Origin: Chryseobacterium indicum
GTDB lineage: Bacteria; Bacteroidota; Bacteroidia; Flavobacteriales; Weeksellaceae
Assembly (NCBI RefSeq): GCF_021504595.1
Contig: NZ_JACSGT010000001.1
Span: 1,240,001 to 1,304,000, forward strand
Length of the DNA stretch: 64,000 bases
Reading direction: 5' to 3'
The notes beneath the pieces were generated by a model that worked only from the letters and a program-made list of their open reading frames with translations, was not told where the DNA came from and did not search any database. Position numbers and translations under genes: made by a program. Of the stretch, positions 1 to 64,000 are shown one piece after another (positions within the stretch are counted from its first letter, which is position 1; every line of letters starts with the position of its first letter).

Positions 1-183
1 TTTTTGGGATTTTATTTTAAGTAGTTTTTCATATAAATCCGTCCAATATTGATTGAGTTTTTTGTCTAATTTTGAAAAACCTTTGTTTTCGTGTTCGTAT
101 CTTTTGTATCTTCTAGTTATTTGAATTGCTTCATTGAGATTAGTAATTTCAATTGTACACCCATTTAAGTCTTTAATTTTCAT
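1..183 (-). CDS. Hypothetical mobile-element protein, partial (C-terminus outside window)
   Basis: An open frame of 61 codons starts with ATG at 183 and runs off the left edge. The visible part is MKIKDLNGCTIEITNLNEAI, followed by a basic stretch and a W-T-D-L-Y-E-K-L segment at about residues 49-56. I recall small proteins with this start and this WTDLYEKLL ending from Bacteroidota conjugative or mobilisable elements, without a known function. It is the last visible gene of the minus-strand block, 31 bp after the Api92-like gene. The identification rests on memory of the pattern only. Confidence 0.6.
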   Translation of the reverse strand, partial: MKIKDLNGCTIEITNLNEAIQITRRYKRYEHENKGFSKLDKKLNQYWTDLYEKLLKIKSQK

Positions 184-214
184 AATTTATAGTTTGTAAT
201 TTTTACTGTTTTTA

Positions 215-706
215 TCATACTAAAATTTGACTTTGAATTTTTTTAATTTTCCTTTTCAGTAAGATTTCTAAAATTTCATAATCACTTTCGTAGTTTTCTT
301 CCTCAAAAGAGTAAGTGTCTGTCTCTTCGTGATAATCATATTGTTCAAAGTCTTCCTCTTCTAAATAGATTTCCGTGAGTTCGTTGTTTGAATAGACTGC
401 AACACCATAGATTTGATTGCCTATTTCTTCATAATTGTAAATAAAATCTACTTTATAATGTTCGGCTATCTGTAATAAAATTTCGGTATTGGGAGACCAT
501 CTTGTTTGGTAATTGAAAATACAGTCTCCATCTTCCAACAAAATATCAAAAAAATAACCTCTTTTTTTATCCGAAACAAATTCGGGAAGTTGTCCGCAGT
601 TTTCTTTGTTTTCAAGGATTTGCATTTTTCTAAACTCTAATTTCACTTGTTCTATTGCTGTTTCGTTGCCCTCGAAAGCAACCGAATTGCTACACCAATT
701 TGCCAT
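215..706 (-). CDS. Api92-like / DUF1281-type small protein
   Basis: A 163-aa protein beginning MANWCSNSVAFEGNE, which is the typical start of the ferredoxin-like 'Api92-like' domain (DUF1281 group) found in phage and mobile-element accessory genes. A Trp- and aromatic-rich middle (YQTRWSPNTEIL) fits the same family. The C-terminal third is very acidic (YLEEEDFEQYDYHEETDTYSF segment) before a short basic tail. Its start overlaps the end of the upstream 81-aa gene by 17 bp, suggesting translational coupling. The biochemical role of the family is unknown. Family assignment is from motif recall. Confidence 0.7.
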   Translation of the reverse strand: MANWCSNSVAFEGNETAIEQVKLEFRKMQILENKENCGQLPEFVSDKKRGYFFDILLEDGDCIFNYQTRWSPNTEILLQIAEHYKVDFIYNYEEIGNQIYGVAVYSNNELTEIYLEEEDFEQYDYHEETDTYSFEEENYESDYEILEILLKRKIKKIQSQILV

Positions 707-935
707 AATTTCTAATTTTTAAAGGTTCTGTTTGTTCGTAAATGTATGTTCCGCTTGTTTTGAATGGCTCTTTTCCCTCTGTCAATCGGATTTCCGAATT
801 GAATATTTTGGAAAGATTTCTTGCATAGCGTATTGCAGTAGTCCTATCGCAATGGGTTTGATAATACACCTCAATATCTTCCCATTCTCTTTTATCGTTT
901 CGGTGTCTTAACTGAAAATTAAATTGTGCTTCCAT
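690..935 (-). CDS. Hypothetical mobile-element protein (81 aa)
   Basis: A short basic protein starting MEAQFNFQLRHRNDKREWED. It has no signal peptide or membrane segment. The middle resembles a compact alpha/beta fold with a TAIRYARNLSKIF helix. It sits 18 bp after ssb and overlaps the following Api92-like gene by 17 bp, so the three genes are probably one transcript. I do not recognise a family. Support comes from the tight spacing and the coding-like composition. Confidence 0.6.
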   Translation of the reverse strand: MEAQFNFQLRHRNDKREWEDIEVYYQTHCDRTTAIRYARNLSKIFNSEIRLTEGKEPFKTSGTYIYEQTEPLKIRNYGKLV

Positions 936-953
936 AATTTTTTTAAGATTGAA

Positions 954-1358
954 TTAAAATGGTAAATCATCATCAGTTTCATCTGAAAAAGGATTGCTAT
1001 TGTTGTTTTGTGGGTTTGCAATCGGTTCTTTGTTGAATTCAGATTTTTGCTTTCCACCGTGCAATTTGATGTTTGAAGTATGGAAGTTCAGTCCAGACTT
1101 TATTTCTCCATCTTTTCCTATCCAAGCACTACTGCTTATCCTGCCTGATAATTCCACCAAAGTACCTTTGGTAAGATATTCTGCTATTTTGGCATTTATC
1201 CAATAAGAGCAATTGTAATAGGTAGTTTGCTCTTTGCGTTCGCCTTGTTTGGTTTTGTAGCTGTCATTAATGGCTACTGAAAAGTTCACGACTTTTTTGT
1301 CATTTTTTAGGGTGTTGATTTTTGCGTTTTGAGTAATTCTACCTACGATAGTGTTCAT
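954..1358 (-). CDS. ssb: Single-stranded DNA-binding protein
   Basis: A 134-aa SSB with an N-terminal OB fold (residues about 1-105) containing the NFSVAIND strand and a Y-Y-N-C-S-Y-W segment typical of Bacteroidota SSBs. A glycine- and asparagine-rich linker leads to the acidic C-terminal tip DETDDDLPF, the family's docking peptide for partner proteins. It is somewhat shorter than many chromosomal SSBs. Its place in a replication module suggests it protects single strands of the element during replication or transfer, which is an inference. First gene after a 560-bp noncoding segment that probably holds its promoter. Confidence 0.93.
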   Translation of the reverse strand: MNTIVGRITQNAKINTLKNDKKVVNFSVAINDSYKTKQGERKEQTTYYNCSYWINAKIAEYLTKGTLVELSGRISSSAWIGKDGEIKSGLNFHTSNIKLHGGKQKSEFNKEPIANPQNNNSNPFSDETDDDLPF

Positions 1359-1919
1359 AATGTTTCGATTTAATTTGTTAATTTTTTAGTTGATTTTTGT
1401 CTGCTATGGGTTGAAGTTTTCGAGTGAATTGATTTGGTATCGAGGACACTCGGCTTTTTTCTTTTTTTATTTAAGTTTTGAAAAACAGTTTTATTCGTTG
1501 TTTTTTTGATTTTTCTAATGATGTTAAAGAGCTACTGCTATTGAATTGATTCGTACAACTGAGGTTCCGGCTTTTTCTTTGCCGATGATTATTGGACAGC
1601 ATCAGGCACACAAAACCCGATTCAATTCCCATAATTGCTTACAAGTTTTGAATAGGGCTCGAAATTTTTTTGTCCGAAGGATTTAGGAGTGTCTGGAAAA
1701 ATTATTGGAACTTGTGGAAAGAATTTTTGGAGAAACCCAAAAAGATTTTTTTGAGTGAGTGATGCTGTCCTACATTTGCAAATGTAAAAGCCAAACCGCA
1801 GTTGGGATTGATTATATAGTGATATTTGACATAGGAAAAATTAAAAAACATTAAAATTATAGGGTTTTCTTTGATTGAATTATTTATAATGTCTTAAAAT
1901 GTTTATAAGTAAAGATATC
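1359..1919. other. Long noncoding segment between ssb and primase genes
   Basis: About 560 bp without a credible ORF inside an otherwise densely packed gene block. It contains an 11-bp inverted repeat pair (GGACAGCATCA at 1594-1604 and TGATGCTGTCC at 1760-1770), a perfect 16-bp palindrome at 1771-1786, and two related AT-rich stretches, each ending in a CGGCTTTTT-type run (near 1417-1465 and 1540-1583). It may hold a promoter region for ssb, a transfer origin or a structured RNA; the sequence does not decide which. Confidence 0.5.
1771..1786. promoter_or_regulatory. Palindromic TACATTTG element (possible symmetric -7 box)
   Basis: TACATTTGCAAATGTA is a perfect palindrome in which each half is a match to the Bacteroidota -7 consensus TAnnTTTG, so both strands carry one. 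On the minus strand it would direct transcription towards ssb through the 5' segment. No clear TTG at -33 is visible in either direction. It could equally be a repressor site. Confidence 0.4.
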
Positions 1920-2768
1920 TTATAAGTCTTCTTTTGAGCAAAACCACTCATTCAAATCTTTGAAGCCACGATAAATCAGCGAACAATCTTCCACATTTTC
2001 ATATTTCTTTAGGATAGCCTTTTTGGTAGCATTCCCGTTTTTATCATTATCCAAAAAAAGCGAAATTTTATCATACTTTTTCAACGTTTCCTCAACTTTA
2101 AAAAGCATCGCCGTAGAATTGAGAATTAAATAATCTGAATTAGAATTTCCTTTCTTTTCCAAATTTTTATAAGTCAAATAATCAAAAAAGCCTTCAAAAA
2201 TTATGATTTCATTAGAAACATTCAACTCATTTTTTATCAAAGTCACATCTTTTTTGCCTAAACATATTTTCGAATATTTATTTCGGATTTCAACGCCTCT
2301 AGAATTGTTGAAAAATCCAATTCCAAAATATTTTTTACCGTTCAATTCATATTCAATTTCTTTCACCAAATCTTTTTGCCCATAAACTTTTCGGAATTTT
2401 AAATACTGAGTTAATGCAGGATGCTGAATTTCACAGACATTGAGAATTTTATACTCTTTTTTTTGTTTTGTCTTTTCATTTTGAAATTCATTTTGTACAG
2501 AAAAATCAAATTTCACCAAATATTTCAACGCTTCAGAAACAGAACATTGATTCATCTGTTGAACAATTGAGATCACGTCATAACTTTTTCCCGTTCCAAA
2601 ATCAAACGCTTTGTTTTTGACAAAATCAACCAACAAACTTGGGATTTTTTCCTCTCTGTCGAGCGCAAAATAAAAAGCCGTTTTCCTGTTTTCTTTCACA
2701 GGAAAAAGGTTGAATGATTCTAAAACCGTTCTTATATTTATTTTTTCTTTTACTTCTTCACAATTCAT
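1920..2768 (-). CDS. TOPRIM-domain primase-like protein
   Basis: A 282-aa protein with an N-terminal region similar in layout to DnaG-type primases (KIPSLLVD and DFGTGKSYDVISIVQ segments, residues about 42-71) and a C-terminal TOPRIM domain. The TOPRIM glutamate is in IIIFEGFFDYL (E192) and the DxD in LFLDNDKNG (D240, D242). The zinc-binding CHC2 cysteines and histidine of DnaG are absent, and only scattered cysteines remain. This short type is common on Bacteroidota mobile elements and is thought to prime their replication. It lies directly beside the iteron origin, which supports that role. Confidence 0.85.
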   Translation of the reverse strand: MNCEEVKEKINIRTVLESFNLFPVKENRKTAFYFALDREEKIPSLLVDFVKNKAFDFGTGKSYDVISIVQQMNQCSVSEALKYLVKFDFSVQNEFQNEKTKQKKEYKILNVCEIQHPALTQYLKFRKVYGQKDLVKEIEYELNGKKYFGIGFFNNSRGVEIRNKYSKICLGKKDVTLIKNELNVSNEIIIFEGFFDYLTYKNLEKKGNSNSDYLILNSTAMLFKVEETLKKYDKISLFLDNDKNGNATKKAILKKYENVEDCSLIYRGFKDLNEWFCSKEDL

Positions 2769-2795
2769 TTTTTTTCTTTTTTAAAGCAAATTTTT

Positions 2796-3190
2796 TTATC
2801 CACATTTTCCTTTTTAATAAAAAAAGACTTTTTAATTACTTTTATAATACTTTTAATGAAGCACTGTATCGACTTATAGAAAAGGGTTTGAACCACTTTT
2901 TCGGTGAGTGCAATTCCGAATTGGAAATGAGCGGAAATCCGAATTTCAGATGAGTGGAATTCCGAAAAAACTCCTATTTTGGAATGAGCGGAATTCCGAA
3001 TTGGATTTTATATTTCTCTTCAATTTTTCGCTTTATCCACAAAACCATAGGGTTATCAACGATTTTGTCGTTTTCTAAAATATCCGAATGAGCGGAAATC
3101 CGAATACATCATGAGAAAGAATAAAATTTTAACATTTCATTAACTTTTACTACCGCAATTCCGAATTGCGAATGAGCGGAATTCCGAATT
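2796..3190. other. Replication origin: iterons plus DnaA boxes
   Basis: The gap between the rep and primase genes holds repeated copies of ATGAGCGGAATTCCGAATT and variants, two perfect DnaA boxes (TTATCCACA at 2796-2804 and 3033-3041), a near-match (TTATCAACG at 3053-3061) and AT-rich flanks. Iterons, DnaA boxes and an adjacent Rep_3-like initiator are the classic layout of a theta-replicating plasmid origin. Confidence 0.8.
2903..3190 (+). repeat. Iteron array (consensus ATGAGCGGAATTCCGAATT)
   Basis: Copies start near 2903 (variant GTGAGTGCAATTCCGAATT), 2927 (GGAAATCC variant), 2950 (GAGTGG variant), 2984 (perfect), 3088 (GGAAATCC variant), 3155 (half copy GCAATTCCGAATT) and 3172 (perfect). 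The last copy abuts the rep stop codon at 3190-3192. Each core GGAATTCC is itself palindromic. Spacing is irregular, with a cluster of four, then a gap containing DnaA boxes, then three more. Confidence 0.85.
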
Positions 3191-4287
3191 CACACAATGA
3201 TTGGATATCCATTTGGTAATAGTTCTCCCATTTTTGTACTTCTATAAATCTGTTTCATATGTTCTTGAATCTCATTCAGAAATTGTTGACCTTGGTAGTT
3301 CGTTGATTTAATTTTTTTCAATCTACAGTTTCGCACATATTCTTTAAAGGATTTTTCTATCAATTCCCTTGTTTGCGAAATGTTTCTGTATTGATGAAAA
3401 AACTGAATCATTTCATGCTCTTTTAGTCCGTATCTTTTCTTAAAATACCCTAATCTTTCATTTATTTTTAATGATTTCTGATTATTTTCGGTCATTACTT
3501 TATCAGAAATGACTTTAGTTAAAATTGGAATGATATATATTTGATCCGCTTTGTATCTGTAATTGAAAGACAATATGTTGAATTTATCCAAACTGATTTT
3601 TGCTGGTTTTAGAAATTTAAAACAAAAATCATTAGCGTTTTTGTAATTCAATCCGAACTTTTTATTGAGTGTTGACAATTTCAAAACCGTTCCGTTTTCA
3701 GGTAATTTTGAAAGCCAAATCGCAAAAATAATATGCTTGTTGTTTCGTACATTGTACACCAAATTATACAAAACATAGTTGTATTCGGGAATTACCAATA
3801 GTTTTTTGAGCCAATAACTGCTGACTAAAAATGTGGTATAACCTCTTTTATCGTAACTAGGTGTAGAAATCAATCCGCCGAAAGTTTTAATTTCTTTTCC
3901 TTTGGAATTAACAGATTTGTACCAACCCATTTTGAATTTGGCAAGAAACTCATAAGCATCTATCACTTGTTTTGTACATCCGCTTGGAGAAATTTTACTG
4001 TTTTTAATTTTGATGGATGCAAAAATGTTGTTATCGGTTTCAAATTCTTCATCGAAAAGAGAAAGTTGTTTCGGACGGTCTTGTGGTCGAAACTGTTCGT
4101 TACCGATAATGGAAATTAGATTAAAAATTACACGAAGTGCATTAATCGGAATATCCGCAGCTTCGGAATCATCAAAAATAAAATCGTCCACAAAATGGTT
4201 TCCCAATCGTATTCTGTCGGGAATTGCATCGTTTTTATTTTCAAATATTTTACGGATATGCCGTAAATCTTTTTCCGAAACAGCCAT
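3190..4287 (-). CDS. Replication initiator protein, Rep_3-like
   Basis: A 365-aa basic protein. Its second half has the layout of a winged-helix replication initiator (IFAIWLSKLPENGTVLKLST, then LNKKFGLNYKNANDFCFKFL, residues about 190-235) and ends in a basic tail. Proteins of this group bind iterons next to their gene, and here seven iteron copies start exactly at its 3' end. The N-terminal part (residues 1-100) is less typical and carries an acidic loop. Gene order rep, origin, primase supports the role. The family call is from pattern recognition, so a more divergent initiator family is possible. Confidence 0.75.
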   Translation of the reverse strand: MAVSEKDLRHIRKIFENKNDAIPDRIRLGNHFVDDFIFDDSEAADIPINALRVIFNLISIIGNEQFRPQDRPKQLSLFDEEFETDNNIFASIKIKNSKISPSGCTKQVIDAYEFLAKFKMGWYKSVNSKGKEIKTFGGLISTPSYDKRGYTTFLVSSYWLKKLLVIPEYNYVLYNLVYNVRNNKHIIFAIWLSKLPENGTVLKLSTLNKKFGLNYKNANDFCFKFLKPAKISLDKFNILSFNYRYKADQIYIIPILTKVISDKVMTENNQKSLKINERLGYFKKRYGLKEHEMIQFFHQYRNISQTRELIEKSFKEYVRNCRLKKIKSTNYQGQQFLNEIQEHMKQIYRSTKMGELLPNGYPIIV

Positions 4288-4330
4288 ATTTGATTTCGTT
4301 TTTGATGTTTATATTTAAATGGTTTTTACT

Positions 4331-5101
4331 TTAAGATTCAGGGCGTTTTATATTTGGAATGTCTTGCAACGAAAGGGAATTTTTCTCACTTTTATTTATC
4401 AAATAAGGCAAAGTACTTTTTAGTGTTGATTTCCAATTGCTGATGGGGCGATTAGAGGTGTTTTTCCAGCCATTATTTTTCCAATTTACATATTTTTCGC
4501 TGATGCTTAAATCCAATTCAGGTTCATAGCCTTCCAATGATTTTGCGTATTCTATAAACTCATCCAAAGAAGGAATTTTGGAATTTTTGAGATTTTGTAG
4601 CACCTGTTCTTGACTTTGTTCTTTTTCCGATTCTATCTTTTTCTTTTGTTTTGGAAATATTTCTGAAGTTGGTTTTACATCATTATCAATTTCAATTTCT
4701 GACACAAAATCAATTATACTTTGAGCCGATAAAATATTTTCAGGGATTTCTAAAACATTAGGCTTTTGAGATTTTTTAGCTTTTGTACCTTCTGTTTTGT
4801 ATAATTTTTCATATTCAATTTCAAAAGAATAATTCAATACCAATCGGTAATGACAAGGAAGTCCATTTTTAGATTGAAACTGAATTAAACCTAATCTTTT
4901 GAGTTTTTCTTTTGTTGACTTTATCGTTTTTCTGGTTAATCCCAATTCTTTTCCCAATTCAACATCAGAAATTTTGAAATCATAACGCTCATTCTCATAG
5001 CCAATTTTGAGCAGATAGAAATACAGTGAAATTTCTGTAGGACTAACTTTTGCTTTCTTATTAAAATCCCAAAACCTCTGTATCAATTCAAGGTAATACA
5101 T
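4331..5101 (-). CDS. Winged-helix replication accessory protein
   Basis: A 256-aa protein taken from the ATG at 5101 (MYYLELIQRFW), because this start clears the stop codon of the upstream gene; an in-frame ATG at 5143 would overlap it by 41 bp. Residues about 15-85 form a winged helix (SPTEISLYFYLLKI, then LGKELGLTRKTIKSTKEKL as recognition helix). A low-complexity charged linker follows, then a C-terminal motif SEKYVNWKNNGWKNTSNRPI and NWKSTLKSTLPYL, seen in phage- and plasmid-type replication proteins that load helicase. It probably assists the neighbouring initiator; function is inferred. Confidence 0.75.
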   Translation of the reverse strand: MYYLELIQRFWDFNKKAKVSPTEISLYFYLLKIGYENERYDFKISDVELGKELGLTRKTIKSTKEKLKRLGLIQFQSKNGLPCHYRLVLNYSFEIEYEKLYKTEGTKAKKSQKPNVLEIPENILSAQSIIDFVSEIEIDNDVKPTSEIFPKQKKKIESEKEQSQEQVLQNLKNSKIPSLDEFIEYAKSLEGYEPELDLSISEKYVNWKNNGWKNTSNRPISNWKSTLKSTLPYLINKSEKNSLSLQDIPNIKRPES

Positions 5102-5102
5102 C

Positions 5103-5354
5103 TTATTTTTTGGCAAAAAGCTGTAATGCTTTTTCTTTATCAATGATTATGATATTTCTATTTTGAATAATGGCTTCATCCAATATTCCAGAAGATTTTA
5201 TTTCGGAGGCTTTAGAAACAGAGCAACCAAGGATTTTTGCCAAACCTTTAAGCCCGTATTCATATTTGCTTTCAGAGTTTATTTTTTTTGAAATTTCCAA
5301 AAATTCTTCAACGGTTAAATTGCAAATCGGTGTTTGTGGATTTATATTTTTCAT
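5103..5354 (-). CDS. DUF3853-like small HTH protein
   Basis: An 83-aa protein with the arrangement of DUF3853: an N-terminal CNLTVEEFLEI segment, a central helix-turn-helix (GLKGLAKILGCSVSKASEIKSSG) and a C-terminal IIIIDKEKALQLFAKK strand-helix. The family occurs beside excisionase-like genes on Bacteroidota integrative elements and is presumed to bind DNA, as a regulator or recombination accessory factor. Two bases separate its stop codon from the chosen ATG of the next gene. Gene-level confidence is high, function unproven. Confidence 0.82.
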   Translation of the reverse strand: MKNINPQTPICNLTVEEFLEISKKINSESKYEYGLKGLAKILGCSVSKASEIKSSGILDEAIIQNRNIIIIDKEKALQLFAKK

Positions 5355-5391
5355 AGAATTGATAATATAATAGGAAGGATAATCTTTTTAA

Positions 5392-5676
5392 TTACCATTT
5401 TTTAGAGAAGGATTTATTATAGTATTCATCCATCGTTTTTTCCACATCTGAAAGCTTGTAATAAATTTTGTTTCCCACTTGCGAAAAAGATATTTTGCCT
5501 TCATCACGCCAGGTTTGTGCAGTTCTCCGTGAAATTTTCAGCATTTTGATAAATTCTTCATTATCTAAAAATACTTCCTGCTTTGGTAAATTTGTTAAGT
5601 TGATTTTGTGGTGAATGTCATTGATTTTTGACATTAAAGCATCGAATTGCTCTTTTGAGAAAATAATTGCCTCCAT
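5392..5676 (-). CDS. Excisionase-family helix-turn-helix protein
   Basis: A 94-aa protein whose second half (residues about 40-88) is a MerR/excisionase-type winged helix: NEEFIKMLKISRRTAQTWRDEG, then KISFSQVGNKIYYKLSDVEKTM. The N-terminal part is amphipathic. Such proteins accompany tyrosine recombinases in Bacteroidota elements and either direct excision or regulate. It is separated from the upstream unknown gene by a terminator-like hairpin at 5721-5760, so it likely has its own promoter and heads the replication-gene operon. Confidence 0.85.
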   Translation of the reverse strand: MEAIIFSKEQFDALMSKINDIHHKINLTNLPKQEVFLDNEEFIKMLKISRRTAQTWRDEGKISFSQVGNKIYYKLSDVEKTMDEYYNKSFSKKW

Positions 5677-5720
5677 ACTTTCTTATATTTTATTAATTAT
5701 GGAGCAAAATTGAGCAAACA

Positions 5721-5760
5721 AAAAAAGTCCCGAAGTCCCGAAACGGTCTCTCCGAGACTT
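5721..5760 (-). terminator. Terminator between 302-aa gene and excisionase-like gene
   Basis: Read on the minus strand, AGTCTCGGA pairs with TTCGGGACT through nine positions (two G-T pairs) around an 8-nt loop. A second CGGGACT copy and a run of seven T follow. The tandem CGGGACTT copies are unusual and may offer an alternative pairing. Confidence 0.6.
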
Positions 5761-5766
5761 GTTTTT

Positions 5767-6675
5767 TTAGATTAATTTATTAACATCAATACGTTTGTGA
5801 AACTTGGGTCTTTTATCATATTTAGAGGGGCGTAAAATCGTTTCAACAGTTGCTGTGCTGATTTCGTGCCCATCTTTATCTACGAAATTATTACAAATTA
5901 ATGCCACAAAATCATTGGTATTGGCATCCAAAAATGGTTTGCCTTCAATAAATAGTTCTCGGTTCAGTTGAAAAAACACATCCACAAGTTGATTAAGGTT
6001 GCTGTTGATTTTAATTTTGTTTTCTAGTGTGGGTCTCTGTATATAATTAGTCTTCTTCTTTGTAAGTTGTTCTTCCAATTTTCTTACTTCAATGAGACGT
6101 TCAATCTCATTAGTGCATTGTTCATCAAATGGGGGAAGATTTTTGTTTACAAAATCAATGACAGATTGTTGATAATCAAATTTTTGATTGGTTAGATAAA
6201 CTATTTTCTCTTCAAAAATAATTATTCGGTCAAGTTCCTCTTTCACTTCTTTAAAACTAAAGTATCTTTCTTCACTTTCTGCGTTAATTTGCTTCTTATT
6301 TAGTCTCTGCGGACTTTCTTGAGATTCTTCACAATTTAAATTGAGCCTTTTCAATTCGATACAGGTTTGAAATTTAATATGTCTGCTCTCATTATTTCCT
6401 TTGTGAAAGAGTTTTTCATTGACAACAATGAGCTTTTCAAATTTATTTAGCCAGTCAATTGAATCTTTAGCAATACTACAATGATGGCTAATAAAATTTT
6501 GAATTTGAGAATAGTGCAATTGAAAGATTTTATTTATAAGTGCTTGGCAATAAGACTGTAAATTTTCTTCCGTGTCTTTTTCTATATCAAATAAATGGTT
6601 AAAAGCATCTGTAACCTTTACAGACGTAAATTCCACGAAAGGAACTGTTTCCAAAAGAGGATAATGTGAAATCAT
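5767..6675 (-). CDS. Unknown mobile-element protein (302 aa)
   Basis: I do not recognise a family with confidence. The protein is largely helical and charged, with no signal peptide or membrane segment. A long helix-rich middle (about residues 100-200) includes EEKIVYLTNQKFDYQQSVIDF. The C-terminus ends with TATVETILRPSKYDKRPKFH and a short basic tail. I recall similar 'ILRPSK..KRP' endings on Bacteroidota element proteins encoded between the integrase and excisionase genes. That fixed position suggests a role in recombination control, but nothing in the sequence proves it. Confidence 0.7.
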   Translation of the reverse strand: MISHYPLLETVPFVEFTSVKVTDAFNHLFDIEKDTEENLQSYCQALINKIFQLHYSQIQNFISHHCSIAKDSIDWLNKFEKLIVVNEKLFHKGNNESRHIKFQTCIELKRLNLNCEESQESPQRLNKKQINAESEERYFSFKEVKEELDRIIIFEEKIVYLTNQKFDYQQSVIDFVNKNLPPFDEQCTNEIERLIEVRKLEEQLTKKKTNYIQRPTLENKIKINSNLNQLVDVFFQLNRELFIEGKPFLDANTNDFVALICNNFVDKDGHEISTATVETILRPSKYDKRPKFHKRIDVNKLI

Positions 6676-6756
6676 AATAATTTTCTTTTAATCACCCCAA
6701 AATCTGTGCTTTTTAATTAAATTTAGATTCAAAATTTATTATTATGATTTTAGCAA

Positions 6757-7974
6757 TTAATATACAAACTTGTCCATTGAGGCATCCAATTCTGTATTGA
6801 TGACTTTTGCATAAATCTCAGTTACACGAATACTGGAATGATCCATAACTTTTGAAACGTGCTCTATACGCATCCCATTATTCAAGGCATTTGTAGCAAA
6901 AGTATGTCTACTCATATGAAAAGTAAGTTTACTGTTTAACTCTAATTTTTGTGATAAATCTGTAAACTCATTATTAATATTTTGCGAAATCCGTTGAATC
7001 TCTGAAATGGCATAATACTCGTTTTTCAAAAATTTCTCTTCATTTTTTACTAATGAAAAAACAAAACTTTCATCAGTACTGTTTTCGTTTTTGTATTTTT
7101 TGAGAACTTCCAAAGCAGGTTGTACAAGTCTGAAGCTATGTAAGTTCCCTGTTTTTCGGATAACTTTCGACAATTTGGAATCTTCAAAATTAATGTGTTT
7201 CCATTGCAAAGAAATCACATCGCCCATCCGAAGTCCACCTGCATAAATACAAAAAACAAACATATCTCGGAATTTTGCCATTAAGCTTCCTTCTCCCAAT
7301 TCTGCGTTTTTAAGTTGTTCAATTTCTTCTTTCTGGAGAAATTTTATTCTTGCAGAATCTTTTTTGGTCTTTATTTTATTGAAAGGATACAGATTTAGAG
7401 GTACCACGTCTTCTGCAATGGCATCATTGTAGAATTTCATCAAACTTCTTACATTGGTTTGTACTGTGTTGTTTTTGTTTTTTAAAGTAGAATAGCAATA
7501 GGTAATGTAATCATTCAGTAAGACGGTAGTAAGGTCTTCAAAATAAAATTCTTTTTCACCCACATATTTTTTGAATTTCTCTAAATGCGCTTGATATTTG
7601 CGTTGTGTTAAAATGGAAACGGAGCCTTTAATTTTTTCCAATCTTTTAAAGGCATAATCAAAAAACAAGGCAGACTCTTTGCCTTTAATTGATTCTTTGA
7701 GTTTCTTAGCAGAAACTGTTTCATTTTTCCTTGAAACGTCAACAATCTGCGCTTCTGCATCTGCAATAACTTGAGACAAATAGGCATTTAATCTCGCACT
7801 ATTCGGATGATTTTTCTTTACTTTTTGCTTTGCTTCGTCCCATTCTGAAGGCTTTAATTTCTGACCTGTCGTGAGAAATTTTGCTTTTCGGTCTTTAATA
7901 AGTCTAATGTAAAGTGGACAATGTCCTGTTTGGGATTCTTGTACTGTTCTCAGAACTAATTTCACTGATGCCAT
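6757..7974 (-). CDS. Tyrosine recombinase / integrase
   Basis: A 405-aa site-specific recombinase of the Bacteroidota element type. It has an arm-binding N-terminal domain (residues about 1-100, with the typical CPLYIRLIKDRKAKFLTTG strand pair), a SAM-like core-binding domain (about 104-200) and a catalytic domain. Catalytic residues visible are R249 (GGLRMGDV), K274 (RKTGN), H353 and R356 (HMSRHTFAT), H379 (MDHSS) and Y388 (TEIYAKV), so it appears intact. Being the last element gene before chromosomal genes, it should integrate and excise the element at a site near 8000-8100. Confidence 0.95.
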   Translation of the reverse strand: MASVKLVLRTVQESQTGHCPLYIRLIKDRKAKFLTTGQKLKPSEWDEAKQKVKKNHPNSARLNAYLSQVIADAEAQIVDVSRKNETVSAKKLKESIKGKESALFFDYAFKRLEKIKGSVSILTQRKYQAHLEKFKKYVGEKEFYFEDLTTVLLNDYITYCYSTLKNKNNTVQTNVRSLMKFYNDAIAEDVVPLNLYPFNKIKTKKDSARIKFLQKEEIEQLKNAELGEGSLMAKFRDMFVFCIYAGGLRMGDVISLQWKHINFEDSKLSKVIRKTGNLHSFRLVQPALEVLKKYKNENSTDESFVFSLVKNEEKFLKNEYYAISEIQRISQNINNEFTDLSQKLELNSKLTFHMSRHTFATNALNNGMRIEHVSKVMDHSSIRVTEIYAKVINTELDASMDKFVY

Positions 7975-8000
7975 AATGTTGTATATTTTTAGGTTTTATA

Positions 8001-8062
8001 TTCCCTTTGCAAAACAGTGCAAAGCAAAGAAACCCCTTAAATAGGAGGTTTCGAAAAGGGAA
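8001..8062. repeat. Nested inverted repeats beside the integrase (candidate att region)
   Basis: Outer arms TTCCCTTT (8001-8008) and AAAGGGAA (8055-8062) enclose TTTGCA (8006-8011) with TGCAAA (8018-8023), and an imperfect pair GAAACCCC (8029-8036) with GGAGGTTTC (8044-8052). The segment lies 27 bp upstream of the integrase start codon. Such nested repeats are typical of recombinase or excisionase binding at attachment sites, but could also be a promoter control region. Nothing else recognisable is seen in the gap up to 8300. Confidence 0.5.
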
Positions 8063-8300
8063 GCAACCTGATACAAAAGTACAACAAGCAGTTCAACAAA
8101 CTCTTAATTTGTATGCTTTCGGATTCGTTAGTTTTCTTATCTTAAAATTGTAAAATCCACTGAAACAAGCACTTTGAAGCAATCAAATGAAATGTAGAAA
8201 AATAGTAATATCTTTGACAAAGTTCCCAACATCCCTTTTTTAAATTACTCAATCAACCTAAAGTTTGTAAAATCTTAAAATTCAAAACCCACTTATTATT

Positions 8301-10154
8301 ATGAAAGCAAAACTATTTTCAATGGCAGTCGTAATGAGCTGTTTTCTCGGAGCTCAGACGAAGAAAGTTCTTTTCATCGGGATCGACGGTTGTCGGGCGG
8401 ATGTTATGATGTCTTCCGGTACGCCGAACATTCATGCACTGGCAGATCAGTCAGTTTATTCTTTAGACGGTCTCTGTGCTGCAACTACCTGGAGCGGAAA
8501 TGGCTGGAGCACTATGCTTACAGGAGTTTGGCATACGAAACACAATGTGCAGGACAATAATTTTACCAGTCCGAATTATGCAAATTACCCTGACTTTTTA
8601 ACGAGAGCAGAAGCGTATAATCCCAATTTAAAAACCATTTCTCTGGCTCATTGGGCTCCGGTTAACAATACTATTGTTCAGAACGCGGATGTAAAGACTA
8701 ATTTCACAACAGATCTTGCAGTGAAAAATGAGGCTGTAAATGCACTGCAAAACGATAATCCGGATATTTTGTTTATTGATTTTGACGATGTGGATCACGC
8801 CGGACATTCTTATGGTTTTTCGTCTTCTGTGCCGCAGTATGTTTCTGCCATACAAACTATTGATACGTACATCGGAGAAATTGTAAACGCCATGAAAAGC
8901 CGATCAACGTACAGTAATGAAGACTGGCTGGTTGTTTTAACCACGGATCACGGTGCGGTAGATAACGGTCATGGAGGCGGAAATCTTTCGGAAAGGAATA
9001 TTTTTACCATCTATTCTAATCCTAATTTTACTCCTCAGCAAATCAGCAGAACCATTTCAGAATCTCCTAAAACGTTCAATCAGCTCAATCTTCCTGCAGG
9101 AACGTATGCAAAACCTGCGAATCAGGCTCCATTTAATTTCGGAGCAACTCAGGATTTTACAGTTGAATTCTGGGTGAAACCGAACGTAGCCTACACGAGC
9201 GATCCTGTAATGATGAGTAATAAAAACTGGGCAAACGGAAAAAACAAAGGCTTTGTGATCTCAGGATATTCCGGACAGACTTTTAAAATGAATATCGGCG
9301 ACGGAATCAACAGGATTGATCTTGTGGGCGGAAAAATGGAACTCAATACATGGAAGCATATTGCCGTAAGTTTCGACAGAGACGGACTTGTAACAATGTA
9401 TGAAGATGGCGTTCCCGTTACTTTTGCAAAAATGAATACCATTGGAAATATTGATTCGGGACTTCCGTTTACGATCAATCAGGATGGGACGAACACCTAC
9501 AGTCCAACGCTTGCAGCTTCCTACAGAGACATCAGAGTCTGGAAATCTGCGCTTCCGAATGAGGTCATCGTGAATTGGGCAAATCAGGATATTACGGCTT
9601 CGCATCCATATTATTCTCAATTGGTTACCAACTGGAAATGTGATGAGGTTTCGGGAAATACACTGGCAGACTCTGGTCCGAATGCAAACACCGTTACGAT
9701 TACCGGATCTCCTGCCAGAAATCTGAACACGGTTGCTAATTTTAAAATTTATAATTATTTATCAACAACCCGGGAAACGGATCATTTGCCGACTGTATTG
9801 AACTGGTTGTGTATTCCCGTTCAGCCATCTTGGGGAATTGATGGAATCAACAGAATTCCGCTATGCGCCAACGGAATTTTATCTGCTTCAGAAACAGAGA
9901 TTACAGCAAGTGATTTTATGATTTATCCCAATCCTTCGAATCAGGAGGTAAATATACAATTCAAATCAAAGGAAAAAGTAATGAAGCTGGAAATTATGGA
10001 TGCAAAAGGATCATTGATTTTATCAAAAAATGTGAATTCCTACAACGATGATTACCATGAAAAACCAGATATTAATCATTTTCCGAGCGGAATTTATTAC
10101 ATAAAAATAACAGGGAAAGGAAAGTCACTTACGAAAACATTGATAAAGCAATAG
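8301..10154 (+). CDS. Secreted alkaline-phosphatase-superfamily phosphodiesterase with LamG domain, T9SS
   Basis: A 617-aa protein with a signal peptide (residues 1-19). The catalytic domain of the type I phosphodiesterase / nucleotide pyrophosphatase group spans about 20-250. Metal-ligand motifs are visible: GIDGCRAD (D29), FIDFDDVDHAGHSYG (D162 or D165 and H166, H169), TTDHGAVDNGHGG (D216, H217, H224); the nucleophile is probably T62 or T63 in ATTWSGNGW. A LamG/concanavalin-like domain (about 258-430) and a T9SS type A sorting domain (about 540-617, starting MIYPNPSNQEV) follow, so it is exported through the outer membrane. Substrate is unknown. It is the first chromosomal gene next to the mobile element. 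Confidence 0.88.
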   Translation: MKAKLFSMAVVMSCFLGAQTKKVLFIGIDGCRADVMMSSGTPNIHALADQSVYSLDGLCAATTWSGNGWSTMLTGVWHTKHNVQDNNFTSPNYANYPDFLTRAEAYNPNLKTISLAHWAPVNNTIVQNADVKTNFTTDLAVKNEAVNALQNDNPDILFIDFDDVDHAGHSYGFSSSVPQYVSAIQTIDTYIGEIVNAMKSRSTYSNEDWLVVLTTDHGAVDNGHGGGNLSERNIFTIYSNPNFTPQQISRTISESPKTFNQLNLPAGTYAKPANQAPFNFGATQDFTVEFWVKPNVAYTSDPVMMSNKNWANGKNKGFVISGYSGQTFKMNIGDGINRIDLVGGKMELNTWKHIAVSFDRDGLVTMYEDGVPVTFAKMNTIGNIDSGLPFTINQDGTNTYSPTLAASYRDIRVWKSALPNEVIVNWANQDITASHPYYSQLVTNWKCDEVSGNTLADSGPNANTVTITGSPARNLNTVANFKIYNYLSTTRETDHLPTVLNWLCIPVQPSWGIDGINRIPLCANGILSASETEITASDFMIYPNPSNQEVNIQFKSKEKVMKLEIMDAKGSLILSKNVNSYNDDYHEKPDINHFPSGIYYIKITGKGKSLTKTLIKQ

Positions 10155-10174
10155 AACAGAGATAATTTTTTTAG

Positions 10175-10212
10175 AGAAGGCTTCCGTTTTTATACCGGAA
10201 GTTTTCTTTTTA
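10175..10212 (+). terminator. Terminator of the phosphodiesterase gene
   Basis: CTTCCG (10181-10186) pairs with CGGAAG (10196-10201), followed by a T-rich run. Confidence 0.65.
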
Positions 10213-10331
10213 TATGAAAACTTCAGCTTTATATTTTAGAATAACTATAAATTGCTGGATTAAAATGATGTAATTCAGTGGTTTGCGGATGTATGTAAAT
10301 GTTTTGGTTAAAAATAAAAACTTCTCGGAAC

Positions 10332-10339
10332 TATTTTTG
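10332..10339 (+). promoter_or_regulatory. -7 box of the ferritin gene
   Basis: TATTTTTG matches the Bacteroidota -7 consensus TAnnTTTG, 35 bp before the ATG. A TTG at 10304-10306 is 25 bp upstream, slightly farther than usual for a -33 element. Confidence 0.55.
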
Positions 10340-10374
10340 TATCCATAGATTCATAATCACAAAAAATATCTATT

Positions 10375-10926
10375 ATGAATACCAAAAGACTTTCCGATTC
10401 CATTGAAAAAGCATTAAGCGACCAGATGAACAAAGAAATTCACGCTTCACACACCTTTTTATCATACGGAATCTGGGCAGACGATAAAGGATATCAGGGA
10501 ATTGCCAATTTCCTGTACAGACACGCTCAGGAAGAAAGAAATCACTCCATTAAATTCATGGAATATGTATTAAACAGAGGCGGAAAGCCAAAGGTAGATG
10601 CAATTCCTGCTCCTCCGGCAGATCCGGAATCGCTAACCGATTGTTTTGAAGGAGTTTTCAAACATGAAGTGGACAATACGACTGCCATTTATAAAATTGT
10701 AGATATGGCTCTTGAAGAAAAGGACTGGGCAACGTGGAACTTTATGCAGTGGTTTGTGCAGGAGCAGATTGAAGAGGAAACACTGGCTCAGAATTTAATT
10801 GATAAATTAAAAATTGCAGGTGGAGACAGAGCTACGGATGAATCTTTATTTACCTTAGATAAAACTTTACAGGAAACTCCGGGAGACGTTCCATTGGCGC
10901 AGGAAGCGACAGGAGATAATCCTTAA
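10375..10926 (+). CDS. Ferritin
   Basis: A 183-aa four-helix-bundle ferritin. Ferroxidase-centre ligands visible include E21 (NKEIHASH), E54 and H57 (AQEERNHSIKF), with further glutamates in the third and fourth helices (FKHEVDNT and EQIEEETLAQ). It stores iron as a ferric mineral in a 24-subunit cytoplasmic shell and lowers iron-driven oxidative damage. Length is normal for prokaryotic ferritins plus a roughly 15-residue C-terminal extension. It is a single-gene transcript, bounded by its own -7 box and terminator. No haem-binding methionine typical of bacterioferritin is evident. Confidence 0.92.
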   Translation: MNTKRLSDSIEKALSDQMNKEIHASHTFLSYGIWADDKGYQGIANFLYRHAQEERNHSIKFMEYVLNRGGKPKVDAIPAPPADPESLTDCFEGVFKHEVDNTTAIYKIVDMALEEKDWATWNFMQWFVQEQIEEETLAQNLIDKLKIAGGDRATDESLFTLDKTLQETPGDVPLAQEATGDNP

Positions 10927-10952
10927 TAATCTTTTTTGAAATTAAATTATTG

Positions 10953-10980
10953 AAATCCGTTATATTGGTGACGGATTTTT
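10953..10980 (+). terminator. Terminator of the ferritin gene
   Basis: AAATCCGT (10953-10960) and ACGGATTT (10971-10978) form an 8-bp stem ending in a T run. Confidence 0.8.
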
Positions 10981-11074
10981 AGTATAGTTTTATTTCTATA
11001 GTAAATTTTTAACTTAATAATTCATTATGTAGAGAATATTATTATATTTGTCTGAATTACAAATAAAAATTACT

Positions 11075-11275
11075 ATGAAAAAATTGAAAAAAATTTCAAG
11101 AGAGCAGTTGAAGCAGGTAAAAGGAGCAGGACCCAATGTTCCGGCTTGTCCTGTAGGACATTTATGGAGATGTGAAGCCGTTGGTGTTTGCGATGAGGTG
11201 TTCGATCAGTGGGATTGTCTTTGCGGATGCTATCCTGTAGATCCTATTCATCCAACTCTTCCTTTTCCAAGATAA
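11075..11275 (+). CDS. Double-glycine-type leader peptide (bacteriocin-like, 66 aa)
   Basis: Start taken at ATG 11075 (MKKLKKISREQLKQVKGAG); a TTG nine codons upstream is less likely. The first 19 residues have the charged amphipathic leader with a Gly-Ala-Gly end seen in short 'bacteriocin-like' peptides of Chryseobacterium. The mature part (about 47 aa) has six cysteines and a proline-rich tail (YPVDPIHPTLPFPR). Two further peptides of related type lie at 12702-13081, on the other side of ychF. No processing peptidase or dedicated exporter is adjacent, so activity as a bacteriocin is not shown. Confidence 0.75.
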   Translation: MKKLKKISREQLKQVKGAGPNVPACPVGHLWRCEAVGVCDEVFDQWDCLCGCYPVDPIHPTLPFPR

Positions 11276-11299
11276 TTGAAACATCTCTTTAACAAAATG

Positions 11300-11334
11300 T
11301 CCCCGAAGCTTAATGTTTCGGGGATAATTTATTT
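11300..11334 (+). terminator. Hairpin after the leader-peptide gene
   Basis: TCCCCGAA (11300-11307) pairs with TTCGGGGA (11317-11324). The T run that follows is weak (ATAATTTATTT). Confidence 0.6.
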
Positions 11335-11399
11335 CCGGAAAGGAAAATAGCTTGTAATTTAAAAATAGACAGGGTGGAGGAATTATGCTTTTAAATCAC

Positions 11400-11407
11400 T
11401 ATCTTTG
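11400..11407 (+). promoter_or_regulatory. -7 box upstream of ychF
   Basis: TATCTTTG fits TAnnTTTG. The 5' untranslated region would be long, about 115 nt. No clear -33 TTG is seen. Confidence 0.5.
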
Positions 11408-11525
11408 CACGCTGAAAGTTCAGATCGGGAATAACCTCCAGTTTGAATATTAATCTTAACCTTAGAATTTTACAATATGAAACCGAAAGGTTACATAGCA
11501 TTATAAATAAAATAAAAATTTCGTT

Positions 11526-12617
11526 ATGAAATGTGGAATCGTAGGCTTACCGAATGTAGGTAAATCAACTCTTTTTAACTGTCTGAGCAACGCAAAAGCA
11601 CAGTCGGCAAACTATCCTTTCTGTACCATCGAACCGAATTTGGGAACTGTTTCAGTACCGGATCACCGATTGTTTGAGCTGGAAAAAATAGTAAAACCTG
11701 AGAGAGTTTTACCTGCAGTTGTAGAGATTGTAGACATCGCAGGACTTGTAAAAGGCGCAAGTAAAGGAGAAGGTTTAGGAAACCAGTTCCTTGCCAATAT
11801 CCGCGAATGTGAGGCAATTATCCATGTTTTAAGATGTTTTGATAACGGTAATATTGTTCACGTAGAAGGTTCGGTAGATCCGTTAAGAGATAAAGAAATC
11901 ATTGATATAGAACTTCAGCTGAAAGATCTGGAAACGGTAGGAAAAGCAGTTGAAAAGGCAAAAAAGTTCATTAAATCCGGTAAAAAAGAAGATGTTTTGG
12001 CTTATGAAACACTTCAGAATCTTCAGAAATTTTTAGAAGACGGTAAAAATGCGAGAGAATTTGCAACAGATGATCTTACGAAATCAATTATCGGAGATGT
12101 TCAATTATTAACCAATAAGCCGGTTCTTTACGTTTGCAACGTGGATGAAAATTCAATCAAGCACGGAAACGAATGGATTGGAAAAATTGAAGAAATGGCT
12201 AAAAATGAAGGCGCAGAAGTCGTTGTTTTAGCCGCTCAGATTGAAGCAGACATCAATGAACTGGAAACGTATGAAGAAAGAGAAATTTTCCTTGAAGAAC
12301 TTGGTCTTACTGAACCGGGAGTAAACCGACTGATCAGAAAAGCCTATGATTTATTAAAACTTCAGACTTATTTTACAGCAGGAGTAAAAGAGGTAAGAGC
12401 ATGGACAATCGGCAAAGGATGGACTGCTCCGCAGGCTGCAGGGGTAATTCATACCGACTTTGAAAAAGGATTCATCCGTGCAGAAGTAATTAAGTATGAT
12501 GATTACGTCAACTACGGTTCTGAAGTAAAAGTAAAAGAAGCCGGAAAACTTTCTGTAGAAGGTAAGGAATACATCGTAAAAGACGGTGATATCATGCATT
12601 TCAGATTCAACGTATAA
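11526..12617 (+). CDS. ychF: Ribosome-associated ATPase YchF (Obg family)
   Basis: A 363-aa P-loop protein with G1 motif GLPNVGKST (residues 7-15), switch region DIAGLVKGASKGEGLGNQFL, a helical coiled insert (about 125-200) and a C-terminal TGS-like domain (IGKGWTAPQAAGVIHTDFEKGFIRAEVI). The NKPVLYVCNVDE segment stands where canonical GTPases have NKxD, which matches the family's preference for ATP. YchF binds ribosomes and affects stress responses in other bacteria. Length and domains are complete. Monocistronic, with its own terminator. Confidence 0.96.
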   Translation: MKCGIVGLPNVGKSTLFNCLSNAKAQSANYPFCTIEPNLGTVSVPDHRLFELEKIVKPERVLPAVVEIVDIAGLVKGASKGEGLGNQFLANIRECEAIIHVLRCFDNGNIVHVEGSVDPLRDKEIIDIELQLKDLETVGKAVEKAKKFIKSGKKEDVLAYETLQNLQKFLEDGKNAREFATDDLTKSIIGDVQLLTNKPVLYVCNVDENSIKHGNEWIGKIEEMAKNEGAEVVVLAAQIEADINELETYEEREIFLEELGLTEPGVNRLIRKAYDLLKLQTYFTAGVKEVRAWTIGKGWTAPQAAGVIHTDFEKGFIRAEVIKYDDYVNYGSEVKVKEAGKLSVEGKEYIVKDGDIMHFRFNV

Positions 12618-12648
12618 GAATAAAGTATTAAAGTTAGTTATAAAGAAA

Positions 12649-12679
12649 GACGCTCCGGAGCATTGCTTCGAAGCGTTTT
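12649..12679 (+). terminator. Terminator of ychF
   Basis: ACGCTCCGGAGC and GCTTCGAAGCGT form a 12-position stem with one mismatch and one G-T pair, ending in TTTTT. It sits in the convergent space before the minus-strand leader peptides. Confidence 0.75.
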
Positions 12680-12701
12680 TATTTAATTGTTATTTCTTCT
12701 T

Positions 12702-12863
12702 CTAAGGTTCCAGTATAAAACGGCACTGGCTTTCCGCGCATTGTCTTCCATAGCTTCTGCAAAGCCCCGTTTGTGGATCAATACATTGCATTAATCCTCC
12801 TGTGATGGATCTAAGCTCTTTTTTATTGAGCTTTTTCCCATTTGTTAAATTCTGATTTTTCAT
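12702..12863 (-). CDS. Double-glycine leader peptide, second of tandem pair (53 aa)
   Basis: Start at ATG 12863 (MKNQNLTNGKKLNKKELRSI), because the first 20 residues are nearly identical to those of the neighbouring 59-aa peptide; a longer upstream in-frame start is not shared. The leader ends in TGG. The mature part, about 30 residues, has four cysteines (LMQCIDPQTGLCRSYGRQCA segment). It is 38 bp downstream of its paralogue on the same strand, so they are probably co-transcribed. Likely a secreted small peptide; function unknown. Confidence 0.75.
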   Translation of the reverse strand: MKNQNLTNGKKLNKKELRSITGGLMQCIDPQTGLCRSYGRQCAESQCRFILEP

Positions 12864-12901
12864 AATAAAAGTATTTGATTTAGTTAAAACTTGTAAAATT
12901 A

Positions 12902-13081
12902 CTAAGGTCTGCACTGTATCTGACCACAGACTTTAGAAATTGTTATGCAGCCGTATTCATTTAAAACAGGACAAGGAGGATCGATTGTTGGACAAATTAC
13001 ACAATTTAGCAATCCCCCTGTAATAGAACGCAGTTGCTTTTTGTTTAATTTTCTTCCGTTACTTAAATTTTGATTTTTCAT
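12902..13081 (-). CDS. Double-glycine leader peptide, first of tandem pair (59 aa)
   Basis: A short gene with ATG at 13081 and TAG at 12902-12904. The protein begins MKNQNLSNGRKLNKKQLRSI and continues TGG, matching its neighbour at 17 of the first 20 residues. After the TGG the sequence diverges fully, giving a mature peptide of about 36 aa with six cysteines (NCVICPTIDPPCP, GC, VC, QC). A conserved leader with a variable Cys-rich core is the pattern of an exported peptide family. No maturation enzyme is nearby. Confidence 0.75.
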   Translation of the reverse strand: MKNQNLSNGRKLNKKQLRSITGGLLNCVICPTIDPPCPVLNEYGCITISKVCGQIQCRP

Positions 13082-13167
13082 ATTGAATATTTTTAATTTG
13101 ACATCACTAATATATAAAATAATTCAATATAAATCACTTTTGTTTGATAAATTTATAAAATTATTGT

Positions 13168-13200
13168 TTGGGATTTCGGAAATAATATTCCGTACATTTG
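13168..13200 (+). promoter_or_regulatory. Promoter of the AraC-family gene with internal dyad
   Basis: TACATTTG (13193-13200) is a -7 match, and TTG at 13168-13170 lies 22 bp upstream as a possible -33. Between them is the inverted repeat CGGAA-N6-TTCCG (13177-13192), a candidate operator, perhaps for the regulator it precedes. Confidence 0.55.
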
Positions 13201-13219
13201 AATTTTACAAATTTCAGTT

Positions 13220-14167
13220 ATGGAAAAGATGCAGCATACTTCCTACACTTCGCTGGATGACTTTTACAGAGAAATGACCGCAAAACTCGGAACGGATATC
13301 GAGACTATATTTCCGAAAGGGCTTCATAAGGAAATCGGTCATTTTAATGTGTTTGATATTGCCCAAACTCTGGAAAGAGCAAAAACAACTTCTGAAATGC
13401 CTTACAACAGAAGAAAATATTACAAGATAAGCTTAATAAGAGGCAGAAACAGAGCGGAATATGCAGATAAAATTGTTCAGATAAAAGGGAATGCGCTTTT
13501 ATTTGCGACTCCTAAAGTTCCGTATCATTGGATTCCGGAAGATCCTTTTCAGTCGGGGAGTTTCTGCGTTTTTACGGAAGATTTTTTTATTAAGGATAAA
13601 TCGCACAATACTCTTGAAGATTTGCCGATCTTTCAGCCGGGAAATGTACCTCTTTTTGAGATTGAGGATGATCTGGCAGATGAAATTGAACAACTGTACG
13701 ATAAGATGAAAAAAGAAATTAATTCTGATTATATCTTTAAGTATGACCTTATCAGGAATTATGTTCTGGAGCTTATTCATTACGGACAGAAGCTGCAGCC
13801 GGCTTCAAAATTATCGACGTCAAATGATGCTTCACTGCGTGTTGTTTCGCTGTTTATAGAACTGTTGGAAAGGCAGTTTCCCATAGAATCGTCGGATCAG
13901 AGACTGCAGCTGAAAACGGCAAAAGATTATGCAGACCGATTGGCGGTTCATGTAAATTATTTAAATAAAAAACTGAAAGAAAGTACGGGGAAAACCACTA
14001 CGGAAATTATTGCAGAAAGGGTTATTCAGGAAGCAAAAATTCTTCTGAAACAGACCAAGTGGAATGTTTCTGAGATTTCCTACGCTCTCGGATTTGAGGA
14101 AATTGCACACTTTTCTAACTTTTTCAAAAAGAAAACATCTCTCGCTCCTTTGGAATTCCGGTCATGA
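13220..14167 (+). CDS. AraC-family transcriptional regulator
   Basis: A 315-aa protein with an N-terminal cupin-like sensing part (residues about 20-200) and a C-terminal double helix-turn-helix of the AraC type: AVHVNYLNKKLKESTGKTTT as first HTH, then WNVSEISYALGFEEIAHFSNFFKKKTSLAPLEFR. The ligand is unknown. The SDR oxidoreductase gene starts 90 bp downstream on the same strand, and this AraC-SDR pairing is frequent, so the SDR gene is its likely target or operon partner. The promoter region carries an internal dyad that could be autoregulatory. Confidence 0.92.
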   Translation: MEKMQHTSYTSLDDFYREMTAKLGTDIETIFPKGLHKEIGHFNVFDIAQTLERAKTTSEMPYNRRKYYKISLIRGRNRAEYADKIVQIKGNALLFATPKVPYHWIPEDPFQSGSFCVFTEDFFIKDKSHNTLEDLPIFQPGNVPLFEIEDDLADEIEQLYDKMKKEINSDYIFKYDLIRNYVLELIHYGQKLQPASKLSTSNDASLRVVSLFIELLERQFPIESSDQRLQLKTAKDYADRLAVHVNYLNKKLKESTGKTTTEIIAERVIQEAKILLKQTKWNVSEISYALGFEEIAHFSNFFKKKTSLAPLEFRS

Positions 14168-14257
14168 TTTGAATTTTGCAAATTTAAGTTTGATTAAAGC
14201 AAACGCCTGAACCTTAAATTACCTGAACTTTGTCTCATTAAAATAAATCATTAAATA

Positions 14258-15022
14258 ATGGAAAAAAGAACAAAAATTGCTCTGATTACAGGTGGAAGCA
14301 GAGGATTAGGAAGAAATTCTGCTATTAAAATTGCCCAGAAAGGTCTTGATGTCATCTTAACTTACAGAACCAATAAGGAAGAAGCGGACAGGGTAGTAGA
14401 AGAAATTCAGTCTTTAGGACAGAAAGCAATTGTTTATCAACTGGATACAAAAGAGGTGAAAAGTTTTGATGCTTTTGTAAAAACGGTGGGAGATCACCTT
14501 GAAGAAAATACAGGAAGCCGAAACATCGATTATCTCATCAACAATGCAGGAACAGCTTTGTACTGCCCGATTCCGGAGGTTACCGAAGAGAAGTTGGACG
14601 ATATGGTGGATATTCATTTCAAGGGTGTATTTTTCCTGACTCAGAAGTTTTTGCCTTTTATGAATGAAAACGGAGGAATCATCAACGTTTCTTCAGGATT
14701 GGCAAGGTTTGCGTTACCCGGATCTTCCGTATATGGTTCTATGAAAGCAGCGATTGATATGCTTACGAAATATCAGGCAAAAGAGCTGGGCGCAAGAAAA
14801 ATTAAATCCAATGTTGTGGCTCCCGGTGCTATTGAAACAGATTTTGGCGGCGGAAGAACAAGGGATGATAAAAATATCAATGCTATGGTTGCCAATAATA
14901 CCGCTTTAGGAAGAGCAGGTGTTCCCGACGATATCGGCGGAATAGTGGCTTTCCTGTGTACCGAAGAGGCAAGATGGATCAACGGACAGAGAATTGAAGT
15001 TTCCGGAGGTATGTTTTTATAA
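14258..15022 (+). CDS. Short-chain dehydrogenase/reductase
   Basis: A 254-aa classical SDR. It has the TGGSRGLG cofactor loop (residues 11-18), the NNAG motif (about 96-99), an active-site serine in NVSSG, catalytic YGSMK, and a C-terminal NGQRIEVSGGMFL typical of the 3-oxoacyl-ACP reductase-like group. The basic residue in TYRTNKEEA after strand 2 suggests NADP(H). Substrate cannot be told from sequence. It follows the AraC regulator and has its own terminator, so the two genes form a likely unit. Confidence 0.92.
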   Translation: MEKRTKIALITGGSRGLGRNSAIKIAQKGLDVILTYRTNKEEADRVVEEIQSLGQKAIVYQLDTKEVKSFDAFVKTVGDHLEENTGSRNIDYLINNAGTALYCPIPEVTEEKLDDMVDIHFKGVFFLTQKFLPFMNENGGIINVSSGLARFALPGSSVYGSMKAAIDMLTKYQAKELGARKIKSNVVAPGAIETDFGGGRTRDDKNINAMVANNTALGRAGVPDDIGGIVAFLCTEEARWINGQRIEVSGGMFL

Positions 15023-15030
15023 TCTTAAAT

Positions 15031-15070
15031 AAAAACTGGTGACAGAAATTATCAATGTCACCAGTTTTTT
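15031..15070 (+). terminator. Terminator of the SDR gene
   Basis: AACTGGTGACA pairs perfectly with TGTCACCAGTT around an 11-nt loop, followed by T6. It is a strong intrinsic terminator, and the upstream A run would also allow use from the minus strand. Confidence 0.9.
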
Positions 15071-15170
15071 TATTTCAACTTTTTTACTGCAAAAGATGCA
15101 AAAAGATGGAAACACTTTAGTTTTTAAAGTTTACTACTTAAATGGAAAAAAGAGCACATAAGTTTTAAAA

Positions 15171-15185
15171 AAAATCAAAGATTTT
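15171..15185. repeat. Dispersed palindrome AAAATCAAAGATTTT, copy 1
   Basis: The 15-bp palindrome has arms AAAATC/GATTTT around AAA. The flanks carry CACATAAGTTTT and TTTGTGGTTAAAT phrases that recur near other copies in the window (34821, 35094, 49045, 61022). Confidence 0.6.
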
Positions 15186-15317
15186 TTCTCTTTGCAGACT
15201 TTTGAAATACTCTAAGTAAATCCAGTAAAGTCTTTTGCATCTTTTGTGGTTAAATTTAAAATTAGTTAAATTAGCTTTTTTTAAGTCTTCTTATTTGCTA
15301 AATCTGCGGCAAATAAA

Positions 15318-16466
15318 TTACAGTTTAGACAAATTTTCCAAAGCTCTTTCTAAAGTTTCCTGCTTCTTGGCAAAACACAAACGGATTACATTTTCATTCA
15401 GTTTGTTTTTATAAAAAGAAGAAAAAGGAACACTTGCCACTTTATGATTAATCGTGAGTTCGTGAGCGAAATCAAGATCATTTTTGTCAGAAATCTTATC
15501 GTATTTTAAAGCCTGAAAATACGTTCCTTCGCAATCCAGTAATTCAAAAGAAGTATTGGCTAAACCCTGTCTTAAAAAATCTCTTTTTTCCTGAAAGAAC
15601 TGATTCAGCTGATTGTAATGATCCGGATTTTTCATATACTCCGCCAAAGCAAGCTGCATCGGTGTATTCACGGAGAAAACATTAAACTGATGGATTTTCC
15701 TGAATTCATCAGTCAGATATTTCGGAGCCGCACAATAACCTATTTTCCAGCCGGTAACATGAAACAATTTTCCGAATGAAGCCACTAAAAGGCTTCTGTT
15801 TTTCAGTTCGGGATATTTGCAGATGCTTAAATGCTGTTTTCCGTCAAAGACAATATTTTCATATACTTCATCACTTAAAATCAGGATAGAAGTTCCTTCC
15901 ACAATTTTAATTAATTCCTGAATATCATTTTCCTTTAAAATCTTTCCGGAAGGATTGTTCGGGTTATTCAGGATGATCATCTTTGTTTTTTCCGAGATTA
16001 AATTTTTCACAACATTCCAGTCGATTTCATAATCGGGAGCTTTCATCTCGAAACGTTTTACGATTCCTCCGAAAAGTTCTACGGTTGGCTCATAGCAGTC
16101 ATAAGCCGGTTCAAAAATAATCACCTCATCTTCTTTCTTTACAAAAGTCGCAATTGCAGTGAAAATAGCCTGAGTTCCGCCTGCAGTAACGGTAATTTCA
16201 GAATCCGGATGATACACTGCCTGATGAGAATTTTCAATTTTTCCGGCAATTTCTTCCTTCAAACCGATCATTCCGCCCATCGGCGCATACTGATTAAAGC
16301 CTTTTTTAATGAAATGATCCACATGATCCAGCAATTCGGAATCCGGCATGAAATCGGGAAACCCCTGCGACAGATTGATGGCTTCATTTTCATTGGCAAG
16401 CTGCGTCATCTGACTAAAAATCGTAGTTCCCACATTGGAGAGTTTAGATAAAGGAAGTTGTATCAT
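15318..16466 (-). CDS. Methionine-type aminotransferase (PLP, class I)
   Basis: A 382-aa fold-type I aminotransferase close to YbdL and kynurenine-oxoglutarate transaminases: N-terminal NLSQGFPDF, cofactor-loop VTAGGTQAIFTA, NNPNNPSGK, the SDEVYENIVFDG strand, PLP lysine in SFGKLFHVTGWKIGY, and a carboxylate-binding arginine in VIRLCFAKK. It transfers the amino group from methionine or aromatic amino acids to 2-oxo acids, and in many bacteria the homologue finishes methionine salvage. Full length. It is monocistronic, its 3' end facing the SDR terminator. Confidence 0.9.
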   Translation of the reverse strand: MIQLPLSKLSNVGTTIFSQMTQLANENEAINLSQGFPDFMPDSELLDHVDHFIKKGFNQYAPMGGMIGLKEEIAGKIENSHQAVYHPDSEITVTAGGTQAIFTAIATFVKKEDEVIIFEPAYDCYEPTVELFGGIVKRFEMKAPDYEIDWNVVKNLISEKTKMIILNNPNNPSGKILKENDIQELIKIVEGTSILILSDEVYENIVFDGKQHLSICKYPELKNRSLLVASFGKLFHVTGWKIGYCAAPKYLTDEFRKIHQFNVFSVNTPMQLALAEYMKNPDHYNQLNQFFQEKRDFLRQGLANTSFELLDCEGTYFQALKYDKISDKNDLDFAHELTINHKVASVPFSSFYKNKLNENVIRLCFAKKQETLERALENLSKL

Positions 16467-16611
16467 TAAAGGTTATTTTTTATTGTTTCGAATTTAATTT
16501 ATTTTTTACAATCAGGCGATATTTAGAGTTTTAAATTAATCACAAAAAACAAAAAGATTTTAATTTCAGATTATAGGAACAAGAATAGGCTATTTTACTA
16601 ACTTACAAAGA

Positions 16612-16641
16612 AAAACCATCCGATTCCGGATGGCTTTTTTT
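16612..16641. terminator. Bidirectional terminator
   Basis: ACCATCCG and CGGATGG form a stem around ATTC/GAAT, with A5 on one side and T7 on the other. On the minus strand it terminates the T9SS gene pair upstream of the aminotransferase gene. Confidence 0.8.
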
Positions 16642-16657
16642 GAAGATATGAATTGCA

Positions 16658-17926
16658 TTACCTCGTTATGAGTAACTTTTGCGAAGTAGTTTTGGAGGAC
16701 GATTTTATCTCAACAATATAAGTTCCCGGAAGAAGCTGTTCTGTGCCGAGCCTTATGGATTGTTTTCCGCTGTTCAGCATTTGAGATTTTTCAGAAGATA
16801 TTTTACCTAAAGAACTGATGATTCTTACAGTAATCAATTCGCTTTTTTCCAGATTGATATTTACGTCTACATAATCTTTTGCAGGATTAGGAGTAAGTTT
16901 TGGACTTTCGAATGATAAAGTATTGTCCGTAGCTGTATTTGCATTTTTTTGCACCACTGCGGTACTGATATCAAATCCGCCATCCATTACTGTTACCAGT
17001 GTAAGCTTTTCATCATCATTTAAATTAACATTAATAGGAACCGATGAAGAAAAATTGCTGAAAGAAACACCTTTTTCCTGTGCGGTAGCATATTCTTTAA
17101 TCTGGTTGCTTATAAATCCGTTTTTAAAAATTCCGTCGTACACAAGTCCGTTTTTAGAAATATGTACGGTTGCGGTATACACTACATCGGGATAAGTTCC
17201 GTTTTGCACAGCCTGTTCATTAGCAAGCGCTTCATCATCCGAAATATTAACGTTTTCTTTAATAACAACTATTTTTACGTCAGAATAAAAATCTGCTGAC
17301 GGAGTAACACTGATTCTTCCGTTCATTTTAGTAACAACAAGCTGATTGTTATCATTCACCGTAACATCGCCGGTAATTTCTCCGAAAGAAGTACCATTGT
17401 CTACAAGTCTGGAGAACTTCTTTTCATCTAAAGCATAACTTCCTGTAAGTCCTGCAGAACCTCTGCCTGAGGAAGTCTGCGTAAGATAAATTCCGCTTGT
17501 AAGATGTTCGGCTTTTGCATAGCTGTTATACGCATAGGGACCTGTGAAAGAAAGTGTACAAAGATTGTAAACCTGATCGTAAACCGTTCCGCTTTTGCTG
17601 CAGGTGGCTGTCTGAGGACGGGAACATCCTTTGCTTTCATTGGAGCAGGTTGAAGACCAGTAACCTATATTTCCATATCCTACAAATTGCCCGATACAAT
17701 TATAGCCTGTTACATATTTTGTGTAAGAAAGTGCGGAAGTCTGAGCCTGAGCAACAAATTTTCTGTGAAAAAATCCGCCGCACCATTTTCTTGTAATCGT
17801 AGAAGCATGCGCAGAAACTTCTGAATAAGAAATCAGACTGATTAAAATGGCTAAAAGTAATCTTTGCGATTTTATGATTTGGAAGCTTCTCAGAAGCAGT
17901 CCTCCGGTTTTTAGATTTGTTTTCAT
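16658..17926 (-). CDS. T9SS-secreted protein of unknown function (422 aa)
   Basis: A hydrophobic segment at residues about 22-40 (LLLAILISLISYSEVSAHA) acts as signal peptide. A cysteine- and tyrosine-rich region follows (about 48-130, KWCGGFF, SSTCSNESKGCSRPQTATCS), then a beta-rich middle without a recognised domain. A T9SS type A C-terminal domain (about 345-422, TPNPAKDYVDVNINLEKSE to SQKLLITR) directs export across the outer membrane. The sorting domain is closely similar to that of the gene 34 bp upstream, so the two are an operon of paralogous carriers. Surface or released; function unknown. Confidence 0.85.
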   Translation of the reverse strand: MKTNLKTGGLLLRSFQIIKSQRLLLAILISLISYSEVSAHASTITRKWCGGFFHRKFVAQAQTSALSYTKYVTGYNCIGQFVGYGNIGYWSSTCSNESKGCSRPQTATCSKSGTVYDQVYNLCTLSFTGPYAYNSYAKAEHLTSGIYLTQTSSGRGSAGLTGSYALDEKKFSRLVDNGTSFGEITGDVTVNDNNQLVVTKMNGRISVTPSADFYSDVKIVVIKENVNISDDEALANEQAVQNGTYPDVVYTATVHISKNGLVYDGIFKNGFISNQIKEYATAQEKGVSFSNFSSSVPINVNLNDDEKLTLVTVMDGGFDISTAVVQKNANTATDNTLSFESPKLTPNPAKDYVDVNINLEKSELITVRIISSLGKISSEKSQMLNSGKQSIRLGTEQLLPGTYIVEIKSSSKTTSQKLLITR

Positions 17927-17960
17927 GCTATATTATTTTGTGTGTTGGTTTTGACTGAAT

Positions 17961-19178
17961 TTACTTCGAAATTAAAAGCTTTTGTGCAGATTTACTGTTA
18001 TCAGACTGCACTTCTACGATGTAGGTCCCCTGAATCAGTTTCTCTGTATTAATCTTGATGCTTTGTTTTCCGCTTTCCACTGTTTCAGAATTACTGATCA
18101 GAATTTTTCCGGAAGCATCCATTATTCTGATGGTTACATTTCCTCTTTTTGCCAGATTAGTCTGCACATCCACATAATTTTTTGCAGGATTGGGAACCAG
18201 ATTATAATCCAGTTGGCTGGCTGTTCCGGATTCTGCTCTTGCTGCATCTGCCACATCTTTCAGAGGAGATTTCAGATTAGCCGAATTTCTGGCATTTCCG
18301 CCTTCTGCGGGTTTCGGAATACAGATTGAAATACAGGTTTTACATTTAGGTACGTCTCCCTGAAGCTGAGTCACACAGACTGTATAGCTTCCCGGTGTGT
18401 TGTAGGTATGCGAAGTAAGTACGTTGCCTGTCGTTCCGTCGCCCCAGTCTACCTTATACATACTTGGAGAATTGGTGCTTTCTAAAAATACCTGAGCCGT
18501 GGTATAATTTCCGGATGTACTGGTTGTGGTCTGGATTTTAAAGTTAGAGTTACATTCGTTACAGCCTTCACAAGGTTTTACACAAATATTATCAAAATAC
18601 ATAACTTCCTGTTGTGTAGAGGTAATATCCGGAGTGATCGCAATAAGCTGAGTATTCATGATGATATTATCAAAAACTGCCGCATTAACGGGACTCATCG
18701 TCCATGCTCCGTCGGAATTGCTCGGAAGGACACCGCCGCTGGAAAGCTGAATAGGCGCTTTTATACGAACCCATCCGCTTCCGGGAGTTACAGTTACGCT
18801 CGCAACAAACGTCGCACTGTTGGTTCCGTCGGAAATAGTAATGTACGGATGATAAGGCAATCCATAGCCACTGTCGTTTTCCAGATAAAAATCAAAGTAA
18901 ATACACTGTCCCAGAAAATATTTTCCCAGATTCTGGTAATCTTTCCAGTTCTGATACCAGGAACCTCCGGATTTATCCTTAATAACAAGAAACTGTGATC
19001 CGTCAAGCGGATTGGGAGAATCTACACCTACACTAACGTTTCCGTTGGGCGGTGCAGCAGGAGCCCAGTTTCCGTAAGGATTTACAGGATCATTAAAATC
19101 TGAGCAGGGTGGATTTTGCCCGAAAAGCATGACGCTTCCTAATAGAAAACAGAGAGTTAAAAAATACATTCTTACCAT
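17961..19178 (-). CDS. T9SS-secreted protein with PKD domain (405 aa)
   Basis: The signal peptide ends near residue 20 (SVMLFGQ). An N-terminal jelly-roll-like region (about 25-200, CSDFNDPVNPYGNWAP and GSWYQNWKDYQNLGKYFLGQ) resembles carbohydrate-binding-like domains. A cysteine-rich joint (CVKPCEGCNECN) follows, then a PKD domain (about 212-290) with its hallmark YKVDWGDGT and SHTYNTPGSYTVCV. The T9SS type A sorting domain occupies the last 75 residues. No catalytic motif is visible, so a binding or adhesive role is inferred. A LytTR-type direct repeat lies 163-192 bp upstream of the start codon. Confidence 0.87.
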   Translation of the reverse strand: MVRMYFLTLCFLLGSVMLFGQNPPCSDFNDPVNPYGNWAPAAPPNGNVSVGVDSPNPLDGSQFLVIKDKSGGSWYQNWKDYQNLGKYFLGQCIYFDFYLENDSGYGLPYHPYITISDGTNSATFVASVTVTPGSGWVRIKAPIQLSSGGVLPSNSDGAWTMSPVNAAVFDNIIMNTQLIAITPDITSTQQEVMYFDNICVKPCEGCNECNSNFKIQTTTSTSGNYTTAQVFLESTNSPSMYKVDWGDGTTGNVLTSHTYNTPGSYTVCVTQLQGDVPKCKTCISICIPKPAEGGNARNSANLKSPLKDVADAARAESGTASQLDYNLVPNPAKNYVDVQTNLAKRGNVTIRIMDASGKILISNSETVESGKQSIKINTEKLIQGTYIVEVQSDNSKSAQKLLISK

Positions 19179-19340
19179 GATGCGAAATTGATTTTATACA
19201 TCAAAAACCAACAAAAACTTTAAGAATTAATACTCAATGAATAATACATTTTGGTTTTCACCTTTTAGTTTGTTTTATTTTCTACATGTAGTTAATAGTT
19301 TAAAAGTATCATTTAAAATAATATCACACTAAGGTGATTA

Positions 19341-19370
19341 AGTAAGTGTGGGAAGATTTTGAGTAAGTGT
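19341..19370 (-). promoter_or_regulatory. Candidate LytTR binding site upstream of the T9SS pair
   Basis: On the minus strand, ACACTTACT occurs twice as a direct repeat (19362-19370 and 19341-19349) separated by exactly 12 bp, the geometry of LytTR-domain binding sites (two 9-bp half-sites, 21-bp period). A LytTR response regulator is encoded at 20732-21448. Confidence 0.55.
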
Positions 19371-19389
19371 AAAGTATTTTTTAATAAAT

Positions 19390-19416
19390 GTTAAAAGCTG
19401 CCCGAAGACAGCTTAA
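19390..19416 (-). terminator. Terminator after the 386-aa T9SS gene
   Basis: AAGCTG and CAGCTT form a 6-bp stem around an 8-nt loop with a T-rich tail on the minus strand. Confidence 0.6.
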
Positions 19417-19444
19417 AAATTAAAAAAATATCTAAGACCATTAA

Positions 19445-20605
19445 CTATTCCTGAATCAGCATTTTTTTTGAGTCTGCAATTTTCCCGTCTGCAATAAGAC
19501 TGTAAACATAAGAACCGCCTCTTATTCCTGAAAGATTGATGCTTCCGTTTCCTTTTTCTTTCAAGGAAATGGTTTTCATCATCTGCCCTGAAGCATTATA
19601 GATTTCAATGGAGGCATTCTTGGTATCTTTTGGAAGATAATATTTGATGATTGTTTCGCCTTTTCCGGGATTAGGAGCGTTTTGATATAATTTTGCTTCA
19701 TGGGCTTCTGAGCTCATATCAACGCTCATTTTATTTTGTTTCAGCAGCTCTTTCAGCTCTTTAATTTCATTTTTCAATTCATCAATCTGGATCTGATAAT
19801 CGGTTTCATTATTTGCTTGTCGTGTAATCGTACTTGTTGCCACCATCACATTTCCGTCATTATCTACAACCAATGCTCTTCCGGATCCATTAGGAAGCCC
19901 CTGAAGCCGCACTGTTCCTACAGTATGAAAATTAGCCGTAGGAGCCGTTGTTCTTACGCCGACATATTGATCTACGATCAGCATTGTGGAAGTTGGTGAC
20001 ATACCAAACATAATAGAACGCGGAATACTGTTCGTTAATTTTGTTCCGCCCGTTCCGGATCCGATAACGAAAGAACGGTCACCGGTTGCCGCAAGATCAA
20101 TCCCGAATCCTCCCGAATAAAAGTTTCCGAGATCAATTCCTACCCCAATCGCAAACTGATTGGCATTCCTGATGACGTTTTTCCACCCTAAAGCAACAGA
20201 TTTACTTGCATTATTCAATACAACGTTGTCCTGTCCGCTCACCAGATTGGCTCCTGCTGCAGCCGCCAAATTATTTCCCCAGCCGCTTACCAATGAACTT
20301 CCGGATCCTGCTCCGATAGTGTTACCTGCACCGGCGACAATATTTCCTTTGGATTTTACAATGTTGGTATTGTTGTCTCCATCTACAATAAAGCTTCCGA
20401 ATTCATTAAGAATCGCCTGTCCGGGAACCGCTGCAGTTCCGTTCGTTCTCAGATAAAATGCAGTTGCTCCTGTTGTTCCGGCATAGTTTCCTGCGGTAGT
20501 TCCTGCGTTTCCTGTCGTTAACCATTGTTGTGCATTTACTAAACCGCCGGAAAAGATCATTGCTGCTGCAAAAAGATTTTTCGCATGTAATAGACTTTTT
20601 TTCAT
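19445..20605 (-). CDS. T9SS-secreted protein with YadA-head-like repeats and coiled coil
   Basis: Start taken at ATG 20605 (MKKSLLHAKNLFAAAMIF), which gives a proper signal peptide ending NAQ; an upstream in-frame start adds 32 non-signal residues. The 386-aa protein has a Gly/Ala/Asn-rich region (about 70-200: GNTIGAGSGSSLVSGWGNNL, SKSVALGWKNVI) resembling the beta-roll repeats of trimeric YadA-type adhesin heads. A coiled coil follows (IDELKNEIKELKELLKQNKM, about 276-296), then a T9SS type A sorting domain (YQNAPNPGKGETIIKY to KKMLIQE). A surface-exposed, possibly trimeric adhesin-like or tail-fibre-like protein is inferred. Confidence 0.85.
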   Translation of the reverse strand: MKKSLLHAKNLFAAAMIFSGGLVNAQQWLTTGNAGTTAGNYAGTTGATAFYLRTNGTAAVPGQAILNEFGSFIVDGDNNTNIVKSKGNIVAGAGNTIGAGSGSSLVSGWGNNLAAAAGANLVSGQDNVVLNNASKSVALGWKNVIRNANQFAIGVGIDLGNFYSGGFGIDLAATGDRSFVIGSGTGGTKLTNSIPRSIMFGMSPTSTMLIVDQYVGVRTTAPTANFHTVGTVRLQGLPNGSGRALVVDNDGNVMVATSTITRQANNETDYQIQIDELKNEIKELKELLKQNKMSVDMSSEAHEAKLYQNAPNPGKGETIIKYYLPKDTKNASIEIYNASGQMMKTISLKEKGNGSINLSGIRGGSYVYSLIADGKIADSKKMLIQE

Positions 20606-20675
20606 AATGATAATATTTAATGATTGGATTGTCCTCAAAAATAGTAAAGCATTACAAAACAGCCTATTTGAAGTG

Positions 20676-20705
20676 ATTAACTGCAGCCAACAAATGAGCA
20701 AGTGT
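20676..20705 (-). promoter_or_regulatory. Candidate LytTR binding site upstream of the YadA-like gene
   Basis: Minus-strand half-sites ACACTTGCT (20697-20705) and GCAGTTAAT (20676-20684) are separated by 12 bp. The second matches the published LytTR half-site pattern [TA][AC][CA]GTTN[AG][TG] at eight of nine positions. The first resembles the half-site repeated at 19341-19370. Confidence 0.5.
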
Positions 20706-20731
20706 GTAGATTATTCAAACATATGTGAATT

Positions 20732-21448
20732 TTAAGCCATTTTATGAAGAAACTCATTTTTCTTTCGGATAGAAACGTCAAGCACAGAATTGTCTGCCAT
20801 TACAACCTGTCCGCCTTTTCCTTTGATGTATTCTTTCAGATGTTCCAGATTGATGAGATGCTTATGATGAATTCTGAAGAAATTATATTCTGAAAGATTT
20901 TTTTCAAAATCGCATAAGGTTTTCGAAACCATTACTTTGCTTTTATCAGAAAGGTAAATAGAAGTGTAGTTGGAATCTGCTTCGCAACGGATGATTTCAT
21001 CAATATTTACCCGCTTAAAGCCTTGCAGGGTGGGAAGATTAATTTTGTTTTGAGAACCTGCAGAATGAGAAGCTTTATTTTTTCTGAATTTTTCAAGTGC
21101 TTTATTAACAGTGAGAACAAAATCCAGATTTTTTAAAGGTTTAAAAACATAACGGATAAACCCTTTTTTTATAGCCTGAATGGCTGATTTTTCTGATTCC
21201 GTAACCAATATAATGGGGAAATCATTTTCTTTCAGCTTCATCAGTATTTCCGCACTCTTGTCGTCGAAATACTGAATATCAACGAATAGAATATCCGGAG
21301 AATTCTTGCTGAAATAATCTGGCTCGAAAAGGATACCGCTCTTCTGAAGATGCACTTCAAATTCAGGAAATTCCTTTTTCAGTAATCGGGAAATGCATTT
21401 GCCATCATCCTTGTCATCAATGATGAAGGCATTCAATTTATTTTTCAT
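20732..21448 (-). CDS. LytTR-type response regulator
   Basis: A 238-aa two-domain regulator. The receiver domain (residues 1-115) has the acidic pocket DDKDDGK (from D11), the phosphoacceptor aspartate in ILFVDIQ (about D57), and the lysine in YVFKPLK. The C-terminal LytTR DNA-binding domain (about 135-238) has VNIDEIIRCEADSNYTSIYL and FFRIHHKHLINLEHLKEYIKG. No histidine kinase is adjacent, so it is an orphan here. It lies directly upstream of the T9SS-protein genes in the same orientation, and LytTR-like sites precede them, suggesting it controls their expression. Confidence 0.92.
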   Translation of the reverse strand: MKNKLNAFIIDDKDDGKCISRLLKKEFPEFEVHLQKSGILFEPDYFSKNSPDILFVDIQYFDDKSAEILMKLKENDFPIILVTESEKSAIQAIKKGFIRYVFKPLKNLDFVLTVNKALEKFRKNKASHSAGSQNKINLPTLQGFKRVNIDEIIRCEADSNYTSIYLSDKSKVMVSKTLCDFEKNLSEYNFFRIHHKHLINLEHLKEYIKGKGGQVVMADNSVLDVSIRKKNEFLHKMA

Positions 21449-21736
21449 GTGAGTTTGGTTTTGGTTTCAGTTTTCTATATTAATAGCTAAATGATCTAAG
21501 TCATAAGATAATATTTTATTTTTATGATTAAAATTATTAAATTGAAACATAATCTGCGTTAATTTTAACGAAAAAAATAAAACAAAATACTTTTTTCACT
21601 TTACGTTGAATAATTTAAATTGAGATTTTCTCTGTCAATATTGCCATTCTTGGGAGAATATTAACAAAAAAACGGCTTAAAATATTCGGATAATTTTCTT
21701 CAATTTCGTATTTTTGTATGTTTGCTGAAATTACAT

Positions 21737-23626
21737 ATGTCACAAGAAATAAATCCGATCTATTCCGAAGATAATATCAGAACCCTCGATTGGCAGGAAC
21801 ACATCCGCCTGCGTCCCGGAATGTACATCGGGAAGCTGGGAGACGGGTCTTCCGCCGATGATGGTATCTACATTTTACTGAAAGAAATTCTGGACAACTC
21901 CATTGATGAGTTCAGGATGAAAGCAGGTAAAAGAATTGAAATAAAATTAGACGACGGAAAAGTCACGATCCGTGATTTCGGACGCGGTATTCCACTGGGG
22001 AAAGTAGTGGATGCGGTTTCCAAAATGAATACCGGAGGAAAGTACGACAGTAAGGCCTTCAAAAAATCGGTAGGTCTTAACGGAGTCGGTACAAAAGCAG
22101 TTAATGCCCTTTCCGATTATTTCCGCGTTCGTTCTTTCCGTGACGGGAGGATGAAAGCCGCAGAGTTTTCCAGAGGTATTATTACAGAAAATTTTGAAGA
22201 AAAAGACTCCTCAGACAGAAACGGAACCGAGATTTCCTTTATTCCGGATGCGGATATTTTCCTTCACTTCAAATTCAGAAAAGAGTATATTGAAAGAATG
22301 CTCCGCAATTATGCGTATCTGAATCCCGGCTTAAAAATCCTTTTCAACGGAGAAACCTTCTTTTCAGAGAACGGACTGAAAGATTTGCTGGATGAAGAGC
22401 TGGAAAACGAAACCCTTTATCCCATTGTTCATCTGAAAGACAATGATATCGAAGTTGCCATTACGCACACCGATAAATCTCAGACCGAAACGTATTTTTC
22501 ATTCGTTAACGGACAGAATACAACGCAGGGAGGAACGCATTTAAATGCCTTCAGAGAAGCGTATGTAAAAACAATCCGTGAGTTTTTCAATAAAAATTTT
22601 GATGCTTCCGACGTTAGAAAATCAATTGTGGCAGCAGTTTCCATTAACGTGGAAGAACCGGTTTTCGAATCTCAGACCAAAACAAAGTTAGGATCCAATG
22701 ATATCGGACCGAACGGACCCACCGTAAGAACTTTTGTTATTGATTTCCTGAAAAGTAAATTAGATAACTTCTTACACAAAAATCCTGAAGTGGCAGAAGC
22801 GATCCAGAGAAAGATTTTAATCTCGGAAAGAGAAAGAAAAGAACTTTCAGGAATTCAGAAGCTGGCGAGAGAAAGAGCCAAAAAAGTTTCTCTCCACAAT
22901 AAAAAGCTTCGCGACTGCAGACAGCATTACAACGATCAGAAAAACGAAAGAAAAGGAGAAACCCAGATCTTCATTACCGAGGGAGATTCTGCATCAGGAT
23001 CCATCACAAAATCCAGAGATGTAGAAACACAGGCGGTTTTTTCCCTGAAAGGTAAACCATTGAACTGTTATGGTTTAACTAAAAAAGTAGTGTACGAAAA
23101 CGAAGAATTCAATCTTCTTCAGGCCGCTCTGAATATTGAAGAAAGTCTCGAAGATCTTCGGTACAATCAGGTAATTATAGCAACCGATGCCGATGTAGAC
23201 GGAATGCATATTCGTCTGCTGATGATTACATTTTTCCTGCAGTTCTTTCCGGATCTCATCAAGAATGGTCACCTTTATATTCTTCAGACTCCGTTATTCA
23301 GGGTGAGAAACAAAAAAGAAACACGATACTGCTATACAGAACAGGAAAGGATAAAAGCACTGAACGAACTGGGAAGAAATCCTGAGATCACCCGATTTAA
23401 AGGATTGGGAGAAATTTCTCCTGATGAATTCAAGCATTTTATCGGAAAAGACATCCGTCTGGAACCTGTTGTCGTAGGAAAAGATCAGACGATTGATCAG
23501 CTTCTTGAATTTTACATGGGAAAGAACACTCCGGACAGGCAAACTTTTATTCTTGAAAATCTGGTAGTTGAAGATCCGGACATAAATAAAAAAGACATAT
23601 TGAGTGAAGTCATAGATGAAAATTAA
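21737..23626 (+). CDS. parE: DNA topoisomerase IV subunit B
   Basis: Start at ATG 21737 ([17 protein letters not shown]); a TTG five codons upstream is unlikely. The 629-aa type IIA topoisomerase ATPase subunit has a GHKL ATPase domain ([34 protein letters not shown]), a transducer domain, and a TOPRIM domain with EGDSASGS and DADVDGMHI. It lacks the large insertion seen in some GyrB proteins and is partnered by the ParC gene two genes downstream, favouring topoisomerase IV, which decatenates replicated chromosomes. Complete. Confidence 0.92.
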
Positions 23627-23678
23627 TTAAAAGAACTACCTTAAAAACACAAATAAACCCACTAATACAAATATTAAT

Positions 23679-24155
23679 ATGAGACTCAGCAACCGCAATA
23701 AGACTTCGGTTTACAGCTTCATAAGTACCTTATTGGCAATGCTTTTAGTCGGAGGTATCGGAGCGTATATCTTAGAAGAATACAGGTTTAAAGTACTGGG
23801 ACAGGAAAATCTCCTGCTTATTATTGTTCCCGTCATTTTAATTCTGTTCTTTTATTTCAACGGAAGACAGATTTTTGAATATGACAGCGACGGAGAAGCA
23901 CTGCATTTCAGAAACAGGAATATTATTCCCTTTCTGCAAAAACCTTTAAGCGACGAATTTCCGAAATATAAACTACAGAAATTTGAGGTCATTGATCTCT
24001 TTTTGATGAAAAGACTTTATATTACGATTTCAAGCAAAAACAGCGGTTCTACTATTTTAAGATATGAAATTTCGTATCTTACCAAAAGAGAAATTAGTGA
24101 TTTAAAAATCTCCTTAAACAAGGTTGTTAAAGCCAATAAAGAGAAAAAGAGTTAA
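23679..24155 (+). CDS. Small membrane protein with PH-like domain between parE and parC
   Basis: A 158-aa protein with two membrane segments (residues about 12-32 and 44-60) followed by a roughly 95-residue cytoplasmic beta-rich domain (IFEYDSDGEALHFRNRN, FLMKRLYITISSKNSG), like bacterial PH domains. It is inserted between parE (52 bp gap) and parC (8 bp gap) in the same orientation, so it is almost certainly co-transcribed with topoisomerase IV. Similar small genes accompany parE-parC in related flavobacteria as far as I recall. No enzymatic motif; role unknown. Confidence 0.8.
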   Translation: MRLSNRNKTSVYSFISTLLAMLLVGGIGAYILEEYRFKVLGQENLLLIIVPVILILFFYFNGRQIFEYDSDGEALHFRNRNIIPFLQKPLSDEFPKYKLQKFEVIDLFLMKRLYITISSKNSGSTILRYEISYLTKREISDLKISLNKVVKANKEKKS

Positions 24156-24163
24156 TAAATTAA

Positions 24164-26749
24164 ATGATAACAGAAGAATACTCGCATGAGGGCGAAAGCT
24201 TAAAAAAGGTTTCAGGGCTGTATAAAGACTGGTTCCTGGATTATGCTTCTTATGTAATTTTAGACAGGGCAATTCCTTCCGTTTATGACGGTTTTAAGCC
24301 TGTTCAGCGAAGAATCATGCATTCCATGCGGGAGCTGGAAGACGGACGTTACAATAAAGTTGCCAATATCGTGGGAAATACCATGAAATATCATCCTCAT
24401 GGTGATGCTTCTATTACGGATGCCATGGTAGGAATCGGCCAGAAAGAACTGTTGATTGATACGCAGGGAAACTGGGGAAACATCTACACCGGAGATTCTG
24501 CGGCGGCGGCGAGATATATCGAAGCCCGATTAACCCCTTTTGCACTGGAAGTGGTTTTCAATCCGAAAACAACGGAATGGGCAAAATCGTATGACGGCAG
24601 AAATAACGAACCTATTGATCTTCCCGTAAAATTTCCTCTCCTTCTGGCACAGGGTGTGGAAGGAATCGGAGTCGGGCTTTCTACAAAGATTCTTCCGCAT
24701 AATTTTAATGAACTCATCAATGCTTCCGTAGCGTATCTTAAAGGCAAAAAGTTTGAGCTTTTCCCGGATTTTATGACGGCAGGTTATCTGGATGTTTCCG
24801 AATACAACGACGGACACAGAGGCGGAAAGGTAAGAGCCAGAGCTAAAATTTCGCCTTACGATAAACACACTCTCATTATTACGGAGCTTCCGTACTCAAA
24901 AACGACAAGTGATCTTATTGATTCCATCATTAAAGCCAACGAAAAAGGAAAGATCAAGATCAAAAAAATTGAAGACAATACTTCCGATAAAGTTGAAATC
25001 CTGATCCATCTTCATAATGATGTTTCGCCGGATAAAACGATTGATGCTTTATATGCTTTTACCGATTGTCAGGTTACCATTTCTCCGAATGCCTGTGTAA
25101 TTGTTGGTGATAAGCCGATGTTCATGAATGTTTCTGACATCCTGAAAATGAACACGGACCATACTGTTTCTTTGCTTAAAAAAGAACTGGAGATCGAACT
25201 TCATGAGCTTCAGGAAAGCTGGCATTTCTCTTCACTGGAAAGAATTTTCATCGAAAACAGGATTTATCACGATATTGAAGAGGTTAAAAGCTGGGAAGAA
25301 GTTCTTAAAACCATTGATGAAGGATTAAAACCTCATACAAAACATCTTTTAAGGGCTGTAACGGAAGAAGATATTTTAAAATTAACAGAGATCAGAATCA
25401 AGAGAATTTCAAGATTCGATTTAGATAAATTTAAAGAAAATATAGCTGCACTTGAAGGTAAGATCGAGCAGGTGAAACATCATCTTGCGAATCTTATTCA
25501 GTATGCGATTGATTATTATCTGAACATTCAGAAAAAATACGGTAAAGACAGACAGAGAAAAACTGAACTTCGAATTTTTGATACCATTGATGCAACAAAA
25601 GTTGCGGTTGCCAACGAAAAGTTCTACGCCAATTTCGAGGAAGGATTTATCGGGACGTCTCTGAAAAAAGACCAGTATCTGTTCGACTGTTCGGATATCG
25701 ACGACATCATTACCTTCCGAAAAGACGGAAGCATGAAAGTGGTAAAAGTAGAGGCAAAAACGTTCATCGGAAAAGATATTCTTCATGTTGCGATCTGGAA
25801 GAAAAACGATAAAAGAACGGTCTACAACATGATCTACCGCGAAGGAAGAGAAGGACCTTATTATATGAAGCGTTTTTCCGTAACTGGTGTTACCCGAAAT
25901 ACAGATTATCCTCTGGCTTCGGATAAAAAAGGATCGGAAGTGCTTTATTTTTCGGCAAATCCAAACGGAGAAGCAGAAACTGTGACGGTTCTTCTGAAAC
26001 CCAATCCAAGGATCAGAAAAAATAAAATGGACATCGATTTCTCAGAACTCGCGATTAAAGGACGAGATTCCAAAGGAAATCTGGTAACCAAATACTCCGT
26101 GAAAAAAGTCGATCTGAAAGAAGAAGGCGTTTCTACATTAGCACCGCGAAGAATCTGGTTTGATGATACCGTGAGAAGACTGAATGCAGACGGAAGAGGA
26201 ACTTTACTGGGAAGCTTTAAAGGAGATGATAAAATTTTAACCATCAATACCAACGGAGAAGCAAAATTAGTTTCCTTTGATCTTGGAAACCGCTTCGATG
26301 ACGAATATCTGGTGCTGGAAAAATGGCGTCCGAATCAGCCGGTAACCTGCATCTATTACGATGGTGAAAAAGATATTTATTTCATCAAACGGTTTTTATT
26401 TGAAAATACGCCGAATGTGCAGACTTTTATGCCTTCGGAACATTCAAAATCGTTTATTGAAAATGTAATTGTTGCCAACGGAGCTACTGCCGAAATTATT
26501 TTCGCAAAGGACAAGGGCAAAGAGCGAGAACCGGAAGAAGTAAATATCGATGAATTTATTGCCGTGAAGGGAATTAAAGCCATCGGAAACCAGTTTACCA
26601 AATTCAAAGTAAAATCCATTAATATCAACATTCCTGAACCTGTGGAAGAAGAACCGGAAGTATATGAAGATCCCGAACCAACAGCGGGATTTGATGAAGA
26701 CGGAACCATTGGAAATCTGTTTCAGAATGACGATAATACAGAACATTAA
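24164..26749 (+). CDS. parC: DNA topoisomerase IV subunit A
   Basis: An 861-aa subunit with the breakage-reunion domain: winged helix with GFKPVQRRIMHSM, then KYHPHGDASI, and the catalytic tyrosine Y118 in DSAAAARYIEARLTP. A tower and coiled-coil region (about 330-480) follows, then a C-terminal beta-propeller-like part (about 500-830), less regular than GyrA's and without a clear GyrA box, consistent with ParC. The acidic C-terminal tail (EPVEEEPEVYEDPEPTAGFD segment) is unusually long. It works with ParE to unlink daughter chromosomes. Confidence 0.92.
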   Translation: MITEEYSHEGESLKKVSGLYKDWFLDYASYVILDRAIPSVYDGFKPVQRRIMHSMRELEDGRYNKVANIVGNTMKYHPHGDASITDAMVGIGQKELLIDTQGNWGNIYTGDSAAAARYIEARLTPFALEVVFNPKTTEWAKSYDGRNNEPIDLPVKFPLLLAQGVEGIGVGLSTKILPHNFNELINASVAYLKGKKFELFPDFMTAGYLDVSEYNDGHRGGKVRARAKISPYDKHTLIITELPYSKTTSDLIDSIIKANEKGKIKIKKIEDNTSDKVEILIHLHNDVSPDKTIDALYAFTDCQVTISPNACVIVGDKPMFMNVSDILKMNTDHTVSLLKKELEIELHELQESWHFSSLERIFIENRIYHDIEEVKSWEEVLKTIDEGLKPHTKHLLRAVTEEDILKLTEIRIKRISRFDLDKFKENIAALEGKIEQVKHHLANLIQYAIDYYLNIQKKYGKDRQRKTELRIFDTIDATKVAVANEKFYANFEEGFIGTSLKKDQYLFDCSDIDDIITFRKDGSMKVVKVEAKTFIGKDILHVAIWKKNDKRTVYNMIYREGREGPYYMKRFSVTGVTRNTDYPLASDKKGSEVLYFSANPNGEAETVTVLLKPNPRIRKNKMDIDFSELAIKGRDSKGNLVTKYSVKKVDLKEEGVSTLAPRRIWFDDTVRRLNADGRGTLLGSFKGDDKILTINTNGEAKLVSFDLGNRFDDEYLVLEKWRPNQPVTCIYYDGEKDIYFIKRFLFENTPNVQTFMPSEHSKSFIENVIVANGATAEIIFAKDKGKEREPEEVNIDEFIAVKGIKAIGNQFTKFKVKSININIPEPVEEEPEVYEDPEPTAGFDEDGTIGNLFQNDDNTEH

Positions 26750-26760
26750 ATGTTGAGAAA

Positions 26761-27414
26761 ATGAATATTTTAATAGCAATCATCATCATAACCGCTGTTA
26801 TCAGTTTTGCTGCTCCTATGGGAAGTGCCAACTTTGAGAAATACAAATTCAGCGTAGGCGCCATATTAAACAGGAAAGAATACATCCGTTTGCTTTCTTC
26901 AGGATTTCTGCATGCCGATATTATGCATCTGGTCTTTAATATGCTCACCTTGTATTTTTTTGGTCCGGTTGTTATTCAGGGATTTGGAAATCTGGGTTTT
27001 CTGATCATTTATTTCGGATCAATCCTGCTGGGAAATATGTTTTCTCTATTTGTTTACCAGAGACAGCCTTGGTATTCAGCCATTGGCGCAAGTGGAGGAG
27101 TTTCGGGAATTTTGTTTGCATCCATTGCCCTGATTCCGCATTTAGAAATCTATATGTTTTTCATTCCGATCGGAATTCCGGGATATATATTTGGTCTTGT
27201 TTATTTCAGCTATTCTGTTTATATGATGCTGAATCCCAATTATAACGATAATATAGGTCATGCCGCGCATTTAGGAGGAGCATCTTTCGGACTTATATAC
27301 GCCGTTGCCAATCAGCCACAGGCGGCGATTGAAAACTCAATGTATCTTGGAATCATGTCGCTTCCTTTAATTTACCTGAGCTATGAGATTTTTGTGAAGA
27401 AAAGAATAGGATAA
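26761..27414 (+). CDS. Rhomboid-family intramembrane serine protease
   Basis: A 217-aa protein with about six membrane helices. The catalytic serine is in SAIGASGGVSG (S111) and the histidine in NIGHAAHLGGASFG (H170). HADIMHLVFNML (H51, H56, N60) supplies the conserved loop-1/TM2 residues. It cleaves membrane-anchored substrates within the bilayer; the substrate is unknown. It starts 11 bp after parC, so it is part of the same transcript, closed by the terminator at 27427-27464. Confidence 0.92.
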   Translation: MNILIAIIIITAVISFAAPMGSANFEKYKFSVGAILNRKEYIRLLSSGFLHADIMHLVFNMLTLYFFGPVVIQGFGNLGFLIIYFGSILLGNMFSLFVYQRQPWYSAIGASGGVSGILFASIALIPHLEIYMFFIPIGIPGYIFGLVYFSYSVYMMLNPNYNDNIGHAAHLGGASFGLIYAVANQPQAAIENSMYLGIMSLPLIYLSYEIFVKKRIG

Positions 27415-27426
27415 AAGATATATTAT

Positions 27427-27464
27427 AAAAAAGTCAGCAAGATTAATCTGCTGACTTTTCTATT
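27427..27464. terminator. Bidirectional terminator after the rhomboid gene
   Basis: AAAAGTCAGCA pairs with TGCTGACTTTT, an 11-bp perfect stem, between convergent genes. Confidence 0.9.
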
Positions 27465-27506
27465 TTAAAACCATATGTTTTTCAATATTTAATTAACTTA
27501 CTATCT

Positions 27507-28298
27507 TTAATCTAAATGATTATTGTTGCTTCTGTGCATTTTCGTTACCCTTTCAATATCATCTTTTGGAACTTGTTTTCCTGTTGCTACGAAATATGCT
27601 CCTGCTGGATCGTTTTGAAAATCTTTTCTTTTTTTCAAGAATTTTTGATAATCAGTACTAATTACGTTTCTGATTGGAGCGATTAATTCATTGAGATTTT
27701 TTAAACCTACTAATGTAAAATGGAAAAAATCTTTATCGTCATAAGCTTCGATAACTAACCCCGGTAATCCTTTAAAAGTATACGGACCCTCTGAAATAGG
27801 GATTTCTTCTGTATACCATGCTGTTATATTTCTATTTCTGTATTTTGCAACTGCTTTTCTACACTTATAGGTACTGATAACTTTAGCTTCATCAACTAAA
27901 TTCCAATTAATTTTTTGATCAGATTCATATTCATAATTAACATTCCATACCCTATCAAATATTTTTAACGAATTCCCCACTTTGTAAACTTCGGGTTTAA
28001 AAAATGTTCTTGGAATTTTAGAAAAATCAATTATTATTTTCCCTCCTATTGGATTCATCATACTTTTTTTTGTTGATTCTTTAGTTAGGGAATCATATTT
28101 TGCTTTTTGATCGCTTTTGAAAAGTGAAGAGCTTTTCCCAATCCATAAACCAGTCAACTCTTCCTTTTTTGTAGAAATATCAGTTGTGTCAATTAAAAAT
28201 TTTGTAAGGTAATTGCATTTGATCGTAGATTTTTCAAGTTCTTGAGAAAAAATAGATGTAGATAAAATTAAACAAATAATTAAAATAAACTTTTTCAT
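27507..28298 (-). CDS. GLPGLI-family secreted protein (263 aa)
   Basis: Signal peptide at residues 1-18 (LILSTSIFSQ). The name-giving motif appears as GPYTFKGLPGLVIEAYDDKD (about 174-193), preceded by the family's K-x-R-K-A-V-A-K-Y-R-N-R-NITAWYTEEIPI strand. Length fits the family, a roughly 250-300-aa group restricted to Bacteroidota, of unknown function and presumed periplasmic. It shares only moderate similarity with the two other GLPGLI genes in this window and is not linked to a BlaI/M56 pair. Its start codon is 11 bp from that of a divergent gene. Confidence 0.88.
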   Translation of the reverse strand: MKKFILIICLILSTSIFSQELEKSTIKCNYLTKFLIDTTDISTKKEELTGLWIGKSSSLFKSDQKAKYDSLTKESTKKSMMNPIGGKIIIDFSKIPRTFFKPEVYKVGNSLKIFDRVWNVNYEYESDQKINWNLVDEAKVISTYKCRKAVAKYRNRNITAWYTEEIPISEGPYTFKGLPGLVIEAYDDKDFFHFTLVGLKNLNELIAPIRNVISTDYQKFLKKRKDFQNDPAGAYFVATGKQVPKDDIERVTKMHRSNNNHLD

Positions 28299-28309
28299 GA
28301 TTTAAATAT

Positions 28310-28984
28310 ATGAATTTTCAAAAAGTCAAACTGAAGATGGCAGAAGCTGTCCAACAGTTTTTTATTGATGAATCATCTGTTTTTTCTACCAATATTCCTT
28401 TGCAGGAATGCATTACATCTTTTCAAACACTTGTGCAGCAGTTACAGGATTATGCCGTAATACAGGCTACAGATACTACAGCACATACAGAGATAAAAGA
28501 TATAAATAGAGATAGCTTAATAAAACATCTTGTAGTATATGCTAATTCTGCATCGGTTTATTTTTCGGGAAAAAATTCGTCTCTTGCCAAACAATTGAAG
28601 ATTTCCAAGTCTAAACTTGTAAGACAAACGGGTGTAGAACTTAAGGCACTAAGTACAAATATTTATGATATTCTTAATGAAAATATCAATCTGTTAGATC
28701 CCCAATATATAACTTCCCAAGATCTTGATACCTTACTTGAGAAAATTAACCTTTTTAATGCAAAAGCTTACGATATATCTACTGCAAAAGGAGATACACA
28801 GAATGCCACAAAGCTGATTAAAGGGAATCTTAAAAATATAGGTGTAGAGTTAGAGAAAATAGATCAACTCATGTTGAAATTCACAATTACTAATGAGGAT
28901 TTATATAGCAGATATCGAATTGCAAGAAAAACGTTAGACCTTGGAAAGAATAAAGTGTCTAAAAATACATCTCCTTCTAATTAA
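28310..28984 (+). CDS. Hypothetical helical protein (224 aa)
   Basis: I recall similar uncharacterised Bacteroidota proteins of this length and all-helical make-up but no named family. No signal peptide or membrane segment is present, and the protein is rich in Ser, Thr, Asn and Lys. Predicted helices run throughout, for example SLAKQLKISKSKLVRQTGVELKAL and ATKLIKGNLKNIGVELEKIDQLM. ATG 28310 lies only 11 bp from the divergent GLPGLI start, so ATG 28337 (MAEAVQQFF) is an alternative. A strong terminator follows at 29018. Confidence 0.7.
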   Translation: MNFQKVKLKMAEAVQQFFIDESSVFSTNIPLQECITSFQTLVQQLQDYAVIQATDTTAHTEIKDINRDSLIKHLVVYANSASVYFSGKNSSLAKQLKISKSKLVRQTGVELKALSTNIYDILNENINLLDPQYITSQDLDTLLEKINLFNAKAYDISTAKGDTQNATKLIKGNLKNIGVELEKIDQLMLKFTITNEDLYSRYRIARKTLDLGKNKVSKNTSPSN

Positions 28985-29017
28985 TTTTAAGAAACATTTC
29001 ATAACGATATGATCACT

Positions 29018-29049
29018 CTGCATTTTTCCTTGGAAAGATGCAGTTTTTG
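29018..29049 (+). terminator. Terminator of the helical-protein gene
   Basis: CTGCATTTTTCC pairs with GGAAAGATGCAG (one T-G pair) around TT, followed by T5. Confidence 0.85.
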
Positions 29050-29064
29050 TTTGAAAAGATTTTT

Positions 29065-29253
29065 TTGTTAAGTGGTAAGATAAAATTGTAACAAAGATGA
29101 ATGTCTTTGTAAAAGGTACAGATGTTTTTTTGACTCGGTAAACTCATTTTGTTATATAGTAAGATGCTTTTGTGAAACTGCTGCATCTATTTATTATATT
29201 GGATAAAGTTATTGTTATATAGAGATTCAGTTTTGTGAAATAATTACTACTTA
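29065..29253. repeat. Degenerate 21-bp-period array starting TTGT
   Basis: Reading in steps of 21 from 29065, most units begin TTGT: 29065, 29086, 29107, (29128 TTTT), 29149, 29170, (29191 TTAT), 29212, 29233. Units at 29149 and 29212 share TTGTTATATAG, and those at 29170 and 29233 share TTGTGAAA. Stop codons occur in all frames, so it is not coding. The last unit touches the prmC stop codon. Confidence 0.6.
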
Positions 29254-30102
29254 CTTCCTCCCAAAAACAAACCTGTCATTTTCCGATAAATCTTTGATTA
29301 AACAAGCCTCTTCAAAATCAACAATATATAAATCCAGTGTTTCTGGTCCTAATTTCTGGTTGATTTCTAAAAATAACAGTCCGTTTTTATTCAGGTGTTT
29401 TTTAGAGTCTTCGGCTATTTTTCTGTAAAAGATCAAAGCATCGGAAGTAGGAGAGAAGAGTGCCATGATCGGTTCAAAACCTTTTACTGAATGCTCTATT
29501 TCCTGTTCTTCATCGATTGCGATATAAGGCGGATTTGAAATGATAACATCAAAGTTTTCTTTTAAATCAAAATTTAGGTAATCGGCATGAATGAATCTGA
29601 CGTCAAGCTGATGAAATGCCGCATTTTTTCTGGCAACTTCCAGTGCTTTTTCAGAAAAATCGATGGAAGTAACTTCCGCCTTTGGAAAATATTTTTTTAA
29701 AACCAACGGAATAATTCCGCTTCCTGTTCCGATATCCAGAATTTTTAAATTTTGAGCATTAAAAGGCGAATTTTTAATCTTTTTTATTGCCAATTCCAGC
29801 AGCTCTTCCGTTTCAGGACGCGGAATTAATACGTTTTCATTCACGAAAAATGTCATTCCGTAGAAATCTGTTTCACCTAGAATGTGCTGATAAGGTTTTG
29901 AAGTTTTTAGTTCGGAAATAACTTCAAGAAGCCTTTTTTCATCAGCTTTTAATAATGCCTGATCCGCAGATCTTCGCTGATAAAAAGCATCAAATCCGAC
30001 AATTTTTTCGATGAATACTGAACTCAGAAATGCAGATTCCGAGTCTGTATATAAAGCGGAAAGTTCTGTTTTGAAGTAATTTTTTAGTTCTGAAATGGTC
30101 AT
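29251..30102 (-). CDS. prmC: Release factor glutamine N5-methyltransferase
   Basis: A 283-aa PrmC/HemK protein. It has an N-terminal helical domain (residues about 1-75), a SAM-binding Rossmann domain with LDIGTGSGIIPLVL, and the substrate-glutamine motif NPPYIAIDEE. It methylates the GGQ glutamine of peptide-chain release factors to support efficient termination. Full length, ending FVFGRK. It is the last gene of a five-gene minus-strand block with gaps of only 4-37 bp, headed by the Sua5-type gene at 33395, another translation-related function. Confidence 0.95.
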   Translation of the reverse strand: MTISELKNYFKTELSALYTDSESAFLSSVFIEKIVGFDAFYQRRSADQALLKADEKRLLEVISELKTSKPYQHILGETDFYGMTFFVNENVLIPRPETEELLELAIKKIKNSPFNAQNLKILDIGTGSGIIPLVLKKYFPKAEVTSIDFSEKALEVARKNAAFHQLDVRFIHADYLNFDLKENFDVIISNPPYIAIDEEQEIEHSVKGFEPIMALFSPTSDALIFYRKIAEDSKKHLNKNGLLFLEINQKLGPETLDLYIVDFEEACLIKDLSENDRFVFGRK

Positions 30103-30112
30103 TTTTAGACAA

Positions 30113-31258
30113 TTATTTTAAATGGCTGCTACTTTTAATCTCAATTTTTTCGCCGTTATCTTTTTCCAGAATATAATCTTCTTTGCTGAAATATGCCCAT
30201 TGTAACAGCTCGCATTCCGTAAATTCTGATGCATTTTTACCATTGATCGATTTGATGTGATCTCCGATCTGTACGTTTTTTGCCGTAGAATTTTCGTTCA
30301 TATTTTTTGAAATTACGGTGAGCTTACCGTCGATGAAAAAAGCTTTGGCATCCATTTGTTTTTTAGGAAGTAATGGTTTTCCGGACTGTTTTAAGTAGAA
30401 AGCATTTTCGTTAAAATTCATGATTAAAACATCTGAATACTGGCTGAAAAAGGTAATTCCGATCTTGGATTCTTTTGCTTTATTGATGGTAACCGGCAAT
30501 TGACGAATTACAGTCTGATCCAGTTTTATTTCATCAACAAAAAAAGTGCTGTAAGATTCGGGATTTCCCAGACCGCTCAGTCCCATATTCGTAGAAATAA
30601 ATTCATCAGCTTGATTTTTAGACTTTTTTTCATCAAAAATAGTATTCATGATGTCCGTATCTTTAGAATTAATTTCCATTACACCCGAAAATCCGGTATC
30701 TAAAAGACAGTTCCTGAAGGTTTTGTTTCGGATGGTAAAATCGATTAAAGGTCTGTTGCTGTGATAGTAAACCGTCCATTTTTGGTAAGACTGATCCGTC
30801 GGAAATGGTTTTTCTGAAATATAAATCAGCTTTTTCGTAAAATCTATTTTCCAGTTGAATTTTTTGATGAAATCCTGTCCCAGAAGCAGCAGATTGGTGC
30901 AATACAAAAAAGGCATATCAAACGTAACTCCTTTTAGATTTTTTACTTCAAAATTTCCTATGGAAAGCGATTCTATTTTTGTGCTTTTAATCTTTATCTT
31001 TTTGTTGCTGGAATCGTTGATGGTTTTATTGGCATCCAGGATTTCTACTCCGGCAGTTTTATTATTGATAGAATTGGTTACGGAAACAGCGGCTCCCGTA
31101 TCGAGCGCAAATTCTATTGTTTTTCCATTCACTTTTCCCGAAAATGTTAGCAGCTGCTTTTCCAGAGAAAAAGGAATTGAATTAACTTCTGCCTGTTGAG
31201 AATAACAACAGATGATTGTTAAAAAGAGCGATGAGAGGAGAAAAATTTTTTTCATCAT
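30113..31258 (-). CDS. Retropepsin-like aspartyl protease with PDZ domain, secreted
   Basis: A 381-aa protein with a signal peptide (1-20, FLTIICCYSQQ). Two aspartyl-protease halves are visible: FALDTGAAVSVTN (about D53) and CLLDTGFSGVMEINS (about D187), each a complete DTG. A C-terminal PDZ-like region (about 318-375) has IGDHIKSINGKNASEFTECE. Members of this Bacteroidota family are presumed periplasmic proteases with a single-chain pair of retropepsin folds. It lies between yaaA and prmC in an operon, 8-10 bp from each neighbour. Confidence 0.88.
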   Translation of the reverse strand: MMKKIFLLSSLFLTIICCYSQQAEVNSIPFSLEKQLLTFSGKVNGKTIEFALDTGAAVSVTNSINNKTAGVEILDANKTINDSSNKKIKIKSTKIESLSIGNFEVKNLKGVTFDMPFLYCTNLLLLGQDFIKKFNWKIDFTKKLIYISEKPFPTDQSYQKWTVYYHSNRPLIDFTIRNKTFRNCLLDTGFSGVMEINSKDTDIMNTIFDEKKSKNQADEFISTNMGLSGLGNPESYSTFFVDEIKLDQTVIRQLPVTINKAKESKIGITFFSQYSDVLIMNFNENAFYLKQSGKPLLPKKQMDAKAFFIDGKLTVISKNMNENSTAKNVQIGDHIKSINGKNASEFTECELLQWAYFSKEDYILEKDNGEKIEIKSSSHLK

Positions 31259-31266
31259 TTCAGTGT

Positions 31267-32025
31267 TTATCTTACAAAAACCAGTTTGTTTTCAGTCGAT
31301 TTTTCTTCATTAATGAGATAGCCTTCATAATTGAAAGCTTTTACATCATTCAGAGTCTGTGCATTCGTCTGTGCGCAAAATCTTGCAACCAGACCTCGTG
31401 CATGTTTTGTGTAAACTACAATGGTTTTCAGTTTTCCTTCTTTTAATTCGTAAAAATCAAAATCGATAATTTGATGGTTGAGTTTTTTACGGTCAACCGC
31501 TTTAAAATATTCATTGCTTGCAAGATTCAGGAGGATTTCATTCTTTTTCATTTCAGAATTTAGCTGTTCCGTTATCTTTTCTCTCCAGAATTCGTAAAGA
31601 TTTTTATATTCATCAAATTCAAAAGGTCTTCCCATTTCCAGTCTGTAAAGCATCACTTTATCCGAAGGTTTCAGCAATCCGTATAGTCCGGAAAGAATTC
31701 TCTGGTTTTTCTGAAGATAATCTACTGCATCTTTGTCTAATGTTTTGGCATCCAAACCTCTGTAAACCTCTCCTGTAAAGGCAAATAGAGCAGGAGCAGA
31801 TTCTTTTGCGGAAGGTTTTGCTTTCCATTTTTGGTTTCTTTCCCAGTTTTCGTCTGCTAATTTGGGAGAAATTTCCATTAGTTCAGAAAGATATTTCGGC
31901 GATTTTTGTTTTAAATAAGAGTGTATAAATTCTGACTGTTCAATGAATTTAGGCGTAGTGGTTTTCAACAGGTCAGTTGAATTTTCCACATTCATTAATT
32001 TGGCAGGGGATGTTACTATTTTCAT
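31267..32025 (-). CDS. yaaA: Peroxide stress protein YaaA
   Basis: A 252-aa YaaA (DUF328/UPF0246) protein: start MKIVTSPAKLM, central FTGEVYRGLDAKTL and LSGLYGLLKPSDKVMLYRLEMG, then NLASNEYFKAV and a C-terminal KHARGLVARFCAQTN. All blocks of the family are present. In E. coli YaaA limits free iron and DNA damage during peroxide stress and binds DNA with a helix-hairpin-helix-like fold. It starts 4 bp after the CPBP gene. No peroxide-responsive operator was recognised. Confidence 0.94.
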   Translation of the reverse strand: MKIVTSPAKLMNVENSTDLLKTTTPKFIEQSEFIHSYLKQKSPKYLSELMEISPKLADENWERNQKWKAKPSAKESAPALFAFTGEVYRGLDAKTLDKDAVDYLQKNQRILSGLYGLLKPSDKVMLYRLEMGRPFEFDEYKNLYEFWREKITEQLNSEMKKNEILLNLASNEYFKAVDRKKLNHQIIDFDFYELKEGKLKTIVVYTKHARGLVARFCAQTNAQTLNDVKAFNYEGYLINEEKSTENKLVFVR

Positions 32026-32029
32026 AATG

Positions 32030-32746
32030 TTAAAAGACGGATAAATGTTTGAAATTGATAAAATTCATGATCATCAGCGACACAAAATCGTACATAAAAT
32101 GACACATGATTAAAATCTTAATATTGGAATATTTTTTATAAAACATGGCAAAAACAACTCCGATGAAGAAAGGAATGATCACCTGACTTATCGTTCCATA
32201 CGTCATGTGAAGAATTCCGAAAAGAAAAGCGGAAACTGCAATGCCTGCGTATTGATTTTTATAAATTTTTTCAATTCTCGGCTGCATATAACCGCGCATG
32301 AGAAATTCTTCCACCACTCCCGCTGTTAAGCAGGTAAAGACGATCAATGGATAATTGTTTTTAAAAACAGAAGAAAGCTGCGCAATTTTATCACCCGAGT
32401 TTTCGTGGGTGATGATTTTGATGAAAAGATTTAAAAAAGCGCCACCAACGGCACAAATTAAATAAAGACGGAGTATTTTTTTCAGATAAAATAGGAAAGA
32501 ATAGTTTTTGTCTTTCCACAGCAGGAAAGGTTGTTTTTCGATCAGGAAACTGTACAGAAAAGTAATTGCCAAAACCATCCAGAGTACCATTCTGGAATAC
32601 AAAAATGAAGTTGCAGTAAAGGTTTTTTCTCCTGTTATCATTGAAATAAGAGGAAAAATATACAGCATTACTGCGGCGAGCAAAACAAATGTAAGAAGAA
32701 TTCCTAAGGAATATTTTCCGTTCAGACTCATATTAAAAACCTTCAA
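32030..32746 (-). CDS. CPBP-family intramembrane glutamic protease
   Basis: A 238-aa membrane protein with about six to seven helices. The ABI/CAAX-protease motifs are intact: VVEEFLMRGYMQPRI (EExxxR), FGILHMTYG (FxxxH), and MCHFMYDF with a second histidine. Bacterial members are linked to CAAX-like processing, bacteriocin self-protection or unknown proteolysis. ATG 32746 is used; the internal ATG five codons later (MSLNGKYS) is also possible. Co-transcribed with yaaA downstream (4 bp). Confidence 0.9.
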   Translation of the reverse strand: MKVFNMSLNGKYSLGILLTFVLLAAVMLYIFPLISMITGEKTFTATSFLYSRMVLWMVLAITFLYSFLIEKQPFLLWKDKNYSFLFYLKKILRLYLICAVGGAFLNLFIKIITHENSGDKIAQLSSVFKNNYPLIVFTCLTAGVVEEFLMRGYMQPRIEKIYKNQYAGIAVSAFLFGILHMTYGTISQVIIPFFIGVVFAMFYKKYSNIKILIMCHFMYDFVSLMIMNFINFKHLSVF

Positions 32747-32783
32747 CCATCATTTTAAATAAAAAGACAAAGCTTTTTTATAA

Positions 32784-33395
32784 TTAAATATCTCCTTTTC
32801 CCTGACGGATAATTTCAGGCTCTCCGGAAGTAAGATCTACAATCGTGGAAGCCATATTATCTCCATAACCGGAATCTATCACGATATCAACCAAATGATC
32901 GTATTTTTCGGCAATTAGTTCCGGATCGGTAGAATATTCGATGATTTCATCGTCATCTTTTATGGAAGTGGAAGCTATGGGATGTCCCAGTTTTTCAACA
33001 ATTAATTGCGGAATCGGATGATCAGGAACACGGATTCCGATGGTTTTATGTCCTTTGTAAGCGAGCGGCAGACTTTTATTGGCTTCAAGAATAAAGGTAA
33101 AAGGTCCCGGAAGATGGCTTTTCAGAAATCTGAAAGTCGACGTATCAATCGGTCTTGTAAAATCTGAAAGATGGCTTAGATCATTACAGATAATGGAGAA
33201 TTTTGACTTTTCGAGCTTTATTTTTTTGATCTGGGCAAGCTTTTCCATGGCTTTTATGTCGAAAATATTACAGCCTAACGCATAGACCGTATCGGATGGA
33301 TAAATAATTAATCCACCATTGTTTAAAGTTTTAATAACCTCATTAATAAGGTTTTCCTGAGGGTTGTCCGGATAAATTTTCAGTATTTTTGCCAT
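32784..33395 (-). CDS. Sua5/YciO/YrdC-family threonylcarbamoyl-AMP synthase-like protein
   Basis: A 203-aa protein with the YrdC fold: GGLIIYPSDTVYALGCNIFD near the N-terminus, KSKFSIICNDLSHLSDFTRP, PGPFTFILEANKSLP, IGIRVPDHPIPQLIVEKLG, PIASTSIK and a C-terminal STIVDLTSGEPEIIRQGKG. The KxR/SxN residues used to bind threonylcarbamoyl-AMP appear largely conserved, though KSKFSII in place of KRP marks the YciO-like subgroup, whose activity is debated. It probably takes part in t6A tRNA modification. First gene of the operon ending with prmC; it faces the tRNA array. Confidence 0.88.
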   Translation of the reverse strand: MAKILKIYPDNPQENLINEVIKTLNNGGLIIYPSDTVYALGCNIFDIKAMEKLAQIKKIKLEKSKFSIICNDLSHLSDFTRPIDTSTFRFLKSHLPGPFTFILEANKSLPLAYKGHKTIGIRVPDHPIPQLIVEKLGHPIASTSIKDDDEIIEYSTDPELIAEKYDHLVDIVIDSGYGDNMASTIVDLTSGEPEIIRQGKGDI

Positions 33396-33477
33396 ACCTC
33401 AAAGATACGAATATTAAAATAGTTTTCATGAAAGTCCTTTATTTAAAAGAAAAATTAGGAGTTTTAAAAATAATTCG

Positions 33478-33485
33478 TATATTTG
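33478..33485 (+). promoter_or_regulatory. -7 box of the tRNA-fMet array
   Basis: TATATTTG matches TAnnTTTG and lies 11 bp before the first tRNA base. No clear TTG is found at -33. Confidence 0.65.
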
Positions 33486-33496
33486 CAGTCCAATAT

Positions 33497-33569
<73 letters not shown>

Positions 33570-33608
33570 CTAAGTAAACGTTTGTCGGTAACGTTTTTAA
33601 AAATATAC

Positions 33609-33681
<73 letters not shown>

Positions 33682-33717
33682 CTAAGACAGTGTTTCGGTA
33701 ACACTCTAAAAATACAC

Positions 33718-33790
<73 letters not shown>

Positions 33791-33826
33791 CTAAGACAAC
33801 GCTTCGGTGGCGTTCAGAAAATACAC

Positions 33827-33899
<73 letters not shown>

Positions 33900-33906
33900 C
33901 TATTTT

Positions 33907-33942
33907 AAAAGAGTATTGCAGATTTTTGCGATACTCTTTTTT
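33907..33942 (+). terminator. Terminator of the tRNA array
   Basis: AAAAGAGTAT pairs with ATACTCTTTT, with an inner GC/GC pair (one mismatch between), ending in T6. Confidence 0.88.
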
Positions 33943-34015
33943 ATTTATGCGAGCCGGCAAATGCTTTTGTGGCTTAATTTGTGCAGGTATTGTGATACAC
34001 TTAAATCATTATATT

Positions 34016-34426
34016 ATGTATAAAAAAATTCTCGCAGGTTTGGGCGGAGCAATCGCATTGAACCTTCTGCACGAAACCATCAGGAAAAATTTTGATAATG
34101 TCCCCGAAATTAATAAAGTGGGAGAAGAAGCTTTAAATAAAACTTTGGCGAAAGCTGATGCAGAAATTACAGATCATGATAAGCTGTATGCTGCAACCTT
34201 AGCCGGAGATATTATTGGCAACGGAATGTATTATGCAACTACTGCCACAACAGGTTTTAATATCGCTTCAGGATTGGCAATGGGAATCGGAGCCATTACA
34301 CTGCCGCAAAAGATGGGTCTGGATGAAAATCCTGTCGCTGAAAATACTCAAAAGAAAGTAATGACGGTGGCTTATTATCTTTTCGGAGCTATTGTTACTA
34401 AATTTATTTACGATAAAATTAAATAA
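34016..34426 (+). CDS. Small membrane-associated protein of unknown function (136 aa)
   Basis: Start taken at ATG 34016 (MYKKILAGLGGAIALNLLHE); the longer frame from 33926 would overlap the tRNA terminator. A glycine- and alanine-rich hydrophobic N-terminus (about 4-20) and further weakly hydrophobic stretches (GDIIGNGMYYATTATTGFN, ASGLAMGIGAITLP, VMTVAYYLFGAIVTKFIYD) suggest three or four short membrane helices. I recall similar unnamed proteins in flavobacteria. Single-gene unit with its own terminator. Confidence 0.75.
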   Translation: MYKKILAGLGGAIALNLLHETIRKNFDNVPEINKVGEEALNKTLAKADAEITDHDKLYAATLAGDIIGNGMYYATTATTGFNIASGLAMGIGAITLPQKMGLDENPVAENTQKKVMTVAYYLFGAIVTKFIYDKIK

Positions 34427-34444
34427 TTTTTTCCACGAAAATTT

Positions 34445-34470
34445 GCCACAGAAAACTGTGGCATTTTTTT
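34445..34470 (+). terminator. Terminator of the 136-aa gene
   Basis: GCCACAG and CTGTGGC form a 7-bp stem with loop AAAA, followed by A and T7. Its last bases touch the 3' end of the convergent gene. Confidence 0.88.
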
Positions 34471-34675
34471 ACATTTTTTTCAGGGAAGAAGCTTTGTGTA
34501 CGGCTGATTTTCCTGTTTTTTCGCTCAAGACTTCATATTGTGGTTCGTCCTCTGTAGCTCTTCTCTGCTTATCCATGAATACAAAGTCTTTTTTATGAAT
34601 TTTTGTAATCTTTCCGTGAGTTTCTCCGTTGCTGGAATTCCATCTCACCATGTCTCCTTTTTTTAATGTGCTCAT
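34469..34675 (-). CDS. DUF2945 / HVA1-type TUDOR-like small protein
   Basis: Start taken at ATG 34675 (MSTLKKGDMVRWNSSNGETH), which begins right at the conserved domain; an ATG 15 codons upstream is possible. The 68-aa protein carries the whole fold: KGDMVRWNSSNGETHGKITK, then a DFVFMDKQRRATEDEPQYEV strand pair, and SAVHKASSLKKM. The family (hypervirulence-associated protein, TUDOR-like) is widespread in bacteria and fungi, and its bacterial role is unknown. Confidence 0.87.
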   Translation of the reverse strand: MSTLKKGDMVRWNSSNGETHGKITKIHKKDFVFMDKQRRATEDEPQYEVLSEKTGKSAVHKASSLKKM

Positions 34676-34818
34676 TTTGTTTTGATTTGGTAGTGATGTA
34701 CCATTCAGTTTTTGTGCCATATTTTAAAGTTTATACGAGGAAGATTTGGCTGCGCTTATTTAAATGACATAAGGTCACATAAGTTTTGTGAGTTATTTAA
34801 AAATAAAGATCACATAAG

Positions 34819-35317
34819 AGAAAATCAAAGATTTTCAGAAACTAATGTGTTCGCAGATCAATAAGTTCTCATGTGGCTTATGTGTTAAATTAAAATATCT
34901 CAAATTTTCAAAATAATAAAAGTCAGAGTTTTCAAAATTAATATGTTCTTCTATTCTGAATGCCAATCAAATAAAAACTCATGTGATTTATTTATTTAAA
35001 TTAAAATTTACCTCCGAAACTAAAACTTTGAACTACAGATTTATAATTAGAATAAAACTGGAACTCATAAAAAGTTTTCCTATCGCATAATAGAAAATCA
35101 AAGATTTTCAGAAAACTAATGTGTTCTTCTATGCTGTATGCCGATCAAATAAAACTAATGTGACTTATGTGTTAAATTAAAATATTTCAAATTTTCAAAA
35201 TAATAAAAGTCAGAGCTTTCAAAACTAACATGTTCTTGTATGTTGAATGCCAATCAAATAAAAACTCATGTGACTTATGTATTTAAATTAAAATTTACCT
35301 CCGAAACTAAAACTTTG
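34819..35317. repeat. Direct duplication of a noncoding unit, 273-bp offset
   Basis: Unit A (34819-35030) and unit B (35092-35317) share almost the whole course: AGAAAATCAAAGATTTTCAG, CTAATGTGTTC, a shared AATTTTCAAAATAATAAAAG block, TGCCAATCAAATAAAAACTC and TTACCTCCGAAACTAAAACT. Small substitutions and a short deletion separate them. No ORF runs through either unit. The 34676-35386 gap holds nothing else recognisable besides the terminator at its right end. Confidence 0.85.
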
Positions 35318-35330
35318 GTAGATTTATAAA

Positions 35331-35359
35331 TAAAAAATCCTGCTTCAAAAAGCAGGATC
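35331..35359 (-). terminator. Terminator of the 193-aa secreted-protein gene
   Basis: On the minus strand, ATCCTGCTT pairs with AAGCAGGAT around a 4-nt loop, followed by a T6 run. Confidence 0.9.
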
Positions 35360-35386
35360 TCGTATCATTTAATTAAAAAAAATAAA

Positions 35387-35968
35387 TTATTGCGCTAGCT
35401 GATTGAAAGGCTTAAGTGCATTATCATCAGCCATTGTCTGCCCGATAAAATCTTTCTTCTGATTTCCTTTCATTCTGTTAGCTGCATCATTTCCGTTAAA
35501 GAAAGACTCGCTTAGTTTTGTGGTGATCTCAGAAGGGTTAAATTCAAATTTTGTATCACCGTCCACTCCAAGATATCCGTTCTTTCTTGTAAGATTAGTG
35601 ATGTAGTTGTTATAGTTGATCAGAGTGCCTCTGAACATATTATTGTGATATTCCATGCACTTTTTTGCTTTTTTGGAAGAATTGTTCAGAATGCAGTTGT
35701 TCATATTTCCTCTGTACAGTTTCCATTCAAGCTCTACCTTTCCGTATTCTTTTGCCAGAGCGGTTTTGCCGTTAGAAAGAATGTTCGGATTGTTTTCTTT
35801 TTCACTGACCTCTTTTAAATGTTTAATAACTAAAGGAACTGTATTTTCGATTTTGTTTTTAGCTTCGCCTACTGCGCTGAAATCTGCTGCCGGAGAACCT
35901 TTCTTTTGAGCGGTAGTAATGTTAAAAATAAGTAATAATAGTACAATTAATAAATTATATCTTTTCAT
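35387..35968 (-). CDS. Secreted protein of unknown function (193 aa)
   Basis: Clear signal peptide (residues 1-20, LLIVLLLLIFNITTAQ). The mature part is helical and polar, with two cysteines (NNCILNN and KKCMEYH, about C92 and C103) that might form one disulfide bridge. No known domain or sorting signal is seen, so a periplasmic location is inferred. I do not recognise the family. It is a single-gene unit with its own terminator, divergent from the TolC operon. Confidence 0.78.
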   Translation of the reverse strand: MKRYNLLIVLLLLIFNITTAQKKGSPAADFSAVGEAKNKIENTVPLVIKHLKEVSEKENNPNILSNGKTALAKEYGKVELEWKLYRGNMNNCILNNSSKKAKKCMEYHNNMFRGTLINYNNYITNLTRKNGYLGVDGDTKFEFNPSEITTKLSESFFNGNDAANRMKGNQKKDFIGQTMADDNALKPFNQLAQ

Positions 35969-36200
35969 GAGAAATTTTTAAAGCACTAAAATAAATATAA
36001 TTTCTCAGTTTAAACAAATACATTTTAAATTTATTTAATAAAAATTAACAATTTTATAACGTAAGTGGTTCATTATTGTTAAAATGATGTTTTTAAACTT
36101 TTTATGAAAGTCATTTTTTACAATGATTCCCCCAAATTCTTATATATTTTTAATATCTTTAAGGGAACAACACACGATACTAAAATCACATTTTAAGGCT

Positions 36201-37625
36201 ATGAATCATAAGATTATTGCTTTTTCTTTATTATGTACCACAAAATTATTCTGCCAGCAGCTTACTTTGCAGCAATGTATAGAAAAAGGAAAACAGAATA
36301 ATGTCGCTGTAAAACTGGCAGAACAGTCTTTGGAAACAAGGCAGAAAATAGCACAGTCGAGCAAAAACAATATTCTTCCCAAAGTCGATTTTCTTGGCGG
36401 ATATAACTACATCGGAGAACCCATCAGAGTAAATCTTCAGCAGGTAAAAGACGGAATTGTAGAAGGTTCAGCCAGTCAGAGTGCCTATTCTGCCAATGCG
36501 GCTTATCAGCAGATCACAGGAAATCCGCTTCCGCAGCAGGTTCAGAATGTTATTTATCAGACTTCAAAAGATATTATCAGTGCGGTTTATCCCAATTACA
36601 ATCCGGCGATTGCCAAACAGAGTTATTTTCTTGCCGGAATCCTTGTAAGACAGCCCATTTATCTCGGTGGAAAGCTGAATGCTTCGAGAGAACTTTCGAA
36701 ACAGCAGGTGGAAAGCGGGAAAGCCAATCTGGAATCTATTCAGAATCTTAATTCTTACAATATTTCGCTGAACTATATTCAGATCATGTACCTTAATTCC
36801 ATGATCAAAAAGCAGGAAAAAATGGCGGAAGCTCTGGAAAGCAATGAAAAGTATGCACAAAACCTTCTGAAAGCGGAGATTATCCCGCCTTATCTTAAAA
36901 ACTGGTCAGATATTGCCAAAATTCAGGGCGAAACTACTCTTAAAAATTTACGGCTTGAAAAGGAAAACACGTTACTGACTTTAAAAGATCTGATGGGAAT
37001 TCCTCTTGATGAACCTTTAGAAATTAATGAAGAATTAAATGAAAATATTGAAGTCAACAGTTTTGGTTCCTCAGATAAAAATACCGATCTGAAATTATTA
37101 CAAAGTAAGAAAAAAGAAGCACAAACCACGAACGATATTACGAAATCTCTGTCTAAACCCAATATTTTTGCCATTGGAAATTACCAGTTTTTCAGAAATG
37201 ATCTTCCTTTAATCACGCCGCCGTGGTTAGTGGGAGTAGAAGTTCAGTGGACTCTTTTTGATCCTGAAAGAAGATCCAGAAATCAGGCTTCTGAATCTTT
37301 GGTGAAAGAAGCAGATCTGTTAATTGACCAGAAACAGAAATCGGTGGATCTTGCTGTCAGAATTTCTGAAAACAAGCTCATCAGTTTCAAAGAGCAGAAA
37401 GAAACTTTGGATCTTGCAAGAAAGCAGGCATATACTACCACAGAAATGGTGAGAAAAAGAATGGAAAACAGCCTTTCTTCCGTAAAAGATGTAAACGATG
37501 CACTACAGCTTCAGTATGAGGCAGAGAAATTGTATTACACTTCTTTGGTGGCCTATCAGACTGTGGTGGCAACTTATTTTTATATTACAGGAAACGTCGA
37601 AAATATTACCAATTACATTCCCTAA
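36201..37625 (+). CDS. TolC-family outer-membrane efflux protein
   Basis: Start taken at ATG 36201 (MNHKIIAFSLLCTTKLFCQQ), which gives a signal peptide; the in-frame ATG at 36123 adds 26 residues before it. The 474-aa protein has two TolC/OEP repeats: LTLQQCIEKGKQNNVAVKLAEQSL, then long helices, a beta-barrel segment (ILVRQPIYLGGKLNASRELS), and a second half with WTLFDPERRSRNQASESLVK. It forms the outer-membrane channel of a tripartite exporter whose adaptor and permeases follow within 5-25 bp. Confidence 0.92.
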   Translation: MNHKIIAFSLLCTTKLFCQQLTLQQCIEKGKQNNVAVKLAEQSLETRQKIAQSSKNNILPKVDFLGGYNYIGEPIRVNLQQVKDGIVEGSASQSAYSANAAYQQITGNPLPQQVQNVIYQTSKDIISAVYPNYNPAIAKQSYFLAGILVRQPIYLGGKLNASRELSKQQVESGKANLESIQNLNSYNISLNYIQIMYLNSMIKKQEKMAEALESNEKYAQNLLKAEIIPPYLKNWSDIAKIQGETTLKNLRLEKENTLLTLKDLMGIPLDEPLEINEELNENIEVNSFGSSDKNTDLKLLQSKKKEAQTTNDITKSLSKPNIFAIGNYQFFRNDLPLITPPWLVGVEVQWTLFDPERRSRNQASESLVKEADLLIDQKQKSVDLAVRISENKLISFKEQKETLDLARKQAYTTTEMVRKRMENSLSSVKDVNDALQLQYEAEKLYYTSLVAYQTVVATYFYITGNVENITNYIP

Positions 37626-37630
37626 ACAAG

Positions 37631-38629
37631 ATGAAAAATTTTATAAAAAATTACTGGGCAGTATGTATTCCAATTGTTGTATTAGTCATCGCGCTGATTT
37701 ATCTTCTTCAGAACAAATCTTCCGAAAGCAGCAGCAAAGATGCGGTTATAGGAATGGTAGACGCTGAATTTGTAGACGTTTCGGCTTCACTTCCGGGTAG
37801 AGTTTTGGAGCTTTTGGTAAAGGAAGGCGATGATGTAAAGGAAGGACAGATCATTGCACAGATGAAAACCTCCGAGATTGAAAGCATACAGTCTCAGGTT
37901 TCAGAAGCGGTGAAAATTGCACAGAATCAACTGGATAAAGTGAATCGCGGAGTAGAACCGGAAGTATTGAAATCAGCCGAGAATTTACAGCAGATTGCGA
38001 AACAGCAGATGGATCTGATGTCTAAAACGTACAGCCGTTTTCAGAATCTGTATGCTGAAGGAGTGGTCTCCGGACAGGAACGAGATGTTATTTATTTCAA
38101 ATACAAAGCAGCCCAGAAAGAACTGGAAACAGCTAATCTTAATGTTCAGCTTTTGAAAAGAGGAAACAATGAAGAGCTTAAAAACTCGGCACAGTCGGTT
38201 TTAAATCAGGCAAAAAGTGCAGATGAACTTACGCAGGAAATAAAAGACAATGCTTCTATAAAAGCACCTGCTTCCGGAATTATTTCTACGGTAATTGCCA
38301 AAAAAGGAGAAATGGTAAATGCGGGGTATCCGATGATGACAATTCAGAAAGATCAGTCTTTTTTTGTCAAATTTAATCTTCGCCAGAATCAGATGACGAA
38401 AATAAATAAAGGAAGTCTGGTGACCATGAAAGTTCCCGGCTGTACGCCTGAAAAAGTTCAGGGAAGAGTGGCAGAACTGGCTCCGGCTTTAGGCTATGCA
38501 GACTGGGTTCCGGAAAAGCAGAACGGAGAATTTGAACTCAGAACGTTTCAGATCAAAGTAAGACCGGAAAACGCAGGTTCCATCAAAGGACTTCGTTCAG
38601 GAATGACGGCACAGCTTATTTTTCAATAA
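37631..38629 (+). CDS. HlyD-family membrane fusion (adaptor) protein
   Basis: A 332-aa protein with an N-terminal membrane anchor (residues about 8-26, AVCIPIVVLVIALIYLLQ), a biotinyl/lipoyl-like half (VSASLPGRVLELLVKEGDDV), a coiled-coil hairpin (about 75-185), a second lipoyl half (SIKAPASGIISTVIAKKGE), and a C-terminal beta domain ending GLRSGMTAQLIF. It links the inner-membrane permeases to the TolC channel. It overlaps no neighbour and starts 5 bp after tolC. Confidence 0.92.
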   Translation: MKNFIKNYWAVCIPIVVLVIALIYLLQNKSSESSSKDAVIGMVDAEFVDVSASLPGRVLELLVKEGDDVKEGQIIAQMKTSEIESIQSQVSEAVKIAQNQLDKVNRGVEPEVLKSAENLQQIAKQQMDLMSKTYSRFQNLYAEGVVSGQERDVIYFKYKAAQKELETANLNVQLLKRGNNEELKNSAQSVLNQAKSADELTQEIKDNASIKAPASGIISTVIAKKGEMVNAGYPMMTIQKDQSFFVKFNLRQNQMTKINKGSLVTMKVPGCTPEKVQGRVAELAPALGYADWVPEKQNGEFELRTFQIKVRPENAGSIKGLRSGMTAQLIFQ

Positions 38630-38649
38630 TTTAATTCACAAGAAGAACC

Positions 38650-39816
38650 TTGAAAACAATCAGCCAGATTATCATTCGGGAGTGGAAACGGATTTTTTCG
38701 ATTCCGAATTTTTATGTGGTTTTACTGGTCATTCCACCCATAATATTTCTTTTTTACGGATTAATTTACCAGAAGCAGTTTGCAAAAGAACTTCCGATGG
38801 CAGTTTGGGATGAAGATCAGTCTTCTGTTTCCAGACAGCTTACGGATATGATGGATCACAGCGATCTTATTCATATTACACAAAAGGTTTCAAGCAATAC
38901 GGAAATAGAAAAGTTAATGAAAGAGGGAAAGATTTTCGGAGCTGTACATTTTCCTAAAAATCTGGAGTCGGATGTTAAAAAAAATCATCAGTCAAACATT
39001 ACTTTGTATACCAACGGAGCGTATCTGGTTCCTGCAAAAATGATTTATAAAGGAGCCGCCGAAGTCATTATAAAAGGTGGTCTTGCCGTAGTTCTCCAGA
39101 AAGCAGAAAAGCAGGGAATGCCTGCTGAACAGGCAACAGCTTTGGTTCAGCCGATAAAACTGAATACCACAACGCTCTACAATCCGGATTTTAATTATCA
39201 GATGTATTTAACGCCCGGACTGATTACGGTTGGTCTTCAAATGGCTTTGGTCGTAGCTTCTGTTTTAATTTTAAATCTTGAATTTAAACGGAATACAATT
39301 GATGAACTGTTAAAAATTTCCGCTTCTTCCTCACAGATCGTAGTCGGAAAAACACTTGCTCATCTTTGCATTTCATGGATTCTCTTTGTATTGGTTGCTT
39401 ACATTGTATTTCCTGTTTTTGAACTGGGAAAACCGCAGACCGATTTCAATTTTTTCCTGATCTATACTTTAATGTCTTTAGCCTGCATCGGCATCGGAAT
39501 GATGCTTTCCGCAATATCCAATAATCTGCTATTTGTAACCGATGTGGCTTTGTTTTTTACTTCTCCGGCTTTTGTTTTCAGCGGTTTTACATTTCCGCGC
39601 TGGGCGATGCCTTGGTACGATCAGTTTTATGCAGACATTATGCCTTATACCCACTTTCTGGATGGTTTTATTAAGCTTTATTTCATGGAGCTTCCTTTAT
39701 CATATGCAATGCCTGAGATTTTTAAACTGCTGATTTTTATCGGAGTAACATTTCCTTTAAGCATTGTGTTTTTTCAGAGAAAAATTAATAACTATCTTAA
39801 AGAAAAGAGCGTATGA
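38650..39816 (+). CDS. ABC-2-type permease, first of pair
   Basis: A 388-aa inner-membrane protein starting with TTG at 38650, encoding MKTISQIIIREWKRIF, the usual family start; no nearby ATG fits. One N-terminal helix (about 20-38) is followed by a large periplasmic domain (about 45-180) and five C-terminal helices, the YhgE/YbhS-like ABC-2 layout. Such permeases normally pair with a separate ATP-binding subunit. No ATPase gene exists in this operon. Overlaps the next gene by 4 bp (ATGA). Confidence 0.9.
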   Translation: MKTISQIIIREWKRIFSIPNFYVVLLVIPPIIFLFYGLIYQKQFAKELPMAVWDEDQSSVSRQLTDMMDHSDLIHITQKVSSNTEIEKLMKEGKIFGAVHFPKNLESDVKKNHQSNITLYTNGAYLVPAKMIYKGAAEVIIKGGLAVVLQKAEKQGMPAEQATALVQPIKLNTTTLYNPDFNYQMYLTPGLITVGLQMALVVASVLILNLEFKRNTIDELLKISASSSQIVVGKTLAHLCISWILFVLVAYIVFPVFELGKPQTDFNFFLIYTLMSLACIGIGMMLSAISNNLLFVTDVALFFTSPAFVFSGFTFPRWAMPWYDQFYADIMPYTHFLDGFIKLYFMELPLSYAMPEIFKLLIFIGVTFPLSIVFFQRKINNYLKEKSV

Positions 39817-40985
39817 AGGAGATCATTGAAATATTTAAAAGAGAGCTTCGGAATGTTTCGAAAGATTCGAGTCTGTTTCTGATTTTGCTTCTCGCTCCGA
39901 TTCTGTACGCATTTATGTATGGAAGTATTTATTTAAACAAAGGTGAAGAAAAGGTAAAACTGGCGTTAATTGATGATGACGGAACCTCCATTTCCAGAAC
40001 ATTGACGCAGCAGTTCAATTCCACTTCCATGATTGAAATCGTTCCGGCTTCAAATATTGCCGAAGGACAGGAAAAAATGTATCAGGGGGAAGTTCAGGGG
40101 TATTTTTATATTCAGTCTGGATTCGAGAGAAATATTTTATCGCAGAAACAGGCAAATGTGAATATGGTTCTCAATGCTTCCCGTTTTTTACCTTCCAGCG
40201 ATTTACTCAGCACTGCGACCAAAGTATGTTTAACGGTTGGAGCAGGAGTGAGGAAAACGTACTTTAACAAACAGGGAATGGGAAAAGACGAATCCATGAA
40301 AATGACCAATCCCATCAATATGGATTACCGTCCGCTTTACAATGCGAGTATGACATATGGAGGGTTTCTGTTGCCCGGTTTATTGGCGATTATTCTTCAG
40401 CAGACACTTCTGATTGGCGTTGCGGCCGCTTTTACTTCAGAAAGGGAAGAAAATAAACTGCTGAATCTTTATGAAGTTTCGAAACAAAGCATTTCTAAAA
40501 TGATTTTTGGGAAAAGCATTCTTTACTTTTTTGCTTTTATGATTTTCGGATTGTTTTTCGCTGTAGTGAATTTCTCTGTTTTCGGAGTTGAAATTCGCGG
40601 AAACGCCATTGATCTTGCGGTAATTTTTGCGTTATTTATTTCCACAATTATTGTTTTCGGAATGCTGATCGGAAGCTTTTTTAAGACCAAACTGTTTGCA
40701 TTTCAGGTTCTTGTATTTTCCTCGTACCCGATATTTCTGATTACGGGATATTCTATGCCGTATCAGGCGCTGCCGAAATTTGTTCAGTTTTTGTCTGATG
40801 CTTTGCCGACATCGCCGTTTTTAAAGACCTTTATTTCTATTGTACAATCCGGAGGTTCGCTGTCAGACAATCTTCCGTCGGTCATTCATCTTATTATTTT
40901 ATGGATCATTTTTGAAGGTCTTCTGATTCTGAGAATAAAATATTTAGTCAGTTCATCAATAACAGAAAATAAAAATCGAGAGTAA
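39813..40985 (+). CDS. ABC-2-type permease, second of pair
   Basis: A 390-aa paralogue of the preceding permease with the same topology: N-terminal helix (about 20-37), periplasmic domain (about 45-190) and five helices from LLPGLLAIILQQTLLIGVAA onwards. The start overlaps the stop of the upstream gene (ATGA), typical of co-translated partners forming a heterodimeric membrane channel. Together with TolC and HlyD it would make a complete drug- or metabolite-export route if supplied with an ATPase from elsewhere. Substrate unknown. Confidence 0.9.
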   Translation: MKEIIEIFKRELRNVSKDSSLFLILLLAPILYAFMYGSIYLNKGEEKVKLALIDDDGTSISRTLTQQFNSTSMIEIVPASNIAEGQEKMYQGEVQGYFYIQSGFERNILSQKQANVNMVLNASRFLPSSDLLSTATKVCLTVGAGVRKTYFNKQGMGKDESMKMTNPINMDYRPLYNASMTYGGFLLPGLLAIILQQTLLIGVAAAFTSEREENKLLNLYEVSKQSISKMIFGKSILYFFAFMIFGLFFAVVNFSVFGVEIRGNAIDLAVIFALFISTIIVFGMLIGSFFKTKLFAFQVLVFSSYPIFLITGYSMPYQALPKFVQFLSDALPTSPFLKTFISIVQSGGSLSDNLPSVIHLIILWIIFEGLLILRIKYLVSSSITENKNRE

Positions 40986-41107
40986 TCTTTTTGGAGATCA
41001 ACGGATTTTTAGAACCAGGCAAATAATCCTACCAAAATTTCTTTAACAAATTTTAATAAAATTTATTTATTTGATTATCAAATATTTATATGTTTTAATC
41101 TTTTATC

Positions 41108-41168
41108 ACTAAAAAAATAGTTGTTTGGATGAATTTTATTTTTACATTTGTATAACTAATTTCTTAGT
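41108..41168 (+). promoter_or_regulatory. Two 14-bp operator-like dyads around the blaI promoter
   Basis: ACTAAAAAAATAGT (41108-41121) and ACTAATTTCTTAGT (41155-41168) are dyads of equal length with half-sites ACTA/TAGT. The first overlaps the -33 element and the second lies just after the -7 box. BlaI/MecI/CopY repressors bind such short dyads in their own promoters. Confidence 0.6.
41121..41150 (+). promoter_or_regulatory. Promoter of the blaI-M56 operon
   Basis: TTG at 41121-41123, a 19-bp spacer, and TACATTTG at 41143-41150 give a near-ideal Bacteroidota promoter. Confidence 0.75.
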
Positions 41169-41226
41169 GATATAAAATTTTCGTGAATATTTTTATGTCA
41201 CATTTAATGATAAAAATGAAAAGGAT

Positions 41227-41592
41227 ATGAAAATTCAGACTTTAACAAAAGCAGAAGAACAGGTGATGCAGTATTTATGGAAACTGGAAAAAGGATTTCT
41301 GAAAGACGTTCTTGATCTTTTCCCTGAACCGAAACCTCACACCAATACCGTTTCTACCATTTTAAAAGTACTGAAAGAAAAAGAATTTGTAGACTATAAT
41401 GTATACGGAAGACAGCATGAGTATTTTCCGTTGGTTTCTAAGGAGCAGTATTCCGGAAAAACCATTAAAAGTCTGGTGAAAAATTATTTCAAAGGATCTT
41501 ACAAAAGTGCCGTTTCTTTTCTGGTCGAAAAAAATGAAATGACGGTGGAAGATCTTGAGATGCTGTTAAACGAACTTAAAAAGAAAAACTAG
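41227..41592 (+). CDS. BlaI/MecI/CopY-family transcriptional repressor
   Basis: A 121-aa winged-helix repressor: LTKAEEQVMQYLWKLEKGFLKDVL, then PKPHTNTVSTILKVLKEKEFVDYN as recognition helix and wing, and a C-terminal dimerisation helix (SFLVEKNEMTVEDLEMLLNEL). The repressor keeps its own operon off until a BlaR1-type membrane protease causes its cleavage or inactivation. It is followed 2 bp later by such a protease gene, and two dyads flank its promoter. Confidence 0.94.
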   Translation: MKIQTLTKAEEQVMQYLWKLEKGFLKDVLDLFPEPKPHTNTVSTILKVLKEKEFVDYNVYGRQHEYFPLVSKEQYSGKTIKSLVKNYFKGSYKSAVSFLVEKNEMTVEDLEMLLNELKKKN

Positions 41593-41594
41593 CC

Positions 41595-43460
41595 ATGGAA
41601 ACTGTACTTCTCTATTTCGGAAAAGTTATTTTATGTTCCGGTGTAACGTTTCTGTATTATCAGTTGTCTTTAAAAGACAAGACGTTTCATCACTACAACA
41701 GATTTTATCTTTTGTCTGCGATGCTCATTTCTTTATTGCTTCCTTTAATAAAGGTCGAAGACTTTACCATTGAAGTAAGCAATGATTTGTATAAGTTGAT
41801 AGATCAGGTACAGAATTTTAATACAATTAAAAACTCAAACAATGATTACATTTATTTTAGAATTATTTTTTCGGCTTTGGGACTTTTTTCTTTCTATTTT
41901 TTAGGAAGATTCGTCTACGGGATTTTCAGAATCCAAAAGCTTAAAAGTCAGTTTCAGAAAGAAAGTTTCGACGGTATTAATTTTTACCATACAAACTTAT
42001 CCGAAGCTCCTTTTTCTTACTTTAAAAATCTTTTCTGGAAGAATTCCATCACGCTGAATTCTGATCTCGGGAAACAGATTTTGAAGCACGAAATGGTGCA
42101 TATTGAACAGAAACACTCCTTCGATAAAATTTTTATTGAGATTATTACCTCTGTTTTCTGGTTCAATCCTTTTTTTCATCTTATCAAAAAAGAAATTAGT
42201 TTAATTCACGAATATCTGGCTGATAAAAAAGCCGTAAAACAATCGGACACGAAAGCATTTGCGCAGATGCTTTTAGCAAGCCACTTTTCCGGAAACCAGT
42301 TGCCTGCAACCAGTCCGTTTCTTAGTTCAAATCTAAAAAAACGATTAAAAATGTTACAAAAACCTAAAACCAAATTCGGGTATGCGCGTAGAATTTTTGC
42401 ATTGCCGGTAGTATTTTCTGTTGCGTTTGCCTATTTAGTAAATGCCAAAAACCAAGAAATTAAAGCAACAAATATAGAAATTGAGAAAGCGGTTTCTCAG
42501 ATTAAAAAAGGAGATAAAATTGTTATTAAAAAAGATACCATTACTCCGGATTCAAAAGATCGAATTGTCGTAACACCAAAAGTGTATAAAAAATCGGAAG
42601 ACGACAAAAAAATAGCAGATTTAAGCAAAAAGATTCAGGAAAAAAGCCAGAATCTGAAAAGTTTAAAACCTGAAAGTGACGAGTACAATAAAAACCTCGA
42701 AGAAATCGGAAAACTATCCGGAGAAATCGGAAAAATTGCAAGTTCAAAAGATTTTCTGAAATCGGCAATGGTGATCCGAATGGACGGAAAAGATGTTAAT
42801 ATCAACGATTATTTTAAATCCAAAGAATGGAAAGATCAAATGAAAGATCTGGAAGAACTTAATATTGAAATTCCTGATATTCCAGAAATGAGTTTTGAAT
42901 TTTCCGATGCACCTCCAAGTCCGCCCAATGCACCGAAAGCGCCAAACGCGCCAAAAGTAAAAGTATACTCTTTCCGTGATTCCAGAGATATGAAATGGTC
43001 GCCGGAATTTGAAAACAGCTTCAATTTTTCCGAACCAAAAGTAAAAGAATCTGCGGCAATGGCTAAAAAAAGAGCGAAACTTGAGAAAGAAAGAGCAAAG
43101 CTGGAAGAAAAAAGAGCCAAATTAGAGGGCGAAAGAGCTAAACTGGAAGCAGAACGAAGAGCATTGGACGGAAACAGAAAAGTGTACATTTATGGCAATA
43201 CTTTCAGAGGTTTTCCGGATGAAAAAGTATTCAGAATCCATGCAGACAATATTAAAATCGATAATAAAAATCAATCTGTTGTTGCTTCGGGCATCAAAAA
43301 TCTAAACGGAGCGGGAGATATGAAGATCTATATTAACGGAAAAGAATCTACCAATGAAGAAATGCAGGCTCTGGATTCTAAAACCATTAAAAGAATGGAT
43401 GTAAACAAAAGAAATGTAGACGGAAAGATGCAGGGTGAAATCCGAATTCAGACTAAATAA
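41595..43460 (+). CDS. M56-family (BlaR1-like) membrane metalloprotease with charged helix domain
   Basis: A 621-aa protein. The N-terminal three to four membrane helices (residues 1-115) and a zinc-protease domain carry HEMVH (H165, E166, H169) and HEYLAD; a further membrane helix is near 262-285. The periplasmic C-terminal part lacks the penicillin-binding sensor of classic BlaR1. It has instead a Lys/Ser/Glu-rich region, a proline-rich linker (APPSPPNAPKAPNAPKVK) and a strikingly regular KRAKLEKERAKLEEK-type helix (about 489-530), predicted as a single charged alpha-helix, then a small beta-rich tail. Presumably it senses an envelope signal and relieves BlaI repression. Confidence 0.9.
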   Translation: METVLLYFGKVILCSGVTFLYYQLSLKDKTFHHYNRFYLLSAMLISLLLPLIKVEDFTIEVSNDLYKLIDQVQNFNTIKNSNNDYIYFRIIFSALGLFSFYFLGRFVYGIFRIQKLKSQFQKESFDGINFYHTNLSEAPFSYFKNLFWKNSITLNSDLGKQILKHEMVHIEQKHSFDKIFIEIITSVFWFNPFFHLIKKEISLIHEYLADKKAVKQSDTKAFAQMLLASHFSGNQLPATSPFLSSNLKKRLKMLQKPKTKFGYARRIFALPVVFSVAFAYLVNAKNQEIKATNIEIEKAVSQIKKGDKIVIKKDTITPDSKDRIVVTPKVYKKSEDDKKIADLSKKIQEKSQNLKSLKPESDEYNKNLEEIGKLSGEIGKIASSKDFLKSAMVIRMDGKDVNINDYFKSKEWKDQMKDLEELNIEIPDIPEMSFEFSDAPPSPPNAPKAPNAPKVKVYSFRDSRDMKWSPEFENSFNFSEPKVKESAAMAKKRAKLEKERAKLEEKRAKLEGERAKLEAERRALDGNRKVYIYGNTFRGFPDEKVFRIHADNIKIDNKNQSVVASGIKNLNGAGDMKIYINGKESTNEEMQALDSKTIKRMDVNKRNVDGKMQGEIRIQTK

Positions 43461-43472
43461 TCAAGTTTTTAG

Positions 43473-43516
43473 ACTCTGCTGATTATTTGAAACTAAATAA
43501 CAGCAGAGTTTTTTTT
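43473..43516 (+). terminator. Terminator between the M56 and GLPGLI genes
   Basis: ACTCTGCTG and CAGCAGAGT form a 9-bp stem around a 19-nt loop, with T8 following. It would attenuate read-through into the GLPGLI gene. Confidence 0.82.
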
Positions 43517-43528
43517 AAAATACAGTTT

Positions 43529-44431
43529 ATGAAATATAAATTACTCCTCTTTTTATTGGCGGGAATTCTTGCCAATGCACAGATCAACCGTTTTTTCTAT
43601 GATTATAAATTCATTCCCGATTTCAATAATAAGGAAGACGTGAAAAGCGAAATGATGTACCTTGATATTGATAAAAACGGCTCGAATTATTACAGCAGAA
43701 CAAAATTTGTTGCCGATTCCACTTCCAGAGCAGAATTGGAGAAGCAGATCAAATCATTTTCCGGAAATATCAGTGTTAACAGAAGAGAAAATCCGGGACA
43801 GGTTTCATTCAAAGTAACCAAAAGCTATCCCGATTTCAAAACATATCTTTTCAGAAGTGTTTCTTCGGATCAGTATAAAATCAGAGAAGATCAGAAACCG
43901 GAATGGAAAATTTTATCCGACAAGCAGAAAATCGGGGAATACAATACGCAGAAAGCTACCACAAGCTTTGGCGGGAGAGAATGGATTGCATGGTTTTCTA
44001 CAGATATTCCTTTTCAGGACGGACCTTATAAATTCTACGGTTTACCGGGGCTGATTGTTAAAATTGAAGATACTACAGGTTCCCACATCATGACTTTGGT
44101 GGGAAATAAAAAAGTTGCCCAAGCTGCTGCTTCAGAAAAAGAACCGGAACTGCCACAAAACATCAAAGTTTTCGGAATGGGCGGAAAGGAAATTGAAGTA
44201 ACGGAAGATCAGTTCAGAAAAGCGTGGAAAGATTATGTAAATGATCCTACTAAAAACATGAGGGAAATGATGATGAGAAATTCCGATAACTCTAAGATGA
44301 CTTTTAAAGTAAAAACTTCAGACGGAAAAGAAATCTCAGATCCTAATCAGGTTTTCAGAGAAATGGAAAAGAGAACAAAAGAATCTCTGGCAAAAAATAA
44401 CAATCCTATTGAGCCGGATCTGGTAAAATAA
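43529..44431 (+). CDS. GLPGLI-family secreted protein (300 aa)
   Basis: Start taken at ATG 43529 (MKYKLLLFLLAGILANAQ), giving a signal peptide; the upstream start at 43487 lies in the terminator hairpin. The motif reads GPYKFYGLPGLIVKIEDTTG, preceded by the family strand GGREWIAWFSTDIPF. The last 100 residues are charged and end PIEPDLVK, as in the paralogue at 45105. Position directly after a BlaI/M56 pair is a recurring arrangement in Bacteroidota as I recall, so regulation by or interaction with the M56 protein is plausible. Confidence 0.9.
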   Translation: MKYKLLLFLLAGILANAQINRFFYDYKFIPDFNNKEDVKSEMMYLDIDKNGSNYYSRTKFVADSTSRAELEKQIKSFSGNISVNRRENPGQVSFKVTKSYPDFKTYLFRSVSSDQYKIREDQKPEWKILSDKQKIGEYNTQKATTSFGGREWIAWFSTDIPFQDGPYKFYGLPGLIVKIEDTTGSHIMTLVGNKKVAQAAASEKEPELPQNIKVFGMGGKEIEVTEDQFRKAWKDYVNDPTKNMREMMMRNSDNSKMTFKVKTSDGKEISDPNQVFREMEKRTKESLAKNNNPIEPDLVK

Positions 44432-44453
44432 TAGGTTAAATATTTCTTAAAAT

Positions 44454-44488
44454 AGGGCAAAAGTAATTTCTGCCCTGTTTTGTTTTTA
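44454..44488 (+). terminator. Terminator after the first downstream GLPGLI gene
   Basis: AGGGCA pairs with TGCCCT around an 11-nt loop, followed by a T-rich run. Confidence 0.7.
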
Positions 44489-44516
44489 TTATCTTTAGAA
44501 CTGCAAATCATAAAAT

Positions 44517-45077
44517 ATGACGGAAAAGGAAAAATGTGCGAAAGGACTTTTGTATAATGCCAATTACGATCAGGAACTTATTGAAGAAAGAATTAAAGTA
44601 AAAGATCTTTGTCAGGAATACAACCTCCTGAAAAATTCTGATGCTGAAGAAAGAGCGGCACTGCTGAGAAAGATTTTAGGAAATGTAAAACAGAACATCT
44701 GCGTTGAGCCCAGTTTCTGGTGCGATTACGGATACAATATTGAAGTGGGAGAGAATTTCTATGCCAATCATAATCTGGTAATTCTGGATTGTGCAAAAGT
44801 AACTTTCGGAGACCATGTTTTTATCGGTCCCAACTGTAGTTTTTACACGGCAAATCATCCCATGGATTTTAAACAAAGAAACGAAGGTCTTGAATCTGCT
44901 CATCCCATTACAGTAGGAGATAACGTATGGTTCGGAGGAAATGTAGTGGTTCTTCCCGGAATTTCTATCGGAAATAACTCGGTGATCGGAGCGGGAAGTG
45001 TCGTAACCAAAGACATTCCGGATAATGTGGTTGCAGTGGGAAATCCTTGTAAAGTGGTGAAGAATATTATGAATTAA
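44517..45077 (+). CDS. Maltose/galactoside O-acetyltransferase-like enzyme
   Basis: A 186-aa left-handed beta-helix acyltransferase of the Maa/LacA type. It has an N-terminal helical domain (EKEKCAKGLLYNANYDQELI), hexapeptide repeats (ICVEPSFWCDYGYNIEVGEN, FIGPNCSFYTANHPMDF) with the catalytic histidine in YTANHPMD, and the closing VWFGGNVVVLPGISIGNNSV and GAGSVVTKDIPDNVVAVGNP. It transfers acetyl groups from acetyl-CoA to sugars; the true substrate is unknown. It lies between two GLPGLI genes, 27 bp before the second. Confidence 0.93.
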   Translation: MTEKEKCAKGLLYNANYDQELIEERIKVKDLCQEYNLLKNSDAEERAALLRKILGNVKQNICVEPSFWCDYGYNIEVGENFYANHNLVILDCAKVTFGDHVFIGPNCSFYTANHPMDFKQRNEGLESAHPITVGDNVWFGGNVVVLPGISIGNNSVIGAGSVVTKDIPDNVVAVGNPCKVVKNIMN

Positions 45078-45104
45078 AAATTTAAACTAAATAAAAAAAT
45101 ATTA

Positions 45105-45947
45105 ATGAAGAAGATCATTATTGCGTTTGCATTGCTATTGGGAATGCTGTTTAATGCCCAAAACAAACGTTTTGTTTATGAGTACAGATTTGTTTCAGAT
45201 TCTACAAAAAAAGATGTATCAATCACAGAATCGATATACCTTGATGTTTCTAAAAAAGGTTCGAAATTTTACAGCAGAGATAAATATATTTCAGATTCGT
45301 TGATCGAGGTTCAGTCGAAACATCAGAACGGAGATTTTTCTAAAATTAATTTCGGAATGGTTCCTTATGTTGTTCAAAAATCTTATCCCGACTATAAGAT
45401 TTTGTTTTTCAATCGTCTGGATATGGATGAGTACAAAGTTTCCGATGACAGGAAAATGGAATGGAAAATTTTACCGGAAAAAGAAAAAGTGGGTGAATTT
45501 AATGCACAAAAAGCAACAACGGATTTCGCCGGAAGAAAATGGACGGCTTGGTTTGTTGCCGATATTCCGATTCAGGACGGACCGTATAAATTTCATGGAT
45601 TACCAGGATTAATTGTAAAGCTGGAAGATCAAACGAACTCTCATTCTTATGTTTTAAAGGAAATTAAAGATTTAAAAGATCAGGAATGGAAAAGTCAGGA
45701 AGAAAATCATAGATTCGGAGCATTGGTTCCTTTAAATCAGGAAAAATATAAAAAGCAGTTTCTGGAGTACCGGATTAATCCGACAAAAGGAATACGGCAG
45801 ATGCTTTCCAGCGGAACCAAAATCATGATGACCGACGAAAAAGGAAATAAGCTGGATGTGGAAGACATGATTCGAGAGCGTGAGAGAAAAGTGAAAGAAG
45901 ATAATGCAAAAGACAATAATTTTCTGGAACTGGATTTACTGAAATAA
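45105..45947 (+). CDS. GLPGLI-family secreted protein (280 aa)
   Basis: Signal peptide at 1-18 (LLLGMLFNAQ). The motif GPYKFHGLPGLIVKLEDQTN is preceded by GRKWTAWFVADIPIQ. It is clearly a close paralogue of the gene at 43529 (shared start NKRFVYEYRF versus NRFFYDYKF, shared AQKATT, shared C-terminal charged tail), so the two arose by duplication with the acetyltransferase gene now between them. Function of the family is unknown. Confidence 0.9.
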   Translation: MKKIIIAFALLLGMLFNAQNKRFVYEYRFVSDSTKKDVSITESIYLDVSKKGSKFYSRDKYISDSLIEVQSKHQNGDFSKINFGMVPYVVQKSYPDYKILFFNRLDMDEYKVSDDRKMEWKILPEKEKVGEFNAQKATTDFAGRKWTAWFVADIPIQDGPYKFHGLPGLIVKLEDQTNSHSYVLKEIKDLKDQEWKSQEENHRFGALVPLNQEKYKKQFLEYRINPTKGIRQMLSSGTKIMMTDEKGNKLDVEDMIRERERKVKEDNAKDNNFLELDLLK

Positions 45948-45952
45948 AAATT

Positions 45953-45981
45953 ACGGCGCGGAAACGAAGTTTCCGCGCCGT
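45953..45981. terminator. GC-rich hairpin between convergent genes
   Basis: ACGGCGCGGAAAC pairs perfectly with GTTTCCGCGCCGT around the triloop GAA. It probably serves as a bidirectional terminator, although the T run is short (TATTTATT). Confidence 0.75.
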
Positions 45982-46007
45982 ATTTATTCTGAAATATAAA
46001 AGATATA

Positions 46008-46661
46008 TTAAGATAATTTCTGAGAATCTGCAACAAACTGAGCCAATCCGCTGTCTGTTAAAGGATGTTTCAGTAAACTCAAGATCGGAGGAAGCGGTGA
46101 AGTAATCACATCTGCTCCGATTTTAGCACAGTCGATAATGTGCATCGAATGACGGATAGAAGCTGCTAAAATTTCAGTTTCATACATATAATTATCAAAA
46201 ATCAATCTGATTTCCTGAATTAAATTCAATCCGTCAGTTGAAATATCATCCAGTCTTCCCAGAAAAGGAGAAACATAAGTTGCACCCGCTTTTGCAGCCA
46301 AAAGAGCCTGTCCCGGAGAGAAAATCAGCGTACAGTTCGTTTTGATTCCTTTATCTGAAAAATATTTTAATGCTTTGATTCCGTCTTTGATCATCGGAAT
46401 TTTCACCACGATATTCGGGTGGATTGCTGCCAATTCGTCCCCTTCTTTAATCATTTCTTCATACGTTGTAGAAAGAACTTCCGCAGAAATATCTCCGTCT
46501 ACAATTTCGCAGATGGTTTTGTAATGATTTTTAATCGCTTCAGCTCCCTGAATTCCTTCTTTTGCCATTAAAGACGGGTTTGTTGTTACCCCATCAAGAA
46601 TTCCAAGATCTTTAGCTTCTTTTATTTGCTCTAAATTAGCAGTGTCAATAAAAAATTTCAT
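46008..46661 (-). CDS. Transaldolase / fructose-6-phosphate aldolase-like
   Basis: Start at ATG 46661 ([20 protein letters not shown]), the standard family start. The 217-aa protein belongs to the short subfamily (type 3B/FSA): [14 protein letters not shown], the Schiff-base lysine K87 in [27 protein letters not shown], and [10 protein letters not shown]. It moves dihydroxyacetone units between sugar phosphates in the pentose phosphate pathway, or cleaves fructose 6-phosphate; the two activities cannot be separated without a structure-based check of the active-site glutamine/phenylalanine. Single-gene unit. Confidence 0.93.
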
Positions 46662-46789
46662 TTGTTTTACAGATTTATTTTGTACAAAGATAATCATTCC
46701 TTTTTGAGTGGAAAATTAATTAAAGATGAGATTCCGCATTCAGGAAGAGTTTCTGTTAAAACAAAAGTGAATAGTAGAGAATTACGATT

Positions 46790-46855
46790 CCCATCCTTCG
46801 GAGGGGTGGCAAAAAATCAAAGAATTTTTGACGGGGTGGTTAAAGATTTACAGTT
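46790..46855 (+). repeat. Dispersed repeat 'GGAGGGGTGGC..GACGGGGTGGTT', copy 1
   Basis: TCCTTCGGAGGGGTGGC, then A-rich TCAAAGAATTTTT, then GACGGGGTGGTTAAA. A second copy with the same order is at 56010-56070. It ends about 40 bp before the DUF1905-like gene. Confidence 0.75.
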
Positions 46856-46893
46856 TTAAAATAATCACTAATTTAGTTAACAATAAAGTAGTA

Positions 46894-47376
46894 ATGAAAA
46901 ACCATTTCACCGCGAAACTCGAAATTATCGGAATTAATCCGTTTGTTTTTCTTCCTGAAGAAATTCTTGCCGCAGTATTTGAAAATTCAGGCAAAAATAA
47001 AAGTCCGATTCCCGTAAAAGGAACAGTGAACGGCAAAGAATTTAAGCAGAATTTAATGAAATATAAGGGAGAATGGCGGTTGTATATTAATGTAACCATG
47101 CTAAAAGATTCACCAAAAAGAATTGGCGAAACACTTTATATTTTTATTGAATATGATGACTCCGAGAGAAAAATTTCTATGCATCCTGACTTGGAGAAAG
47201 CCATCAACGAAAATCCTGTCGCCTTAAAAAACTTTGAAAAATTAACCCCTTCAAGAAAATCAGAGCTGATAAAATATATCAATCATCTGAAAACTGAAAA
47301 AAGCATCCAGAGAAATATTCAGAAAATTATTCAGCATCTGAAAGGAGAAACAGACTTTTTCGGCAGGAAAATTTAA
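46894..47376 (+). CDS. DUF1905 / YdeI-OmpD-associated-type protein
   Basis: Start taken at ATG 46894 (MKNHFTAKLEIIGINPFVFL), because the longer frame from 46828 runs through the dispersed repeat. The 160-aa protein combines a DUF1905 beta-barrel (FTAKLEIIGINPFVFLPEEI to LYIFIEYD, residues 4-95) with the C-terminal helical YdeI-like region (HPDLEKAINENPVALKNFEK, LTPSRKSELIKYINHLKTEK). Such proteins are described as bacteriocin-protection or YdeI/OmpD-associated; actual activity is unclear. Confidence 0.87.
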   Translation: MKNHFTAKLEIIGINPFVFLPEEILAAVFENSGKNKSPIPVKGTVNGKEFKQNLMKYKGEWRLYINVTMLKDSPKRIGETLYIFIEYDDSERKISMHPDLEKAINENPVALKNFEKLTPSRKSELIKYINHLKTEKSIQRNIQKIIQHLKGETDFFGRKI

Positions 47377-47383
47377 TAAAAAG

Positions 47384-47417
47384 AAAAAAGATCCGAAGAA
47401 ATTTTCTTCGGATCTTT
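47384..47417. terminator. Bidirectional terminator between convergent genes
   Basis: AAAGATCCGAAGAA pairs perfectly with TTCTTCGGATCTTT around ATT. Confidence 0.9.
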
Positions 47418-47422
47418 CACAA

Positions 47423-47986
47423 CTATGAATTTAAAGCTTTGCTTAACTTTACAGCATCCTGATTGGTAGGATCGTACTGTAAAGATTTAGCAATATGCTC
47501 CTTTGCTTTATCAGGATTGCTCTGCTGTTCGGAGAACGCTACATAAAAATAGGCATATGCCAGATTTTTCTTATTCTGTTCCACCTCTTCAGGTTTTACC
47601 GTTGCAATATACTTTTCATAAGCCAGTTTTGCATTGGCATCGTCTTTTGCAGACTGATAGGCATAAGCCTGACTATAATAAGATGGAGCCCAATCCGGTA
47701 CTAAAACCGAAATCTTTTTCCATGTATCAATTGCGTTTGTCCAGTCTGAAGCGTCCTGATACGCTCCGGCTAATTTTGCCAAAGCTTCGGTATCTTTCGG
47801 GTTGGCTTCGATCTGTTTTTTTAGACCGTCAATCGTTGGGTTTCCTGTCGACTGAGCGGTTGTTGTAGTTGTTTTTGCAGCAGTTGTACTGTCTGTCTGT
47901 GTCGTCTGCGCATTTACAAAACTTGCGGTTCCTATAAACATCAAACCTAAAAACAGGTTTTGGATATTACTTTTAATCATTTTCAT
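47423..47986 (-). CDS. Secreted TPR-repeat protein
   Basis: Start taken at ATG 47986 (MKMIKSNIQNLFLGLMFIGT); ATG 47980 is equivalent. The 187-aa protein has a signal peptide (to NAQ, about residue 27), a Thr/Ser-rich linker, and two to three tetratricopeptide repeats: PKDTEALAKLAGAYQDASDW, PDWAPSYYSQAYAYQSAKDD and the KEHIAKSLQYDPTNQDAVKL unit. It is probably a periplasmic scaffold for protein assembly. Partner unknown; single-gene unit. Confidence 0.85.
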   Translation of the reverse strand: MKMIKSNIQNLFLGLMFIGTASFVNAQTTQTDSTTAAKTTTTTAQSTGNPTIDGLKKQIEANPKDTEALAKLAGAYQDASDWTNAIDTWKKISVLVPDWAPSYYSQAYAYQSAKDDANAKLAYEKYIATVKPEEVEQNKKNLAYAYFYVAFSEQQSNPDKAKEHIAKSLQYDPTNQDAVKLSKALNS

Positions 47987-48109
47987 AATCTTACATTTTT
48001 CAAGTTGATAACTAAAGTTCAATTATAATTCCATAAACGTCTAAATTTTAGAACCTTTAAACTTTTTTGGAAAATATTAACGGGATTCTATGTTTTTTTA
48101 TCATTATTT

Positions 48110-48138
48110 TTGATTCGCTGCAGATTCGGTTATCTTTG
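48110..48138 (+). promoter_or_regulatory. Promoter of pepE
   Basis: TTG at 48110-48112, 18-bp spacer, TATCTTTG at 48131-48138, 32 bp before the ATG. Confidence 0.7.
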
Positions 48139-48170
48139 TAACACAACGATTATAAGACAAATCATCCGTT

Positions 48171-48863
48171 ATGAATATCATTTTGGCATCAACTTCCACA
48201 CTTTTTGGGGGAGCATATCTGGAATATCTGAGAGAAGAATTAATCAAATTATATGATGGAATCGACGAAATCATTTTCGTGCCTTTCGCAAGACCGGGCG
48301 GAATTTCTCATGACGATTATACAGCAAAAGCACGTTCTTTTTTTGAAACCATAAATATTAAAGTGAAAGGTCTTCATGAATTTGAGGATAAAACACAAGC
48401 CATAAACAGCGCGAAAGCATTTTTTACAGGAGGCGGAAATACTTTTTTACTGGTAAAAACTTTACATGAAGAAGGCTTGATGAATGTTTTGAAAGAAAAT
48501 GTTGAAGGCGGAAAACCTTATCTGGGATGCAGCGCAGGAAGCAATATCGGTGGACAGAATATGAAAACAACGAACGATATGCCGATTGTATATCCTCCAA
48601 GTTTTGATTGTATGGGGCTGGTTCCGTTCAATATCAATCCGCATTATCTCGATCCGAATTCTGAACTTAAACATAATGGTGAAACAAGAGAAACCAGAAT
48701 CAAAGAATTTTTAACGCAGAATGACTTAAAAGTTGTCGGACTTCGTGAAGGCAACTGGATCAGAAGAATGGGCGATAAAATTACCGTTGAAGGAGCCGAA
48801 CTCACGAGAATCTTCGAAAAAGGAAAAGAGCCTTATGAAATCGAACCCGGAACTGTACTGTAA
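48171..48863 (+). CDS. pepE: Dipeptidase E (peptidase S51)
   Basis: A 230-aa class I glutamine-amidotransferase-like serine peptidase. The nucleophile serine is in YLGCSAGSNIGG (the nucleophile elbow GxSAG), and the FFTGGGNTFLL motif precedes it. A histidine in NINPHYLDP fits the catalytic triad. It hydrolyses dipeptides with N-terminal aspartate in the cytoplasm. Full length; monocistronic with a good upstream promoter. Confidence 0.92.
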   Translation: MNIILASTSTLFGGAYLEYLREELIKLYDGIDEIIFVPFARPGGISHDDYTAKARSFFETINIKVKGLHEFEDKTQAINSAKAFFTGGGNTFLLVKTLHEEGLMNVLKENVEGGKPYLGCSAGSNIGGQNMKTTNDMPIVYPPSFDCMGLVPFNINPHYLDPNSELKHNGETRETRIKEFLTQNDLKVVGLREGNWIRRMGDKITVEGAELTRIFEKGKEPYEIEPGTVL

Positions 48864-48939
48864 ATTTTATTTTAATTATATTTGAATTGAAGAATTTGAT
48901 TTGTAATCATATGTAAATAAAATCAGATGCTTTTGCAGA

Positions 48940-49007
48940 CTCAGCATGACATTTCTAATACTAACTGTTTTATTTCAACAGTTTATTTGTAGCATTGTCA
49001 TGCTGAG
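48940..49007. repeat. Nested inverted repeat with TGTCATGCTGAG arms
   Basis: Outer arms CTCAGCATGACA (48940-48951) and TGTCATGCTGAG (48996-49007); inner pair ACTGTT (48964-48969) and AACAGT (48977-48982). The right arm continues as CTTGTCGAAGCA, a phrase I recall as widespread between genes in Bacteroidota. A decayed relative is at 52040-52063. Confidence 0.75.
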
Positions 49008-49044
49008 CTTGTCGAAGCACATCAATAAAGCGATCAAAAGAATA

Positions 49045-49059
49045 AAAATCAAAGATTTT
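49045..49059. repeat. Dispersed palindrome AAAATCAAAGATTTT, copy at 49045
   Basis: Exact 15-bp match to the copies at 15171, 34821 and 35094. Confidence 0.7.
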
Positions 49060-49233
49060 TAAAAACTATGGTGAGCTTTTTCATTTATAATAATCAGCTT
49101 TAAATAAAAGTTTAGTTCTTCTTTTGTGACTTTTGCGGTTAAATAAAAATTTAGACAGACTTAAAACATGCTGAAAAAATAAAGCAGATGCTTCACTTCT
49201 AAAAAGACAATAAAAAGTTTATAAAAAAACGCA

Positions 49234-50604
49234 ATGAAAAAGACATTGGCTGTTCTTACATTATCCACGCAGATTATTTTTGCCCAAAATATTACTCAGA
49301 AACTGGATGAAGCAACCAAAAACCTGATGAATTCTTCAGGGGCAATTTCGTCTAACTTATCACTTTATGTTTCCGATGAAAACGGAAATTTTATCTACGA
49401 ATATCAGGGAAATAAAGGGCTTTCCACAGCTTCTACGCAGAAAATATTTACTGCAGGAGCAGCTTTGGAGATTTTAGGTAAGAACTACACCTATAAGACT
49501 ACTTCATCATATTCCGGAAATATTTCTGGTGGAAACCTGAACGGAAACCTTTTCATCAGTTCAACCGGAGATCCCACATTGGGAAGCTGGAGATATGAAG
49601 CCTATAAACCCGAAAATTTTAAGCAGAAATTAATCGATGCCATAAAAAAATCAGGGATTAAAAAAATTTCAGGAGATCTTGTGATCGACGATTCTTACTT
49701 TGATCATCAGACGATTCCGGGAGGATGGCCATGGAATGATCTTGGAAATTACTACGGGGCCGGAGTTTGGGGGATCAACTGGCGCGAAAATCAGTTCGAT
49801 ATCAATATCAACGGAAATGAATTCAAAAGCTTCTCTTATCCGCTTGAAGGAGTTAACTGGCTGAATGATCTTAAAGTGGGCGGAAGTTCAGATCAGAGTC
49901 TGATTTTTACGGCGCCGCATTCTGACGTTGCACTGATTAACGGAACTTTACCCGCCAAAACGGTTACAGTTTCCGGTGCGGTTCCGAATCCGCCTTTGCA
50001 GCTTGGAGCGGAAGTGAAACAATGGCTGAAAGATTCGGGAATTGATTTTTCGGGGAAAGTGGTTACCAATTCCAAACTGGAAATTGAAGGAAAAAAAGCA
50101 TTGCAGGCTCCGAAAAATAATATTATTCTTACCTACGAATCGCCGACTTTAGATAAAATCATCTATTGGTTTCTGAGAAAAAGTATCAATTTTTATGGTG
50201 AAACTTTAATAAAAACGTTAGGAAAAGAGAAAAAAGGCGATCCAAGTTTTAAAAGCGGAGTAGCTTATTTAAAAGAATTCTGGAAATCAAAGGGCATCAA
50301 TCCGAATATGATTAATTTTGCCGACGGAAGCGGACTTTCTCCCCAAAATTATGTTGCTGCGAAAGCAGAAGTTCAGGCTTTGCTGTACGCCAGAAAACAG
50401 CCTTGGTTTGAATCTTATTATGATGGTTTTCCAACGCACGATAACGGCATGAAAATGAAAAGTGGAACGATGAGCGATACCAAATCTTATGCAGGATATC
50501 ACACCTCAAAAGACGGAAAAAAATATGTTTTCTCCATCATTATCAACAATTATGAAGGAAGCGGAAGCACAGAACTGCAGAAAATCCTGAATGTTTTAAA
50601 ATAA
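49234..50604 (+). CDS. dacB: D-alanyl-D-alanine carboxypeptidase/endopeptidase PBP4-type (S13)
   Basis: A 456-aa periplasmic penicillin-binding protein. Signal peptide at 1-18 (STQIIFAQ). The SxxK motif is S67-T-Q-K70 in STASTQKIFTAGA, the second motif lies in ADGSGLSPQNYV, and the third is KSGT in GMKMKSGTMSD. The PBP4-specific inserted domain is present (ISGDLVIDDSYFD, SGIDFSGKVV). It trims or cleaves peptidoglycan cross-links. Eight bases separate it from the histidine kinase gene, which suggests co-expression with an envelope-sensing kinase. Confidence 0.92.
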   Translation: MKKTLAVLTLSTQIIFAQNITQKLDEATKNLMNSSGAISSNLSLYVSDENGNFIYEYQGNKGLSTASTQKIFTAGAALEILGKNYTYKTTSSYSGNISGGNLNGNLFISSTGDPTLGSWRYEAYKPENFKQKLIDAIKKSGIKKISGDLVIDDSYFDHQTIPGGWPWNDLGNYYGAGVWGINWRENQFDININGNEFKSFSYPLEGVNWLNDLKVGGSSDQSLIFTAPHSDVALINGTLPAKTVTVSGAVPNPPLQLGAEVKQWLKDSGIDFSGKVVTNSKLEIEGKKALQAPKNNIILTYESPTLDKIIYWFLRKSINFYGETLIKTLGKEKKGDPSFKSGVAYLKEFWKSKGINPNMINFADGSGLSPQNYVAAKAEVQALLYARKQPWFESYYDGFPTHDNGMKMKSGTMSDTKSYAGYHTSKDGKKYVFSIIINNYEGSGSTELQKILNVLK

Positions 50605-50611
50605 ATTTGCC

Positions 50612-51766
50612 TTGAAGAAATCCATATTTGCAAGACTTAACAACTGGATTATTTTTACGCTAATGACGATTGTTGTCTTAACGATTGTTATTGCGTCCAC
50701 GATCCTTTTTAATTTTCTCCGAAAAGAAGAAGTAAAAAGGGTAGATATTTTAGTCACTGCACTGAAATTTCAGCAGGAAGTGAAGGTTCCGAGTCTGGAA
50801 ATTCAGGCATTGCTGTTGCAGATTTACAGTTCCAATACCACGATTCCGGTGATTATTCTGGACAAGGACGGACAGATTATCGAGCATAAAAATATTCCGC
50901 AGGATATTGAAAACAATTCTGCTGAAATTGTTGCTCTGGCTAATAAAATGGCTAAAAATTATCCGCCGATCGAAATAAAAGTTCCCAATGCAAACAATCA
51001 GTTTGTATACTATGATAATTCCGAACTGCTGAATAATCTTCGGTATTCTCCCTATATTTTAGGGTTTTTCATTCTGTGTTATTTTCTTTTTTCATTCTGG
51101 TTTTTACGGACGATTAAAAAAACGGATGAAGGCTATCTTTGGGCAGGTCTTGCTAAAGAAACTGCACACCAGATCGGAACTCCATTATCTTCCATGATCG
51201 GCTGGATGGAAATTATGAAGCTGGATACTCCGGATTCCGAAGGCGTTCATGAAATTGAAAAAGATATTGAGAGATTAAGAACGATTTCCGAGAGGTTTTC
51301 GAAGATTGGTTCTGTTCCGGAACTGAATGATAAAGATTTCAACTCCACCATTCAGGAAAATTACGATTATCTGAAAACAAGAATTTCAAGAAAGATCAAT
51401 TTCGGACTTCACCTTCCCAATTACACGATTTTGGTTCCCCATAATAAAATCCTGATGAGCTGGGTGATTGAAAATCTGGTTAAAAATGCGGTTGATGCGA
51501 TGAAAGGAGAGGGCTCTATTTCTATGTCTGTTTTAGAAAGAAATAAAAATATTGTTGTTGAAGTTCAGGATACGGGAAGCGGAATGACGAAACAACAGGC
51601 AAGAAATGCTTTCAAACCCGGTTATTCCACCAAAAAACGAGGTTGGGGATTGGGATTGTCTCTTGCAAAAAGAGTGATTCAGGAATATCACAACGGAGAT
51701 ATTAAAATTTCCCAGACGGAAATAGGAAAGGGAACGACTTTTAGGATTACGATTAAAAAAGGGTAA
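50612..51766 (+). CDS. Sensor histidine kinase
   Basis: Starts with TTG at 50612 (MKKSIFARLNNWIIF), 8 bp after the PBP4 gene. The 384-aa protein has two membrane helices (about 12-35 and 147-167) around an extracytoplasmic sensing domain. The H-box is AKETAHQIGTPLSSMIGWME (H186), and the ATP-binding domain has WVIENLVKNAVDAM (N box), VEVQDTGSGM (G1) and KRGWGLGLSLAKRV (G2). The H-box form AHQIGTPLSS is typical of a Bacteroidota subgroup. No response regulator is adjacent, so its partner is unknown. Confidence 0.92.
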   Translation: MKKSIFARLNNWIIFTLMTIVVLTIVIASTILFNFLRKEEVKRVDILVTALKFQQEVKVPSLEIQALLLQIYSSNTTIPVIILDKDGQIIEHKNIPQDIENNSAEIVALANKMAKNYPPIEIKVPNANNQFVYYDNSELLNNLRYSPYILGFFILCYFLFSFWFLRTIKKTDEGYLWAGLAKETAHQIGTPLSSMIGWMEIMKLDTPDSEGVHEIEKDIERLRTISERFSKIGSVPELNDKDFNSTIQENYDYLKTRISRKINFGLHLPNYTILVPHNKILMSWVIENLVKNAVDAMKGEGSISMSVLERNKNIVVEVQDTGSGMTKQQARNAFKPGYSTKKRGWGLGLSLAKRVIQEYHNGDIKISQTEIGKGTTFRITIKKG

Positions 51767-51793
51767 ATTGTTTCAGGAATGTGCTGCGTAAAG

Positions 51794-51816
51794 TTTGTCA
51801 TTCCGGAGGAATCTAA
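51794..51816 (+). repeat. TTTGTCATTCCG repeat, single arm
   Basis: TTTGTCATTCCGGAGGAATC and the following TAA resemble the left arm of the inverted repeat at 60779-60848, differing at one base. The core TTCCGGAGGAA is quasi-palindromic. Confidence 0.65.
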
Positions 51817-51887
51817 GCTGTGAAATTTATATTTTGATTTTTGTTAACTGACAATTTTTTATTGAATATTTATAAGGAGTGACCTGA

Positions 51888-52012
51888 ATTTTAGCCCTGA
51901 TTGAAGCTTTGTTTGAGCTCATTTTGTGTATTTTGGTTTGCGGCGGCGAAGCCGCCGCAAACCAAAATACACAAAATAGCGAGTGCGGAAAGCAGGAAAA
52001 AGCTCCTGAAAA
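51888..52012. repeat. Structured hairpin element with GCGAAGC loop, copy 1
   Basis: Conserved left flank from ATTTTAGCCCTGATTG to GAGCTC (51888-51920), left arm of 27 nt (51921-51947), triloop GAA (51948-51950), perfectly complementary right arm (51951-51977), and conserved right flank AGCGAGTGCGGAAAGC to AGCTCCTGAAAA (51978-52012). GCT before the left arm can pair with AGC after the right arm, with one bulged C. The second copy is at 56131-56260. Confidence 0.9.
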
Positions 52013-52039
52013 TTAGCCATTATTTACAGCATTAACAAA

Positions 52040-52063
52040 GACTTCAACAAGCTCAGTCTGACA
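52040..52063 (-). repeat. Decayed copy of the CTGAGCTTGTCGAAG repeat
   Basis: On the minus strand the segment reads TGTCAGACTGAGCTTGTTGA and then AGT, against TGTCATGCTGAGCTTGTCGA and AGC at 48996-49019. Confidence 0.6.
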
Positions 52064-52142
52064 GGATTTCAAAATAACAATTGGGATTAGCAATGTCAAA
52101 AAGCATCTGTTTACTCAAAGAACTTATGGGTTCACATTGACA

Positions 52143-52172
52143 ATAAAAAAAGCGGGGAAAATTCCCCGCTTG
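52143..52172 (-). terminator. Terminator of the M61 peptidase gene
   Basis: AAGCGGGGAA pairs with TTCCCCGCTT, followed on the minus strand by T7. Confidence 0.92.
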
Positions 52173-52205
52173 ATTACTAAGTCCTAATTTTAATCTTAAC
52201 TGCAT

Positions 52206-54062
52206 TTATTTTTTTCCGGTTAACCACTGGTCCTGTAATTTTTGTTCAGCGGCTGTTGGATTAGATTTGAACTGAAGCGTTTCGATCGTCATTTTATCCA
52301 GAATTGCTTTCCCTTTAAGATCGATTTTCTCTGTTTTGTCACCATTTTTTCTTAAAACGGTTACTGTTACGTTTTGTCCTTCCTTTACAGATTTCGCATA
52401 CTCCACAAACGACTGGATATTCTGAACATTGATGGTTTTTCCGTCCAGAGCAACGATTTTATCAGTGATTTTAAATCCGATGCTTTTTGAGAAAGGAGAC
52501 AGGGCTGAGCTTTCGTCGAATACAAATGCATTGTCTTTATCATCAAAATCGGTCTGTTGAGGATCTTTAATGAACCAGAAAATTGGCGGAGTTTCCTGTT
52601 TTTTTGCTTCTACACCAACAAGGCTTAAATATTGTGCATAAGGCGTTGGCTGATCTCCTGCAATGTATTTGTTGTAAAAGTCTTTTACCTGAGGATACCC
52701 TGTAACTGTTACCAGTTCGTCAATCAGTTTATCGTCTTTAAACGGTTTGTTTTCCCCAAATCGCTGAGACAGTTTTCTGATCATATCACGATAGCCCATT
52801 TCTCCGTTGGACAGCTTTCTCAGTTCGATATCCAGACACATCGCAAGAAGCGCACCTTTTTCATAAACGTTTCTGTACTGGTCTTTGTATTCGTCTTTAA
52901 GAACATTTTTACTCATTACCGTAAAAGGCATCGTATCGTTATAGTTCTTGGAGTTGGCGATTTTTTCGCTCATTCTCTGAAGGAATTCATCTTTTGTGAT
53001 CAGACCTTCCTGAATCTGGAATAAATTCGCAAAATACTCTGTTCCGCCTTCATACATCCATAAATGCTGAGACATTTTTGGATCTGCATAATCGAAATAA
53101 TGAATTTCTTCCGAATGCGTTTTCAGAGGATTTACCGTGTGGAAAAACTCATGAGAAACCACGTCTGTAATGGTTTTGTCAATCGCATCTTTCGGCATCA
53201 TTTCAGGAAGGACAACACTTGTGGATTCGTGGTGTTCCAACGCTCCGAAACCTTTAATGTGCGGTTCTTCCATCCCCGAAAGATAAAGCATGATCGCATA
53301 TTTTTTGTTGGTGTTCATATCACCTAAAAATTTCTTCTGGGCAATCACCGTTTTTTCAAGATTTTCTTTGAAATCTGCGGCTTTGTATTTTCCTGTCGGA
53401 GAATAAACGCCTAAAACAAGATCCATTCCTCCTGCATTGAACGTCACATAATCCGGTTTTGTGTACATTAACGGAGAATCGGTCACTTTTGCATAATTCG
53501 CTAAAGTATAGGTGTCTGTAGATTCAGATTTATCCTGATCTACCAAAGCTGTTGTTCCGTAGAAATCCGTCGGTTTCTGGATAATTAACTGATAAGGAAC
53601 ATCCTGCATATTATCAATATAACCTACAAATCCGTGGGTATTGATCAGATAAACTTTTCCGGTTTCAATATCTGTTCCTGAAGGTGAAAATACCGCTTTG
53701 TGTTTGGAATCGTCCATTTCTTCATCGAAACTGTCATTCACAAGATAAGTTACTTTGCTTAAATTCTGAGCGTTTTTCAGAGTGTAAGTATTGTCATTCA
53801 CTTTTGTGAAAGCAATTTCTTTTCCTTTGTTATCTAAAAATTTAATTCCTTCCACGAATCTTCCGTAATCGTCTACAGAATAAGTTCCCGGAACCGTTTT
53901 AGGAAAATGAAACTTCACGTCACCGGATTTCATTTTTGGAAACTCCATCGTTACGGCAACCTTATCGTCTTTTACATTTACCAGATCTATCGTAGTTTTT
54001 ATAGACTGCGCATTTCCAAAAAACGCAGCCAGTAATCCTAAACTTAGTGCTATTTTTTTCAT
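52206..54062 (-). CDS. M61-family aminopeptidase with PDZ domain, exported
   Basis: Start taken at ATG 54062 (MKKIALSLGLLAAFFGNAQS); an upstream TTG would add three residues. The 618-aa zinc peptidase has a signal peptide (1-19), an N-terminal beta domain, and the catalytic domain with HEFFHTVNPL (HExxH) and a downstream glutamate in MYEGGTEYFANLF. A PDZ domain is near 500-590 (SKSIGFKITDKIVALDGKTI). It resembles glycyl aminopeptidases of the M61 family and is presumably periplasmic. Single-gene unit. Confidence 0.92.
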   Translation of the reverse strand: MKKIALSLGLLAAFFGNAQSIKTTIDLVNVKDDKVAVTMEFPKMKSGDVKFHFPKTVPGTYSVDDYGRFVEGIKFLDNKGKEIAFTKVNDNTYTLKNAQNLSKVTYLVNDSFDEEMDDSKHKAVFSPSGTDIETGKVYLINTHGFVGYIDNMQDVPYQLIIQKPTDFYGTTALVDQDKSESTDTYTLANYAKVTDSPLMYTKPDYVTFNAGGMDLVLGVYSPTGKYKAADFKENLEKTVIAQKKFLGDMNTNKKYAIMLYLSGMEEPHIKGFGALEHHESTSVVLPEMMPKDAIDKTITDVVSHEFFHTVNPLKTHSEEIHYFDYADPKMSQHLWMYEGGTEYFANLFQIQEGLITKDEFLQRMSEKIANSKNYNDTMPFTVMSKNVLKDEYKDQYRNVYEKGALLAMCLDIELRKLSNGEMGYRDMIRKLSQRFGENKPFKDDKLIDELVTVTGYPQVKDFYNKYIAGDQPTPYAQYLSLVGVEAKKQETPPIFWFIKDPQQTDFDDKDNAFVFDESSALSPFSKSIGFKITDKIVALDGKTINVQNIQSFVEYAKSVKEGQNVTVTVLRKNGDKTEKIDLKGKAILDKMTIETLQFKSNPTAAEQKLQDQWLTGKK

Positions 54063-54183
54063 TGAGTTCAAATTATATTCAAGTAGTTGATGAAAAACTG
54101 AATTTGTTACTTTAAAAGTTTTAAATTTTTGTTAAAATTTAAAGAGCTTCATTAATTTAATACTGAATTGCGGTTAAATCAAA

Positions 54184-54214
54184 CAAAAAAGCAAAACCGA
54201 AAAACGATTTTGCT
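54184..54214 (-). terminator. Terminator of the M1 peptidase gene
   Basis: GCAAAATCG pairs with CGGTTTTGC (one mismatch or G-T) around a 5-nt loop, followed by T6 on the minus strand. Confidence 0.78.
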
Positions 54215-54228
54215 TCTATGATTAAGTT

Positions 54229-55857
54229 TTACTGTACCTTTTTATAATCGATATAATAATTCTCGTTAAACTGTACCGGAGTTCCTTTTTTTAGCTTTAC
54301 AGTCTGCCACTGTTCGGTTGGATTAATGGTGATTCCGTCAACAATAATAGGCAGTTTTAAATTCTTCACAACATTGGTATAGCGGAATTTCAGTTCTTCG
54401 CCTTTCTGAGAATATTCCAGTGTCGGAATTTTTGTGGTTCTCAGATATTGATTGAAAACACTTGAAAAATCGATTCCGGATTTTTTTGAAATATAATTTT
54501 CAATCTGCTGCGTTGTTACCGTCTGATGATAAAAATCTTTATTGATTCCTCTTAAAATTTCTCTGAATTTTGTATCGTTATTAATAACCTGACGGATCGT
54601 GTGAAGCATACTTGCGCCTTTTGGGTACATATCGCCGCTTCCTTCATTTCTAACGCCGTATTTTCCTATGATCGGAATATCATTCTGAATGCCGTTTCGG
54701 ATTCCCACCGCATAAAGTTCTGCAGATTTTTTATCCATATATCTTTCTGTAAAAAGTACTTCGGAATAATTTGTGAAACTTTCGTGAATCCACATATCTG
54801 CCTGATCTTTTGCCGTAATATTATTGGCGAACCACTCATGTCCGCTTTCGTGAATAATGATGAAGTCCCAGTTCAGACCAACTCCGGTACCGGAAAGGTC
54901 TCTTCCAAGATAACCGTTCTGATAACCGTTTCCGTAAGCAACATTGCTTTGGTGCTCCATTCCCAAATAAGGTGAATCAACAAGCTTGTAAGAATCTTCA
55001 TAGAAAGGATAGGGTCCAAACCAGTATTCAAACGCAGAAAGCATCGGTTTTACCTGCTGAAACTGTTTTTTTGCTTTATCTAAATTGTAGTCGAGCACCC
55101 AGTAATCCAGATCCAGTTTCCCTTTTTCTCCGTTAAAAGTATCTTTGAAATTCACATATTTTCCTATGTTCGGAATAATTGAATAGGCGTTGATTGGGTT
55201 TTTTACTTCCCATGTGTAAGCTATTTTATCGCCTTCTGCTTTTTTGCTGATTAATCTTCCGTTTCCAACTCCCACTAAATCTTTGGGAGTAATGATTTTC
55301 ATCACAACGCCATTGTCGGGTTCATCGTCCCAAATATCTTTGGTAGGAAGCCAGATAGAAGCTCCGATTCCTTCGTCGGCAACGCTCATCCACGGATTTC
55401 CGTTTTCATCTTTGGTGAAAACCCAGCCTCCGTCCCAAGGAGCTCGTTTTGCAATGGTTGGATTTCCGGAATAGGTGACGTCAATAGTATATTTTTCACC
55501 TTTTTTAAAGCTTTTATTGGTTTTGATCCAGATAAAATCGCCATCCTGTTTATATTCTGCCACCGGAAAACTGGCTTCCACTTTGTCCGCTTTCATTGGC
55601 TGTTGAAGATCAACCTGAAACGTAGGATTGGTAACGTCTTTGATGATCTCAAAACTGATTGTATTGTGCCCCTTTATACTTTTCTGAGCGAAATCAGGCT
55701 CTACGGAAAGGTCATATTTTTTGACGTCCCAAAAGTTTCGGAATTGTGTATTGGAACCTTTTAGGGTGTCCTGTTTCGTGAAAACCTTATCTTTCTCGAA
55801 AAACTGTCCGAAAGAAAGACTTGCCGCAAACAAAAGCGTATATGAAAGTTTTTTCAT
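54229..55857 (-). CDS. M1-family zinc aminopeptidase, exported
   Basis: A 542-aa peptidase with a signal peptide (1-17, LLFAASLSFGQ), an N-terminal beta-sandwich, and a thermolysin-like catalytic domain. HESGHEWFANNI is the zinc motif, with a downstream glutamate in IHESFTNYSEVL; GMEHQSNVAYGNG takes the place of the family's GAMEN exopeptidase motif. A short C-terminal domain is present but the long ERAP-like helical domain is absent, as usual for bacterial short M1 enzymes. Presumably periplasmic peptide degradation. It lies in tandem with the M61 gene, each with its own terminator. Confidence 0.93.
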   Translation of the reverse strand: MKKLSYTLLFAASLSFGQFFEKDKVFTKQDTLKGSNTQFRNFWDVKKYDLSVEPDFAQKSIKGHNTISFEIIKDVTNPTFQVDLQQPMKADKVEASFPVAEYKQDGDFIWIKTNKSFKKGEKYTIDVTYSGNPTIAKRAPWDGGWVFTKDENGNPWMSVADEGIGASIWLPTKDIWDDEPDNGVVMKIITPKDLVGVGNGRLISKKAEGDKIAYTWEVKNPINAYSIIPNIGKYVNFKDTFNGEKGKLDLDYWVLDYNLDKAKKQFQQVKPMLSAFEYWFGPYPFYEDSYKLVDSPYLGMEHQSNVAYGNGYQNGYLGRDLSGTGVGLNWDFIIIHESGHEWFANNITAKDQADMWIHESFTNYSEVLFTERYMDKKSAELYAVGIRNGIQNDIPIIGKYGVRNEGSGDMYPKGASMLHTIRQVINNDTKFREILRGINKDFYHQTVTTQQIENYISKKSGIDFSSVFNQYLRTTKIPTLEYSQKGEELKFRYTNVVKNLKLPIIVDGITINPTEQWQTVKLKKGTPVQFNENYYIDYKKVQ

Positions 55858-56009
55858 CTGAATTAAATTATAATGGCTAAAATAGAAATTAATAAACGTA
55901 AAATAAAGTGGATATTAATAATTATGGTATTCCTAATTAGACGAAGCAAATAAAACTTTGTTACATTTTTTGAATTTATTATTTGGTAATCAGTTGTTTA
56001 TGTAATGGA

Positions 56010-56070
56010 ATTCCCCTCCTTTGGAGGGGTGGCGAAAATTCATAAGAATTTTTGACGGGGTGGTTAAAAA
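56010..56070 (+). repeat. Dispersed repeat 'GGAGGGGTGGC..GACGGGGTGGTT', copy 2
   Basis: CCCCTCCTTTGGAGGGGTGG contains a hairpin CCCCTCC/GGAGGGG; then ATAAGAATTTTT and GACGGGGTGGTTAAA as in copy 1 at 46790. Confidence 0.8.
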
Positions 56071-56130
56071 ACACAATCCGCAAAAGACTTATTATCAATA
56101 TTTTCAGAAACAATTTTTTCCCGACAAAAA

Positions 56131-56260
56131 ATTTTAGCCGTGATTGCAGCAATTGTCTGAGCTCATTTTTCAGGTTTAGGGTTTTGCGGCGGCGAAGCCG
56201 CCGCAAAACCCTAAACCTGAAAAATAGCGAGTGCGGAAAGCGCGATAAAGCTCCTGAAAA
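56131..56260. repeat. Structured hairpin element with GCGAAGC loop, copy 2
   Basis: Same layout as copy 1 (51888-52012). The left flank starts ATTTTAGCCGTGATTG; arms of 29 nt at 56165-56193 and 56197-56225 are perfectly complementary around GAA; the right flank AGCGAGTGCGGAAAGC to AGCTCCTGAAAA differs from copy 1 at three positions. The lower stem differs strongly from copy 1 while pairing stays complete. Confidence 0.9.
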
Positions 56261-56261
56261 A

Positions 56262-56290
56262 GATAAATCCCGCAGAAAATCTACGGGACT
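56262..56290 (-). terminator. Terminator of tatC
   Basis: CCCGTAGA and TCTGCGGG form a stem with one T-G pair around a short loop, followed by ATTTATC on the minus strand. Confidence 0.65.
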
Positions 56291-56310
56291 ATATTTTGAA
56301 TGGATAAAAA

Positions 56311-57138
56311 TTATTTCTGAACTGCAGGTAAATTTCCAGCCGCTTTCTGAACTTTCTTATACGTATACGAACACATGATGATACTGAATTCGTACAGTAA
56401 AAGCAGTGGAAATGCTGCCATCAACATACTTAAAACGTCTGCCGGAGTTATAATTGCTGCAACCACCATGATTAAAACAATCGCATGACGACGGTATGTT
56501 TTCATAAAGGTTGGTGTAAGAATTCCAATGGTGGTAAGGAAATAAATAAGAACCGGAAAAAGGAAAATTACGCCCATTCCTAAAACTACCTGTAAAAACA
56601 GAGTTGTATAATCACTTAAATCGTAAAGCGGAATGATAATATCGGAAATTTTGAAAATAACCCCAAAATTAACGGCAAAAGGAAGGATTAAATAATATCC
56701 GCATAAAACGCCTGTCATAAATAAAATCCAAACCGAATTGATGATAAAGATTGAATTTTTTCTTTCATTCGGATGTAGAGCGGGACTGATAAATCTCCAA
56801 AGTTCCCATACAATATAAGGAAAAGCCAAAACTATTCCTCCAAAAATGGAAACTGCCATCATCACATTAAACTGCTGGTAAAGCTTGCTTGCACGCACCG
56901 GAAAATCTTTCGGAAGATGAATGCTGTCTTCGCCTAAAATCATTTTAGAAAAATGATTCACAATCTCAAAGGTAGCAAAATCATTTCGGGTTGGACCAAA
57001 GAAAATGTGATCCATAATCCAGTTGATATTGAAACCGATAATAACTGCAGCAACTATAATAGCAAGAATTGAACGAATGAGATGACCTCTTAGTTCACCA
57101 ATATGTCCCCAAAAAGACATGTCTTTAGCATCACTCAC
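56311..57138 (-). CDS. tatC: Sec-independent protein translocase subunit TatC
   Basis: A 275-aa membrane protein with six helices. The N-terminal signature MSFWGHIGELRGHLIRSI matches the family's FxxHxxELRxRL signal-recognition motif. FGGIVLAFPYIVWELWRFIS, the PALHPNERK loop and FPVLIYFLTTIGILTP follow. It receives folded twin-arginine substrates at the inner membrane. No tatA/tatB gene is adjacent. A roughly 20-residue Asn- and charge-rich insertion after the first helix (HIFFGPTRNDFATFE) is typical of Bacteroidota TatC. Confidence 0.95.
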   Translation of the reverse strand: MSDAKDMSFWGHIGELRGHLIRSILAIIVAAVIIGFNINWIMDHIFFGPTRNDFATFEIVNHFSKMILGEDSIHLPKDFPVRASKLYQQFNVMMAVSIFGGIVLAFPYIVWELWRFISPALHPNERKNSIFIINSVWILFMTGVLCGYYLILPFAVNFGVIFKISDIIIPLYDLSDYTTLFLQVVLGMGVIFLFPVLIYFLTTIGILTPTFMKTYRRHAIVLIMVVAAIITPADVLSMLMAAFPLLLLYEFSIIMCSYTYKKVQKAAGNLPAVQK

Positions 57139-57266
57139 AGGATAATATTTTTTAAGATTTCAAATTTAGGGAAAAAGTTTCAGTAAAAAGAGATGTTTCA
57201 TTTTTTTAAATGCAGATGCATGTTTATTATGAGAAAAAATTAAATCTTTTCACGTATACATTCTGA

Positions 57267-58226
57267 TTAATTAATTCCTTCATCCAGCAGTTTGTGCAGA
57301 TCGATAATCCCGAAATATTTTCCGTTTTCCGTTACCACAAGCTGTCCGATATTATTGTCCTTTAATATTTTCATGGCTTCTTTAGCCAGAGCACTTCTCT
57401 CGATGGTTTTCGGATGCGCAGACATGATGTCTTTTGCCAGAACTTTCGAAATATCATCACCTTTTAAGAGCATTCTTCTTAAATCACCATCGGTAATCAC
57501 CCCGATAATTTCGTCATTATTCGTTACAACTGTAATTCCGTGACGGGAACCGCTGATTGAGATGATGACATCTTTTACCGTATCATTTTCTGTAACCTGA
57601 GGTTTTTGGGATGAAAGAAAATCATCCACTTTCGAAATTAAATTTTTACCCAGACTTCCTCCCGGATGAAATTTGGCAAAATCATTCGCCTTAAAATCAT
57701 TCATTTCCATTAAAGCAATCGCCAAAGCATCTCCCAAAGCCATTTGCAGAGTGGTTGAACTGGTAGGCGCAAGTTTATTCGGACACGCTTCCTTTTCTAC
57801 ATACGTATCTAAAATAATTTCGGAAAATTCTGCAAGTTTACTTAATTTATTTCCGGTCATTCCTATTAAGGCAGAAGAATAATCTTTCAGATAAGGAACC
57901 AGATTCACAATCTCCGGTGAATTTCCGGAATTTGAAATACATAAAACAACATCCTGCTTCTGGATAACGCCCAGATCTCCGTGGATGGCTTCCGAAGCGT
58001 GTAAAAACTGAGAAGGGGTTCCTGTGGAATTCAGGGTGGCAACAATCTTATTTCCAACATGTGCCGATTTGCCGATTCCCACAACGATAAGTTTTCCTTT
58101 TGCAGAATGTATGATTTCTACAGCTTTTGCAAAATCGTCATTAATTCTGGATTTAAGTTTTTCTAATTCTGAAATTTCTATTTCTAACGTACTTTTTGCG
58201 ATTGAAATAATGTCGGCTCTTTCCAT
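57267..58226 (-). CDS. KpsF/GutQ-type sugar isomerase (arabinose-5-phosphate isomerase)
   Basis: A 319-aa protein with an SIS domain (residues about 35-170: GKLIVVGIGKSAHVGNKIVA, TLNSTGTPSQFLHASEAIHG, CISNSGNSPEIVNL, SSTTLQMALGDALAIALME) and two CBS domains (about 205-319). It interconverts ribulose 5-phosphate and arabinose 5-phosphate for Kdo and lipopolysaccharide synthesis. All family blocks are intact. It is divergent from recQ with a 159-bp shared region. Assignment to kdsD versus kpsF cannot be made. Confidence 0.93.
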   Translation of the reverse strand: MERADIISIAKSTLEIEISELEKLKSRINDDFAKAVEIIHSAKGKLIVVGIGKSAHVGNKIVATLNSTGTPSQFLHASEAIHGDLGVIQKQDVVLCISNSGNSPEIVNLVPYLKDYSSALIGMTGNKLSKLAEFSEIILDTYVEKEACPNKLAPTSSTTLQMALGDALAIALMEMNDFKANDFAKFHPGGSLGKNLISKVDDFLSSQKPQVTENDTVKDVIISISGSRHGITVVTNNDEIIGVITDGDLRRMLLKGDDISKVLAKDIMSAHPKTIERSALAKEAMKILKDNNIGQLVVTENGKYFGIIDLHKLLDEGIN

Positions 58227-58345
58227 TTTTACTTTTACAGGCTATACGAAAAATCTCTTAAAAAACGTTATATTTTTAAAAGGATATTTAATATAAATTT
58301 TATTTTTTATAAATTCGTTCGCTTTTATTTTAAGCGAAAAATTCA

Positions 58346-58353
58346 TATCTTTG
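58346..58353 (+). promoter_or_regulatory. -7 box of recQ
   Basis: TATCTTTG, 33 bp before the ATG of recQ. Confidence 0.6.
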
Positions 58354-58385
58354 GGTTAGATGCAAATTTAGCAATAGAAAATTAG

Positions 58386-60590
58386 ATGAGCGCAAAAAAA
58401 GCCAATTTATCAGGCGAATTGAAAAAATATTTCGGGTTTTCTACTTTTAAGGGACAGCAGGAGCAGATTATAGAAAACCTTTTGAATGGGAAGGATATAT
58501 TTGTTCTGATGCCTACAGGAGGAGGAAAATCCTTATGTTATCAGCTTCCGGCTCTTATTTCGGAAGGTACGGCAATTGTGGTTTCTCCGCTTATAGCGTT
58601 GATGAAAAACCAGGTAGATGCCGTGAACGGGCTTTCATCTGACGATGGAGTAGCACACGTTTTAAATTCATCATTAAACAAAACGCAGACCAAACAGGTT
58701 TTCGACGATATTAAAAGTGGTAAAACCAAACTTTTATATGTTGCCCCGGAATCATTAATTAAGGAAGACTATCTGGATTTTCTGAAAGATGTGAAAATTT
58801 CCTTCTTTGCCATTGATGAAGCACACTGTATTTCAGAGTGGGGACACGATTTCAGACCGGAATACCGAAATCTGAAATCCATCATCGATAAAATTGCCGA
58901 TGTTCCGGTAATTGCACTAACTGCAACGGCTACACCAAAAGTTCAGGATGATATCCAGAAAACGTTGGGAATGACGAATGCTCTGGTTTTTAAAGAAAGC
59001 TTCAACAGACCGAATCTCTACTATGAAGTACAGCCTAAGGTAAATGTAGACAAGGAAATCGTAAAGTTCATCAGTCAGAATAAAGGAAAATCCGGAATTG
59101 TTTACTGTCTGAGCCGAAGAAAAGTTGAAGAATTTGCACAGCTTCTGCAGGTAAATGGTGTAAATGCACTGCCTTATCATGCAGGTCTCGACCAGAAAAT
59201 AAGGGTAGCCAATCAGGATAAATTTCTGATGGAGGAAGTGGATGTAATTGTTGCAACTATTGCCTTCGGAATGGGAATCGATAAGCCGGATGTACGTTTT
59301 GTAATTCATTACGATTTTCCGAAATCTCTGGAAAGTTATTATCAGGAAACCGGTCGTGCAGGTCGTGACGGAGGAGAAGGTCATTGTCTCGCGTTCTACG
59401 ATCCGAAAGATATTGAAAAACTGGAAAAATTCCTTGCACAGAAGCCTGTTTCAGAAAGAGAAATCGGATTACAGCTTCTCAATGAAGTGGTAGGCTACGC
59501 CGAAACTTCGATGAGCAGAAGACAGTATATTCTGTATTATTTTGGGGAAAATTTTGATCCGATCAATGGTGACGGAGCAAAAATGTGCGACAATTCATCG
59601 AATCCGCCCAAATTAAAAGATGCAACAGACGATCTGAGAAAAGTTCTGGAGCTGATTAACGATACCGGAGAAAAATTCAAAGCAAAAGATCTGATCTCGG
59701 TCATCGCAGGAAAAGAAACTGCGGTTACTAAGTCTTATAAACTGGAGCAGACTTCTTATTTCGGTTTTGGAAAAGAAGAAAAAGATAACCACTGGAAAAC
59801 GATTTTAAGACAGGCAACGGTTCAGAATTTTTTACAGAAAGATATTGAAACCTACGGCGTTTTAAAAATTGCTGAAAAGGGAAGACTTGTTCTTGATGGC
59901 AAACTGGAACATTCTTTTATGATTGCAGAAGACCGTGAGTTTGATTTAACGCAGACAAAAGCAGAAAGTGATCAGGTTCAGATGCAGTCCGGAGGCGGTC
60001 TGGATCAGAATTTATTCAATCAGCTTAAAGAGTTAAGAAAAAAAGTTGCCAAAAAACATGGAATTCCGCCTTACACGGTGTTCATGGACCCGAGTTTGGA
60101 AGATATGACGGTTCAGTATCCGATTACGGTGGAAGAAATCACCAAAATCTACGGAGTTGGGGAAGGGAAAGCCAAGAAATACGGTAAAGAATTCGCAGAT
60201 TTCATCAGTAAATATGTAGAAGACAACAATATCGAGCGAACTCAGGATATGGTTCTGAAACAGGTGGCAAACAAATCCAGTCACAAAGTTTTCATTATTC
60301 AGAGTACCGATAAAAAGATTGATCTTGAAGACATTGCAAGAGCCAAAAATCTTTCGATGGACGAATTGCTGAAGGAAATGGAACGTATTGTTTATCAGGG
60401 AACCAAACTGAATATCGATTATTATATTGAAGATAATTTTGATGAAGATATTGTTGACGGCTTCATGGAATTCATGAATGAATCTGAAAGCGACAGCATG
60501 AAAGTTCTGCTTGATGAATTCGGAGATGAGCTTTCGGATGAAGAGGTGAGAATGTTGAGAATAAAATTCATCAGCGATGTTGCCAACTAA
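58386..60590 (+). CDS. recQ: ATP-dependent DNA helicase RecQ
   Basis: A 734-aa superfamily 2 helicase. Walker A is MPTGGGKSLCYQLPA (residues about 42-56), then VVSPLIALMKNQV, DEAH box FFAIDEAHCISEWGHDFRPEY, TATATPKVQDDI, IVYCLSRRKVEEF, FGMGIDKPDVRFVIH and QETGRAGRDG. The zinc-binding subdomain is altered: CDNSSNPP near residue 400 shows a single cysteine where four are normal. An RQC winged helix and an HRDC-like region (QLKELRKKVAKKHGIPPYTV) follow. It unwinds recombination intermediates. The next small gene starts at the base after its stop. Confidence 0.95.
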   Translation: MSAKKANLSGELKKYFGFSTFKGQQEQIIENLLNGKDIFVLMPTGGGKSLCYQLPALISEGTAIVVSPLIALMKNQVDAVNGLSSDDGVAHVLNSSLNKTQTKQVFDDIKSGKTKLLYVAPESLIKEDYLDFLKDVKISFFAIDEAHCISEWGHDFRPEYRNLKSIIDKIADVPVIALTATATPKVQDDIQKTLGMTNALVFKESFNRPNLYYEVQPKVNVDKEIVKFISQNKGKSGIVYCLSRRKVEEFAQLLQVNGVNALPYHAGLDQKIRVANQDKFLMEEVDVIVATIAFGMGIDKPDVRFVIHYDFPKSLESYYQETGRAGRDGGEGHCLAFYDPKDIEKLEKFLAQKPVSEREIGLQLLNEVVGYAETSMSRRQYILYYFGENFDPINGDGAKMCDNSSNPPKLKDATDDLRKVLELINDTGEKFKAKDLISVIAGKETAVTKSYKLEQTSYFGFGKEEKDNHWKTILRQATVQNFLQKDIETYGVLKIAEKGRLVLDGKLEHSFMIAEDREFDLTQTKAESDQVQMQSGGGLDQNLFNQLKELRKKVAKKHGIPPYTVFMDPSLEDMTVQYPITVEEITKIYGVGEGKAKKYGKEFADFISKYVEDNNIERTQDMVLKQVANKSSHKVFIIQSTDKKIDLEDIARAKNLSMDELLKEMERIVYQGTKLNIDYYIEDNFDEDIVDGFMEFMNESESDSMKVLLDEFGDELSDEEVRMLRIKFISDVAN

Positions 60591-60704
60591 ATGAAAGATG
60601 TATTAAAATATCTTTTGTATATTATAATTTTCTTGATAGGATGCTATTTCCTTTTACTTCTTTTTGGGGTATTTATAGACTGGTTTCTTCAGGGAAAAAA
60701 ATAA
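60591..60704 (+). CDS. 37-aa single-pass membrane peptide after recQ
   Basis: A short gene whose ATG follows the recQ stop codon with no gap. The product MKDVLKYLLYIIIFLIGCYF and LLLLFGVFIDWFLQGKK is a single hydrophobic helix (about residues 7-32) with charged ends. The terminator starts at its stop codon. The exact TAA-ATG junction, the clean membrane segment and the terminator position make it a credible translated gene. Function unknown. Confidence 0.65.
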   Translation: MKDVLKYLLYIIIFLIGCYFLLLLFGVFIDWFLQGKK

Positions 60705-60737
60705 AAAAGAAGCTCTTCCCACGAGGAGTTTCTTTTT
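60697..60737 (+). terminator. Terminator of the recQ unit
   Basis: AAAGAAGCTC pairs imperfectly with GAGGAGTTTCTTT and ends in T6. Confidence 0.7.
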
Positions 60738-60778
60738 TATTTTAAGAAAAAGTACTCATTTAAGTGGTATTCGTAAAA

Positions 60779-60848
60779 TTTGTCATTCCGTAGGAATCTA
60801 AATGTAGTACTAGAAAATTTTATGTTGGGATTCCTACGGAATGACAAA
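60779..60848. repeat. Inverted repeat with TTTGTCATTCCGTAGGAATC arms
   Basis: TTTGTCATTCCGTAGGAATC (60779-60798) and GATTCCTACGGAATGACAAA (60829-60848) are perfect 20-bp complements with a 30-bp spacer. A single arm of the same repeat lies at 51794. Confidence 0.9.
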
Positions 60849-60932
60849 CTGAACAAATGAAAAAATTAAATAGAGTTTAATTTCATACTGAAATTGTTAA
60901 TCAGAATGTTTAAACTTAATAGCTATAACCAT

Positions 60933-61083
60933 CGCAAAGACGCAAAATATTCATTAAATACGGTCTTGTCTTAAAGCGCAAAGATTTTATCTACGATAAA
61001 ATTAGGCATCAATTCTTATTGAAAATCTTTGATTTTCTTGCGCCTTAAAAGTTTAAGACTAATAAAGATCTTGCGTCTTTGCG
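60933..61083. repeat. Long imperfect inverted repeat with CGCAAAGACGCAA arms
   Basis: Outer arms CGCAAAGACGCAA (60933-60945) and TTGCGTCTTTGCG (61071-61083); inner pairs GTCTTAAA/TTTAAGAC and GCGCAAAG with TTGCGCC. At 61022-61036 it contains AAAATCTTTGATTTT, the reverse complement of the dispersed palindrome. No ORF. The rest of the 60705-61179 gap holds only the repeat at 60779 and the recQ terminator. Confidence 0.75.
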
Positions 61084-61179
61084 TTTTCCAACAAGAATAT
61101 TTTTATTTATAAAAAAGTTTAAACAAACTCTATAGGTTTGGTTTGAAGGTTAAGAAAACTTTTTACTAATTTTACAGTG

Positions 61180-62259
61180 ATGAAAAAGATTTCTGTCATA
61201 TTTATTCTGCCGGATCTGGAAACCGGAGGCGCAGAAAGGATTGTTACTACCATTGCAAATCATCTCTCACGGGATCGTTTTGAGTCTAAGATTTTGCTTC
61301 TGCGTAAACAGGGAGGTTATCTCAGTATTTTAAAAGATGACGTTGAAATCATTGATGTTAATACAGAAAGAATCAGACATTCCTTAAAACCTATTCTCAG
61401 GGAAATTTACCGCAGAAAACCGGATATTGTATTTTCCGGATTTGGAGAAGTAAATGCTTATCTGTCTTTATTCATCAAAGTTTTTCCCAAAACAAAATTT
61501 ATTGCAAGAGAAACCAATGTTGTTTCTCAGCACGTTACCAGAAAGGAGATTAAATTTTTCTACAATTTTTATAACAATTACGATACAATCATTGCGCAGA
61601 GTGATGATATGAAGCATGATCTGATGCTTAATTTCAAGATTAAACCTTCGAAAATCGTTAAAATAAACAATCCTGTAGATTTTGATTTCATTGATGAAAA
61701 AATTAAAATTTCCCATAAACCGGAAAGTTTTAAATACGGCTATAAAAATGTTCTCGCGATCGGAAATTTATCGGCAAGAAAAGGTTTTGATAACTTACTG
61801 AAAGTTTTCTCAAGGCTTAAAAACGAAAATATTCTGCTTCATATTTTGGGAGACGGACAGGATCGTGAAGTTTTGCATCAAATGAAAGATTTTTTAGGCT
61901 TAAAAAATGTGATCTTTCACGGAAGACAGGAAAATCCTTATCAGTTTTTAAAATATGCAGACTTGTTTATTCTTTCGTCAAGATATGAAGGCTTTCCGAA
62001 TGTGTTACTCGAAGCCGGAGCTTGCGGAACGTATTCTTTAGCCAATAATTGCCCCGGAGGAATTACCGAAATCATTCAGGATGATACCAATGGAGAAATT
62101 GCGAATATTGAAAATTATGAAGATTTTTCGCAGAAAATTATGAAGATTCTTCATGAAGATCATGAAAATGAAGCCATTAAAAATTCTATAAAATCCAGAT
62201 TTTCCAAGAATATTATCTTAAATCAGTACGAAAAGGTTTTGCTGGATCTGATGAAATAA
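61180..62259 (+). CDS. Glycosyltransferase, GT4-like (GT-B fold)
   Basis: Start at ATG 61180 (MKKISVIFILPDLETGGAER); a GTG one codon earlier is the alternative. The 359-aa protein has the N-terminal GGAERIVTTIANHLS loop and the C-terminal nucleotide-sugar motif SSRYEGFPNVLLEAGACGTY with its E-x7-E pattern, plus VLAIGNLSARKGFDNLLKVF. It transfers a sugar from an activated donor, probably for cell-surface polysaccharide or lipid glycosylation. Acceptor unknown. No other glycan genes are adjacent, so the pathway cannot be inferred. Confidence 0.93.
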   Translation: MKKISVIFILPDLETGGAERIVTTIANHLSRDRFESKILLLRKQGGYLSILKDDVEIIDVNTERIRHSLKPILREIYRRKPDIVFSGFGEVNAYLSLFIKVFPKTKFIARETNVVSQHVTRKEIKFFYNFYNNYDTIIAQSDDMKHDLMLNFKIKPSKIVKINNPVDFDFIDEKIKISHKPESFKYGYKNVLAIGNLSARKGFDNLLKVFSRLKNENILLHILGDGQDREVLHQMKDFLGLKNVIFHGRQENPYQFLKYADLFILSSRYEGFPNVLLEAGACGTYSLANNCPGGITEIIQDDTNGEIANIENYEDFSQKIMKILHEDHENEAIKNSIKSRFSKNIILNQYEKVLLDLMK

Positions 62260-62322
62260 CGTCTTGAGTATTCAGCTAATATTTTTTAATTTTGGATTTT
62301 TAATTTCAGAAAACAATTAGTA

Positions 62323-62673
62323 ATGATTAAAATCCAGAAACTGGGATGCGCCTGCGAAAAACCGACTTCCACTTATACAGAATTCAGAACGTCAGAATTG
62401 GGGATTGATAAAACCAACGGAAGATTTGCCGAAGTAAGCATTCAGCAGTGTAAACTTTGCCAGAGAATCTGGATCCAATATTTTGTGGAATATGAAAGTT
62501 TTTCCAAATCCGGAAGATGGTACAAAGGAATTGTTTCTAAAAAAGACCGTCCTCAAATTACCCCCGAAAATGCTGTAGAATATCTCGAAAGTCTTGATTG
62601 GTACGTTTACGGAGGCTCGTATTTTGAAAGCACAGGAGAATTCGGACAGGGGAAACTGAGGTTGGATTTGTAA
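62323..62673 (+). CDS. Hypothetical protein with zinc-ribbon-like cysteines (116 aa)
   Basis: A small soluble protein with GCACEKP near the N-terminus (C9, C11) and IQQCKLCQRIWIQYFVEY in the middle (about C42, C45), a four-cysteine set that could bind zinc. The rest is aromatic-rich (SGRWYKGIVSKKD, LDWYVYGGSYFESTGEFGQG). I recall similar proteins scattered in Bacteroidota and Proteobacteria without a named function. It is 63 bp after the glycosyltransferase gene. Confidence 0.78.
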   Translation: MIKIQKLGCACEKPTSTYTEFRTSELGIDKTNGRFAEVSIQQCKLCQRIWIQYFVEYESFSKSGRWYKGIVSKKDRPQITPENAVEYLESLDWYVYGGSYFESTGEFGQGKLRLDL

Positions 62674-62850
62674 CAGGTTGGAAGTATGAAGCCGGGAGCT
62701 GGAAGATCATACTACTGGAAAAGTTTAGTTTAATGAATAAAAGATTAAATTTAAAAGATATTTGCAATTCTTTAAACTTTCATCTTCCATCCTCAATCAT
62801 CCCTCTCAAAAATTTGACAAATCTCACTTTCTCACGTGGTAATAAATCGT

Positions 62851-62858
62851 TAAATTTG
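62851..62858 (+). promoter_or_regulatory. -7 box upstream of lpd
   Basis: TAAATTTG fits TAnnTTTG, 42 bp before the ATG. No clear -33 TTG at the usual distance. Confidence 0.55.
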
Positions 62859-62900
62859 TAAGCATAAGAAAGTTAATAATAAACAAATTCATAAAATAAC

Positions 62901-64000
62901 ATGAGTCAATTTGATGTTACCGTAATCGGTTCCGGTCCTGGTGGTTATGTTGCTGCAATCCGTGCTGCACAATTAGGTTTCACAACAGCAATTATTGAAA
63001 AATATCCAACTTTGGGAGGAACTTGTCTTAACGTGGGATGTATTCCGTCAAAAGCGCTTTTAGACAGCTCTGAGCATTTTGAGAACGCAAAACACAATTT
63101 TGCAGGTCACGGAATCATTATCAACGAGCCTCAAGCCGACATTGCAAGAATGATCGAGCGTAAAAATGAGGTAATCAAACAAAACACAGACGGAATCAGC
63201 TATCTGATGAACAAAAACAAAATCACTGTTTTTGAAGGAGTTGGAAGTTTCGAATCTGCTACTCAGATCAAAGTAACGAAAAACGACGGTTCTACAGAAA
63301 CCATCGAATCCAAATATACCATCATTGCAACAGGTTCTAAACCTTCTTCTTTACCTTTCATCACTTTAGATAAAGAAAGGGTAATTACTTCTACGGAAGC
63401 TTTAAATCTTAAAGAAATTCCGAAACATTTAGTGGTAATCGGAGGTGGAGTAATCGGTCTTGAATTAGGTTCTGTTTACTTAAGATTGGGAGCTCAGGTT
63501 ACTGTGGTAGAGTTCATGGATAAAATTATCCCGACAATGGACGGAGCGTTAAGTAAAGAATTAACGAAAGTTCTTAAAAAGCAGGGAATGAAGTTCATGC
63601 TTTCTACAGCCGTTTCAGCCGTGGAAAGAAACGGAGATACCGTAAAAATTACAGCGAAAGACAAAAAAGGAGAGGAAGTAACGGTAGAAGGAGATTACTG
63701 TCTGGTTTCTGTAGGAAGAAAACCTTACACAGACGGACTTGGACTGGAAAAAGCTGGTGTTGAGCTTGACGAAAGAGGAAGAGTGAAAGTAAATGACCAT
63801 TTACAGACCAACGTTGCCAACATTTATGCAATCGGGGACGTTATAAAAGGAGCAATGCTGGCTCACAAAGCAGAAGAGGAAGGCGTTTTTGTTGCTGAAA
63901 CTTTAGCAGGACAGAAGCCTCACATCAATTATAATTTAATTCCGGGAGTGGTTTACACATGGCCGGAAGTTGCAGGAGTTGGAAAAACCGAAGAGCAGTT
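62901..64000 (+). CDS. lpdA: Dihydrolipoyl dehydrogenase, partial (3' end outside window)
   Basis: An open frame of 366 codons from ATG 62901 to the right edge. FAD-binding GSGPGGYVAAIRAAQLG (residues 10-26), the redox disulfide GGTCLNVGCIPSKALL (C42 and C47), NAD-binding VVIGGGVIGLELGSVYLRLG and the second FAD motif IYAIGDVIKGAMLAHKAEEEG are all present. It reoxidises the lipoyl groups of 2-oxoacid dehydrogenase complexes or the glycine cleavage system. The dimerisation domain is cut off by the window edge, shortly after VVYTWPEVAGVG. No E2/E1 gene is adjacent on the visible side. Confidence 0.96.
   Translation, partial: MSQFDVTVIGSGPGGYVAAIRAAQLGFTTAIIEKYPTLGGTCLNVGCIPSKALLDSSEHFENAKHNFAGHGIIINEPQADIARMIERKNEVIKQNTDGISYLMNKNKITVFEGVGSFESATQIKVTKNDGSTETIESKYTIIATGSKPSSLPFITLDKERVITSTEALNLKEIPKHLVVIGGGVIGLELGSVYLRLGAQVTVVEFMDKIIPTMDGALSKELTKVLKKQGMKFMLSTAVSAVERNGDTVKITAKDKKGEEVTVEGDYCLVSVGRKPYTDGLGLEKAGVELDERGRVKVNDHLQTNVANIYAIGDVIKGAMLAHKAEEEGVFVAETLAGQKPHINYNLIPGVVYTWPEVAGVGKTEEQ

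Follow-up and report, generated by a model that had tools for sequence, protein, structure and literature searches.

In-place paired rewriting of the interior hairpins of Flavo-1-like elements in Chryseobacterium

Introduction

The closest described system to the elements studied here is the Flavo-1 RNA motif (Rfam RF01705), reported by Weinberg et al. 2010 (PMC2864571). Rfam enters Flavo-1 as a candidate ncRNA of the sRNA type. In the open-access literature we found no account of stem rewriting, loop flips or interior exchange in this family. A second point of reference is template switching, which according to PMC8794818 and PMC8604942 repairs stems and inverts loops in RNA genes (rRNA) and in yeast coding sequences; PMC8604942 lists ttc/gaa spacer flips in yeast. 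Both the Flavo-1 family and the template-switch mechanism are already known. The curated model does not take in the class of elements described here, the evolution of which can be followed with unusual clarity. Two of its copies lie in the window, by which we mean the whole 64,000-nucleotide stretch of DNA that was analysed, taken from a genome of 4.84 Mb whose host was treated as Chryseobacterium.

Results

Two Flavo-1-like elements in the window

At Rfam's curated threshold the window yields four tRNAs only. Relaxing the threshold brings out full-length Flavo-1 matches for both copies, with scores under the gathering score of the family. The features of the two copies are as follows.

51892..52004, + strand: copy 1, whole element (Flavo-1-like, interior class A); RF01705 match 51889-52003, 36.7 bits, E 2.8e-5, gathering score 42
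51896..51899, + strand: copy 1, left strand (CCTG) of the P1 shell helix, partner CAGG at 51993-51996; covariation over 168 distinct / 159 site-non-redundant elements
51993..51996, + strand: copy 1, right strand (CAGG) of the P1 shell helix; covariation, same elements
51921..51977, + strand: copy 1, interior hairpin, perfect 27-bp stem, GAA loop at 51948-51950; folding; at L057 the same site holds a different perfect stem
56135..56252, + strand: copy 2, whole element (Flavo-1-like, interior class A); RF01705 match 56132-56251, 28.9 bits, E 0.0038, gathering score 42
56139..56142, + strand: copy 2, left strand (CGTG) of the P1 shell helix, partner CGCG at 56241-56244, one U-G pair; covariation over 168 distinct / 159 site-non-redundant elements
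56241..56244, + strand: copy 2, right strand (CGCG) of the P1 shell helix; covariation, same elements
56165..56225, + strand: copy 2, interior hairpin, perfect 29-bp stem, GAA loop at 56194-56196; folding; at this site G143 has a different paired stem and G021 a class B interior

The original prediction had described a common left part (ATTTTAGCC.TGATTG...GAGCTC), a GC-rich tip with a GAA loop and a common right part (AGCGAGTGCGGAAAGC...AGCTCCTGAAAA), all of which the two copies have. It had also called the stems perfectly paired and almost completely different. The pairing is indeed perfect (51921-51947 with 51951-51977, 27 bp; 56165-56193 with 56197-56225, 29 bp; 0 mismatches in each), but the difference holds for the middle of the stem only, the first stem bases and the GC-rich tip being common to both copies. 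Folding z-scores are -8.9 for copy 1 and -8.6 for copy 2, and 0 of 200 shuffles were equally good.

Across the window's genome RF01705 gives 53 matches at E<=10, 46 at E<0.05 and 25 above the curated cut-off. The figure of 46 is a lower bound because class A copies score low with RF01705, and searches with this model do miss copies, as with the class A element L065 (Leaf405), absent from the G141 set. Read side by side, the 46 copies present one shell around several interiors: classes A, B, C and D, and a few odd ones. Class A, the window's own type, accounts by reading for 16 of the 46; class B is the Rfam consensus type (ATCCTTT...AAAAGAT), class C reads ATCCCG... and class D reads TACCCCGC...GAGTATGAG. 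With 46 family matches at E<0.05 in the genome and at least 120 class A stretches elsewhere (pattern scan of genome contigs; 80 of them come mainly from Chryseobacterium, with a few from Polaribacter, Tenacibaculum and other Flavobacteriales), the two window copies are not a product of chance. The family occurs in 53 of 119 sampled genomes of the class Bacteroidia, at 1 to at least 36 matches each, these per-genome counts being minima, since scoring was limited to 36 candidates in each genome, under stricter filters.

The window copies are like Flavo-1 in shell sequence and pairing and in broad taxonomic range, and the consensus shell with its covarying helices (P1, a further pair and P2) is present in window-class and Rfam-class copies alike. 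They are unlike it inside the shell, where the consensus has ATCCTTT/AAAAGAT and the window copies have GAGCTC...GCGAG around a 20-30-bp hairpin; the consensus interior arm (ATCCTTT...AAAGAT) is absent from the window copies and is carried at the corresponding places of G021, a genome of another species. We place both elements in the Flavo-1 family or very close to it.

The shell covaries and folds on the + strand

The shell, of about 20+24 nt, comprises the P1 helix (CNNG/CNNG), one further covarying pair, a 3x3 internal loop (GNA/GGA) and the 2-bp P2 helix. P1 was seen as CCCG/CGGG, CCTG/CAGG, CCGG/CCGG, CCAG/CTGG, CGTG/CGCG and others. Its outer C and G were demanded by the search, so the middle two pairs carry the covariation test: these are Watson-Crick in 310 of 336 cells from 168 distinct elements (shuffle mean 188, maximum 208), and in 296 of 318 when one copy per site is kept (159 elements; shuffle mean 189, maximum 208). 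The further pair is formed in 168 of 168 elements (T-A 130, A-T 22, C-G 16) and in 158 of 159 at one copy per site. P2, counted in the latter way, is Watson-Crick in 303 of 308 cells, as GC/GC, AC/GT, AT/AT, GT/AC and a few others. Among the 168 elements the shell shows 16 G-U pairs on the + strand, 0 on the - strand (the mirror A-C) and 10 other mismatches, and the asymmetry of 16 to 0 has p 3e-5. Because the shell covaries and tolerates G-U on the + strand only, this is the strand on which it folds.

Substitutions between the window genome and G143, a genome of the same species, were counted in 37 of 39 pairs, after one class switch and one truncated element had been dropped. They amount to 6.2% (-120 to -36) and 5.3% (+13 to +120) in the far flanks, to 5.2% (-35 to -1) and 3.0% (+1 to +12) in the near flanks, and, within the element, to 4.4% (interior), 3.65% (outer left) and 1.35% (outer right). 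Against the far flanks the outer left and outer right have p 0.006 and 2e-8. As judged from these rates the shell is under purifying selection, with substitutions up to four times slower than in the flanks. It may be a binding site at which a putative factor, a protein, would recognise the folded + strand, whether RNA or single-stranded DNA; we regard this proposal as evenly balanced.

Places are kept within a species, and one interior was exchanged

In G143, 39 of the 46 copies have a partner; that of L042 has only 74 bp of left flank aligned and carries a class B interior. On closer look two further places were occupied, one of them disrupted on the right, and the mapping of occupied against empty sites, which the original prediction had called for, thus shows that no fewer than 41 of the 46 places hold an element in G143 too. 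G021 has 16 of the 46 places in common with both neighbour regions aligned, and six of the 16 hold a different interior class, both window copies among them. At copy 2 the alignment of the flanks reaches the element itself (left 0-1 nt, right 10-14 nt), with the same P1 letters and a class A against a class B interior; since both flanks reach the element, the interior itself was exchanged, the only such case among the six. In the other five the flank alignment ends at a distance of 24 to 747 nt, and two elements may have entered the one intergenic region independently. By reading, P1 letters are unchanged in two of the six.

At least 4 of the 46 places were found in common with G141 (six loci at contig ends were omitted from the G021 and G141 comparison). 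There, L036 corresponds to a near-clean empty site, which lacks not only the motif but also about 38 nt on its upstream side and 10 nt on its downstream side. Of 40 genus genomes, 10 gave no locus for the copy 2 site; among the 30 that did, 3 have a recognisable element there. A first look for empty sites at named loci returned mostly other-class elements or projection artefacts and was kept out of all counts. Judged by the occupancy in G143, G021 and G141 and at the copy 2 site, copies are gained and lost between species, with little of either within one.

Stems change on both arms in step

Among 116 class A elements of the ATTT/GTTT type, 85 have perfect stems, 30 have imperfect ones and 1 has no fold; with 31 of the 116 imperfect or unfolded, arm correction is therefore incomplete. 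The perfect stems comprise 78 different ones. The count left out 18 of 134 window-class elements, which have TTTT-type ends, come in many cases from other genera and include several visibly imperfect hairpins, and its regular expression missed at least L034, L041 and L046. Mismatches number 22 in 2830 aligned pairs (12 G-U, 5 A-C, 5 other; p 0.14 for 12 G-U against 5). Set against a divergence of about 5%, this level of 0.8% suggests, selection being ignored, that mismatches survive for a small fraction of the separation time.

Across species, corresponding places carry the element but with a different stem (89 pairs in which the two flanks align). Among 21 pairs whose stems are equally long and whose flanks are at least 85% identical there are 25 mirrored changes against 9 single-arm ones, the latter falling in three pairs in which L042 or L138 takes part. 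This count excluded pairs whose stems were unequal or differed at more than 14 positions, or whose flanks fell below 85%; the pairs compared are not independent, the direction of change is not polarised, and the comparisons overlap, L119, L125, L153 and L165 being copies of G143 loci. The stem of copy 1 is unchanged in G143, and at its site in L057 TTTGGGG replaces TTTTGG, mirrored on both arms. Copy 2 differs in G143 by four positions and one indel, all mirrored. In 13 inspected same-species pairs of class A, L032, L040, L044 and L046 changed in one arm or the tip without a mirror. Stems at orthologous sites thus usually change on both arms in step. Because the stems differ at the same occupied site, this is rewriting in place and not the footprint of transposition, and hairpin-based mobility, which had been put forward as a possible cause of the rewriting, is not needed.

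Loops form reverse-complement pairs and flip

Class A loops are dominated by reverse-complement pairs (TTT 29 and AAA 20, TTC 22 and GAA 19, TCC 8 and GGA 4; together 102 of 115), and the six A/T mixtures that lie between TTT and AAA are all absent from the 115. The GAA loop, present in 19 of 115 folded window-class elements, is not fixed. A role for GCGAAGC as a stable mini-hairpin, part of the original prediction, is not upheld, since the loop varies and flips between copies. In the 21 comparable pairs 3 of 7 loop differences are exact inversions. Of 14 class A pairs formed by the window genome with G143, 4 have exactly inverted loops: L035, L037, L041 and L034 (TTTT to AAAA). The other loop changes in same-species class A pairs (L031, L032, L039, L044, L046) include some that are an inversion plus a substitution at best. 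In L006, of class B, a 13-nt spacer is exactly inverted between the two genomes, and the adjoining arm, perfect in G143, contains two mismatches in the window's genome; either state may be the older. The features by which a template-switched inverted repeat is recognised, arms changing together and a spacer inverted at the same site, are all present. Stepwise point mutation explains an exact loop inversion poorly and selection for RNA pairing gives no reason for one. Template switching can produce both the inversion and the copying of the arms, as described for rRNA genes and yeast genes.

Gene neighbourhood

According to a simple ORF finder, the neighbours of the 46 copies are both antisense to the element in 20 cases, convergent in 9, both codirectional in 9, divergent in 5, genic in 2 and unresolved in 1. 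Both neighbours were called for 43 copies, and in 29 of these the ORF on the right is directed towards the element (p 0.03); terminator-like hairpins, in flanks read by eye, often lie just past the A-rich right end. Beside the window copies a terminator scan listed:

52150..52171, - strand: terminator-like hairpin of the convergent gene right of copy 1
56266..56290, - strand: terminator-like hairpin of the convergent gene right of copy 2; its T-rich tail enters the A-rich right end of copy 2

By eye, we take these genes to be an M61-type peptidase (copy 1) and tatC (copy 2). The window elements themselves went unlisted because no T-run follows the hairpin, and we rejected them as Rho-independent terminators.

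Counted with the Bacteroidetes -7 promoter consensus, the motif is not in excess upstream (13 of 157 elements against 15.3 in shuffles), which gives no sign of a dedicated upstream promoter. It is in excess downstream (25 against 11.8), as the promoters of right-hand genes would give. When 87 of 91 ORFs beside the elements (four short ones omitted) were scanned with Pfam, no transposase appeared among the 25 of 165 families listed; these were varied, the most frequent occurring in 3 of the 87 ORFs. No partner gene was found for the proposed shell-binding protein. Copy 2 had no match in plasmids and copy 1 none in phages, and viral contigs gave one exact-pattern match. Replication-strand preference, with the origin estimated from 20 slices, is weak and confounded with gene direction.

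Discussion

The elements undergo paired rewriting in place and loop flips inside a constrained + strand shell, with one clean interior exchange. The original prediction held that something keeps the hairpin paired, and this stands; among the options it offered, template switching is the best supported, by the mirrored changes, the exact loop inversions and the orthologous sites at which both occur. We consider it very likely that template switching during replication causes the paired rewriting and the loop flips. A polymerase would switch template within or between the hairpin arms, copying one arm into the other and inverting the loop, and selection would remove hairpins left broken. More tentatively, the shell would be the recognition part, bound by a putative protein on the folded + strand as RNA or single-stranded DNA, while on the time scale of species new copies would arise and interiors be exchanged or replaced. 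The element as a whole is probably two-layered, with a constrained + strand shell and a sequence-free, mostly paired interior rewritten by template switching. PMC8794818 and PMC8604942 describe the same arm homogenisation and loop or spacer inversion in inverted repeats. The cases given there are scattered events in rRNA or protein genes, whereas here one dispersed family of palindromes of about 25 bp carries the signature commonly and at same-site orthologues.

Flavo-1 could instead be a true noncoding RNA whose stem is kept paired by RNA-folding selection alone, through ordinary compensatory substitution. Rfam lists it as an sRNA, the shell covariation and G-U tolerance on the + strand are what RNA selection would give, and more stem mismatches are G-U than anything else (12 of 22), which plain RNA selection would also fit. 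Selection of this kind leaves unexplained the reverse-complement loop pairs and exact flips, and the mirrored changes at roughly flank-level divergence; the -7 motif is not in excess upstream, and both neighbouring ORFs are antisense to the element in 20 of 46 copies. The missing promoter excess and the antisense neighbours make us lean slightly towards single-stranded DNA over RNA. According to PMC9723704, several 5' transcribed regions of F. psychrophilum coincide with Flavo-1 hits, but the hits lie sense or antisense alike and many fall outside transcribed regions. On balance an RNA held by compensatory substitution alone is unlikely. That the elements are ordinary Rho-independent terminators or 3' UTR hairpins of neighbouring genes is very improbable: the right-hand ORFs do tend to point at the element and terminator-like hairpins often adjoin its right end, but the neighbours of the window copies have such hairpins of their own, and shell covariation is not a feature of terminators.

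Somewhat unlikely, in our view, is mobile DNA of the REP or MITE kind, which a Y1 (RAYT) or similar transposase would move in folded, single-stranded form, each new copy acquiring a new stem. REPs, too, fold on one strand. REPs and REPINs with RAYT (PMC2817692, PMC3116915) are likewise short, dispersed, intergenic and palindromic. The Flavo-1 family is dispersed with bursty copy number over the Bacteroidia, its folding is specific to the + strand, L036 has a near-clean empty site in G141, with which so few places were found in common, and for five of the six class differences in G021 two independent insertions in one intergenic region are conceivable. However, no Flavo-1 match lies within 1.5 kb of the four Y1 genes of the genome, and G009 (27 copies) and G015 (7 copies) have no Y1 match, so that the RAYT/Y1 link suggested earlier was not borne out; as a present requirement Y1/RAYT is rejected, its past presence being possible. 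Unlike those of REPs and REPINs, places here are largely common within the species, and stems change without the element moving. The mild head-on bias (28-29 of 44 by origin choice; 29: p ~0.05) may only follow gene orientation. As to MITE features, the element ends have few pairable bases and the single empty site (L036, in G141) shows no visible target-site duplication.

Integron attC sites combine a conserved folded shell, a variable terminal hairpin and strand-specific folding. Their likeness to Flavo-1 copies concerns the way they work only, and the neighbour families of Flavo-1 are varied. A further reading, which we find doubtful, the more so as copy 2 alone among the class-switched places has two flanks aligned as far as the element, makes Flavo-1 a DNA hairpin module and not an RNA gene: a conserved socket, recognised on folded single-stranded + DNA and retained at its chromosomal sites, with interior cassettes swapped between copies and replication template switching keeping most cassettes paired and flipping their loops. 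If this were true, the repeats would record template switching across the genus.

Returning to template switching as the cause of the rewriting, the compensatory changes seen in these long hairpins call for caution against taking such changes as proof of RNA function. A widespread motif of the Bacteroidota is now split into a constrained shell and a free interior, with its folding strand given and an interior that evolves by paired rewriting. Copy-rich genomes each offer dozens of natural sites at which the rate and direction of template switching may be measured. In these Flavo-1 copies, a new variant within a known family, a mutation mechanism that was already known has left a natural record of unusual clarity.

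Sequences surrounding the Flavo-1 elements

The window carries a second dispersed repeat at two positions, as well as a compact row of tRNA genes:

46822 and 56046, + strand: second dispersed repeat, consisting of the motif GAATTTTTGACGGGGTGG and an adjoining CCCCTCC/GGAGGGG palindrome
33497-33899, + strand: four tRNA genes in a compact array, spaced by ~110 nt and with nearly equal scores

We found that this second repeat was enriched within 300 nt of Flavo-1 elements, occurring in 7 of 92 300-nt flanks versus 2 occurrences in 110 kb further out. Both kinds of repeat lie between genes, and this may account for their closeness.

At locus L177 of G141, which corresponds to the place of window copy 2 and lies upstream of an M1-type peptidase gene, there is a long GC-tipped palindrome interrupted midway by a run of Ns, and the Flavo-1 shell, the conserved outer part of the element, was not recognised at this palindrome. 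In the viral contig collection, the only exact match to the shell pattern was a single locus, L289.

Several Flavo-1 copies of the same-species genome G143 lie ~1-4 kb from 16S rRNA genes (near 1.90, 2.64, 3.785 and 3.793 Mb), and two of these copies, L223 and L224, are identical in element sequence. The left flank of L034, a class A Flavo-1 copy of the window genome, contains a stretch of approximately 130 nt with matches at roughly 20 other places in G143; this stretch is possibly another dispersed intergenic repeat.
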